From: Candidatus Latescibacterota bacterium
GTDB taxonomy: Bacteria; Latescibacterota; UBA2968; UBA8231
Length of the DNA: 39,299 bases
Assembly: GCA_022820485.1 (NCBI GenBank)
Contig: JAJEFJ010000023.1
Span: 1-39,299 of the forward strand
Direction: 5' to 3'
Of the stretch, positions 1 to 39,299 are shown in pieces (positions within the stretch are counted from its first letter, which is position 1; every line of letters starts with the position of its first letter). A model generated the notes under the pieces. That model did no database searches. It was not told the DNA's origin and saw nothing but the letters and a program-made list of their open reading frames with translations. Position numbers and translations under genes: made by a program.

Positions 1-254
1 TAGGTATAACCCCAAGCCGGAGAAACAAAACAAGCGATCAGGCAGTATGAGACGAAAAGCAAAACGAGCGAGCGAAACATGGAGTACTTCCGCTGTGGTG
101 ATGACAATAGGCAAGATATAAGACGCTAATCACTGGAGCAAATATAGCCGTCCTACATGATTTGCGCGGTGATCCGCAGATGGACGCAGAATAGTAGAGC
201 AAGACAAGCTGCATCAGTCATGCAAGATTGCTATATGTGGGAGAGCCGCGGGCG
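1..254. other. Non-coding stretch at window edge
   Basis: I see no convincing reading frame, RNA gene or strong hairpin terminator here. It lies downstream of the minus-strand secreted protein that ends at 255. Base composition is less GC-rich than the neighbouring genes. Confidence 0.5.
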
Positions 255-1766
255 CTAACGGATCACGGCTAACTTGCGTGCGACCTCGGTGCCGCCAGCC
301 TGCAAGCGATACAAGTACACCCCGGTCGCCAGCTCGTCGGCGGCCCAAGCAATGGTATGCCAGCCGGCCTCCCGGTGGCCCTTGCTTATCGGTCCGATCC
401 GCTGGCCTTGGAGATTGTACACCGCTAGATCGACTGGCCCAGCCGCGGGCAGCCAAAAGCGTATCTGGGTCGAATTGTTGAAGGGATTGGGCGCGTTGGC
501 GACCAAAATCGGCGCACCGGTCGCGTCTGGCGATTCGACCTCCTCTACTGCGGTAGCCATTGCCAACTCGGCAATGTCGAACTGGACGAACCACAACTCG
601 TAGTTGGGGTGCGGCCCGGCGCTGAATACCGCGGTGGGCAAGCTCGGCATCAGGCTGCCGCTGGCCGGGGAAATGCCGTGGAGGAAGAAACTGGAGACTA
701 AGCCGTAGCTGGCCAAATCGGCTAGCGGCTCCTCCTGCCAGCTACCCCCGCGATCGTCCGATCGATAGAGCCGCAAGTCGGACCCGTACGTGCTGGCTAC
801 CCACACGGCACGGCTTCCACCGGGTCTTTGATAGGCCGCAGCCACCTGCGCATTGCTCAGCGCTTGGCGGGTCCACGCGCCCGTATGCGAGTCGCGCACA
901 AAGACGAACAGTTGATTGGCCTGTCCGGGGGATTGGTATTGTCCAGTGACGTACATGTAGCCATCTAAGTCGCGCCACATGGCCTCGCCGAAAGCGATAA
1001 AATCGCCTTCGGGCGCGATCTCGACCACGACCTCGGGCTCGATTTGACCGGGGTCGCCGTAGGGCAAGTGCATGTAGAGGATGCGGTTGTAGAGCGCTCT
1101 GGGGTCGGGCTGATTGCTCACTAGCAAGTGATAACCCGTCTCATCTGGCTGAATGACCGGGTAGAGCCAAGTCGTCCACGGCACCTCTGTTCTTTGCGCC
1201 GGAGCGAGGACGTAGGGGCCGTCCCAAGTGCCGGTGCGCAAATCGAGCGTGGCCGTCTTGAAGGTATAGGTCGCTGGATCGCCGATATAGCCGATGACTA
1301 GGCGCTCGTCGTACATGCCAGCGCCCATGTACCCGGCCTTGCCAATGGCGTCCGGCACTTCGAGTTGCTCGAACTGGTCGATCTGCCCCGGTGCTGTGGC
1401 CCGCAGAATGACCGGCTTTTGGTTGATCTTTGGATAGATCAGGAGCAGCCGCCGTTGCTCGTCGAGCAATACCATGCCCGGCTGGTAGTTCAAGCCGTCC
1501 CACTCGTAGCCCCGGCGCCACTGCCCGTCGCGCCATTGGTAGAGCGCCCCTTGGGCGGTGGCCTGCTCTGATCCCCACAGCGCGACCGTGTAATAGCTCT
1601 CGCCGTCGTACACTAACTTGGGGGCGTTATAGCCCCAGTACGAACTGACCCAAGCCACCCCGGCGTCGATTTTAGATAGGTGCACGTCGATTTCTTGTCC
1701 CGAGACTCTGGCGACATTGCCCGTTAGACAGATGACGGCTAATAGCCATGCGACTCGTCCTTTCAT
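255..1766 (-). CDS. Secreted beta-propeller-like protein with T9SS-type C-terminal sorting domain
   Basis: The 503-residue protein starts with a signal peptide (MKGRVAWLLAVICLTG, then a VSGQ cleavage region). I chose the ATG at 1766 rather than the upstream in-frame one at 1838 because it begins the signal peptide and follows an AAAGGAGGC ribosome site. The middle looks like a sialidase-type propeller, with one Asp-box-like SDDRGGSW. The last ~80 residues (NAPNPFNNSTQIRFWLP ... GVYLYRLQAG ... KLAVIR) match the FlgD-like, type-A T9SS sorting domain that directs proteins to the cell surface in FCB bacteria. It is divergent from the PhyH gene at 1894. Substrate is unknown. The sorting domain is seen; export by T9SS is inferred. 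Confidence 0.75.
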   Translation of the reverse strand: MKGRVAWLLAVICLTGNVARVSGQEIDVHLSKIDAGVAWVSSYWGYNAPKLVYDGESYYTVALWGSEQATAQGALYQWRDGQWRRGYEWDGLNYQPGMVLLDEQRRLLLIYPKINQKPVILRATAPGQIDQFEQLEVPDAIGKAGYMGAGMYDERLVIGYIGDPATYTFKTATLDLRTGTWDGPYVLAPAQRTEVPWTTWLYPVIQPDETGYHLLVSNQPDPRALYNRILYMHLPYGDPGQIEPEVVVEIAPEGDFIAFGEAMWRDLDGYMYVTGQYQSPGQANQLFVFVRDSHTGAWTRQALSNAQVAAAYQRPGGSRAVWVASTYGSDLRLYRSDDRGGSWQEEPLADLASYGLVSSFFLHGISPASGSLMPSLPTAVFSAGPHPNYELWFVQFDIAELAMATAVEEVESPDATGAPILVANAPNPFNNSTQIRFWLPAAGPVDLAVYNLQGQRIGPISKGHREAGWHTIAWAADELATGVYLYRLQAGGTEVARKLAVIR

Positions 1767-1893
1767 AAGAGCCTCCTTTGCAGCGGCACCTGACGCAAAA
1801 CTCGACGGTCCAGCCTTGTGTTGATTTGGCGTTGGCAAGGCCGTGCCCTATTTTGCAGCCGACCCGTCCACCCTTTTCCCCAGCTAAAATCCC

Positions 1894-2721
1894 ATGTCCA
1901 GTCCCATTGCAGCAGGCCGGCCGTACTCGCCGGAAGAAACCCAGCGCATCATCGAGCAATTCAACCGCGACGGCTACTGTCACTTGGGGCCCGTCCTCGC
2001 AGCCGACGAGGTTGAGGCCCTGCGCGAGGCTATGGCGCGCAAGGTCGCCGATCCCCGCATCCTGAACGACGAAGCAGGTGATCACATCCGCGGCATCAGC
2101 CTCATGCGCATGTTCGAATATAGCAAGGCATTCCGCGACTTGGTAGTTCGCGAGCCGTTTGTCAGCTTAGCCGAAGCTATCTTGGGCGACAACTGCCACC
2201 TCATGTCGCAAAACGCCCTGTACACCGAACCCGACCCCAACAAGGTGCCCGACGGCCCCGGTGGCTGGCACCTCGACGATTTGATTCACTTTCCCCTGCC
2301 CGATGAGGTGGAACAGCACGACCCGCGCATTACCATGCCCTGCTTTGTGCTGCAAATCTTCACTCCGGTCAGCGATGTGGAAAGCATTGAACACGGTCCC
2401 ACGCAGGTCGTGCCCGGCAGCCACCGCGCCGGCCGTGGGCCCGCCGAGCAAGACAAGCCCACATTTTGCGGGACTGGACCAGTCTCTTTGTTCGCCCGGG
2501 CTGGCGACGCGTACATGTTCAACAACCAGATCTGGCACCGGGGGGCTCCCAATGCCTCGGATCGCACTCGCTTCATGGCCGGCGTCACGTACAGCAAGCG
2601 CTTTATCTCCCAGCGCTTCTATCCCTTTATCGACTATCGCATGCCGCCGCACGTGATGGAGGGAGCCTCGCCGCGTCTGCAGCGCTTGCTCGGCCGCCAC
2701 GAGAAAGGCTCCTACGGCTGA
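1894..2721 (+). CDS. PhyH-family 2-oxoglutarate/Fe(II) dioxygenase
   Basis: The 275-residue cytosolic enzyme belongs to the phytanoyl-CoA dioxygenase superfamily, which hydroxylates small substrates using Fe(II), O2 and 2-oxoglutarate. The metal triad is visible: H126 and D128 in WHLDD, and distal H215 in IWHRG, followed by arginines at 224/226 suited to 2-oxoglutarate binding. VVPGSHR near 173-178 is the usual family turn. Length is typical. The ribosome site is weak. Downstream is a Gfo/Idh/MocA oxidoreductase on the same strand, so the two may act on related sugar-like or polyol metabolites. Substrate cannot be read from sequence. One of four PhyH-like genes in this window. Confidence 0.85.
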   Translation: MSSPIAAGRPYSPEETQRIIEQFNRDGYCHLGPVLAADEVEALREAMARKVADPRILNDEAGDHIRGISLMRMFEYSKAFRDLVVREPFVSLAEAILGDNCHLMSQNALYTEPDPNKVPDGPGGWHLDDLIHFPLPDEVEQHDPRITMPCFVLQIFTPVSDVESIEHGPTQVVPGSHRAGRGPAEQDKPTFCGTGPVSLFARAGDAYMFNNQIWHRGAPNASDRTRFMAGVTYSKRFISQRFYPFIDYRMPPHVMEGASPRLQRLLGRHEKGSYG

Positions 2722-2741
2722 GCGCTATTGTTGGTGCTCAG

Positions 2742-2780
2742 CGATGGAGCGGACTTCGTCGGACCAATAGTTAGATGTCC
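2742..2780 (-). repeat. Decayed copy of a PhyH gene 3' end (direct repeat, left copy)
   Basis: Bases 2742-2768 match 3825-3851, the 3' end of the PhyH gene at 3817-4908, at 26 of 27 positions. The match resumes at AGATGTC after a short gap with a 2-base length difference. On the minus strand this would encode the WSDEVR tail, but the frame is broken. It lies just before the Gfo/Idh/MocA gene, so that gene sits between two copies of the same gene end. Confidence 0.75.
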
Positions 2781-2811
2781 ACCACCAGCAGAACAACGGA
2801 GAGCAATCACC

Positions 2812-3807
2812 ATGAAATTTGGCATCATTGGCTGCGGCTCCATAGCCGAGAATTCGTTCGGGCCGAGCCTGCTAACTTCGGAACGGACCGAGCTCGTCGC
2901 CGTCTGCCGTCGAGATCTTGAGGCAGCTAGGGCATTCGCGGCGCGATTCAATGGCCCGCGCGCGTACAGCTCGGCAGCGGAGCTGGTGCGCGACGACCGG
3001 GTGGAGGCTGTCATCGTATCGACGCCGACCGATACCCATTGCGACTACACCTGCTTGGCGGCGGAGCACGGAAAGCACGTATTGTGTGAGAAGCCGATGG
3101 CGAGAAACGTCGCCGAGTGTCGCGAGATGATCGCTGCGGGCCGGGCTCACGGCGTGACCCTCGCGGTCGCCTACCGTCGGCGCACTTGTCCGCAAGTGGT
3201 CGCGGCCAAGCAGTTGATCGCTGCGGGCCGCATCGGACGGGTCGTTTTCGCGCGGACCCATTACAGCGGGCGCTGGGATCCGCAAGCGGGGGATTGGCGG
3301 ATCGAACCGAGCATCGGCGGTGCCCTGATGGAAATGGCGTCACATCGCATTGAAGTGCTGTTGAACTTCGGCGGCCGGCCGCAGTCGGTGAGCGCTATGG
3401 TCGACACGGTTGACCACGACTGGCCCGTTGATGACACCGACGCCCTGATCGTGCGCTTCGAGGGGGGAGGGATCGGCATGCACTCGACTATTCTGACCTC
3501 GCCACCGCGTCGCGATTTTGCCCAGATCGACGGCGATGGCGGCAGGATACTGATCGACCCGCTGGAGTTGACGGCGGATCACCTGACTCTGGAGCTGCCC
3601 GATGGAACTGAGAGGATTGAGGTGGAGCCGCTGCAGGAGAAGCTGTTCGATCTGCCGATGATTGAGGATTTTGTCGCCGCGGCGCAGCGCGGTGAAAAAC
3701 CGGTCTGTGACGCGGAGAGTGGCTATTGGGTGCAGGCGGTTTCCGACGCTGCCCGCGCCTCATCGAGTTCCGGTGTCGCGGTCGCGGTCGAACCGCTGGG
3801 CTCTTGA
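2812..3807 (+). CDS. Gfo/Idh/MocA family NAD(P)-dependent oxidoreductase
   Basis: The 331-residue protein starts with a Rossmann nucleotide-binding motif (FGIIGCGSIAE, residues 3-13). It carries the family signature CEKPMARN with K94, and GGALMEMASHRIE with H178 in the substrate site. I chose ATG 2812, preceded by GGAGAG at 2799, rather than the earlier in-frame start at 2728, which adds 28 residues without family resemblance. Such enzymes oxidise or reduce sugars, inositols or sugar acids. The gene is 90 bp downstream of a PhyH enzyme and convergent with another. It is flanked by direct repeats of a PhyH 3' end, a sign of insertion or duplication. Exact substrate unknown. Confidence 0.85.
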   Translation: MKFGIIGCGSIAENSFGPSLLTSERTELVAVCRRDLEAARAFAARFNGPRAYSSAAELVRDDRVEAVIVSTPTDTHCDYTCLAAEHGKHVLCEKPMARNVAECREMIAAGRAHGVTLAVAYRRRTCPQVVAAKQLIAAGRIGRVVFARTHYSGRWDPQAGDWRIEPSIGGALMEMASHRIEVLLNFGGRPQSVSAMVDTVDHDWPVDDTDALIVRFEGGGIGMHSTILTSPPRRDFAQIDGDGGRILIDPLELTADHLTLELPDGTERIEVEPLQEKLFDLPMIEDFVAAAQRGEKPVCDAESGYWVQAVSDAARASSSSGVAVAVEPLGS

Positions 3808-3816
3808 GGGTGGTCG

Positions 3817-4908
3817 CTACCCATCGATGGCGCGGACTTCGTCGGACCAATCCCGCCAGATGTCGCCGTTGGTGTTATCGACTACGAGTGGGTCGGGGAG
3901 GGATGCTGGCGTTTTGAGGAAGCCGTAGATGGTCGCTTGGCGGATGACGTCGGTGGATTGATTCTGCCCGGCCATGTGCAAAATTTTGGTGTGCCACAAA
4001 ACCACGGTGCCGGCGGGGCCGTGGCAATCAAAGGGCTGGGTATCGGCTTTGATGCGCTGGATGACGGGGTCGTTGTAGCCGCCGGCCTTGCGTTCTGCCA
4101 AGTGTTTGTCGGTGTGCTTTTCGCCTTCGAGGAAGGCATCCCACTGATCGCGCCAGATGCGGCTGTGGCTGCCCGGCCACACGGTGAAGCCGCCGGAGTT
4201 GGGCGGTAGGTCGTCGATGTAAGCTGACATTTGCAGCCGCCAGCGGCCGTAGCAGGCACCGTCGGAGTGGGCACCGCGATATTCCGGCCCGGGAGACGGG
4301 CTGTTGGGCAGGGTGCAATACAAGCCGCGAGTCCCTTGGCCGTTGAGCCACACCGGGCCGGTCTTGGGCAGGCGCAGTGCTTCCTCAGTGGTGAAGGATC
4401 CCTTCTCCGGCCACTTCTCGATCTCTTTCCCCAAATGGGTGGATAGCCCTCCTACCGCGTCGTCGCACATGAAGCACGGACCCGTCGTCATACCGGAATC
4501 ATCCTCTCCAGCGGGCCACACCACCGTGCCCTCACCAAGCAATTGCTCGGCGACTTGCCACAAGGCTCGGGGGGCCAAATCGAGCATGAATTGTTCGGCT
4601 CCGTTGCGGACGTAGAAGCGGTGGCCGCTGCCGGCGAAATAGGGATCGCCGCCGACCTCGGGCCGCTGCGCTTTTAGCACGGCGCTTTCTTCCTCGGTGA
4701 GCGGCCCCCAAGTGGAGGGATCGTCTCGCTTTATGCGGGGCAGGTGGGTTGCAATCGCGGCCCACATTGCGTCTCTGGCACGGCGGCAGCGTTCGGGATC
4801 GAGTACGGCGGGGAGCACGAGGAAGCCGTCGCGCTTGAATTGGGCTATCTGGCTCGCCGTCAGGAGCGGGACTTGCTTTACGCTGGGGGTGGTTGGCGTT
4901 GGTTGCAT
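3817..4908 (-). CDS. PhyH-like 2-oxoglutarate/Fe(II) dioxygenase (long form)
   Basis: This 363-residue protein is longer than the typical ~280 residues of PhyH enzymes. The N-terminus has the family hallmark FKRDGFLVLPAVLD (residues 24-37). Metal ligands are H214 and D216 in GAHSDG. The distal histidine is H306 or, more likely, H311 in KILHMAG, with R323 in IRQA as a 2-oxoglutarate arginine. WPGSHS is at 244-249. The extra length lies between the N-terminal helices and the first histidine (DDSGMTTGPCF ... KTGPVWLNGQG). An AGGA ribosome site precedes ATG 4908. It is convergent with the oxidoreductase gene, with 9 bp between the stops. Substrate unknown. Confidence 0.8.
   Translation of the reverse strand: MQPTPTTPSVKQVPLLTASQIAQFKRDGFLVLPAVLDPERCRRARDAMWAAIATHLPRIKRDDPSTWGPLTEEESAVLKAQRPEVGGDPYFAGSGHRFYVRNGAEQFMLDLAPRALWQVAEQLLGEGTVVWPAGEDDSGMTTGPCFMCDDAVGGLSTHLGKEIEKWPEKGSFTTEEALRLPKTGPVWLNGQGTRGLYCTLPNSPSPGPEYRGAHSDGACYGRWRLQMSAYIDDLPPNSGGFTVWPGSHSRIWRDQWDAFLEGEKHTDKHLAERKAGGYNDPVIQRIKADTQPFDCHGPAGTVVLWHTKILHMAGQNQSTDVIRQATIYGFLKTPASLPDPLVVDNTNGDIWRDWSDEVRAIDG
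3825..3851 (-). repeat. PhyH gene 3' end (direct repeat, right and intact copy)
   Basis: This is the in-frame 3' end of the PhyH gene ending at 3817 and the partner of the decayed copy at 2742-2768, with one mismatch in 27 bases. Confidence 0.75.
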
Positions 4909-4981
4909 TGTTCTTTTCCTGTTGGACCGGCGGTTGGGGGATGAGGTGTAGGTGTTACAAAGGGTCTTTTAGGAAGTTCGG

Positions 4982-5276
4982 TCAAGCGGTCTCGGCGTTG
5001 CGATAGCTGCGGAGGTATTGGTCGAACTTCGTACCGATGGGGTCGAGCGCCCCGCCTTGCGCTCAAGATCGATCTTGCCGCTTCCCGTCTCCTGAACCCG
5101 ATACGATTCCATATCGATGTTTTCCTGCACTTCGTGCGGTAATTCCTCTTGGTCGGCGGGTAAGAGTCAGCGCAAGTACCGTGCGAAAAGGCGGTTTTGA
5201 TCTCGTCGGACTTGTTGGCGAAGTCGAGCACCATGGTGCCTTGTTTTTCCGCGTGTGTGCAGTTGGGCCGCGATAG
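4982..5276 (-). pseudogene. hsdR: Decayed 3' fragment of a type I restriction hsdR gene
   Basis: No intact frame spans this region, but minus-strand pieces in different frames resemble the late part of type I restriction endonuclease subunits. From 5276 downward I read LSRPNCTHAEKQGTMVLDFA then NKSDEIKTAF. After a frame change and a stop comes ELPHEVQENIDMESYRVQ then ETGSGKIDLERKAG, and in a third frame LDPIGTKFDQYLRSYRNAE ending at TGA 4982. The VLDFxN...DEIxxAF and ESYRxxxTGxGxIxLxR patterns are those I associate with HsdR. The ATPase and nuclease domains are missing. It lies in the same orientation beyond hsdM and abiE, so it is probably what remains of the restriction subunit of that locus. 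Confidence 0.6.
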
Positions 5277-5337
5277 CGCACCGGCATTTCCGGTTTTCTC
5301 CCGCTGAGGGATTACGCCATTTCCATGCTTTATGTCT

Positions 5338-5854
5338 TTATGCTTGATCCCCATCCTCGGCATCCTGCTCTGCAACCGACTCCCACGGGCCTCCGGGGGG
5401 CCAGTGCAAGTCGAACGGGCTATTTGCAACGATACTTTCGTGGACCGGCCCGAAGAAGTTCTGTACGCGCTCGCCAATTACGGTAAACGATTCCGGGGGT
5501 GTGGATAGAAGCGCTGCATCGTGCCGATAATCGCGCCATCGGGTATTGAGGACTTCGTCGGAATAAAACGCCAAAGTCAATGCGACAGGCGTTTCCTCGA
5601 ATACTGGCGTCCTGCGCCGCTCAAAGCAGCTATAGATTGCCTCGCGCAACGCTTTGCCCTCGAAAGTAAATGTCTCCGACAAGGCCCAAACGTCATAAAA
5701 ATCCTTCATGCGGCTGTTACGTCTCCCTAGACTCACCATGGCGTCGAACTTTTCGGCAAGACTCGTCACCATTGGATATACTCGCACAACGGGTGCGGGA
5801 ATGCCTTTTGTTGTACAGGCGGGCCCGGACAGATGCCGCAAAATTCCTGATCAT
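5338..5854 (-). pseudogene. abiEii: AbiEii-like toxin gene with its catalytic domain deleted and frame shifted
   Basis: AbiEii toxins are nucleotidyltransferases of about 250-300 residues whose start usually overlaps abiEi. Here ATG 5854 overlaps the abiEi stop (ATGA), and the first codons read MIRNFAASVRARLYN, the normal AbiEii N-terminus. The sequence then jumps, in another frame, to the C-terminal half: GIPAPVVRVYPMVTSLAEKF, then DAMVSLGRRNSRMKDFYDVW and onward to the stop at 5338. About 100 or more residues holding the nucleotidyltransferase site are missing. The C-terminal frame could be read from a TTG at 5841 but would lack the catalytic domain. I call it an inactivated toxin beside a preserved antitoxin. 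Confidence 0.75.
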
Positions 5855-6456
5855 AGGGCCCCAAACTCCAGAGCTGTGCTCAATCGGCGCGAAGGAAGTT
5901 CCTCAAGCGTTCGCATCAGAGCATCCACCGTTACCTTGCGTTCCCGGAGACCTTCGTGTAATGCCTCAAGAGCGGCTTCTCGTCCGATCAGGCGTTCGAA
6001 TCGGAAACAATCGACGATCGTGCGGGCCGGCGAAGTGATGCGCGCCGGAACCCCATTGAACACGGCTTCGCGCACTCCGTACGTCCAAGCTGAACCGCTG
6101 AAGCGGACTAGGCGAGTCCGAATCTGCGGTAGCCGAGGAGGTCTTGCCTTGTGGTGAATGGCAATCCAGACCCAGGGCGAAAGCTGGGTGCCGATCTCGT
6201 AAAAATTGAGTGCCGTAATGAGACAAACAACTGCATTGGGCACCCGGGCGCATACAGCGGCCACGGTAGCGTGCTCAGTCAGTTCGGCGCTGACGAGCCG
6301 GTACAGACCGCGGTCCACCCGCTCAACCTCGCCGGCCCGGACCAACCGAACGAGCTGGTCGTAGGTAATTCCCAGTTTTCCAACCTCGCTAGGACGAAAA
6401 AAGGCCCCAAGGCCGGCGCTGTGAAGGCGATCTTGGTCGAGTTGAATTGTCGTCAT
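5851..6456 (-). CDS. abiEi: AbiEi-family antitoxin and transcriptional autorepressor (type IV toxin-antitoxin)
   Basis: The 201-residue protein has an N-terminal winged-helix region (GITYDQLVRLVRAGEVERVD, residues ~30-49, then RGLYRL). The C-terminal AbiEi domain includes CLITALNFYEIGTQ and the conserved RITSPARTIVDCFRF. In known type IV systems AbiEi counteracts the nucleotidyltransferase AbiEii indirectly and represses its own operon by binding inverted repeats. Two strong inverted repeats lie directly upstream (6465-6497 and 6527-6560). The frame is intact although the downstream toxin is broken. The gene follows hsdM in the same direction, where hsdS would normally be. The DNA-binding role is well supported by context; the neutralising role may now be moot. 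Confidence 0.8.
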   Translation of the reverse strand: MTTIQLDQDRLHSAGLGAFFRPSEVGKLGITYDQLVRLVRAGEVERVDRGLYRLVSAELTEHATVAAVCARVPNAVVCLITALNFYEIGTQLSPWVWIAIHHKARPPRLPQIRTRLVRFSGSAWTYGVREAVFNGVPARITSPARTIVDCFRFERLIGREAALEALHEGLRERKVTVDALMRTLEELPSRRLSTALEFGAL

Positions 6457-6464
6457 TCTTTAAA

Positions 6465-6497
6465 AATGTCGGCACTTTGATTATGAATGCCGACATT
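6465..6497. promoter_or_regulatory. Inverted repeat, probable AbiEi operator (proximal)
   Basis: Arms AATGTCGGCA (6465-6474) and TGCCGACATT (6488-6497) form a perfect 10-bp inverted repeat around a 13-base centre. It begins 9 bp upstream of the abiEi ATG. The half-site is the same as in the second palindrome at 6527-6560. Confidence 0.7.
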
Positions 6498-6526
6498 ATA
6501 TGGAATTTTTAGCTTGTGTCAACAGA

Positions 6527-6560
6527 AAATGTCGGCACTTAATCGCAAGTGCCGACATTT
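6527..6560. promoter_or_regulatory. Inverted repeat, probable AbiEi operator (distal)
   Basis: Perfect 14-bp arms AAATGTCGGCACTT and AAGTGCCGACATTT flank a 6-base centre. It lies between the hsdM stop and abiEi. Tandem inverted repeats upstream of abiEi are the known arrangement for cooperative AbiEi autorepression. It could also form a hairpin at the 3' end of the hsdM transcript, but no T-run follows. Confidence 0.7.
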
Positions 6561-6564
6561 GGTG

Positions 6565-8721
6565 TCATCTTGTGGGGTCTGCCGACATGTCTTTCAGCAT
6601 CTCCAGAATGTCCGTCTCGATAGCTTGGATATCGGCTTCGATCTCTCCGAGCGGGCGCGGCGGCTTATACCGATAGAAATAGCGGTTAAAGTTGATCTCG
6701 TAGCCGACTAAGCCAACCTTCCCGTCCCGGTGATCGCGCTTCGACGTGTCGATCCAAGCATCGGGAACATGCGGTTTGACCTCGCGCTCGAAGAAGGCGC
6801 GGACGCTGTCCGGCACTCCATCGCCGTCCACGGGGTCTTCTCCTTCGGCAAGCGGCACACGCTCGGTATCACGTAGCTCCGGGTCGGGTTCAGGAACACC
6901 GTCCTTGTCGCGACAAATTTCGGCCGTCTCATCGCGCTCGGCGAGGGCGTCGAGAATTGCTTTTTTCATCGGTGTCGACAGTTTGAGTTCAGCCTTCCGG
7001 GTTGCTTTCGCAAGTTTCTTGAGGAACGCTTCCCGATCCTTGTAAAGGGTGTCGGGCATCATCTTGAGCATGGTCCGAATAGCTTGCTGCAGAGCTCGCC
7101 CCTCGGCCTCTTCCTTGGCACCGGCCTCTCCCCGCTTCTTCGATTTAGCCAGATTCTGAAAGCCTGTCTGTTCGCTGAGGCGCTCGATCCGTTCCGCGCT
7201 CGCTTGGAAATTGAGCCGCAGCGGTCGTTCAACGGTGATCTTGCGATACCCAAACTGCGCCGTCGAGAAGACGCGGCTGACAATGCGCTCTTCGTCCTCG
7301 CCATCATCTGAAAGCTCGCGCGTCTGGCCGTCTTGGCAATCGGCGAGGAGTTCCAGCACATCGGCTGCCTTTTCCGATGGTATCACGCGCCGCTTGTCGC
7401 CGAGACTCCGGGGCATCGGGACCCAAAACGCAGAGGCGTCGATGAGCTGCACCTTGCCCTTGCGCGCCGGTGCCTTGCGGTTGGTCAGCAGCCACACGTA
7501 GGTGGCGATGCCGGTGTTGTAGAAAAGCTGTTCGGGCAGCGCAATCAGCGCCTCCAGCAGGTCGTTTTCCAAGATATAGCGGCGAATCTCGCTCTCGCCG
7601 CTGCCTGCATCACCGGTAAACAGCGGTGAGCCGTTCATAATAATCGCAATGCGGGCACCACCTTGGTCGGGTGCTTTCGCATGGGCGAGCATGTGCAGCA
7701 GGAACAGGGTCTGACCGTCGCTGATGCGCGGCAATCCAGGGCCGAAGCGGCCAGCCGTGCCCCGTTCGTGTTCTGCTTCGACCGTGGCTTTGTCGCGCTT
7801 CCAGTCCTTGCCGTAGGGCGGATTGGCGATTAGGTAATCGAAGGTTTGGCCGGTATGGCGGTCGTTGGATAGCGTGCTGCCGAAGGCGATCTTGTCCGCG
7901 TCGCGGCCCGATGGGTCTTTTATGAAGATGTCGGATTTCGAGACCGCCCAAGTCTCCGGGTTCACTTCTTGGCCGAAAAGGTGAATCTCCGCCTGTGGGT
8001 TGATCGCGGGCCGGGACGGATCGCCGTTTCCGTGCGTTTCACCCGCAATGTGCTCCTTGGCGATCATCAGCATACCGCCGGAGCCACAGCAAGGGTCGTA
8101 CACACTGCGCACGACGCCGGGGGCCGCGATGCGCTCTTCGTCACCGGCGAGCATGAGATCGACCATCAGATGGACGACGTCGCGGGGCGTGAAGTGTTCG
8201 CCGGGGTTTTCGTCTAGGGCTTCGTTGAAGCGGCGGATCAACTCCTCAAAGATCGTCCCCATGGTCGGGTTGTCGATCAAGTCTGGGTGCAAATCAACGG
8301 TCCCGAACCGCTCTACAACCTGGAATAGTAGCCCCGCTTCATCGAGCTTGCTGAGCGTGTTGTCGAAGTCGAACCGCTCCAGCACCTCGCGCATGTTGCT
8401 GCTGAAGCCGGCGATGTAGTTTCTGAGGTTGGCGGCGAGGTTTGGCGCATCGGCGAGTAGCTTGTCAAAGTCATAGCGCGAAGTGTTGTAAAAAGCGAAG
8501 CCCGAAACCCTGCAAAGCTGCGAGTCTAGGTCCTCTAACCCACGCTGGCGTAGATCCGCCTGTCGTTGCAACACCTTGTCTTTGGTCGGCGCTAGCACGC
8601 AGTCGAGACGGCGCAGCACGGTTAGCGGCAGAATGACATCTTGGTACTTGCCGCGCTTAAAGCTGTCGCGGATCAGGTCCGCGACGCCCCACAAGAAACT
8701 GACGATCTCACTATGGTTCAT
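6565..8721 (-). CDS. hsdM: Type I restriction-modification DNA methyltransferase subunit
   Basis: The 718-residue protein has an N-terminal HsdM helical domain (residues 1-170), the GEHFTPRDVV lead-in (174-183), AdoMet motif I DPCCGSGG (209-216) and catalytic motif IV NPPY (300-303). It methylates adenine N6 when partnered with the specificity subunit HsdS. A C-terminal extension (about 480-718) contains a charged segment (KKRGEAGAKEEAEG) and ends in a helix (EADIQAIETDILEMLKDM). ATG 8721 follows an AGGAG site 17 bp after the fic stop, so the two are probably co-transcribed. No hsdS is present, and hsdR survives only as a scrap at 4982-5276. The methylase is therefore orphaned in this window unless partners lie elsewhere. 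Confidence 0.92.
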   Translation of the reverse strand: MNHSEIVSFLWGVADLIRDSFKRGKYQDVILPLTVLRRLDCVLAPTKDKVLQRQADLRQRGLEDLDSQLCRVSGFAFYNTSRYDFDKLLADAPNLAANLRNYIAGFSSNMREVLERFDFDNTLSKLDEAGLLFQVVERFGTVDLHPDLIDNPTMGTIFEELIRRFNEALDENPGEHFTPRDVVHLMVDLMLAGDEERIAAPGVVRSVYDPCCGSGGMLMIAKEHIAGETHGNGDPSRPAINPQAEIHLFGQEVNPETWAVSKSDIFIKDPSGRDADKIAFGSTLSNDRHTGQTFDYLIANPPYGKDWKRDKATVEAEHERGTAGRFGPGLPRISDGQTLFLLHMLAHAKAPDQGGARIAIIMNGSPLFTGDAGSGESEIRRYILENDLLEALIALPEQLFYNTGIATYVWLLTNRKAPARKGKVQLIDASAFWVPMPRSLGDKRRVIPSEKAADVLELLADCQDGQTRELSDDGEDEERIVSRVFSTAQFGYRKITVERPLRLNFQASAERIERLSEQTGFQNLAKSKKRGEAGAKEEAEGRALQQAIRTMLKMMPDTLYKDREAFLKKLAKATRKAELKLSTPMKKAILDALAERDETAEICRDKDGVPEPDPELRDTERVPLAEGEDPVDGDGVPDSVRAFFEREVKPHVPDAWIDTSKRDHRDGKVGLVGYEINFNRYFYRYKPPRPLGEIEADIQAIETDILEMLKDMSADPTR

Positions 8722-8738
8722 TGAGTCTCCTAGGCGAA

Positions 8739-9899
8739 CTATGGTAATTCGGTCCCTTCTCCGAGAATAGCAAGATATTGATCATAGCCGAAAAGTCGGT
8801 TCCGCTTCTTGCCCGTCAGTTCGCGCACCACTCCGATCCGTTCGAGTATCTGGATCCCGGCAGTAACGGCGGGGAATGATAGTTCCGTGCGCTTGGCGAG
8901 TTCTTGGAGCGACGCAATCGGGTGCTCCTGCAAAGCTTGGTGGACGCGTAGCGCCGACCCTGCCGCGCGCCCCGTCTGTTGTATCTTTGCTTGGTCCTCC
9001 TGAAACAGAGCGAGCAACCGCTGTGCAGTCGAGACGGCCCCCTCCGCGGTCTGTGTCACACCGTCGAGAAAGAACGCAAGCCACGCTTCCCAGTCGCCGT
9101 TTTTCCGCACATCATTGAGGAGTTCGTAATAGCTTTCTCTGTGTTGTTTGAAGTAGAGGCTCAAATACAGCAGCGGCTCGCGCAGCACTCCGTCATGACA
9201 TAATAGGAACGTGATCAGCAGGCGGCCGACCCGTCCATTGCCGTCGAGGAAGGGATGGATGGTCTCGAATTGGACATGGGCGAGTCCCGCTCGCAGGAGT
9301 GCAGGCAATCCGCAAGCCTCTGTATGGAGAAATCGCTCCAAATCCGACATGCACTCTGCAACGGCGTGGGCTGGCGCGGGCACAAAGCGCGCCGTTCCAG
9401 GCCGACTGCCGCCGATCCAGTTTTGTGAGCGCCGGAATTCACCTGGGGTTTTGTCGCTGCCACGGCCCCGTGCGAGCAACTCGGCATGGATCTCGCGGAT
9501 GAGGCGATTGCAGAGTGGGAACCCCTCGCGTATCCGGCGCAATCCATGTTCCAGTGCCGCCACATAATTCGAGACCTCGACGACATCGTCGAGCGGGGTA
9601 CCTGGCACCTCCTCTAGTTCGAACAACAGAAGATCCGACAGCGAGGACTGGGTACCCTCGATCTGGGAGGACAGCACGGCCTCCTTGCGGACATAGGTGT
9701 AGAGGAAAAGGTGAGCGTCGGGCAGTAACACGGAGAGACTGTCCAACCGGCCCAGCGCCAGCAATGCTTCCTCCAGTGGTCTTTGCAGAGCTACCAGATC
9801 CAGCGCAGGCGTGGGCGGAAGCGGTGCAGGCACGAAAGCTCGCACCGTCTCATCGCCAACGATTGTGGTTTCGTATTGGCCGGTTTCACCGCGTCTCAT
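8739..9899 (-). CDS. Fic-family AMP-transferase with winged-helix C-terminus
   Basis: The 386-residue protein has a Fic N-terminal domain with the inhibitory-helix motif S77-x3-E81-G82 (SSQIEGTQ). The canonical catalytic motif HPFLDGNGRVGR is at 215-226, and a C-terminal winged helix lies at about 310-380 (SLQELAKRTELSFPAVTAG). Fic enzymes move AMP or similar groups from nucleotides onto protein hydroxyls. The N-terminal glutamate marks the self-inhibited class, in which activity is restrained in cis. It is first in a likely fic-hsdM-abiEi operon. Fic genes often ride in restriction-modification loci, but their role there is unclear. The AT-rich upstream DNA holds a palindrome at 9942-9972. 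Confidence 0.9.
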   Translation of the reverse strand: MRRGETGQYETTIVGDETVRAFVPAPLPPTPALDLVALQRPLEEALLALGRLDSLSVLLPDAHLFLYTYVRKEAVLSSQIEGTQSSLSDLLLFELEEVPGTPLDDVVEVSNYVAALEHGLRRIREGFPLCNRLIREIHAELLARGRGSDKTPGEFRRSQNWIGGSRPGTARFVPAPAHAVAECMSDLERFLHTEACGLPALLRAGLAHVQFETIHPFLDGNGRVGRLLITFLLCHDGVLREPLLYLSLYFKQHRESYYELLNDVRKNGDWEAWLAFFLDGVTQTAEGAVSTAQRLLALFQEDQAKIQQTGRAAGSALRVHQALQEHPIASLQELAKRTELSFPAVTAGIQILERIGVVRELTGKKRNRLFGYDQYLAILGEGTELP

Positions 9900-9941
9900 G
9901 GAGAGATTTCCTTATTAAGCATAATGTAATAAGCCGTATCG

Positions 9942-9972
9942 TTATTAGTATTTAGCGCTAAAGTATTAATAA
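9942..9972. promoter_or_regulatory. AT-rich palindromic region upstream of fic, possible operator
   Basis: A perfect 12-bp palindrome TTTAGCGCTAAA (9951-9962) sits inside longer imperfect arms TTATTAGTA and TATTAATAA. It lies 43 bp or more upstream of the fic start in unusually AT-rich DNA. It could bind the Fic C-terminal winged helix or another regulator; there is no direct evidence. Confidence 0.35.
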
Positions 9973-10039
9973 GGGCTGTCGAATGCAAGAAATGAGCGTC
10001 AGTAATGGTGCAGGCTATCTATGTTCCCTTAGCTGGGGC

Positions 10040-11053
10040 TCAAACGCCACCAGCGTCGGTGAGCAGACCGATGACAGTCGCGAGCCGATCCTTGTCTTTG
10101 ATCTTGGAGCGCAACGCAGTTGACAGCGGCGTTGCGCCCTTGTCGTCTTTGGCGTTCACCTCGGCCCCACGATCGAGCAGCAAGGCGACGATTTGGTCGA
10201 ATCCCGCTTTGGCGGCGCAGTGCAATGCCGTCTGGCCCTTGTGGTTCCTGACATTGACGTCGGCCCCGGCGTCGAGCAGGGCGCGCACGCGCTGGACATT
10301 GCCGCCGCGGTCGCCGCGCGACTGGAAGACAAGGGGCGGCCAGCCGCCCTCGGCGTGGTCCACATCTACGGCGATGCCGTGGGCGGTCAACAATTCGATG
10401 ATCTCGGTGTTGACGATGCCGGAACGAGGGGCCTCGGCGTGGGTCGGATCGGCCCCGGCGTCGAGCAAAGCTCTGAGGATGTCGGCGCGGTCCCGCCACA
10501 CGGCAAAGCGAATTAGACCGCCGCTGTACGGTCGAGGGTCGGCCCCTCGCGCCAACAGCATCGAGAGGATGGCGAGGTGCCCGGCGCTGACGGCGTAGTG
10601 CAAAACCGTCATGCGCTGGCTGGAGTCGTGCTGGGCTTTCTCGGCTGTTGCCAGCTCGGGTTCTCGGTCGAGGTAGTTGGCGACTGCATCGCTCTCGCCG
10701 AGGAAGGCAGCAGTGTAGATGTCGGTCGTGGCACCGCGTGTTAGGAGGTGGTCGGCGACTGCGTGGTGGCGCTTGTAGCGCGCGGCGCAGTAGGGGGAGA
10801 TTTCGACGAGCAGCGGCGTGAAGTGACAGCCGCAGGCGTGGATGTCAGCGCCTTGATCGAGCAGGTAATCGACCATGGCGAGCCGTCCCCGGTACGCAGC
10901 TTCCCACAGCATGGTGCGGCCATGCGAACCAATGCGGGTGATCCACGCTGGTTTTTGCGCCAATACGGCTTGGACCGTTGGGAGGTCGCCGCGTCCGGCG
11001 GCAGCGACCGCGATCTTGAGAAAATCACTGATTTTTCCCGGTAGAATGGACAT
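10040..11053 (-). CDS. Ankyrin-repeat protein
   Basis: The 337-residue protein has no signal peptide and consists largely of ankyrin repeats. Clear units include GRTMLWEAAYRGRLAMVDYL, then LDQGADI; MTVLHYAVSAGHLAILSMLL, then ARGADP; and KGQTALHCAAKAGFDQIVAL, then LLDRGAEVNAKDDKGATPL. Some middle repeats are degenerate. Ankyrin repeats mediate protein-protein contact, and bacterial versions are common in host-associated or protein-network roles. It is the last gene of a minus-strand run, 12 bp after the FG-GAP lipoprotein gene. An AGG-type site precedes ATG 11053. Partner unknown. Confidence 0.85.
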   Translation of the reverse strand: MSILPGKISDFLKIAVAAAGRGDLPTVQAVLAQKPAWITRIGSHGRTMLWEAAYRGRLAMVDYLLDQGADIHACGCHFTPLLVEISPYCAARYKRHHAVADHLLTRGATTDIYTAAFLGESDAVANYLDREPELATAEKAQHDSSQRMTVLHYAVSAGHLAILSMLLARGADPRPYSGGLIRFAVWRDRADILRALLDAGADPTHAEAPRSGIVNTEIIELLTAHGIAVDVDHAEGGWPPLVFQSRGDRGGNVQRVRALLDAGADVNVRNHKGQTALHCAAKAGFDQIVALLLDRGAEVNAKDDKGATPLSTALRSKIKDKDRLATVIGLLTDAGGV

Positions 11054-11065
11054 GGTTGCCTGAGC

Positions 11066-12436
11066 TTATGGACTGTAGTAGTTCCAAGTCATCTTACTGC
11101 GGCGGTAGTGGTCTTGTGACCACAGGCGCGGATGGTCAGAACCCGGATTCTCGGACTCGTTGAAGTAGATGTGGAGTTGGTCGCCGTGCAAGACGATTAG
11201 CTCTTCGCGCCAATCGCCAGCCACATCGGCGACGTAGAGCCGGTCGGCTTTTTCCTCAAAGCGGTGGAGGAACTGTCCGCTGAGCGGATCGAAGATGCCA
11301 ATATCGCCGGAGGTATGGCGCTCTTTGGCTGCGGCGAGCTGTTTGCGGTCGCCCGTCCAATCGATCTTGTGGATGACCTCGACGCCTCGTACGGTCCAGC
11401 CCTCGGGCGCTACATCGTCCATCTGGTAATCGGCGATCTTCTCGCCCTGTGCGTCAAAAATGAAAGGCTTCTGATGTTCGTTATAGCGGCTCCGGCACCA
11501 TATCTCTAGGCCCGGCCGCTCTAGGTCGAACTCGCCGACCGCTGCGTTCTGGGGTTCTTGATGGCGGAGGTGCGTTTCCCAGAAGAGTTGTTCGTGGTTG
11601 TAGAGAAAAATGCGATTGCCGCCGCCTTCTTCTAGGGCGACGATTTCCAAGCCCGGTACATCGGGAAGCACGTCGTAGATGAAGATCGAGTCGATGTGAC
11701 CGCGCAGGGGAATTTGTAGTAGAATTTCGCCATCGGCAGAGACGACCGTAGCGCCGATTACCTCGTCTTGTCCGTCTCTGTTCAGATCGGCCAGTCGTGC
11801 GCCGTTGTGAGCGCAGGAGACGAAATCGTCGCGTTGCCACAGGGGGACAAAATGGCCGCGACGGAGATCGTCTATTGCATAGGCTGCTAGGAAGCGACCC
11901 ATGCGGTAGCCTTCGGCATTGGTGGTTTGGAGGAGTAGATCTCGATCGCCTGCGCCACGGAAATTGGCGACGACTAAATGCTCCCAGCGTTGGGTGCCTT
12001 TGGGGATGGGCGGCTTTGCGGTCCACTGCTCGCGTCCTGTGGTGCCATCGACCACGTGGAGCGTGCCATCCTGGGTAAGGAACAGCACTTCGACCTGTTT
12101 ATCGCCATCGATATCTGCGGCCTGAACGCCTGGCCCGTGATGGCCGGGTAGGCCGATGCGCTCTGAGGAGCCGCCTATCCAGAGGTCGGTTTCGAGTGTC
12201 CAGAGTTTGCGGCCATCGTGGGCGTGAGCCGTGAGATGATTGGGAACGGTGACCAAGTAATCCATGCGTCCATCGCCATTTAGATCGACGACAATGAGGC
12301 CGCCGGCAGAATCATCAGGGCCGGGAATGTCCAATTGGATGACGAATGGATTTACGGGATATGTAGGCCAGTGTGGCCGCATGTTTCCGGTGGTGGAACA
12401 ACTGGCTAGAATTAACAGTGTTAGAAGGAGTTGCAA
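11066..12436 (-). CDS. FG-GAP/VCBS-like propeller lipoprotein
   Basis: The 456-residue protein starts at a TTG, 3 bp after the previous stop; I see no better start. The N-terminus LLTLLILASC forms a lipobox with Cys13, predicting a lipid-anchored periplasmic or surface protein, although a positively charged n-region is missing. Repeated calcium-type loops DLNGDGRMD, DIDGDKQVE, DLNRDGQDE and a degenerate DVAGDWREE mark FG-GAP/VCBS beta-propeller blades. Such proteins bind or cleave polysaccharide; some rhamnogalacturonan lyases share this architecture, but no catalytic assignment is safe. It forms a tight cluster with the Asp-box propeller upstream and the ankyrin gene downstream. Confidence 0.7.
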   Translation of the reverse strand: MQLLLTLLILASCSTTGNMRPHWPTYPVNPFVIQLDIPGPDDSAGGLIVVDLNGDGRMDYLVTVPNHLTAHAHDGRKLWTLETDLWIGGSSERIGLPGHHGPGVQAADIDGDKQVEVLFLTQDGTLHVVDGTTGREQWTAKPPIPKGTQRWEHLVVANFRGAGDRDLLLQTTNAEGYRMGRFLAAYAIDDLRRGHFVPLWQRDDFVSCAHNGARLADLNRDGQDEVIGATVVSADGEILLQIPLRGHIDSIFIYDVLPDVPGLEIVALEEGGGNRIFLYNHEQLFWETHLRHQEPQNAAVGEFDLERPGLEIWCRSRYNEHQKPFIFDAQGEKIADYQMDDVAPEGWTVRGVEVIHKIDWTGDRKQLAAAKERHTSGDIGIFDPLSGQFLHRFEEKADRLYVADVAGDWREELIVLHGDQLHIYFNESENPGSDHPRLWSQDHYRRSKMTWNYYSP

Positions 12437-12439
12437 CGC

Positions 12440-13369
12440 TTAGACCCCATTCGAGTGGGCGCAGGCCACGGCGACGATGGCAGCGGGTGCGCGCCAAAAC
12501 TCGGACCAACTCTCGCCTCTATCCTCACTGCGGTAGAGCTGATCCTCGACAGCGGCCCAAGCAATCCCCTCGGCGTCAAAGGCGATGTGGAAGGTGTCGA
12601 TATTGCCCTTGGCCTCGGGGAAGCCAGCAAGCGCTTGGGTCCAAGTGCGGCCCGCGTCGTGCGAAAAGTAGAGCTTGCCCTGCACATCTCTGCCGTGACC
12701 AGGGCCTTTGCTGACGCTGGCCAGCAGGCAGTCGGGGTCGCGTGGGTGGACGGCCACGGCGCGGCCATAGCGGCTTGCCAAGCCCTCCTTCCGATGCTTC
12801 CAAGAACCGCCGTAGTCGTCGCTGACAAAGACTGCGTCTGCGGTGTTGGCGTACAAGCGTCCCTCCATAGGGGCGGTAGCTACCTGATGCACATCGGCAT
12901 GCAAGTCCGGGGTCACCGGCTCCCAAGTAGCGCCTCGGTCGGGCGAGCGCATGATGCTGCCGACGTGGATATCGGCAAAAACCCAGTCGCCGCTGCGTGC
13001 CAAGCTGCGCACGGCCGGTGGCCCGCCCCAAGGCGTGTACCAGCTTTGGCGGCATTCTAAAGCGTCAAAGGATTCTATCCGGCGCGCTGGCTCGTCGCCG
13101 TTGAGACTGTACACGTGGGGCGGCTCGGTGCCCAGCAGCACTTGCAGCGGCTCTTCGGACAGCAGGGCGATGCACTCCACCGGATCGCTGATGCCAGTGG
13201 CCTGCGGTTGCGCTTGGCCATTGGCTAAGACGACTACTTGGCCGTCGGCTAGGCCAATGGCGGAACAACGGACGCCCTCGTCTAGGCAGCGGATGCCATC
13301 AATGGCCAAGCGTTGCGTGGGCGTGCCATTCTCCAAGGTGAAGACTTCGTTGCTGGTGGCTATGAGCAT
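12440..13369 (-). CDS. Sialidase-like Asp-box beta-propeller protein
   Basis: The 309-residue protein has at least four Asp boxes (SxDxGxxW): SPDRGATW, SDDYGGSW, SHDAGRTW and SEDRGESW. These are typical of sialidase/VPS10-type propellers. No signal peptide is visible, so it is probably cytosolic, unless export is unconventional. AGGAGG at 8 bp before ATG 13369 is a strong ribosome site. Catalytic sialidase residues (arginine triad, Tyr/Glu pair) are not evident, so it may be a binding or structural propeller. It is preceded by the conserved promoter/hairpin RNA element at 13394-13498, which probably governs its expression together with the downstream lipoprotein and ankyrin genes. Confidence 0.75.
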   Translation of the reverse strand: MLIATSNEVFTLENGTPTQRLAIDGIRCLDEGVRCSAIGLADGQVVVLANGQAQPQATGISDPVECIALLSEEPLQVLLGTEPPHVYSLNGDEPARRIESFDALECRQSWYTPWGGPPAVRSLARSGDWVFADIHVGSIMRSPDRGATWEPVTPDLHADVHQVATAPMEGRLYANTADAVFVSDDYGGSWKHRKEGLASRYGRAVAVHPRDPDCLLASVSKGPGHGRDVQGKLYFSHDAGRTWTQALAGFPEAKGNIDTFHIAFDAEGIAWAAVEDQLYRSEDRGESWSEFWRAPAAIVAVACAHSNGV

Positions 13370-13393
13370 GATCGTCCTCCTAACGTTGGTTTT

Positions 13394-13469
13394 ACAAAAG
13401 CCAAACCCGCCGACTCATGGCGTGGCGCGCATGGTGCCGGCGGGTTTTTGTGGCAGCCTGTTAGGCCGT
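13394..13469 (-). ncRNA. Conserved 76-nt hairpin RNA or leader, copy 1
   Basis: On the minus strand, a 76-base segment directly after a -10 box folds as AAACCCGCCG ... CGGCGGGTTT (perfect 10-bp stem) followed by GGCTTTTGT, like an intrinsic terminator. It matches copy 2 (14879-14954) at 71 of 76 bases. Similarity stops right after the T-run, 24 bp before the ATG of the Asp-box propeller gene. This suits either a small RNA gene with its own terminator or a 5' leader controlled by premature termination. The hairpin also resembles a terminator on the plus strand, but no plus-strand gene leads into it. Confidence 0.6.
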
Positions 13470-13498
13470 ATGAAAGCGATAGCTTCTAACCCTGTCAA
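13470..13498 (-). promoter_or_regulatory. Sigma-70-like promoter of hairpin RNA copy 1
   Basis: Minus strand: -35 TTGACA (13493-13498), a 17-base spacer and -10 TTTCAT (13470-13475). The boxes are identical in copy 2 while the spacer matches at only about 8 of 17 positions, as expected if the boxes are under selection. Confidence 0.6.
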
Positions 13499-13567
13499 GG
13501 CCGCATTGTGCACTTTTCGACGATTTGGGCCTTGCACAAATGCGGGCCAATGATTTGCCGCACCTTC

Positions 13568-14857
13568 TCAGCGCTTGAAGTCGTACTCCATCAGCTCGGC
13601 AGTACCTTGCCAGACGATCCCATTGTGCCCCAGCCGACGTGCTTCGCTGATGATGCGGTCGATTGCCTCTGGTGGCCAACCCTCTCCGTGGATAATCGGA
13701 TAGGAAGGCATGTCCGCCGGTAGGTACAGTTTTGCTTTTACCAGATCCCGCAAAACCAAGTCGGCCGTGGGGATTCGATAGGCCAGGGTCGCCGGCTCGT
13801 CAGCGCCGTATGCGGCGATGGTCTCTGGCAACCCCATGCCGTCGTACCCCGTAAAGCGATAGACGAGTTGCAGGGCATCCTCTTCCTGCAGGTTGGGAAT
13901 TTCCTCCTGCAGAAAGCGGGCCCACTCGATGAACGTGTTGCAGACAAAGGCCGAGATGTGGGACACCAGCGGGCTGGCAAAATCGGCCATCTCGCCCCAG
14001 CGCCGGTAGTCGTGGCCCGCTGTCAGTGCCATGGAGGCAGGGTAGGTGTCGGTGCCAAATGCCTTGTTGGGGGCTGCCGCGTGCACTGCCGCCCGAAAGC
14101 GCGCCAGATTGCGGACGACAAGGTCGCAGCGGAAGCGGACCCAGTCGAGTACTCCCGAACCTAGGCCGAGCGCGTGGACCACATCGAAGAAACCAATCCC
14201 GAGACGGACTACTTCGCCGAGGCGGGCACCGTCGAGCTGGCGCAGGCTCTCCCGGGCGCGCTGCAAGTCCTTGACCATCGCTTCCATGTCGTAACCGAGC
14301 TCTTGGGCGGCGGCGGTGCAAGAAGAACAGGTGCAGCCAAAAAGCCCTAGGGGAAAACTGCCCATCGGATAGCGGAAGTGGGTGATGTCGAGCGCGTCGA
14401 GATCGTACTGGGTCACCCAGTACACGCACACGGCCTCGATCCAGTCTTGCACATCCTGCCGCGATGGACAGAACATGAGACGACGAATCGTCCAAGCTCC
14501 TCCGTACGTCCACACATTCAGGCCGGCCTCCTTTAGTTGTCCCACAGCCCTTCTGAACGCTTCGTCGTCGCCTTGGGCCGAGACTCCGGGACCGCACAGG
14601 GCCTGGGCCTGCGGGTATTCCCTCGGGTCTATGGGCCGACCATCGAAGTGCCGTATGACGAGCTTGCCCAGTTCCTCTTCTGTCGGCGTGCGTCCTCCAT
14701 AGGGACTGAGGGCGAGCACCTCCTCCGATAGCTGGCCTGTAAAGGAGAGAACCACTGTATTCAGGCCGATCTCATCGCGCAGCCGCTCGACGTAATCGGG
14801 GTATTTGAGGACCTCATCCGTGGTCAGATAAATTCCGGTGAGCCAATTAGTGGTCAT
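13568..14857 (-). CDS. Glycoside-hydrolase-like TIM-barrel protein
   Basis: The 429-residue protein has no signal peptide. Strand/helix periodicity and the segment LDALDITHFRYP (153-164) followed by a cysteine cluster FGCTCSSC (C175, C177, C180) resemble uncharacterised glycosidase-like TIM barrels, which carry LDGIxxDxxRYP and a nearby CxCxxC. Later strands include NKAFGTDTYPA and HNGIVWQGTAELMEY. I cannot assign a GH family or catalytic acids with confidence. An AAGGAAGG site precedes ATG 14857, 21 bp downstream of hairpin RNA copy 2. It heads the minus-strand cluster with the propeller and lipoprotein genes, but a second promoter/hairpin separates it from them. Confidence 0.6.
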   Translation of the reverse strand: MTTNWLTGIYLTTDEVLKYPDYVERLRDEIGLNTVVLSFTGQLSEEVLALSPYGGRTPTEEELGKLVIRHFDGRPIDPREYPQAQALCGPGVSAQGDDEAFRRAVGQLKEAGLNVWTYGGAWTIRRLMFCPSRQDVQDWIEAVCVYWVTQYDLDALDITHFRYPMGSFPLGLFGCTCSSCTAAAQELGYDMEAMVKDLQRARESLRQLDGARLGEVVRLGIGFFDVVHALGLGSGVLDWVRFRCDLVVRNLARFRAAVHAAAPNKAFGTDTYPASMALTAGHDYRRWGEMADFASPLVSHISAFVCNTFIEWARFLQEEIPNLQEEDALQLVYRFTGYDGMGLPETIAAYGADEPATLAYRIPTADLVLRDLVKAKLYLPADMPSYPIIHGEGWPPEAIDRIISEARRLGHNGIVWQGTAELMEYDFKR

Positions 14858-14878
14858 TTGTTTCCTTCCTTTCGAATC

Positions 14879-14954
14879 ACAAAAGCCAAACCCGCCGACT
14901 CATGGCATGGCGCTCATAGTGCCGGAGGGTTTTTGTGGCAGCCTGTTAAGCCGT
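14879..14954 (-). ncRNA. Conserved 76-nt hairpin RNA or leader, copy 2
   Basis: This is the same element as copy 1, in the 5' region of the TIM-barrel gene. The stem has one mismatch (AAACCCTCCG against CGGCGGGTTT), and the terminal GGCTTTTGT is identical. Because it lies between divergent genes (dcd points away), it cannot be the terminator of an upstream minus-strand gene. That favours a leader or small-RNA role. Confidence 0.6.
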
Positions 14955-14983
14955 ATGAAACTAAGCTATTCCAACTCTGTCAA
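14955..14983 (-). promoter_or_regulatory. Sigma-70-like promoter of hairpin RNA copy 2
   Basis: Minus strand: -35 TTGACA (14978-14983), a 17-base spacer and -10 TTTCAT (14955-14960), the same boxes and spacing as copy 1. Confidence 0.6.
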
Positions 14984-15084
14984 AGCCGCAGTTTTGCGAA
15001 GAATGAAGCGACCGCTTATTTAAGATGGTATAAATCTCTTATGTTGCTAAAATCGATTATGGACGAAAAAAGTCTGGAGGGAAA

Positions 15085-15657
15085 ATGGTTCTCAGTGACC
15101 GCGTAATCAAGACGCTGCTGGCAGAAGGCAAAATCGTCGTCGAGCCGCTCGGGGAGGGGTGCATTCAGCCCGCCAGCGTCGATGTTCATCTCGACAAGCA
15201 CATTCTCGTGTTCCGCAACTCGCGCCGTCCATTCATCGACGTGCACGAGGACTTGAGCGACTTAACCGAGATGGAGGAGATCGGCGAGCAGCCGTTTATG
15301 TTGCATCCGGGCGAGTTCGTGCTGGGCAGTACCCTTGAGACGATAGAGCTGCCGGACGATTTGGTGGCGCGGCTTGAGGGCAAGAGTTCGCTGGGGCGCA
15401 TTGGGCTGCTGATTCACTCGACTGCGGGCTATGTGGATCCCGGCTGGAAGGGCCATCTGACGTTGGAGCTAAGCAATGTGGCGAACCTGCCTATCACGCT
15501 GTATCAGGGTATGAAGATCGGGCAGCTCTCGTTCCACCAGCTAGCGACGCCAGCGGATAGCCCCTACGGTTCGCCGGGGCTGGGTAGCAAGTATCAGGGG
15601 CAGACCGTGCCTACGGCTAGCCGCGCGTACCGGGATTTTGGGGGTGGTAAAGGTTAG
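15085..15657 (+). CDS. dcd: dCTP deaminase, probably the bifunctional deaminase/dUTPase type
   Basis: The 190-residue protein has the Dcd core: GKSSLGRIGLL (99-109), STAGYVDPGWKGHLTLELSN (112-131, including catalytic E128) and GMKIGQLSF (142-150). A C-terminal GSKYQGQ segment closes the nucleotide site. Dcd enzymes deaminate dCTP to dUTP. The STAG[FY]xDPG and LELSNVANLPITL wording is that of the bifunctional enzymes from Mycobacterium and archaea, which go on to dUMP, rather than the E. coli type (VTAHRIDPGW). The GGAGGG site precedes ATG 15085. It stands alone on the plus strand, divergent from the TIM-barrel gene. Confidence 0.9.
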   Translation: MVLSDRVIKTLLAEGKIVVEPLGEGCIQPASVDVHLDKHILVFRNSRRPFIDVHEDLSDLTEMEEIGEQPFMLHPGEFVLGSTLETIELPDDLVARLEGKSSLGRIGLLIHSTAGYVDPGWKGHLTLELSNVANLPITLYQGMKIGQLSFHQLATPADSPYGSPGLGSKYQGQTVPTASRAYRDFGGGKG

Positions 15658-15816
15658 CAACTACGTGCGCGTCTTTTGAAAGCTAGCAATCTATCGGAGG
15701 GAATAAAGACGAAAAAGCGGGCGCGGGAAGGCTTTACCAGCGATTTGACTGGATGCCGCTGGTGCGACAAAAGCACTGGCGAAGACAGAAAGAACGTTGA
15801 AGTCGATGAATAATTT

Positions 15817-16677
15817 TCAGCAGGTCGCGTCCTTGCCTTCGCTGCCGTACACGGCGAGGCGTTCCTCTCTTGAGGTCTCGTCCTCGCTGACGCTGGAGGG
15901 GATGAAGTGGAGTTGCAGGGATCGCCGGCCTTGATCTGATCGGTTGGCAGGCGATCCGTGGTGCAGCCGACCGTGCCAGAACAGAATGCCCCCGGGCCTG
16001 AGCGGCACGGCGACGATGCGCTCCTTGGCCACGTCAGTATCGCAGATCTGCCAGTCCCGTCTGCTGAAGTGGATCACGGGCCCTTCGAGGTGGCTGCCCG
16101 GAATCACGTGCATACAGCCGTTGTCGCGATGTGCCTCTTGCAAGGCGATCCACGCGCTGATGATCTCTGTGTCCATGGGCAGGTCGAAGTACGCGTGGTC
16201 CTGGTGCCAGGGTTTCTCGCGGCCGATGCGGGCCGGTTTCTGCATGGCTTGGTGGCGGTAGAGCTTGGCTGGTTCGCCCATCATGCACCCGAGCACATCT
16301 AGCAGGCGCGCGTCCCGGGCCAGTGAATCGAGGCGGGCATCGAAGCCGACCCACTGCTGCAGCTTGCGCACCAATGTCTGTCGCTTGTCATCCGAAGCGC
16401 CCGGCAGTTGATCCCTGACGCCGCGTTCGAACTGCACGCCCCTGAATCCCTGATTCTTGCCGTCGATCAGATCTTCCACCGCTTTGATGGCATCGGCCAT
16501 CTGCGCTTCCGAAAAGGCACCCTCCACGGCGAGGAAACCCTGCGCTTTGAAGCGCTCGATCTCAGCGTCGCCGACATGCTCCAAACCGTTGACTGGTTCG
16601 GCTTCTCCGGTCGGGACATAGAGATCGGGGTCGTACGCTTCGCTTCCGTGCTCGTCTTCTACTGCGTTTTCAGTCAT
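15817..16677 (-). CDS. PhyH-family 2-oxoglutarate/Fe(II) dioxygenase
   Basis: The 286-residue protein begins with an acidic, probably disordered stretch (~35 residues) followed by the PhyH start FKAQGFLAVEGAFSE. Metal ligands are H158 and D160 in KPWHQDHAYF and H239/H240 in LHHGSPAN, with R251 or R252 for 2-oxoglutarate. MHVIPGSH is at 189-196. The WHQDxxYF...P wording places it near the canonical PhyH subgroup rather than the long form at 3817. It is divergent from the carbohydrate-propeller gene at 16899 and convergent with dcd. Substrate unknown. Confidence 0.85.
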   Translation of the reverse strand: MTENAVEDEHGSEAYDPDLYVPTGEAEPVNGLEHVGDAEIERFKAQGFLAVEGAFSEAQMADAIKAVEDLIDGKNQGFRGVQFERGVRDQLPGASDDKRQTLVRKLQQWVGFDARLDSLARDARLLDVLGCMMGEPAKLYRHQAMQKPARIGREKPWHQDHAYFDLPMDTEIISAWIALQEAHRDNGCMHVIPGSHLEGPVIHFSRRDWQICDTDVAKERIVAVPLRPGGILFWHGRLHHGSPANRSDQGRRSLQLHFIPSSVSEDETSREERLAVYGSEGKDATC

Positions 16678-16760
16678 GGTCGGCTCTCTTTTTTTGCTAA
16701 CTCCAACTAAAGAATAGCGATCATCCGGTTTATCTCCAACTTTTGGCTACTCGGTAGATA

Positions 16761-16835
16761 GCCTTTGGCCTGGACCGCAAAAAAGATCTCAGCGACGCCG
16801 AACTGGAGCTCGCCAGCATTTTGACGTTGCGATAA
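16761..16835 (+). pseudogene. Possible 3' scrap of an unknown gene
   Basis: A 24-codon stretch reads AFGLDRKKDLSDAELELAS then ILTLR and a stop, and looks protein-like (amphipathic helix). It has no start and an in-frame stop just upstream. It may be the tail of a lost gene in the 221-bp divergent gap between 16678 and 16898. I do not recognise the parent family. Confidence 0.2.
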
Positions 16836-16898
16836 GGCGCAGTATTTTCCCTGCAAAGCTACTCCTTCTCTCAACCATCCCTTAACTGGAGCCTCGCC

Positions 16899-18263
16899 AT
16901 GACCGCGCCCATTGCCTTGGGATCCCGCCGCGAATTATTCGTCGATCACTTTCTCATTGAACACCTCAATGGGGCCGCTCTGCACTTGCATCCGCCCGTC
17001 CGCCGCGAAGTGGTCTATCAAGTCTCACAGCCTTGGGACAACGCCTGCACGGGCTGCTACAATCTCACTCAGGATGGGGATCGCATTCTACTGTACTACC
17101 GAGGCTTCTATCCGATTGGCGCGGACTACGCCGATGGCGCGGCTAGCCAGACTACCAACCTAGCTGTCAGCACCGACGGCATCCACTTTACGCAACCCGA
17201 ACTGGGCTTGGTCGAATTCAACGGCACGCGCAAAAACAACGTCCTCATTCAGGGCCATGAGAGCCACAATTTCTGCGTTTTCCTCGACGGTAATCCCGCG
17301 GCCGACCCGGCGCAGCGCTTCAAGGCCGTGGGTGGCACCGGCCAGTCCAACTTGCACGGTTTTGCCTCGCCCGATGGCCTCCATTGGACTCCGGTCAAAG
17401 AAGGCCCTTTGGACGTCACCGGTGCCTTTGACTCGGTCAATGTCGCCCTATGGGATGACCACATTGGGCGCTATCGGCTCTTTAGCCGCTACTTCGACAG
17501 CACCGGCGGCCGGGTGCGGGCTATCCAGAGTTGTACTTCTGAGGACTTCATCCACTGGACGCAGCCGCAGCCCCACCAGTACGCCGACGATGTGCCGCTG
17601 GAGCACTTCTATACTAACGCTACCACACCTTGTCCCGGTGCCGAGCACATCCTGCTGTCGTTTCCCATGCGCTTTTTGCCCGAGCGCCAGCTCGACATCG
17701 CGGCGATGGATTACCCTGGGAATGGCCTGTCCGACGCAGTGTTTATGAGCAGCCGCGACGGCGTCCACTGGGATCGCCCCTTTATGGAAGCGTGGGTGCG
17801 CCCCGGCACGGATCAGCGCAACTGGTCCCACCGCAGTTGCACGCCTGCTCCCGGCTTGGTGCAAACGGCCGACGACGAATGGTCCATGTACCTTTCGGAA
17901 AATTACGGCTGGTCAACTAACCGCTTGCGCCGCGTGGTGGTGCGGCCGCATGGTTTTGCCTCGGTGCGGGCCGGATACAGAGGCGGTGAATTGCTCACTC
18001 GTCCCTTGCTGTTGGAAGGGGACGCCTTGCGCCTCAATTACGCGACCTCGGCGGTGGGGTCGCTGCGGGTGGAACTTCAGGATGAATCGGGTCAGCCGCT
18101 GCCCGGGTATGCTTTGGAGGAAATGGACCCGATCTACGGCGATCAACTCGACGCGCCGGTGGCTTGGAAAACAGGCGGCGACTTGTCCGGGCTCAAGGGC
18201 CGTCCGGTGCGCCTGCGGGTGGTGTTGCAGGACGCTGATTTGTTTGCTGTGCGGGCCGCGTGA
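16899..18263 (+). CDS. Five-bladed-propeller carbohydrate-active protein (GH32/43-like fold)
   Basis: The 454-residue protein has no signal peptide. Repeated blade signatures STDGIHF, SPDGLHWTP, SEDFIHWTQ and SRDGVHWDRPF are typical of the furanosidase superfamily fold (GH32, GH43, GH68 and relatives). The C-terminal ~90 residues (LRLNYATSAVGSLRVELQDE, then GRPVRLRVVLQDADLFAVRA) form a beta-sandwich-like domain, as in GH32 enzymes. The acidic catalytic triad cannot be placed confidently, so hydrolase activity is inferred from fold only. It is divergent from a PhyH gene, and its stop lies 3 bp from the stop of the convergent DUF4956 gene. Confidence 0.65.
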   Translation: MTAPIALGSRRELFVDHFLIEHLNGAALHLHPPVRREVVYQVSQPWDNACTGCYNLTQDGDRILLYYRGFYPIGADYADGAASQTTNLAVSTDGIHFTQPELGLVEFNGTRKNNVLIQGHESHNFCVFLDGNPAADPAQRFKAVGGTGQSNLHGFASPDGLHWTPVKEGPLDVTGAFDSVNVALWDDHIGRYRLFSRYFDSTGGRVRAIQSCTSEDFIHWTQPQPHQYADDVPLEHFYTNATTPCPGAEHILLSFPMRFLPERQLDIAAMDYPGNGLSDAVFMSSRDGVHWDRPFMEAWVRPGTDQRNWSHRSCTPAPGLVQTADDEWSMYLSENYGWSTNRLRRVVVRPHGFASVRAGYRGGELLTRPLLLEGDALRLNYATSAVGSLRVELQDESGQPLPGYALEEMDPIYGDQLDAPVAWKTGGDLSGLKGRPVRLRVVLQDADLFAVRAA

Positions 18264-18266
18264 AAG

Positions 18267-19202
18267 TTACGAGTTACTACTTCTCAGTCTTACTTCGTTG
18301 ATAAAACCTTGTCCACTTTCTTCGATATTCCGGACAAGGGAGAGCGACTTGACGGATTTTTTGAACCAAATATCAAACACCACGACGACCGTTCCATCTT
18401 CATTATTGATCACGTCTGCGACCTGCCAGCGCTTGGTATTGGAATTGAGGATCATATCCGTTGCTTTTTGAACGTCTTCGACGTTCGTTGCATGCACTTC
18501 GATCTGCGCGTCACAGGGTTTCTGGGTGGGAATGGCCGTGTCGTTCGTTTCAGAGACTTGGGCCGATTTGTCAGGGTAAACAATGGTCCAGCCGGATATT
18601 ACGGCCGGCCGCGCGCCAAAGTTGCTTTTCCACACGCCCAGCGCTATGGCGACGAAAACCAACGATGCGAGGTAGGCCACGGTAGTAAGCTGGGTGCCAG
18701 CCGCTAGCCCTATGCCGATGGCCATAAACATGTACACGGCATCCATCGGCTCTTCGAGTGAGGTGCGAAAGCGGACCGCGGCCACGATGCCTGCCAAGCT
18801 GAAGGCGAGGGCTAGACTGCCCTTAACTAAAAAGACGACCAGCGTTATGGAGGTAGGTATCACGAGCAGCGTGTGGGCAAAGGATTGACTGTATTTTTTG
18901 CGCGGCCGCGTCCAGCGATATACCCACGTAACGGGGAGCGTAACCCCGAAGGCCAGCACCAAAGCGACCATGACGGGAATGGTGTGTGCCGGATCGACGA
19001 GTCGCAACACTCCTTCTTCGATATTGCCGAGTGGAAATGGAGCAGTCTCGGTCCCGAACTCCAAGGATTTTGCTGCGAAGATGCGTTTGCGCTCTTGGGA
19101 GACGTAATAGAGGATCTGGGGGAAGAGATAAAAAATTCCACTGAGCGCTAAAAGCCATGCGGCATAGTAAACGAGCAGACGTATGATCATGTTGTTGAGC
19201 AT
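18267..19202 (-). CDS. DUF4956-family inner-membrane protein
   Basis: The 311-residue protein has about five hydrophobic segments (roughly residues 5-26, 75-96, 112-135, 150-165 and 168-190). They include the family core ALAFSLAGIVAAVRFRTSLE followed by EPMDAVYMFMAIGIGLAAG, then a soluble C-terminal domain of about 100 residues (AQIEVHATNVEDVQKATDMI, FDIWFK). DUF4956 proteins often co-occur with CotH-type kinases and VTC polyphosphate polymerases; their own function is unknown. A strong AAGGAGGG site precedes ATG 19202. It is 19 bp downstream of the kinase-like/barrel gene, so the two are surely co-expressed. Confidence 0.85.
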   Translation of the reverse strand: MLNNMIIRLLVYYAAWLLALSGIFYLFPQILYYVSQERKRIFAAKSLEFGTETAPFPLGNIEEGVLRLVDPAHTIPVMVALVLAFGVTLPVTWVYRWTRPRKKYSQSFAHTLLVIPTSITLVVFLVKGSLALAFSLAGIVAAVRFRTSLEEPMDAVYMFMAIGIGLAAGTQLTTVAYLASLVFVAIALGVWKSNFGARPAVISGWTIVYPDKSAQVSETNDTAIPTQKPCDAQIEVHATNVEDVQKATDMILNSNTKRWQVADVINNEDGTVVVVFDIWFKKSVKSLSLVRNIEESGQGFINEVRLRSSNS

Positions 19203-19221
19203 TATATCCCTCCTTAATTAG

Positions 19222-21900
19222 CTAGAACACCAAACCAGCGCGTAGATACACTCCCATAAAATCATCGCCGTTTACGACTGCCATGCTCACGGTCTGCCAC
19301 CGGCGGAGAAAAGACAGCCACAATCCACCGCCCACGCCGGTATGCCATGTATCGGCATCGTCTGGGTCCTTGGCGAAAATCACTCGGCCGGCATCGGCTG
19401 CACCGAACAGGCCCAACTCTCCCGGTAGCAAGAGTTTGATTCTGGCCAGCACCAGCCGCAGTTCGGAATTGCCGTACAGTGCGGTATCTCCTGCAAACCG
19501 GTTTTTCCGAAAACCACGCAAATTGCCATTGGACGCGCCACTACCGGTTAAGCCGGGTCCGCCCAAGAAAGCGCTCTCGTGGAAGGGGAAGGTTCCCCAC
19601 ACTTTCTTGCCGCCCGCTCGCAAGGCAAGGGTTGGGTTGGTTGGAATAGGAGCTGTTACGTAAGTACGTGCTTCTCCGTCTATTCTGCCAAAGGCCGATT
19701 TCACATCCCAAATTTTCGGATAGACGGCTCCGGCAACTCTGACCGAAAATCCCCGAGTGGCATACGCTGGATTGTTGCGCGTGTCGTACAGGATTTTGCC
19801 TTGTGCTCCCACTTGGCCGAAGGAATCTGTGCCGTATAACGGGTGATCCAGAGAGCCGATAAATTTGTCTTTGTTGGAACTTAGTGGCGTGTTTGCATAC
19901 TTGATAATCGGCCCCAAGCCAATGGTCAATTTCGAGCGCAGTGATTCTATGTCTCCTGTATGCTCTTCTGCGCGGAATTCAAAAGATGGGGCGAAAGCGA
20001 AATAATTTTGCTCTACTTGATAAAAAGAAGATGGACGCGGAATCTCCGTTGCGTTGCCGAATCCGTTGAACCGGATTACTTGAAGACCAGAGTACTTGAG
20101 ATAGATTTTTGCGTCGAGATCGGACAGCAGTTGGCGGAAGGTTCCGGTGTAGGAAATTGATGGCTTGAGACGATTGACCGCCAGCCCGGCGTTGAAAGAA
20201 TGACGCGAAGAGAACGGGTTTTTGCGATAGCCGAAATACTGTCGGCTGCTGAAACCTCCTACGAATACGCTCAGATCTGGATTGGCGATAAGGATCGGGA
20301 ACGCAATCGCCTGCATGCCCCAGTCTAGTGCATATCGCGCGCGGAGGATCCGTGCGGGAGGACGCTTGTAGGGGCGCTCGTCGATTTTTGCGCCCTTGCC
20401 TTTGGCGAAGCGATTTTTTCCGCGATAATCGTAAAACCGGGTCTTTGCGGCATCCGCTTGAGATGAGTTTGTGAACGTGTCCGCCCCGCCTCCGCCGTCG
20501 ATGCGAATGACAATCCGTCCTTTGGTCCCTGATATCTCCGCGCGGTCGGTTCCCCCCCGAAGGTATATGCGGACTTCTCGGGTTTCTTGGGGGTGGAACG
20601 TGCGCTGGAAATAGGGCACGCCATCAGGTTCTTCCATGAGACCGATGCGGACTAAGAGATCGCCACTCGGCAGGTGTTCACAGTGGGCGTACTCGTCCTG
20701 ATCGGTCGCTTGGATTTCGGCCTCGCGGGTAATCAACGCGTAGTATCGGCGGGCAAATTCAGGCAAGGCGTCCCGCCTCGATTTGAGGGCTTTGGTAAGA
20801 GTTTCCCCGACGATCTTGTAATACGGCGGTGGGAGTTGCCGTACGGCATCCTCGATGACCGGGTCTGGTAGGTCCTTGCGAAACGCCGTTGCGACCGAAT
20901 CCCATGCCGTCTTATTGAGTTCGGCTAGGAATTGGCGATCCAGCTCCCAGCCCGTAGTCGATAGGCCCACCAGACTCGGATACGCGTCGTCGAACTCGAT
21001 TTGCATCGGCAGCCCTCTACGCGCCACAGCCATGCCAATCCCGTCGAAGTCGACAAAGGCTTGGTCGCGGTCCTCTGGTATGGGCAGCCAAGTATAACAG
21101 TCGCCAGCGGAAAACCGCGCCCAGCGCCACTGACCGTAGTGGCGATCCCTGTCGTTGATGAGAAAATCCATCAGCCTCGCCTTTAGATAGGCGCGGGCAT
21201 CGACGCGGTTGCAGGGTGTTTTTTCCAAGCGCTTCCACAGCTTGTCCGTGCCGCTGATCTTGCGGGAACCGGCAAAGCCGGGCGTATCGTCCGGCCCTTC
21301 AGAAGGGTGTTCCTGTAGCATTCCTATAAGGCCGGCAAAATTTTTGCGGTACTCCTTTAGCCGAGGATCATCTGGAATGACTACGAGTGTATGCTTGGTA
21401 TGGAGGATGCCGGTGGCTTCCATTAGTGGATCGACCACGAGTGCCCCGGTGGGCAACAGCGCACTGATCATGTCCTGCAGGACGTCATCTACGACCGTAT
21501 CCTTGAGTTCGTCCCATTTCCTTTTCATCGGATCTTTATCCAAGGAGCGAACCGTATAGCGGCGACCATCTTGTCCCGTAAAGTGCAGAGAGATGGACTG
21601 CCCGGCTCCGCCGGTGCGAAGCGGCGTCAAGCCGCCGCCTACGCGGTCGAGGTCGAGGACTGTAACCTCAATGGGAGTGGCCCAGAGATCGCGGTAATCG
21701 CTGCCGTAGAGCCAGCGTTTGAACCCGCCGGCGCGGAACCTTTCCCCTAAGATCACCACGTGGGTTTTGGCACCCGGCGGAGGGATAGATCGATGAATTT
21801 TGTACCCTAAAGGAGGGGATTCTTCTGCGGTCGATTCTGTTGGAATAGAAACGGCGAGTGCTAACGAGAGTACTATGGGAATCCGATTGGAAAATACCAT
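19222..21900 (-). CDS. Secreted kinase-like domain fused to an outer-membrane beta-barrel
   Basis: The 892-residue protein has a signal peptide (residues 1-25, ending STAEES). Residues ~40-400 resemble a protein-kinase-like fold of the Fam20C/CotH/HipA sort. A lysine-bearing strand YTVRSLDKDP (115-124) comes first, followed by a catalytic-loop-like segment LINDRDRHYGQWRW (247-260) and a metal-loop-like PEDRDQAFVDFDG (275-287). A beta-sandwich-like linker (~400-480, RIYLRGGTDRAEISG, IRIDGGGGADTF) leads into a ~370-residue aromatic-rich barrel ending in LRAGLVF, a typical outer-membrane terminal phenylalanine. The barrel resembles the Omp85/surface-antigen type (GFSVRVAGAV, FLGGPGLTGSGASNGNLRGF). 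It is probably co-transcribed with the DUF4956 gene. Kinase activity is inferred, not shown. Confidence 0.7.
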   Translation of the reverse strand: MVFSNRIPIVLSLALAVSIPTESTAEESPPLGYKIHRSIPPPGAKTHVVILGERFRAGGFKRWLYGSDYRDLWATPIEVTVLDLDRVGGGLTPLRTGGAGQSISLHFTGQDGRRYTVRSLDKDPMKRKWDELKDTVVDDVLQDMISALLPTGALVVDPLMEATGILHTKHTLVVIPDDPRLKEYRKNFAGLIGMLQEHPSEGPDDTPGFAGSRKISGTDKLWKRLEKTPCNRVDARAYLKARLMDFLINDRDRHYGQWRWARFSAGDCYTWLPIPEDRDQAFVDFDGIGMAVARRGLPMQIEFDDAYPSLVGLSTTGWELDRQFLAELNKTAWDSVATAFRKDLPDPVIEDAVRQLPPPYYKIVGETLTKALKSRRDALPEFARRYYALITREAEIQATDQDEYAHCEHLPSGDLLVRIGLMEEPDGVPYFQRTFHPQETREVRIYLRGGTDRAEISGTKGRIVIRIDGGGGADTFTNSSQADAAKTRFYDYRGKNRFAKGKGAKIDERPYKRPPARILRARYALDWGMQAIAFPILIANPDLSVFVGGFSSRQYFGYRKNPFSSRHSFNAGLAVNRLKPSISYTGTFRQLLSDLDAKIYLKYSGLQVIRFNGFGNATEIPRPSSFYQVEQNYFAFAPSFEFRAEEHTGDIESLRSKLTIGLGPIIKYANTPLSSNKDKFIGSLDHPLYGTDSFGQVGAQGKILYDTRNNPAYATRGFSVRVAGAVYPKIWDVKSAFGRIDGEARTYVTAPIPTNPTLALRAGGKKVWGTFPFHESAFLGGPGLTGSGASNGNLRGFRKNRFAGDTALYGNSELRLVLARIKLLLPGELGLFGAADAGRVIFAKDPDDADTWHTGVGGGLWLSFLRRWQTVSMAVVNGDDFMGVYLRAGLVF

Positions 21901-21991
21901 TTTTAGAAATCTTGTCGGCTTCAGGCTAATCTGCCGGTAGGTGGCTTGACTCGTAACTCCTTAAGTTAGCATTCGAGAAAGGATACTCATA

Positions 21992-22641
21992 ATGGCAAAT
22001 TCCAAGATGTTTGCAGGCCGCGCCCCGCAAGCGCACGGGGGTATGGTCGAATTAGAAGATGGGCGATGGATGATGGTTTGGTCGGGACTGAATGTTAGTT
22101 ACTCCAAGGACCGGGGACGCACTTGGTCGGAGAGTGAACCTTTGCAGACCTGTGGCGAGCCTATCATTGGGACCGGCGATCCAACCTGCTTGGCGCGTTT
22201 GCAGTCGGGCAAGCTTGGTCTTCTCTATGGTCGCTTTAGTGGTACAGGCGGTGGAACGTTGGTCGGCTATGCGCTCTGTTTTCGCACTTCCGACGACGAA
22301 GGTGAGTCATGGTCCGAAGAGGTCTCCATCAACCTGCCCGGTGAGACCGCGAGCAACTATCACGACGTACTCTTCCAACTCCAGTCGGGCCGCTTAGTTT
22401 TGCCCACGCGATTTTGTCCGCCCTGCAGGTTTCCAGAACTGAGGGACGCCGGTGCTTACGGCATCTTCCAAGGCTGCCGGCGGACATGATCTATGTGTCG
22501 TATCCGAACGCGCATTTCTTTGGGGATGAAGTGGTACTGCTCTACGACTTCGGCCCGCAACTGGATGCTTCCACAGATCCACCCTCCTGGCCGCGACACC
22601 GCAAAATTGTCATCCGGCCGATCACGTGGCTGTACGAGTAA
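21992..22641 (+). pseudogene. Broken sialidase/BNR-repeat exo-glycosidase-like gene
   Basis: From ATG 21992 the frame encodes about 150 residues of a sialidase-like propeller, with SKDRGRTWSE and SDDEGESWSE Asp boxes. It runs off-frame near 22470 into CRRT and a stop at 22489. The natural C-terminus continues in another frame from about 22486: MIYVSYPNAHFFGDEVVLLY, then DFGPQLD ... PRHRKIVIRPITWLYE, with its stop at 22641. A middle section of perhaps 100-150 residues is missing. I read this as an internal deletion with frame shift, leaving a pseudogene. A fairly intact N-terminus suggests recent loss. Confidence 0.75.
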
Positions 22642-22658
22642 GAAGGCCTCTACTAACC

Positions 22659-23084
22659 ATGACCAAAATCCTCTTTCTCTGCACCGGCAACTCCTGCCGT
22701 AGCCAAATGGCCGAGGGCTTTGCCCGCGCGCTAAAATCCAATCAATTTGAAGCCTACTCAGCGGGGATTGAGACCCACGGCCTCAACCCCAACGCCGTGC
22801 AAGTGATGGCCGAGGTCGGCATTGATATTTCGGATCAGCAATCGACGCACGTTGACCAGCTCCGCCACCTCGATTTCGACTGGGTGATAACGGTCTGCGA
22901 TCACGCGGCCGAACAGTGTCCTGTTTTTCCGGGGCGCGCCAAGGTGGTGCACCGGGCCTTTGACGATCCGCCGAAGCTGGCGCGGGATGCGCGCAGTGAA
23001 GAAGAAGCGCTGGGGGCGTATCGGCGGGTGCGCGACGAGATTGGTGCTTATATCGAGACCTTGCCCGAGGGATTGGCGGGTTAG
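22659..23084 (+). CDS. arsC: Thioredoxin-coupled arsenate reductase (low-molecular-weight phosphatase fold)
   Basis: The 141-residue protein has the phosphatase loop CTGNSCRS (C8 to S15). The resolving cysteines C80 and C87 lie in TVCDHAAEQCPVFPG, with the 7-residue spacing known for Bacillus and Staphylococcus ArsC. The catalytic aspartates are in FDDPP (102-103). The three-cysteine relay reduces arsenate to arsenite using thioredoxin. I chose ATG 22659 because it begins the conserved MTKILFLCTG; the earlier in-frame start at 22626 lies inside the broken sialidase gene. The 3' end overlaps the convergent M24 peptidase by 4 bp. No arsenite pump or ArsR regulator is seen nearby. Confidence 0.9.
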   Translation: MTKILFLCTGNSCRSQMAEGFARALKSNQFEAYSAGIETHGLNPNAVQVMAEVGIDISDQQSTHVDQLRHLDFDWVITVCDHAAEQCPVFPGRAKVVHRAFDDPPKLARDARSEEEALGAYRRVRDEIGAYIETLPEGLAG

Positions 23085-24319
23085 GGCACCACGGGCTGTG
23101 CGCGGTCCTGTTCCACTAAGGGCCGGTTGCCGTCGGTCTCGACGACAAAGCTCTGCTCCATGTGCAAAGAAGCTCGTCCCGGCGCAAAGATCATGGCCTC
23201 CAGATTGAGCACCATGCCGGCTTCCAGCGGCAAATCCGCGGCCTCGTCAACGCATTCGTCGGCGATGCGGCCGCCGTTGTCCGGCACTAAGATGGGATAG
23301 TCTCGCACTTCTAGGCCGATGCCGTGGCCGTGGGGGAAAGAGGCCACCACGCCGCGTTCGCCGAGAACGTCTCCCATAGCTTTCGGTGCGTCCGAGGCTT
23401 TGGCACCGACTTGTAAAGCGGCTTGTCCGGCCCGCATGCACTCGTACAACGCCTGGTATTTGCCGACCCATTCGCCTGCCAGCCCGCCCACCGCCAGCGT
23501 CACTCCGCTGTCCGAGCAGTAGTTGCGGTACAAGCAACCGTAGTCCACGTACAGGGCGTCGCCCTCTATCAAGGCGTAGTCCGGCTCTGTGGCCAGCCCC
23601 AGGCCCCGAATGCCGTAGGCAAAGTGATCGATATCCGCGCCCAAAAGCCCGACTTCGGCGCGGAAGCGCTGCTGCATATCGCGCAGGCGCACGCCGGGCC
23701 GGGCGTCTGCGAAGGCGGCGGCAGCAGCCTGTTCGCCAATGCGCGCCGCCTCGGCCAACAGCGCCTGTTCGGCAGGGCTTTTAACCATGCGAATTAGGCG
23801 GATCGCGTTGGAGCAATCAACCAGTTCGGCTTTGGGCAAAGCTGCTCGTACTGCGGCCAACAGAGGTGCTGGTAGGCTCTCCGTCTCCAAGCCCAACCGC
23901 GCCTCGGCCAAGCCCGCTTGCTGCACCAGATGTACTAAGGCATCCACTGCCGTCGTCTCCGAGCGCATCGCCCGCAACTGCTGCCACAAGCGTTGCTGCG
24001 CCTCGTCCATAGGCCCCAAGGGCGCGCCCCACTCAAGAGCCACATCGCCCCAAGGGCACAAATCCACGGGCAAGTCCAAGGCATTGACCGCCAGTAGCGC
24101 CGACACGGTCAGGCCGGGGCGTCCCTCCGGCCGATATAAGGCAAACGCGGGCAGCAAGTCGCCGCTGCCGCCGGGTTTGACCATGAATTCCTTGAACTGC
24201 CCGTCCAACCAACAGTGATAACCGGTGAAATAGGTGATATTGACCGGCGAACTGGCGATGATTCCGTCTAGGCCGCAGCGCTGCATATAGGCAGCGGCTC
24301 GTGGGGTATTACACGGCAT
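23081..24319 (-). CDS. M24-family metallopeptidase (Xaa-Pro aminopeptidase/creatinase-like)
   Basis: The 412-residue protein has a creatinase-type N-terminal domain (1-~175, SSPVNITYFTGYHCW) and a pita-bread catalytic domain. All five metal ligands are visible: D259 (VDYG), D270 (CSDSG), H332 (GHGIG), E374 (NLEAM) and E388 (HMEQS). Such enzymes cleave N-terminal residues before proline or hydrolyse C-N bonds in creatine-like compounds; the sequence does not decide between them. GGGAGAAA precedes ATG 24319. It is convergent with arsC (4-bp overlap). Confidence 0.88.
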   Translation of the reverse strand: MPCNTPRAAAYMQRCGLDGIIASSPVNITYFTGYHCWLDGQFKEFMVKPGGSGDLLPAFALYRPEGRPGLTVSALLAVNALDLPVDLCPWGDVALEWGAPLGPMDEAQQRLWQQLRAMRSETTAVDALVHLVQQAGLAEARLGLETESLPAPLLAAVRAALPKAELVDCSNAIRLIRMVKSPAEQALLAEAARIGEQAAAAAFADARPGVRLRDMQQRFRAEVGLLGADIDHFAYGIRGLGLATEPDYALIEGDALYVDYGCLYRNYCSDSGVTLAVGGLAGEWVGKYQALYECMRAGQAALQVGAKASDAPKAMGDVLGERGVVASFPHGHGIGLEVRDYPILVPDNGGRIADECVDEAADLPLEAGMVLNLEAMIFAPGRASLHMEQSFVVETDGNRPLVEQDRAQPVVP

Positions 24320-24393
24320 GATCTTTTTCTCCCTCGTAGAACGGTAAAGGCATTGTCAAGATAACAATGTTAGCGCGGCACCGACGAAAAATT

Positions 24394-24462
24394 GTAGATT
24401 ATCGCCGCACGCTACCATCCATCAGGAGAATATCTTATGCAACTAACCCCCGAACAGGTCGC
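24394..24462. repeat. 69-bp perfect direct repeat, left copy (PhyH promoter and 5' end)
   Basis: Identical at all 69 positions to 25072-25140. It includes the CAGGAGAA ribosome site, the ATG and the first nine codons of the PhyH gene at 25115. The two copies bracket the toxin-antitoxin cassette with a 678-bp period. Confidence 0.95.
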
Positions 24463-24499
24463 AATGCTACTGGCTACCGCGAGTCGAGTGCAATCTTGA
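24437..24499 (+). pseudogene. Truncated PhyH 5' end forming a 20-codon remnant
   Basis: ATG 24437 starts MQLTPEQVA exactly as the intact PhyH gene at 25115, then continues into unrelated sequence (MLLATASRVQS) and stops at 24499. It keeps the full ribosome site, so it may still be translated into a short peptide, and transcription from the PhyH promoter would enter the antitoxin gene. Confidence 0.8.
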
Positions 24500-24525
24500 C
24501 TTGATATGGGTAAGAAAGAGATATT
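24496..24525 (+). promoter_or_regulatory. Possible promoter for the toxin-antitoxin cassette
   Basis: TTGACT (24496-24501), an 18-base gap and GATATT (24520-24525) give a weak sigma-70-like match upstream of the antitoxin ATG at 24566. Confidence 0.35.
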
Positions 24526-24565
24526 ACCGAGACAATTAGCAATCAGTGTAAGGAGATATTGGTTC

Positions 24566-24814
24566 ATGACTTTGAAAGAGAAATTGCATCGTCTAGTCGA
24601 TGAATTACCCGAGGAAGAATGCCATGCTGCGGAGCGCTATCTGGAATATCTACGCGACCAAGGAGACCTCTTGCTGCATCGGCTTGCGTCAGCGCCCTAC
24701 GATGATGAACCTGAGACTCAAGAGGAGTGCCGAGCCATTGAGGAGGCATACGAGGACCTGCAAGCCGGTCGTACACACTCCTTGGAGGATGTAAAGCGAG
24801 AACTAGACCTGTGA
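24566..24814 (+). CDS. Antitoxin of a RelBE/ParDE-type module
   Basis: The 82-residue acidic, helical protein (LKEKLHRLVDELPEEECHAA, then ERYLEYLRDQGD) has a C-terminal tail rich in glutamate, typical of antitoxins that wrap a RelE-fold toxin. I chose ATG 24566, with AAGGAG at 24550, over an upstream in-frame ATG at 24506. Its stop overlaps the toxin GTG (GTGA), a standard coupling in these operons. The exact antitoxin family is uncertain. The cassette lies between perfect 69-bp repeats. Confidence 0.75.
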   Translation: MTLKEKLHRLVDELPEEECHAAERYLEYLRDQGDLLLHRLASAPYDDEPETQEECRAIEEAYEDLQAGRTHSLEDVKRELDL

Positions 24815-25059
24815 GTCGTCCTGTCCGCTTGACAAATCGAGCCCAGCGCGATCTACGGCGGGTAGGTCCGGCTGTGGCCGGTCAGGTGGTCGAAGCGCTG
24901 GAGCGTTTTGCAGAGACAGGGCATGGTGATGTGAAGAAACTGCGCGGTGTAGAGAGCGAGTGGCGACTACGGGTGAGTGAGTGGCGTGTGCGATTTACCA
25001 TTGGGGAAGAGACCTTGATTGTGTTGCGAGTGCTACCCCGAGGAAAGGTCTATCGGTGA
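24811..25059 (+). CDS. RelE/ParE-superfamily toxin
   Basis: The 82-residue basic protein begins at GTG 24811 and shows the RelE/ParE fold pattern: VRLTNRAQRDLRRVGPAVAG, then DVKKLRGVESEWRLRVSEWR and VRFTIGEETLIVLRVLPRGKVYR at the end. RelE-type toxins cleave mRNA on ribosomes, while ParE relatives poison gyrase; the terminal RGKVYR favours the RelE mRNase branch. It is intact and translationally coupled to the antitoxin. It ends 55 bp before the PhyH ATG at 25115. Confidence 0.85.
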   Translation: MSRPVRLTNRAQRDLRRVGPAVAGQVVEALERFAETGHGDVKKLRGVESEWRLRVSEWRVRFTIGEETLIVLRVLPRGKVYR

Positions 25060-25071
25060 AAAAGAAGAATC

Positions 25072-25140
25072 GTAGATTATCGCCGCACGCTACCATCCAT
25101 CAGGAGAATATCTTATGCAACTAACCCCCGAACAGGTCGC
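25072..25140. repeat. 69-bp perfect direct repeat, right copy
   Basis: Identical to 24394-24462. It supplies the ribosome site and the first codons of the intact PhyH gene. Confidence 0.95.
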
Positions 25141-26017
25141 CCAATTTGCGGAGGACGGCTATCTGCTGCTGCGCGGCGCGTTGACCGATGCCGACCTTGA
25201 CCCGATCATCGCCGAGTACGAAGAGTACATCGGCTTCCGCGCCGAGGAGCTGTTGGCGGCCGGCCACATCTCGGCTCTGTATGCGGGCGAACCCTTTGAC
25301 CGCCGCCTCGTCTCGATCTGCCGCGAAGACGACGCGATCTACAGAGAACTCGACATCATGCACTTGCGCGGGCGGGCCTCGTTTGAATTTTTGCGCAACG
25401 ACCGCCTGCTCGATATGGTCGAGAGTTTGGTCGGGCCGGAGATCACTTGTAGCCCGATTCAGCACACCCGCGCCAAACTGCCCGCAGGTGTGACGCCGAG
25501 CGGCAGCGACTCGCACGTGGCTCCTTGGCATCAAGACGCCGGCGTTACTTGGGAGGAGGCCGATCCGCACTTCATCCTCACGGTGTGGCTGCCGCTGTGT
25601 GCGGCGACGCCGGAAAACGGTTGTTTGCAGATTTTGCCGCGAGCGCACCGGAATGGGCTGGTGCAGCACCACATCAAGCAGGGTTTGGGCACGGTGATCA
25701 TCGACGAGGAAATGCCGCAGACTGAGTCGCTTACCTTGCCGATGGATAAAGGCGACGTGCTGCTAATGGATAAGCAGACCCCGCATCGCTCGACGCCCAA
25801 CAACGCAGACACGGTGCGCTGGAGCATGGACTTGCGCTATCAGAAGACGGGAACGCCGACTGGTCGCCCCTTCTATCCCGACTTCGTGGCCCGTAGTCGG
25901 TCCAACCCCGCGTCTGAGCTGAGGGATTACGACGAATGGTGCTGGCGGTGGGTAGAGTCGCTAGCGGCAGTGCAAGGGCAGGGGGTTAAGGCGCATCGAT
26001 GGGAGGTTGTCCAGTAG
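25115..26017 (+). CDS. PhyH-family 2-oxoglutarate/Fe(II) dioxygenase
   Basis: The 300-residue protein opens with the PhyH signature VAQFAEDGYLLLRGALTDAD. Iron ligands are H139 and D141 in PWHQDAG and H224 in TPHRSTPN, with R235 for 2-oxoglutarate. ILPRAHR is at 173-179. ATG 25115 is preceded by AGGAGAA. Its 5' end is duplicated at 24394-24462, so a toxin-antitoxin cassette now separates this gene from its ancestral upstream neighbourhood. Its 3' end overlaps the convergent alkB by 32 bp. Substrate unknown. Confidence 0.87.
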   Translation: MQLTPEQVAQFAEDGYLLLRGALTDADLDPIIAEYEEYIGFRAEELLAAGHISALYAGEPFDRRLVSICREDDAIYRELDIMHLRGRASFEFLRNDRLLDMVESLVGPEITCSPIQHTRAKLPAGVTPSGSDSHVAPWHQDAGVTWEEADPHFILTVWLPLCAATPENGCLQILPRAHRNGLVQHHIKQGLGTVIIDEEMPQTESLTLPMDKGDVLLMDKQTPHRSTPNNADTVRWSMDLRYQKTGTPTGRPFYPDFVARSRSNPASELRDYDEWCWRWVESLAAVQGQGVKAHRWEVVQ

Positions 26018-26615
26018 CGATGATGCAGCGGAAGGTGAGGTTGAGGCGCAGGGCGCACGGGCGGCGGGTCTTGGGGACTTGGTGCTGCCAGTGGGCTTGG
26101 GTTGGGCCGCGCATGATGAGGAGTGCGCCGTGTTCGAGGGGGATTTCGACTGGGGGATGGTCGCGGCGTTTGTGCCGCAGGAGGAAGCGCCGCGTTCCGC
26201 CCAAACTCAGCGAGGCAATCGTCGGGTTAGCTCCCAGCTCCGGCTCGTCGTCGCTGTGCCAGCCCATGCTGTCGCGGCCGTCGCGGTACTGATTGAGTAG
26301 GACGCTGTTGAAGGGACAGTTGGCGGCGGCTTCGAGCCGCGTCTTGAGGTCTAGCAGCGGTTCGGTCCACGGGCGCGGTTCTAGCGCCAGTCCCGAATAG
26401 GCGTAGTAGGCTTCTGGGGAGCCGTGCCATGCTGAGAGACGCGGCGCGGGATGCTGGCGACCAAAGATGACGACGTGGTGTTGTTGCCATTCAATGCCAT
26501 CCAACAGTTGCCGCATGAATTGGTCGGCCTCGACAGGAGCCAAAAAGTCGGGGGCGTAGCGCAGATCGCCGTCCGGGAGGGGATTTCTAAATCGCCGTGT
26601 TGTCCGCGACTTCAT
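25986..26615 (-). CDS. alkB: AlkB-like 2-oxoglutarate/Fe(II) dioxygenase with a toxin-like N-terminal leader
   Basis: The 209-residue protein has the AlkB core: NQYRDGRDSMGWHSDDEPEL (108-127) with H120 and D122, distal H178 in HWQHQVPK, and RLNLTFR (190-196). AlkB enzymes remove alkyl lesions from DNA or RNA by oxidative demethylation. The body begins at PLPDGDLRYAPDFL (12-25), the usual AlkB start. The first ~10 residues, MKSRTTRRFR, are instead typical of RelE-like toxins that follow the antitoxin type encoded just upstream. ATG 26615 overlaps the antitoxin stop (ATGA). So alkB seems to have replaced a toxin, keeping its first codons. The core function is well supported; the chimera is inference. 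Confidence 0.88.
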   Translation of the reverse strand: MKSRTTRRFRNPLPDGDLRYAPDFLAPVEADQFMRQLLDGIEWQQHHVVIFGRQHPAPRLSAWHGSPEAYYAYSGLALEPRPWTEPLLDLKTRLEAAANCPFNSVLLNQYRDGRDSMGWHSDDEPELGANPTIASLSLGGTRRFLLRHKRRDHPPVEIPLEHGALLIMRGPTQAHWQHQVPKTRRPCALRLNLTFRCIIATGQPPIDAP

Positions 26616-26830
26616 AGCGCGTCTGGATTAAGTTCTTCCGTTTGTCCTTGCTGGTCTTCCGCCTCGGCTTCCTCGGCGAGTCGCTCGAGTACCTCGGGCG
26701 ATTTTGCAAAGGCTGCATCCCAACGCGCTTCATCTTCAATTTCTTCTAAAATGAACGCGGCGATGGCGTCTTGGCGATCCTTTGGAAGCTGTTTGACCTG
26801 CTCTATGGTCTTGTCAAGCATCTCGCTCAT
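26612..26830 (-). CDS. Orphan antitoxin-like small protein
   Basis: The 72-residue acidic protein (MLDKTIEQVKQLPKDRQDAI, then AAFILEEIEDEARWDAAFAK) resembles antitoxins that precede RelE-like toxins with an ATGA overlap. I chose ATG 26830 over an in-frame ATG at 26902 because conservation starts there and AAGGAG lies upstream, within a long A-run. The gene that now overlaps its stop is alkB, not a toxin. It follows the aldolase gene by 32 bp. Confidence 0.65.
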   Translation of the reverse strand: MSEMLDKTIEQVKQLPKDRQDAIAAFILEEIEDEARWDAAFAKSPEVLERLAEEAEAEDQQGQTEELNPDAL

Positions 26831-26862
26831 CGTCTTAGGTCTCCTTTTTTGGTGGCTAGTTC

Positions 26863-27762
26863 TTATTCCACTGCGAAGCCGAGGTCGTCTAGTGCTTGGC
26901 ACAACGCAACGCGGCCCGTATCGTCGAACGGGATGTGGGGCGGGCGGGCAGGGCCTACGGGCAGCCCGCGCATGGTCAACATTTCCTTGACGGCTGCTAA
27001 CAGGTCAAAGTGAAACAAGGTGGAGATGACCTCGTTGGCGCGCGCTTGTAGGGCCATGGCCGGCTGGATGTCGCTGGCTTCAAAGTGCTGTCGCATTTCC
27101 ACGAATATTTTAGGCATGATGTTGTAGGTCGAGCCGATGGCGGCGTCGCTGCCGGCGACCATGCCGCCGAGGCAGATTTCGTCGGGGCCGGAGATTAGGT
27201 TGAGGCGGTCGCCGCCTAGCTGCACGAGGCGCTGGAAGAAGTAGAAGTTGCTGTCGGTGAACTTGAGGCCGCTGAAGTTGGGCACGGCTTGCATGGCTTC
27301 GAGGAACTGTTCGGCGGTAACGTTTTTGTCGGCCGTGTGGGCGAGCCAATACACGTAGAAGGGCAGGTCGGTAGCCGCGCCAATAGCTGCGTAGTGGGCG
27401 ACCGCGGCTTGGAGGTCGTTGGGATGATCTACCGGCGCGACCGAAGCTACTGCGTCCGCGCCAGCGTCCGCAGCGTGCTGGGCCAATTCGACCGCATTGG
27501 CCGTGGATGTCGCGCCGACTTGGAAGATCAGCGGCACGGCACCGGCCACCGCGGCGATGGTTGCTTCGGTCATGGCCTTGCGCTCGGGCACGCTCATGGC
27601 GCTTCCCTCGCCCGTGCCGCCGCAGACGAAGAAGCCGTTCGAGCCAGCGTCGATTAGGTGTCTGACGAGTGGCTCGACGCGCGCGGGGGCCAAGGCGCTG
27701 CCGTCGTCGGTGAATGGGGTGACGAGCGCGGGCCAGATCCCGCGCGCTAGTTTGTCGGCCAT
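26863..27762 (-). CDS. Dihydrodipicolinate synthase/N-acetylneuraminate lyase-family aldolase
   Basis: The 299-residue TIM barrel has CGGTGEGSAMSVPERK (47-62), the catalytic-tyrosine segment YVYW (Y138) and the Schiff-base lysine K167 in SGLKFTDS. The family splits or joins pyruvate and an aldehyde, for example in lysine, sialic-acid or sugar-acid pathways. YVYWLAHTA in place of YNxP suggests a substrate outside classic DapA. I chose ATG 27762 (AGAGGATC upstream) over the earlier in-frame ATG at 27924, which lies in the amidohydrolase gene. It follows the amidohydrolase by 35 bp, implying a joint catabolic role. Confidence 0.88.
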   Translation of the reverse strand: MADKLARGIWPALVTPFTDDGSALAPARVEPLVRHLIDAGSNGFFVCGGTGEGSAMSVPERKAMTEATIAAVAGAVPLIFQVGATSTANAVELAQHAADAGADAVASVAPVDHPNDLQAAVAHYAAIGAATDLPFYVYWLAHTADKNVTAEQFLEAMQAVPNFSGLKFTDSNFYFFQRLVQLGGDRLNLISGPDEICLGGMVAGSDAAIGSTYNIMPKIFVEMRQHFEASDIQPAMALQARANEVISTLFHFDLLAAVKEMLTMRGLPVGPARPPHIPFDDTGRVALCQALDDLGFAVE

Positions 27763-27797
27763 TGTGTTTTGATCCTCTAATGTTGGAATGGAAGGGC

Positions 27798-28928
27798 TTA
27801 AACTACTTGGCCGCCGCGGATGGTGGCCACTGGCTCCCAACAGCCGCCGGGCCGCTCCTCGCCGTTGACGTCGCGCAGGGGCAGGGCCTCCTCGTTCCAG
27901 TGCAGTACCGCTAAGTCGGCGCAAGCGCCCGGAGCTAAGGTGCCGACCTCGCCCTTTAGACCCAGCACCTCGGCAGGACGGGCCGTGGCGCGGGCGAATA
28001 CCTCTGCTTCGTCCATGCCAGCGGCGATGAGCTTGGACATCGTGCGGGGCAGGTCGTGTTGGGGGCGGCTGTCAACATGGCGGTGGTATTGGTCGGTCGA
28101 AACCGTATCGACGAGGAAATCCTCGGCAATGGTGGCCTCGGCAATGGGAAAGCTGAAGGAGTTCATGCCGTGGCCCAAGTCGAAGAGGACGCCGCGCTGG
28201 CGAGCCTGCCACACGTCGTCGGCAATGCGGTCGCCGTCCATCAGGTTTTCGGGCAGGGCATTGAGGGAGTAGGTCACCACGTCGCCGGGGCGCAACAAGG
28301 GAAGTTGCTCGCGGCGGGGCCAGTCGGGTTTGAGGCGGGTTCCTACCAGCAGTGGTTTGCCGCTCAATTCCGCAGCCTCCAGCCCGGCGGCCATAATGGG
28401 ACGCGGGTCGAGGTCGTCGGCGCAGGCCCCGCCGGTAACGGTGACGGCAATGCCCCAAATGCTGCGGTCGTCCGCGGCAATGGCGTCGGCGCAGGCTTGG
28501 GCATCGGCGTCGGCCAAGTCGTTGAAGCAGCGCACGGGATGCGTCTCGCCGCGTTTGCACAGGTTGATGGCTAGGAGCACGCGGGTGCGCGAGGCCTCGA
28601 TCACGGTGCGGCGGTAGTCGTCTATGTTCAAAGCTCCGGCATCGCCTTGGGACATGACAGTGGTGACGCCGCGCGGCAAAAAATGGATGTCCGGGTCGAT
28701 GCCAAAGCGCGATTGGCCACGGGCTGGGTGGGCGTGCAGATCGACTAGGCCGGGTAGCAGGAGAGCGTCGGAAAAGTCGAGTACGGTGTGGGCCGGGCCC
28801 TCGACGCCGGGACCGGAGGCGACAATGCGGTCGCCGCGAATGGCTACTGCGCCAGGGCCATCTAGGCCGCTATCGGCGCAAAAGAGACGCGGGGCGCGCA
28901 CCAATAGGTCGTAGGTTTGTTCGGTCAC
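27798..28928 (-). CDS. Amidohydrolase/deacetylase-family metallohydrolase
   Basis: The 376-residue protein has the amidohydrolase entry LVDLHAHP (H65, H67) and later FDLGHGMNSFSFPIAEA and DTVSTDQYHRH. This order resembles deacetylase-like amidohydrolases such as the EF_0837/AHA_3915 group. Reaction: hydrolysis of an amide or ring C-N bond in a small metabolite. I prefer GTG 28928, 4 bp after the stop of the preceding secreted-protein gene, to ATG 28985, which would overlap it by 53 bp. With the aldolase downstream it could form a short pathway for N-acyl sugars or similar compounds. Substrate is inferred only. Confidence 0.8.
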   Translation of the reverse strand: MTEQTYDLLVRAPRLFCADSGLDGPGAVAIRGDRIVASGPGVEGPAHTVLDFSDALLLPGLVDLHAHPARGQSRFGIDPDIHFLPRGVTTVMSQGDAGALNIDDYRRTVIEASRTRVLLAINLCKRGETHPVRCFNDLADADAQACADAIAADDRSIWGIAVTVTGGACADDLDPRPIMAAGLEAAELSGKPLLVGTRLKPDWPRREQLPLLRPGDVVTYSLNALPENLMDGDRIADDVWQARQRGVLFDLGHGMNSFSFPIAEATIAEDFLVDTVSTDQYHRHVDSRPQHDLPRTMSKLIAAGMDEAEVFARATARPAEVLGLKGEVGTLAPGACADLAVLHWNEEALPLRDVNGEERPGGCWEPVATIRGGQVV

Positions 28929-28932
28929 AGTG

Positions 28933-31284
28933 TTAGTACGCCACGGCGATGGTGCGGAGCGCGGTGTCATTGCCGGCATCGGCACCCAGATTGACGCGCA
29001 GGACGTACAGGCCGGGGGCGGCGCTCGCGCCGTCGGCGTCGCGGCCGTCCCAGGTGAAGAGGCGTTGCGAACCCTCGGCGCTTGGGGTGAGGATTGCTAC
29101 TTGGCGTCCGGCTAGGTCGAGGACTTCCACCTGTGGCTCCGAGCCCTCGACTTTGAAGGCGACAAATCGCACCTCTAGCTGGTCGTTGATGCCGTCGCCG
29201 TTGGGGGTTACGGTCGTAGAGGCCAGTTGCAGGTCGCTGATGAGCTGGCCGCTGTCGGTCAGTTCGGGCAGCATGACGATGTTGGAGCGGCGCTCGGCCG
29301 CCTCGACCGACTGCCACAGACCCGGTGCTTCGCTCGATCCGAGGTCGAGGGTAAAGACGGTGGCGTTTTGCAGCAGGCGGGTCGTGAAGCTCACTTGCAG
29401 CGAGTCGCCGGAGACCACCTGCGGCAATGCGATGAGCAGCGAATCGGCCTGCATGTCCAAGGTGGCCGGAACGATTTGTTCTGTGCCGACCATTATCGAC
29501 ACGCTCTGGAGGTCAACCGGCTCGGGGACGGTGAAGCGCATTAGGTCGAAGCCGCTGTCGAGTTCGTCGGTCTCGGGCCAGAGGGTGTAGGTGAAGTGCG
29601 TGTCTTGGTTGGGGCTGGCCTCGCGGGGAGCGACGCTGCCGCGCGCACCTTGGACTAAGGCGTTTTCGTACTCGACGGAGACTGAATTGACAGTCGGGGC
29701 GACGGCCGGATCGTCGGTGGCGAGGATCATCTCCAGCAGCATGAAGCGGCGGGGGCTGTCCGACTTGAACGCCTCGCCGGAAAACTGGTACACATTGCTC
29801 CAAGCGTCCCAGTCCTCGCCGACGACCAGCGTGGTGTCGATGGGACCGCGCAGCACTTTGGGCGAGCTAGTCCATTTTTCTTCGGTGATTTCTTCGCCGA
29901 GCTTATTGCGGAACGTAAAGACCGGGGCCAGCGCGTTGCCCGAACGCGAGCGCAGTTGCATCCGGGTGCCCGGCGGCAGGTCGGCGTCCCAGTGCAGGGC
30001 CTTGATGACTTTGGGCCGCCCGTCGCCGGCCTCCTCGCCGAGGTTGATAAAGGCCGACTGCAACTCGACTTGGGCTGGATAACCCGGAGAGAACAATTGC
30101 ATCTCGCCCCACTTGACGATGCCCCATCCCCTGCAGCTAACTCCGTGCCAGAACAGGTAGCGGGCCTTGTGTGGCTCGAACAGGTAGCGCATGTAAAGCA
30201 GGTTGTCGGCGTTGGGGGCTAGATGGGTGAAGACCTCTTCGTAGTCAACGTTTTCGGGTACTTCGACGAGTGGGGCGGTGCCCGTGGCCGGGCTGCCGTC
30301 GGAAAAGAGGATGGTGTGGCCCGGTCCAGTGCCAGAGATAGTGAAACCCAATGTGCCTTCGTCTGGCCGCATGGAGTAGAGGAACATCTCGTCGATAAAG
30401 AATGTCGCGCCTAGGTCCGCACGGAACCACGTACCGCCTTCGGCCCATTCCGACAGATCACCACGGCAGCCGGTGACGGTATTGTTGGTGTTGAGGTTGG
30501 CGTCGAAGAGGTTGAAGGTAGAGCCGGTGCCGTCGCCTTCGACGAAATTGCCGCGCTGGCTGGTGCCGATGGCGATGTTGTCGCCAATGCCGATGACCTC
30601 AATTTCGGCGAGGGCGGCGTCGGCGTTCTGCTCTTCGGAAATGATTTGGATGTACTGGATCAACTGGTAGTTATTGCGTTCTGCAGGCGTTAAATCCGAG
30701 TCGGGGTCAAACACGAGTGCGCTGTCGCGGCCGGCGTAGCGCAGCGGGATGATGATTTCGGATTCGGCGTTGGGGCGCGTGGTGCGGAAGGCTTGGCGGT
30801 AGAGAAAGAGGTCGTCCGTAGCCGCAATGCGCACGCCGGAGGTGGTGAAGACGCGAAACTGGCGGAACGGGCGTGCGCCCTCTTGGTCGGGGAATGTCAG
30901 GCGAATCTCGCGGGCGAGAGCCGCGCGGCCTAGGTCGATGGTGATAAACCAATCCTCGCGAGCGTCGTCCGGGCTAGGTTGCCAATAGGTGGTTGGATCG
31001 CCGTCGATGGCCAGCGGGGCGTCGGCCTCGTTGGAGCCAGCTTGCCACAGGCCACCGGCGACGGCATCACCCCGTTTGCGGGTCTCGTGGACGAAGTGGT
31101 GTGCATCCTCGACGAGGTTGATGTCCTTGCGGAATTTGACGAGCGAAAGCTGGCCTTGTTCGCCGACTTGGACTAAGCCGAAGGGCTGTTGCCATTGGGC
31201 CCATTCCTCGGCGCTGTCGAAGGAGAGCATGTCAGCCGCGAGTGGGGCGGCTAGCACGAGGCAGACGATGATTGCGCGTCGCAT
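28933..31284 (-). CDS. Large secreted protein with T9SS-type C-terminal domain (B-type, copy 2)
   Basis: The 783-residue protein has a signal peptide (MRRAIIVCLVLAAPLAADML). Its N-terminal part looks like a discoidin/galactose-binding fold (DGDPTTYWQPSPDDAREDWF, then ITIDLGRAALAREIRLTFPD). A second such region follows (FNLFDANLNTNNTVTGC), then a long beta region. The C-terminal domain runs TPNGDGINDQLEVRF to PGLYVLRVNL and ends IAVAY. It is a close paralogue of the protein at 33401-35734. ATG 31284, after AGAGGAGA, is preferred to the TTG one codon earlier. Likely a surface or secreted ligand-binding protein; function unknown. Confidence 0.75.
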   Translation of the reverse strand: MRRAIIVCLVLAAPLAADMLSFDSAEEWAQWQQPFGLVQVGEQGQLSLVKFRKDINLVEDAHHFVHETRKRGDAVAGGLWQAGSNEADAPLAIDGDPTTYWQPSPDDAREDWFITIDLGRAALAREIRLTFPDQEGARPFRQFRVFTTSGVRIAATDDLFLYRQAFRTTRPNAESEIIIPLRYAGRDSALVFDPDSDLTPAERNNYQLIQYIQIISEEQNADAALAEIEVIGIGDNIAIGTSQRGNFVEGDGTGSTFNLFDANLNTNNTVTGCRGDLSEWAEGGTWFRADLGATFFIDEMFLYSMRPDEGTLGFTISGTGPGHTILFSDGSPATGTAPLVEVPENVDYEEVFTHLAPNADNLLYMRYLFEPHKARYLFWHGVSCRGWGIVKWGEMQLFSPGYPAQVELQSAFINLGEEAGDGRPKVIKALHWDADLPPGTRMQLRSRSGNALAPVFTFRNKLGEEITEEKWTSSPKVLRGPIDTTLVVGEDWDAWSNVYQFSGEAFKSDSPRRFMLLEMILATDDPAVAPTVNSVSVEYENALVQGARGSVAPREASPNQDTHFTYTLWPETDELDSGFDLMRFTVPEPVDLQSVSIMVGTEQIVPATLDMQADSLLIALPQVVSGDSLQVSFTTRLLQNATVFTLDLGSSEAPGLWQSVEAAERRSNIVMLPELTDSGQLISDLQLASTTVTPNGDGINDQLEVRFVAFKVEGSEPQVEVLDLAGRQVAILTPSAEGSQRLFTWDGRDADGASAAPGLYVLRVNLGADAGNDTALRTIAVAY

Positions 31285-31296
31285 CAAAATCTCCTC

Positions 31297-33330
31297 TTAA
31301 TAAGCGATGCCCAAAGGGCGTAACTGGGGATCGGCGGCAAATTCCGAACGCAGGTTCAAGGCCGTCAGGTAGAGGCCGGGCGGCAGCCACTGGCCCGATT
31401 CATCGCGGCCATCCCAGCGCAGGCTCTGCGGGCCGGCGTTCTGCAAGCCAGCCTCGACGAGGGCCACGCGCCGCCCGTCGAGGCTATAGACCTCGAGGAC
31501 GATAGGCACGGGTTCGGGCAAGCGGAACAGCGAATAGGCTATGTGCAGTTCGTCATTGATGCCGTCGCCGTTGGGCGTAAAGACCGCAGAGGAAAAGGTA
31601 AGGTTCTGGATGAAGGCAGTTGTTTGCCCAGTGGTGCCGAGGACGCGCAGGCTGTTGGTCGAGAGGGCTTCGCCGACATCAGCACCAACTACGGGTTGCG
31701 GGAGAACGTCGCGTTCGCTGTCTAAGACCTCGCTTTGAAAGGTGGTAGCGAATTCAAAGATCTCCGTGCCAAAGACGATGCGGATGGGCGGATTGTTGGT
31801 GCGGGTGATGCGTTCGGGCAGGTGAATGAGCAGGCCCTCGGGTTCTTGGGTGACCTCGGCAGGTGAAGTTTCCGTGCGGCTCTCGCCTAGTTGCAGGCTT
31901 TTGAGTTCGGTTTGGTGCCCGGTGCGAATGCGCAATAGGTCGAAGCCGGGCGCATTAACGGTCTCGAAGTCTGCTTGGAGGTCATAGACGAATTCTATTG
32001 CTTCGCCCAAGGGGACTTGGGTGATCCCGCCGACGGGCTGTGGGTCGTCTAGAGGGGCCACTTCACCACGCACATTGGCGGCCAACAGTGGGGCGGTTTC
32101 GATCCACAACGAGTCGAGGCGCACGAAGTCGTCGAAGGAGTCGCTCTCCATGGTGACGCGGAACTGCAAGTAGGTGCCGTTGCGCAGGTTGATCGGTTGA
32201 CCCGATTCGATGAAGGGTGCGGACCAGAAGGTCCAATTATCCGAATCGTAGGCGATGGAAGCGCGGACGCCCGGCTTGGGCTGGCGCTCGGTCAGGTCGT
32301 CTGCGGCGGTGACGCGCACGAAGCGAGTGCGCAGGGCGTTTTCGTAGTGGTCGCGCGATACTACCCGCTCCAGTCCGGTGTCCATGTATTCGTGATAGAC
32401 GGCCGGGTCGTCGTCTAGGCCAGTGCGCATTTCGATTTTAACTTGGGCCGCGGCGTCGGGGGTTTCCACTGGAGTCCCATTGACCATGCGGAATTTTGTC
32501 GCCTGCCAGAACAGTCGCCCGAAATTCACGGGTTCGCCAAGGTCGGTTATCTTGGTCTTGTAGATGGCCTGCCGCGGAACGCCTTGGGCGAAGAGCTGGA
32601 ACTCGCTGATCGAGCCGATGAGGGCGATGGCGACGTTGCCGCTTTTGGCTTGGGCGTCCTCGTCTAGTAGCGAGAGCGTCCGGCGGTAGCGGAAGAAGCG
32701 CAGGTACTGGCGAGTGAAGTCGATGCGCACGTGGGGTTCGAAATTGGAGTTGGCGTCGGCGATGACGGTGGAGAGCGGGTTGACATTGCCTTCGAGGACT
32801 GGAGGTTCGGGCGCGACCGAAGCGGTTACCTGAAAGGCGGGAACAAAGTCCGTTTCGAGTGGCGTGCCGTCGGAGCGAAAACCCTCGCTGGGCGGGATAA
32901 AGCCGAAGGCCACCGCTGGCACCGACACGGCCAAATCCATGGTGAAGGTTTCCTTCTCAATGCGGTCGGCTTTGGGTGGGTTGTAGGTGATAGGATCGCC
33001 ATCGATGAGCCAGGAGCCGTTTTCCGAAGGGTCGGGCACGCCGTGATTCCACTTCCACATCCGCGGCGTTTCGCCGTCTAGGTAGTCGAAAATGCGGTCG
33101 CTGGGGTCGCGCCAGAAGGCCCAATTGCCGATGTGGGAAAAAACCGTCTCGTCCTGCGTGAAGTACGTGGGCTGGATGGCACCGGGGGTCGTTGCGAAAT
33201 CGACGAAGAGGCGGGTGGTGTCGTTCTCACTCCAGGACAGGCCGCTGCCGCCTAGTTGCCAGTGGGAAATTTGGGCGGTGGCACTTTGCGCTAAAATTAG
33301 GGTGAACAGGGCGATTGTGGCACGGCGCAT
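31297..33330 (-). CDS. Large secreted protein with T9SS-type C-terminal domain (A-type, copy 2)
   Basis: The 677-residue protein has a signal peptide ending SATAQ. It shares with the protein at 35741-37750 the start ISHWQLGGSGLSW, the VPAVAFGFIPPSEGFRSDGT segment and a central RFVRVTAADDLTERQPKPGV region. The C-terminal domain is TPNGDGINDELHIAY ... VYSLDGRRVALVEAGLQNAG ... WLPPGLYL, ending LGIAY. It precedes the B-type gene by 12 bp. GGAGAG precedes ATG 33330. Extracellular; no enzyme motif seen. Confidence 0.75.
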   Translation of the reverse strand: MRRATIALFTLILAQSATAQISHWQLGGSGLSWSENDTTRLFVDFATTPGAIQPTYFTQDETVFSHIGNWAFWRDPSDRIFDYLDGETPRMWKWNHGVPDPSENGSWLIDGDPITYNPPKADRIEKETFTMDLAVSVPAVAFGFIPPSEGFRSDGTPLETDFVPAFQVTASVAPEPPVLEGNVNPLSTVIADANSNFEPHVRIDFTRQYLRFFRYRRTLSLLDEDAQAKSGNVAIALIGSISEFQLFAQGVPRQAIYKTKITDLGEPVNFGRLFWQATKFRMVNGTPVETPDAAAQVKIEMRTGLDDDPAVYHEYMDTGLERVVSRDHYENALRTRFVRVTAADDLTERQPKPGVRASIAYDSDNWTFWSAPFIESGQPINLRNGTYLQFRVTMESDSFDDFVRLDSLWIETAPLLAANVRGEVAPLDDPQPVGGITQVPLGEAIEFVYDLQADFETVNAPGFDLLRIRTGHQTELKSLQLGESRTETSPAEVTQEPEGLLIHLPERITRTNNPPIRIVFGTEIFEFATTFQSEVLDSERDVLPQPVVGADVGEALSTNSLRVLGTTGQTTAFIQNLTFSSAVFTPNGDGINDELHIAYSLFRLPEPVPIVLEVYSLDGRRVALVEAGLQNAGPQSLRWDGRDESGQWLPPGLYLTALNLRSEFAADPQLRPLGIAY

Positions 33331-33400
33331 GATGACTCTCCTTCCGTCGAATCGTGCGCTAATATAACGCGTCGGAAGCGATTATCCTATTTAAGCAATA

Positions 33401-35734
33401 TCAGTACGCCACGGCGATGGTGCGCAGTGCCGTATCGTCGCCAGCATCAGCCGCTAGGTCGATGCGGCAGAGGTAGGTGCCGGGCGGTACGAAGTTGCCT
33501 TGCGCAGTGCGTCCATTCCAAGTAAAAACGTGAGCTAAGCCGTCGATGGTCGGAGTCGCTAGTTCGGCAACAGGCCGTCCGGCGAGGTCGAAAATATGCA
33601 CTTGGGGCGTGCGTTGTGCGACCTTGAAGGCGACGAAGCGGATAGCTACTGCGTCGTTGATGCCGTCGCCATTGGGAGTGAGCACCGGCGAGGAAATCGA
33701 GAGGTCGTCGATGAGCTGGGTCGTGCCGGTCAGGTCGGGGAGCATGACGATATTGGCGCGGCGCGTCAGCGGTTCGACCGATTGCCACAGGTCTGGATGA
33801 GCGCTTGATCCCAAGTCGAGGCCGAAGAGCGTGGCGTTGTGTACTACGCGGGTGGTGAAGCTGACTTGGACGGAGTCGGCGGTGATTGGGTGAGGTAGGC
33901 CAATCTGTAGGGTATCGGCGCGGATGTCGATGGAAGATGGCTCGATATGGGTGTCGCCCGCGCGGACTTCGACGTCGGACGCCTCAGAGGGCAGGTCAAA
34001 GCGCAGGATGTCGAAACCCGCGTCCTCAGCATTGGCTGCGGACAATAGAGTATAAGTGAAGCGGGTGTCTTCGTTGGGTTGGGCGACTCTGGGGGCAATT
34101 AGGCCGCGTGCGCCCTGCAACAGCGCATCCTCGTATTCAAGCGATAGCGCGTCAATCGCCGGGGCCACTTGTGGGTCGTCAGTTGAAAGGATCACCTCCA
34201 ACTGCGCGAAACGGCGCGGGCTTTGCGACTTGAATGCCTCGCCGGAAAAGTTGTACGCCTCGCTCCACGCATCCCAATCCTCACTGACCACGACGGTGGT
34301 GTCGATCCTTCCCCGCAGCACTTTGGGCAGGCTGAGCCATTTCTCCTCGGTGATCGGTTCGCCGATTTTGTCGTGGAAGGCATAGACTTCGCCTTGGGTG
34401 TTGCCCGAGCGCGAGCGCACTTGCAGGCGCGTGCCGGGTGGGATGTCGGCGTCCCAAGAGAGATGGCTGATGACTTTGGGGCGTCCGTCGCCAGCGGCCG
34501 CGCCGAGATCGATAAAGTCCGAGCGCATGATTATCTCGGCGGGATGGCCCGGCGAAAAGAGCATCAGTTCGGTCCAGCGCGAGCCCCAGCCTTGGGGGGT
34601 GTGGGCGTGCCAGAACAGGTAGCGGACTCGGCGTGGTTGGAACAGATAGCGCAGATAGCGCATGGGGTTGGCGTCGGGTTGGTCGATGAGGGGGGCGAAG
34701 TCGAAGGATTCGGGGATGGGAAGTTGAGAGCTGATGACGCGGGTGCCGTCCGAATAGAGGAAGTTAAAACCGCGCGGCGCGCCGGCCACACTGCCGACCG
34801 TGCCCTCGCGTGGCCGCAGCGCATAGAGAAAAAGCTCGTCGAGCCAGAATACGGCCCCTAAGTCGATGAAAAACCAAGTGCCCTGTTCCTCCCAGGTGCG
34901 GACGCGGCCCTCAAAGCCCACGGGCAGGATGGAACTGGCGGTATTCATGTCGCCATCGAGGATGTTTTCGGTGGAGCGGGCGGTAAGCCCGTCGATGATG
35001 CCGCCGCGTAGGTCGTTGCCCAAGCTGACGTTGTCGCCGACGGCCATGACTTCGACCTCGGCTAGGGCACCTTCGGGATCGAAGTCTTCGACGGTGAAGT
35101 TGATGTACTGGATGAGGCGGTACTGGTTGAATTTTTCTAGATCGACGTCGCGATTGGGGTCGAGGACTTGGGCGGAGTCTTGGAGGTCGAAGGCGAGGGG
35201 GAACGAGACCGTGGTATCCCGGTTGGGTTGGGTCGTGAGATAGACCGGGCGAAAGATAAAGAGGTCGTCGAGGGCGTCGGAAGTGATGCCGGTGGCGGTG
35301 AAGACGGTGAACTGGCGGAAAGGGCGAGCCCCTTCTTGATCGGGAAAGTGCAGACGGATCTCTTTAGCTAGCACGGTGCGGCCGAGGTCGATCTGCACGA
35401 ACCAGTCGCCGAGGTCGTCGTTGGCAGAAGCCTGCCAGAAGGTCTTGCGGTCGCCGTCTATGATTCGCCCGGCCGCGGTCGGGTTGCTGCCGGCTTCCCA
35501 GATACCGCCGCGCACGTTGGCACCGCGCGAGCGGGTGAGATGGGTGAAGGTGGGCGCGTCGGCTACGGCGTTGATGTGTTTGCGGAATTTGACCAGTTGC
35601 AAGCGACCGCGGTCATCGAACTCGATCAGGCCGTGGGGCATCTTCCAGGTTGACCATTTCGCGGCACTGTCGAAGCGGAATTCTGCGGCAGTGAGAGCGG
35701 TTGCCGAACAAAGGACTGAAATCAGTAGGCGCAT
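33401..35734 (-). CDS. Large secreted protein with T9SS-type C-terminal domain (B-type, copy 1)
   Basis: The 777-residue protein has a signal peptide (MRLLISVLCSATALTAAEF). Its discoidin-like N-terminal region (DGDRKTFWQASANDDLGDWF, then VQIDLGRTVLAKEIRLHFPD) parallels copy 2 almost segment by segment. The block WDADIPPGTRLQVRSRSGNT and the EEKW...PKVLRG segment are also shared. The C-terminal domain is TPNGDGINDAVAIRF ... PPGTYLCRIDL, ending LRTIAVAY. Its ATG lies 6 bp after the stop of the A-type gene, without a clear ribosome site, suggesting translational coupling. Confidence 0.75.
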   Translation of the reverse strand: MRLLISVLCSATALTAAEFRFDSAAKWSTWKMPHGLIEFDDRGRLQLVKFRKHINAVADAPTFTHLTRSRGANVRGGIWEAGSNPTAAGRIIDGDRKTFWQASANDDLGDWFVQIDLGRTVLAKEIRLHFPDQEGARPFRQFTVFTATGITSDALDDLFIFRPVYLTTQPNRDTTVSFPLAFDLQDSAQVLDPNRDVDLEKFNQYRLIQYINFTVEDFDPEGALAEVEVMAVGDNVSLGNDLRGGIIDGLTARSTENILDGDMNTASSILPVGFEGRVRTWEEQGTWFFIDLGAVFWLDELFLYALRPREGTVGSVAGAPRGFNFLYSDGTRVISSQLPIPESFDFAPLIDQPDANPMRYLRYLFQPRRVRYLFWHAHTPQGWGSRWTELMLFSPGHPAEIIMRSDFIDLGAAAGDGRPKVISHLSWDADIPPGTRLQVRSRSGNTQGEVYAFHDKIGEPITEEKWLSLPKVLRGRIDTTVVVSEDWDAWSEAYNFSGEAFKSQSPRRFAQLEVILSTDDPQVAPAIDALSLEYEDALLQGARGLIAPRVAQPNEDTRFTYTLLSAANAEDAGFDILRFDLPSEASDVEVRAGDTHIEPSSIDIRADTLQIGLPHPITADSVQVSFTTRVVHNATLFGLDLGSSAHPDLWQSVEPLTRRANIVMLPDLTGTTQLIDDLSISSPVLTPNGDGINDAVAIRFVAFKVAQRTPQVHIFDLAGRPVAELATPTIDGLAHVFTWNGRTAQGNFVPPGTYLCRIDLAADAGDDTALRTIAVAY

Positions 35735-35740
35735 CGGACG

Positions 35741-37750
35741 TTAGTAGGCGACGCTGAGGGCCAATAGCTGTTTGGCCTGGACGGATTGGGTGTGCAGCGC
35801 GAGGGAGAGCAGGTAAAGGCCTGGTGGAAGAAGCTGGCCGGTCTCGTCGCGGCCATCCCAGGTGATCGCCTGCGGGCCGGAGTCTTGTAGCCCCTTGTCG
35901 AGGCGGGCGATGCGGCGGCCGTCCAAGGCGTACACTTCGAGTGCTACGGGCACCGCACCAGGGAGGCGGAAGAGCGAATAACGCATCTGGAGCTGGTCGT
36001 GGACGCCGTCGCCATTGGGGGTCAGCACCGGAGTGGACAAGGCGAGCGATTGGATAAAATCGGGCGTTGCGTCATTTGCGCCGAGCACTCGCAGGCTGTT
36101 GGTGGAGACCGCCTCGCCAGTATCGCCGGCCAAAATCGGCTGGGGGAGCGATTCGCTGTCAGCGGCAAAAATTTCGCCGGTGAAGGTGGAGGCGAATTCA
36201 AAAACGGCGGTGGCGAAGGTCACGCGGATCGGCGCGTTGTTGGCGCTGGTGATGCGCTGGGGCAATTGGATCGTCAACCCGTCGTCTTCGGTTATTGCGA
36301 CTGGATCGACGGGAGCGAGCGGGGTACCCATTTCGAGGCCGCGAAAGGCGGTGCGATTGCCGGTGTGGATCCTGAGCGCGTTGAAACCAGGAGCGGTGTT
36401 GCCGTTGAATTCGGCCCGCACCTGATAGACGAATTCGGTCTGTTGGCCCAAGGCCACTTCGGTAAAGCCGCGCTTGGGCTGCGGGTCGTCGCGCCGAGCC
36501 ACTTCGGCGAAAACTTCGGCAGCCAATAGAGGGGCGGTCTCAATCCACAGCGAGTCAAGCCGCAGCCAAGCGTCGAAGTCGCGGCTTTCTATGGACAGAT
36601 CCACCTGTAGATGCGATCCGCTGCGGAGCCGGATGAGTTGGCCTGATTCGGTAAAAGGCACCGACCAGAAGGACCAGTTGGCGGAATCGTAGCCGATGGA
36701 GGCGCGAATTCCGGGCCGTGGGTCGCGGTTGAGCTGGGCGGTGAGCGATTCGTAGTGCTCGCGCGAGACCTCCTTCTCGCGGCCGATGTTGGTGTATTCG
36801 TGGTAAGTTGCGGGGCTGTCGTCGCGGCCGACGCGGACCTTGGCCTTGAGCCAGACCGGGGCGTCGGGATCTTCGACGACTGCGCCATCGACTAAGCGCA
36901 GCGGCGTGCCCGCCCAGTGCAGGCGGCCAAAATTCACGACTTGGCCCAGATCGACGACTTGGCTGAGATACACGACGCGCTGGGGTATGCCTTGGCCGAA
37001 GACCTCGAATCCCCCGATTGAGCCTTTGAGCGCGATGGCTTGGTTGCCTTGGCCGCCGCAGTCGCGGCAGATGTTGAGGGCTTCCTCGTCGGCCAGCGAC
37101 AATTGGCGACGCCAGCGGAAGAAGCGGGCGTACTGGCGCGGGAATTCTATCTGCACGGAGGGTTCGAAGTTGGCCCCGACATTGGCGATGGTTTTTTCAA
37201 AGAGATCGTTGCCGCCCCAGTGAACGGTCGGTTCAGAGTCCGTGCCGATCGAGACATCGAAAGCCGGGACTGTGTCGAAGGGCAGGGGGGTGCCGTCAGA
37301 GCGAAAGCCCTGTGAGGGAGTAAAGAAGCCGAAGCGCACGGCGGGGATCGGCACAGCGGTGTCAAAGGTGAAGAACGTGGCACCGACCGATTCGGAACGG
37401 GGGGCGTTGTAGGTCGTCGAATCGCGATCAACTAGGAAAACGCCGCTTTGGGTCGGATCGCCGCCGGCACCGTTCCAGCGGTTCCAGAAGCGGGGTTTCT
37501 GGCCATCGACATAGCCGAGGTTGTAAAAGAAGGGCTCGCGCCAGAACTCCCAGTTTTCCAGCAGGTGAAGGACGTTTTGATCTGGCTGCAAGTAGCGCGG
37601 CCGGATCGCACCGTCGGCAAAATCGACGAGGACTTGGAGGGAGTCGCGCTGGTCCCACGCCGCCCCACTGCCGCCCAGTTGCCACTTGGCGATCTGCGCG
37701 TGGCTGGGGGCGACGGCGAGGACTAGAATCAAAAGCCAAGCACTGCGCAT
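35741..37750 (-). CDS. Large secreted protein with T9SS-type C-terminal domain (A-type, copy 1)
   Basis: The 669-residue protein has a signal peptide (MRSAWLLILVLAVAPSHAQ). It parallels copy 2: IAKWQLGGSGAAW, VPAVRFGFFTPSQGFRSDGT, then RPGIRASIGYDSANWSFWS. It has a small extra CRDCGGQG loop that copy 2 lacks. The C-terminal domain is TPNGDGVHDQLQMRY ... VYALDGRRIARLDKGLQDSG ... LLPPGLYL, ending ALSVAY. First gene of the long minus-strand run; the ribosome site is weak. The upstream region holds a tandem repeat and the divergent sigma-54 regulator. Confidence 0.75.
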   Translation of the reverse strand: MRSAWLLILVLAVAPSHAQIAKWQLGGSGAAWDQRDSLQVLVDFADGAIRPRYLQPDQNVLHLLENWEFWREPFFYNLGYVDGQKPRFWNRWNGAGGDPTQSGVFLVDRDSTTYNAPRSESVGATFFTFDTAVPIPAVRFGFFTPSQGFRSDGTPLPFDTVPAFDVSIGTDSEPTVHWGGNDLFEKTIANVGANFEPSVQIEFPRQYARFFRWRRQLSLADEEALNICRDCGGQGNQAIALKGSIGGFEVFGQGIPQRVVYLSQVVDLGQVVNFGRLHWAGTPLRLVDGAVVEDPDAPVWLKAKVRVGRDDSPATYHEYTNIGREKEVSREHYESLTAQLNRDPRPGIRASIGYDSANWSFWSVPFTESGQLIRLRSGSHLQVDLSIESRDFDAWLRLDSLWIETAPLLAAEVFAEVARRDDPQPKRGFTEVALGQQTEFVYQVRAEFNGNTAPGFNALRIHTGNRTAFRGLEMGTPLAPVDPVAITEDDGLTIQLPQRITSANNAPIRVTFATAVFEFASTFTGEIFAADSESLPQPILAGDTGEAVSTNSLRVLGANDATPDFIQSLALSTPVLTPNGDGVHDQLQMRYSLFRLPGAVPVALEVYALDGRRIARLDKGLQDSGPQAITWDGRDETGQLLPPGLYLLSLALHTQSVQAKQLLALSVAY

Positions 37751-37909
37751 CGGGCATCGTGCCTTCGCTAAGGTGAAATGCTAGCGGGAAGAGGAAGATA
37801 AGGCGAAAAGAGCTATGCGCCGAATTAAATAAGTGCCGATTTGTGAGGACAATACAACATACAAATGACACTTGGCCGGTGGCCGGACTTCGTGATAAGC
37901 GTAGTCTCG

Positions 37910-37949
37910 ATGAACAAAAAGTTGTGCAAATGAACAAAAAGTTGTGCAA
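37910..37949. repeat. Two perfect 20-bp tandem repeats, possible activator-binding sites
   Basis: ATGAACAAAAAGTTGTGCAA occurs twice head to tail. The array ends 119 bp before the sigma-54-like promoter at 38069, a normal distance for enhancer sites bound by sigma-54 activators. Related units recur downstream of the regulator gene at 39211-39291. The stretch 37751-38144 holds no protein gene longer than a few codons that I can support. Confidence 0.65.
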
Positions 37950-38020
37950 ATGACGCGGAACCAAGGGCTGAGCGTCTAAGCGCAACACCCTCCCCCTACC
38001 ATTTTAAGTCTCCTGTTTTC

Positions 38021-38052
38021 AATCCTTTAGGGCCTTCCTAAAGGATTTTTTT
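38021..38052 (+). terminator. Intrinsic terminator hairpin
   Basis: Perfect 11-bp arms AATCCTTTAGG and CCTAAAGGATT enclose GCCTT and run into a T-run on the plus strand. No plus-strand gene ends nearby, so it either insulates the regulator gene or ends an unrecognised short transcript. Confidence 0.75.
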
Positions 38053-38068
38053 GTGCGCGTTCGGACCG

Positions 38069-38086
38069 CTGGCACGAAATATGCAT
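38069..38086 (+). promoter_or_regulatory. Sigma-54 (-24/-12) promoter
   Basis: CTGGCACGAAATATGCAT matches the consensus TGGCAC-N5-TTGC with correct spacing; the only change is A for the first T of the -12 box. It lies upstream of the sigma-54 activator gene and suggests autoregulation. Confidence 0.7.
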
Positions 38087-38144
38087 AGAACCGAGAAACC
38101 GACCAGCGCGGGTATCCCATTTCAAATTATGGAGGTCTGTATTA

Positions 38145-38177
38145 ATGAGCACAGAGGTGGGGAGAGGTCGCCGATGA
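38145..38177 (+). CDS. 10-codon upstream reading frame coupled to the regulator
   Basis: ATG 38145, placed after a good GGAGG site, encodes MSTEVGRGRR and stops at TGA 38175-38177, overlapping the regulator ATG at 38174 (ATGA). Whether it is translated is unknown; it may couple or tune translation of the regulator. Confidence 0.35.
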   Translation: MSTEVGRGRR

Positions 38178-39193
38178 GCCAAACGGGCAAGCCAACGGCG
38201 AAGGTACTCAGCCGGAGTCCGATCATGGCGCGGCTGTTGCAACAGGCGGAGAAAGCCGCTAAAACGGATACGAGCGTGCTCTTGTTAGGCGAAACGGGCG
38301 TGGGCAAGGGCTTGTTCGCTCAAACGATCCACGCCCGGAGCGCACGGCACCAGCAAAAGTTGATCGCCGTCAATTGTGGTGGATTGCCCGCCGCGCTGGT
38401 CGAAAGCGAACTGTTCGGCCACGAGCGAGGGGCCTTTACTAACGCGGTCCAGCGACGCATCGGCCGTTTTGAACAGGCCAATGGCAGCACCTTATTCCTC
38501 GATGAAATCGGCGACATGCCGATGGAGGCTCAACGGACGTTGCTCCAAGTCTTGGAGGAGGGGCACCTGACCCGCGTCGGCGGCACAGATTCCATCCCCA
38601 TCGATGTACGGATCATAGCGGCGACCAACCGCGATCTGCCCCGGGCGATTGTGGAAGGGACGTTTCGGGAGGACTTGTACCATCGTTTGAGTGTGGTTCC
38701 GTTGGAGGTGCCGCCGCTACGGCAGCGGCGGGAGGATATTCTACTGTTAGCGGAGCATTTTATGCAGCGGTATGCCCGCAAGCTCAAGCGGTCCATGCCG
38801 AATTTGAGCGACGAGGTGATCGCCTATTGGCAAGGGTATGCTTGGCCGGGCAATGTGCGGGAGTTGGATAATTGCATCCATCGGGCGATGATTTTTCACG
38901 AGGGAGCAGCCCTTGAGATGGCGGATGTGCAGGCGGCAGCGGAAGGGGCGGATGTGTTGCCCCCGGCGTCGGCTCCCTCGGTTCCTTTGGTTGAAGCTGG
39001 CGTGGGTCGGGATTGGCAGGGGCGAAAGGCAGAAGTCGCCCAGACCGAAAAGCAGCAGATTGAGGAAGCACTGCAGGCGACCCAGGGGCGGATTTATGGC
39101 GAGCATGGTGCGGCGCAGTTGTTGGGCATCGGGCCGGAGAAGCTGCGCTACTATATGCGCAAGTATGGGGTGAAACGGCCCAAGAAGTCGTAA
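38174..39193 (+). CDS. Sigma-54-dependent transcriptional activator (PspF-like, no receiver domain)
   Basis: The 339-residue AAA+ activator has Walker A GETGVGKG (39-46), the loop GAFTNA (86-91), Walker B LFLDEIGD (107-114), the FREDLYHRL arginine region (164-172) and sensor II GNVRELDN (226-233). A C-terminal Fis-type helix-turn-helix lies at about 298-332 (GAAQLLGIGPEKLRYYMRKY). No N-terminal sensory domain is present, so it is short like PspF. The sigma-54-contacting loop is normally GAFTGA; the change to N is notable. I chose ATG 38174 (GGAG at 38161) because earlier in-frame ATGs fall at or before the -24/-12 promoter or give an unlike N-terminus. Flanked by possible binding-site arrays. 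Confidence 0.88.
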   Translation: MSQTGKPTAKVLSRSPIMARLLQQAEKAAKTDTSVLLLGETGVGKGLFAQTIHARSARHQQKLIAVNCGGLPAALVESELFGHERGAFTNAVQRRIGRFEQANGSTLFLDEIGDMPMEAQRTLLQVLEEGHLTRVGGTDSIPIDVRIIAATNRDLPRAIVEGTFREDLYHRLSVVPLEVPPLRQRREDILLLAEHFMQRYARKLKRSMPNLSDEVIAYWQGYAWPGNVRELDNCIHRAMIFHEGAALEMADVQAAAEGADVLPPASAPSVPLVEAGVGRDWQGRKAEVAQTEKQQIEEALQATQGRIYGEHGAAQLLGIGPEKLRYYMRKYGVKRPKKS

Positions 39194-39210
39194 ACCCCTA
39201 GCCGCCGGGC

Positions 39211-39291
39211 GTAAAAAGTCGTTCAAAATGAACGAAAAAATCGTGCAGAATGAACGTAAAAGTCGCTCAAAATGAACGAAAACGACGGTGA
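39211..39291. repeat. Degenerate 22-bp tandem repeats downstream of the regulator
   Basis: Units at 39228-39249 and 39250-39271, with partial units on both sides, follow ATGAACGWAAAARTCGYKCA. They are related to the perfect 20-bp units at 37910-37949. The period of 20-22 bp is about two helical turns, so a protein could bind one face of the DNA. They may serve a sigma-54 promoter beyond the window. Confidence 0.65.
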
Positions 39292-39299
39292 GTAACGAT

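Follow-up and report, generated by a model that had tools for sequence, protein, structure and literature searches.

Two copies of a short element lie on the minus strand of the 39,299-nt stretch of DNA analysed here, which we call the window. Copy A precedes a gene for a BNR-repeat (Sortilin-like) protein, and copy B precedes a gene for a GHL10-like protein whose PF02638 match, at 22.2 bits, falls under the cut-off of 27.9. Each copy comprises promoter-like boxes followed by a segment predicted to fold into an RNA hairpin. The features are listed below, where G001 is a relative from the same genus.

12440..13369, minus strand: BNR-repeat/Sortilin-like gene downstream of copy A, 309 aa
13370..13393, minus strand: spacer from the copy A hairpin to the start codon, with a Shine-Dalgarno-like AGGAGG
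13394..13462, minus strand: predicted leader RNA hairpin of copy A, 69 nt, from the predicted +1 at AACAGG to GGCUUUUGU
13470..13498, minus strand: promoter-like boxes of copy A (TTGACA 13493-13498, 17-nt spacer, TTTCAT 13470-13475)
13568..14857, minus strand: GHL10-like gene downstream of copy B, 429 aa, PF02638
14879..14947, minus strand: predicted leader RNA hairpin of copy B, with one stem mismatch (G to T) relative to G001
14955..14983, minus strand: promoter-like boxes of copy B (TTGACA 14978-14983, 17-nt spacer, TTTCAT 14955-14960)
15085..15657, plus strand: dCTP deaminase gene, divergent neighbour of copy B

A preliminary description of the window had placed both minus-strand copies at these positions, each with TTGACA-N17-TTTCAT, and our reanalysis bears this out. 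Its further particulars also hold: the copies agree at 71 of the 76 bases after TTTCAT and at only 8 of 17 in the promoter spacer, their similarity ends after GGCTTTTGT, and they stand 24 nt (A) and 21 nt (B) from a start codon. Copy B does sit in a divergent gap, with the dCTP deaminase gene on the other strand, and its placement in G001 is the same. The match of copy A to copy B has an E value of 4.8e-31 and is accompanied elsewhere only by fragments, so the likeness of the two is not due to chance. No third copy was found in the 6.26-Mb, 93%-complete host assembly, where the other 14 of 16 matches at E <= 10 span at most 34 bases at E >= 0.0878.

Two further observations concern the surroundings of copy A. 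Just upstream of its -35 box, at 13501-13545 on the minus strand, lies an imperfect inverted repeat, CCGCATTTGTGCA ... TGCACAATGCGG, which from its sequence is a possible operator; judged by eye, the repeat is nearly the same in the relative G008, half kept in G001 and absent from G004 and G010. The BNR gene is followed by an FG-GAP/rhamnogalacturonan-lyase-like gene (11066-12436, minus strand), which is missing between the BNR and ankyrin genes in G007 and G008 and is represented in G003 by no more than two short matches.

Eight copies of the element were found in seven genomes of one genus, two in the host genome and one in each of six relatives. A search at the DNA level through 194 genomes, the host's included, recovered the unit from the host and from 6 of 10 other members of the genus. 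A degenerate-pattern search of a genome collection returned six stretches, matching the same six relatives, and the same pattern gave no matches in viral contigs. We also ran a covariance-model search, scoring for each genome a limited number of its first-look candidates (at most 150 in a set of 25 family genomes, at most 72 in a set of 64 phylum genomes); strong matches were confined to the same seven genomes. Rfam gave no match in the window at the gathering threshold, and the three matches at E <= 5 lay far under cut-off. Among open-licence papers we found none joining Latescibacter with noncoding RNA.

Weaker matches were dropped. Five genomes outside the genus, of the 12 matched among the 194, contributed only 22-27 nt at E 0.001-0.01, and one out-of-genus match that was read (L017) has no such tail. 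Seven weak covariance matches in the family set (E 0.007-0.65) were also set aside: four are the reverse strand of the same element, two represent a single place in G009, where a plain terminator lies between convergent frames of 67 and 349 aa, and one, in G013, falls inside long reading frames.

When the genes downstream of each copy were checked, the element preceded either the BNR gene (site A) or the GHL10-like gene (site B) in all eight cases, always ending 21-24 nt before the start codon. Orthologues of the BNR gene occur in 7 of the 11 genus genomes, the host included, and site A is occupied in six of these seven, as a co-directional gap each time; the four genus genomes without a BNR match have no element either. 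In G003 the upstream neighbour is a different one and the downstream BNR gene is the same. The BNR match of that genome (L027 1501-2412) contains one in-frame TGA. In the phylum set a BNR relative is present in 36 of the 64 genomes, 29 of them outside the genus, and the leader was absent from all 13 out-of-genus upstream regions that were read.

We inspected site B in eight genomes of the genus whose GHL10 gene has at least 84% identity (the host, G001, G008, G004, G010, G007, G002 and G009), and only the host and G001 have it occupied. In G008 the divergent neighbour is the same and the site is empty. Conversely, G001 has no element at site A and retains there the end of the tail, TTTGGCTTTTGTAAAACC, a remnant that makes loss the simplest reading. 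The distance between GHL10 genes is 0.044 for the host and G008 versus 0.057 for the host and G001, and the deaminase genes differ at 34 of 570 versus 42 of 570 positions in the same comparisons. Since the host and G001 are thus not clear sisters by gene distance, the gain at site B could also have spread by recombination.

The copy in G007 is split. Its leader holds a 1409-bp insertion (L060 3180-4588) with 14-nt inverted ends and a 379-aa frame that is transposase-like in appearance. CAGGCTGCC stands on both sides of the insertion as a 9-bp target duplication, and the break lies just after it. Upstream of the insertion are TTGACA, 17 nt and TTTCAT, and the insertion parts these promoter boxes from the hairpin and the BNR gene. 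An apparent promoter loss in G007, which might have counted against a promoter, is therefore ruled out, because the boxes stand beyond the 1409 bp. For the conservation counts and the G007 fold below, the G007 flanks were rejoined. The first columns of the G007 row in covariance model R1 contain insertion-end bases, and the pair counts are likewise affected; an A-U to G-U change at columns 15/82 stems from insertion bases in that row and so does not count as compensatory.

Every one of the eight copies has TTTCAT and the 17-nt spacing, and TTGACA is present in 7/8, with TTGCGC in G003. Variability along the six A copies is very uneven. Variable columns make up 8/12 of the flank before the -35 box, 3/6 of that box (all from G003), 15/17 of the spacer, 0/6 of TTTCAT and 5/7 of the discriminator. 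Within the RNA they make up 1/16 of the 5' part, 0/11 of the 5' stem arm, 5/21 of the apical part (where 14 columns are gapped in some row), 1/11 of the 3' stem arm and 0/10 of the tail, followed by 5/24 down to the start codon, a stretch in which AGGAGG is present in all six. Without the apical part, only 2 of 48 RNA columns from AACAGG to GGCTTTTGT vary, compared with 49 of 118 four-fold degenerate sites of the BNR gene (Fisher p 5.6e-7, columns treated as independent); the boxes (3/12) likewise vary less than the spacer (p = 0.0013, columns again treated as independent). By these counts the boxes, their spacing and the RNA are constrained. The preliminary description had called the spacer free, which stands insofar as its letters vary and fails insofar as they do so in blocks: the spacer is identical between host copy A and G008, between G004 and G010, and between host copy B and G001, so its letters change in steps between genome groups.

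The conserved block begins 7 nt after TTTCAT in seven of the eight copies (5 nt in G007). With a variable discriminator followed by a nearly invariant RNA, conservation starts at the point expected for initiation. Selection on a transcript started by the conserved boxes, as originally suggested from two copies, is now supported by six to eight. We looked for copies lacking the boxes and found none among the eight (the apparent case in G007 being the split copy), and none of the eight stands at convergent 3' ends; the weak G009 match that does (E 0.0555) is the plain terminator, without the rest of the unit.

Whether the boxes resemble a promoter of this organism is less clear-cut. A consensus sigma-70 scan found no promoters here: the pattern sought is TTGACA, 16-18 nt and a TATAAT-like box whose second base is A, and the element agrees with it in -35 box and spacing but not in TTTCAT, which is without that A. 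In a 400-kb sample, TTGACA occurs 5.5 times per 10 kb upstream of genes versus 0.9 in gene middles. Its frequency on the opposite strand of the same upstream gaps is 4.0 per 10 kb, so that AT-rich gaps explain part of the excess. Behind TTGACA or TTGACT in the host genome, TANNNT peaks at a spacing of 17 nt (5/18), which indicates that the -35 box and the spacing suit the host; TTTCAT, by the consensus scan, is a poor -10 box. Judging from the sequence, the boxes may work as a weak or activator-dependent promoter. Since the 24 nt at most between hairpin and gene leave no room for a promoter, BNR transcripts are expected to carry the leader.

The 82-nt segment of copy A from TTTCAT onwards has a predicted folding energy of -38.8 kcal/mol, which none of 200 shuffles reached. 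For copy B the value is -27.3 kcal/mol and 17 of 200 shuffles were as low (z -1.4), so its fold alone is not remarkable. The 69-nt RNA of copy A is predicted to form a single hairpin of about -35.3 to -35.7 kcal/mol, paired from the second base, and this hairpin beats the best simple hairpin of 112 sampled upstream gaps in the host genome (strongest -29.7). In 7/8 copies the predicted RNA is one end-to-end hairpin, with one free 5' base if, as we infer, +1 lies at AACAGG. Host copy B has a broken stem pair and a weakened, differently shaped predicted fold, in which the tail pairs with bases just before the start codon.

Both substitutions at paired non-apical positions of the A copies keep the pair (C-G to U-G in G003, G-U to G-C in G007), and, save for one base of an A run, changes in length are confined to the loop. 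In all eight copies the GGC interrupting the U tract is paired, with GCC or, in G003, with GCU, as would suit selection acting on a long stem rather than on a clean terminator tail. No pair has changed on both sides and 500 of 500 shuffles reach the observed covariation score, so covariation lends no independent support. With the hairpin ending 21-24 nt before the start codon, the ribosome site lies outside the stem in 8/8, and in five of the six A leaders the Shine-Dalgarno sequence may pair with early coding sequence (P unpaired 0.07-0.31). None of the minimum-energy folds of the eight leaders contains an alternative antiterminator conformation.

Other features of the loop and the stem base were considered. 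In G008 (L062) and G004 (L064) an ATG in the loop is in frame with the BNR gene and would, on paper, add a 21-residue extension. A leader peptide was rejected: by eye, the frame of the loop ATG stops at once in both host copies, differs in G003 and is not conserved. The GCCTAAC before the stem resembles the integron attC motif, but by eye copy B has no matching right-hand site, and this reading was rejected.

The preliminary description had named two kinds of transcript, a premature-termination leader and a small RNA family. For termination, a strict rule (a hairpin of no more than 36 nt, followed by at least 4 T among bases 1-5 and at least 6 among bases 1-8) finds, per 100 kb, 51 hairpins in sense co-directional gaps (10 hits), 10 in antisense (2), 34 in convergent gaps (4), 12 in divergent gaps (2) and 2.9 in genes (21); looser rules showed no clear enrichment at gene ends. 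None of the eight leaders passes the strict T rule with its coding-strand tail, TTTGGCTTTTGT, where GGC breaks the U tract. With a milder T rule and long hairpins the coding strand passes in 7/8, at -23.5 to -32.3 kcal/mol. Sites passing the milder rule at or below -23 kcal/mol number 30.7 per 100 kb in sense co-directional gaps (6) versus 8.4 in genes (61), an enrichment, so the leader may still terminate weakly. The opposite strand passes the strict rule in 1/8, or in 7/8 if hairpins up to 62 nt are admitted. Indeed, on the opposite strand of the hairpin (13403-13447, plus strand) the terminator tail, GGCGGGTTTTTGTGG, is better than that of the coding strand in seven of eight copies, although at site A both flanking genes are on the minus strand. 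The terminator in G009, ACAAAAAACCCGCCG...CGGCGGGTTTTTTGT, shares its stem and A/T runs with the leader; it differs in having an unbroken T tract, in lying between convergent frames and in showing neither boxes nor the 5' segment in the stretch read. Because the two are of the same build, the leader hairpin may derive from a terminator and act as one; in form it resembles a terminator in which a GGC, paired with the 5' segment of the leader, breaks up the U tract.

How the leader acts can be read in several ways. It could be an attenuator, in which RNA polymerase starts at the boxes and often stops at the hairpin and U-rich tail unless a signal allows it to read on. We consider this a serious possibility, though distinctly short of an even chance, and given the terminator-like stem and the milder-rule passes it is a close rival to the reading that we prefer. 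The strong GC stem with an A run before it and U runs after it, the complete invariance of the tail, the G009 terminator and the enrichment of milder-rule sites all speak for it, and a hairpin with a U-rich tail between promoter and gene is the layout of intrinsic-terminator attenuators and of 5'-UTR termination, which is extensive in E. coli according to PMC7815308. Known attenuators differ from this leader, however: the coding-strand tail is broken by GGC in every copy and never passes the strict rule, no competing fold appears in the eight predicted structures (a protein-dependent switch may operate), there is no known ligand or conserved leader reading frame (by eye), and Rfam offers no match. 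The premature-termination leader of the preliminary description thus stays a live candidate.

The same terminator-like end, with promoter-like boxes and a compact RNA, might instead mark an independent trans-acting small RNA whose gene happens to precede these genes. We regard this as improbable, in view of the few copies per genome, the constant distance to the start codon, the end-to-end fold in seven copies with only short unpaired stretches, the absence of the element from the four genus genomes without a BNR match, and the lack of a match to the Hfq model in the host genome (93% complete; control positive in 5/14 genomes); the proposed small RNA family finds no support in these observations. 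Were the hairpin simply to terminate the upstream gene in the ordinary way, copy B being a passive duplicate, the co-directional gap at site A and the similarity to a terminator between convergent frames would follow naturally. The B copies of both genomes nevertheless lie in a divergent gap, start boxes precede the hairpin with no space for another promoter ahead of the gene, the upstream gene differs in G003 while the downstream gene does not, and the strict T rule fails, which makes this quite improbable. Finally, the clean pattern of presence and absence at site B, together with the loss of the site A copy from G001, could be the marks of a small mobile or passive repeat without function. 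MITE- and REP-like repeats have many dispersed copies, whereas our searches found one or two per genome and two sites only; no clear terminal repeats or target duplication were seen at site B (by eye), and the sequence is constrained. We think such a repeat highly improbable.

The element is very probably a conserved 5' leader with its own start boxes. On its function, we tentatively prefer, as a model clearly short of even odds, a protective 5' hairpin lying behind the promoter-like boxes: with this hairpin as its initial 69 nt, the mRNA would be shielded from 5'-end-dependent decay. Transcription would initiate at AACAGG, as suggested by the position of the conserved block, and the first bases of the RNA would pair with the tail (ACAGG-UUUGU, GCCA-UGGC) around an 11-bp stem, leaving a single unpaired 5' base. 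RNase E/G and a 5'-end-processing enzyme would then find no single-stranded end. The host genome encodes an RNase E/G family protein (329 bits); an RNase J model had no match in it (control positive in 13/14 genomes). The alignment of start boxes, conservation edge and stem base, with the ribosome site downstream, gives the leader the look of a 5'-protecting stem-loop. On the other hand, its near-invariance exceeds what a plain protective stem should need, and this counts against the protective reading.

There are precedents in layout. The stabilising leaders of E. coli ompA and papA and of B. subtilis aprE, as described in PMC3997798 and PMC7509114, also place a stem-loop ahead of the ribosome site, at the very 5' end or close to it; unlike them, the leader described here includes its U-rich tail in the pairing and is nearly invariant. 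According to PMC3997798, long downstream regions can be stabilised in B. subtilis by a hairpin located at the 5' end or in its vicinity, and a 5' hairpin stabilises bla mRNA and impedes RppH; by the same source, rpsO mRNA and lacZ mRNA made by T7 polymerase are not stabilised by a sequestered 5' end. A stem-loop too near the ribosome site can lower stability, according to PMC7509114. In being a conserved structured leader the element resembles the cis-regulatory RNAs of Rfam, and it differs from them in having no match at gathering score.

The distribution of copies suggests that the BNR gene is the original owner of the unit and that a single copying event, in the lineage of the host and G001, brought it to the GHL10 gene, after which G001 would have lost the BNR copy and kept the GHL10 copy. 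Such copying would put the BNR and GHL10 genes under one leader. A bolder proposal, which we consider rather unlikely as a whole, is that this is a new genus-limited family of cis-acting RNAs whose promoter and RNA switch move as a single 105-bp cassette. The neighbour of the BNR gene would have received its copy from that gene, the original would then have been lost in one lineage, and a whole regulatory response would thus have passed to a new operon at a stroke. The genus offers natural variants of the unit: the insertion-split copy in G007, the copy only at the next gene in G001, and the doubled, partly decayed pair in the host genome. If these readings are true, comparison alone would have defined a conserved leader RNA for a little-studied uncultured lineage, and site B would document, among close relatives, the spread of a regulatory unit by copying to an adjacent gene.
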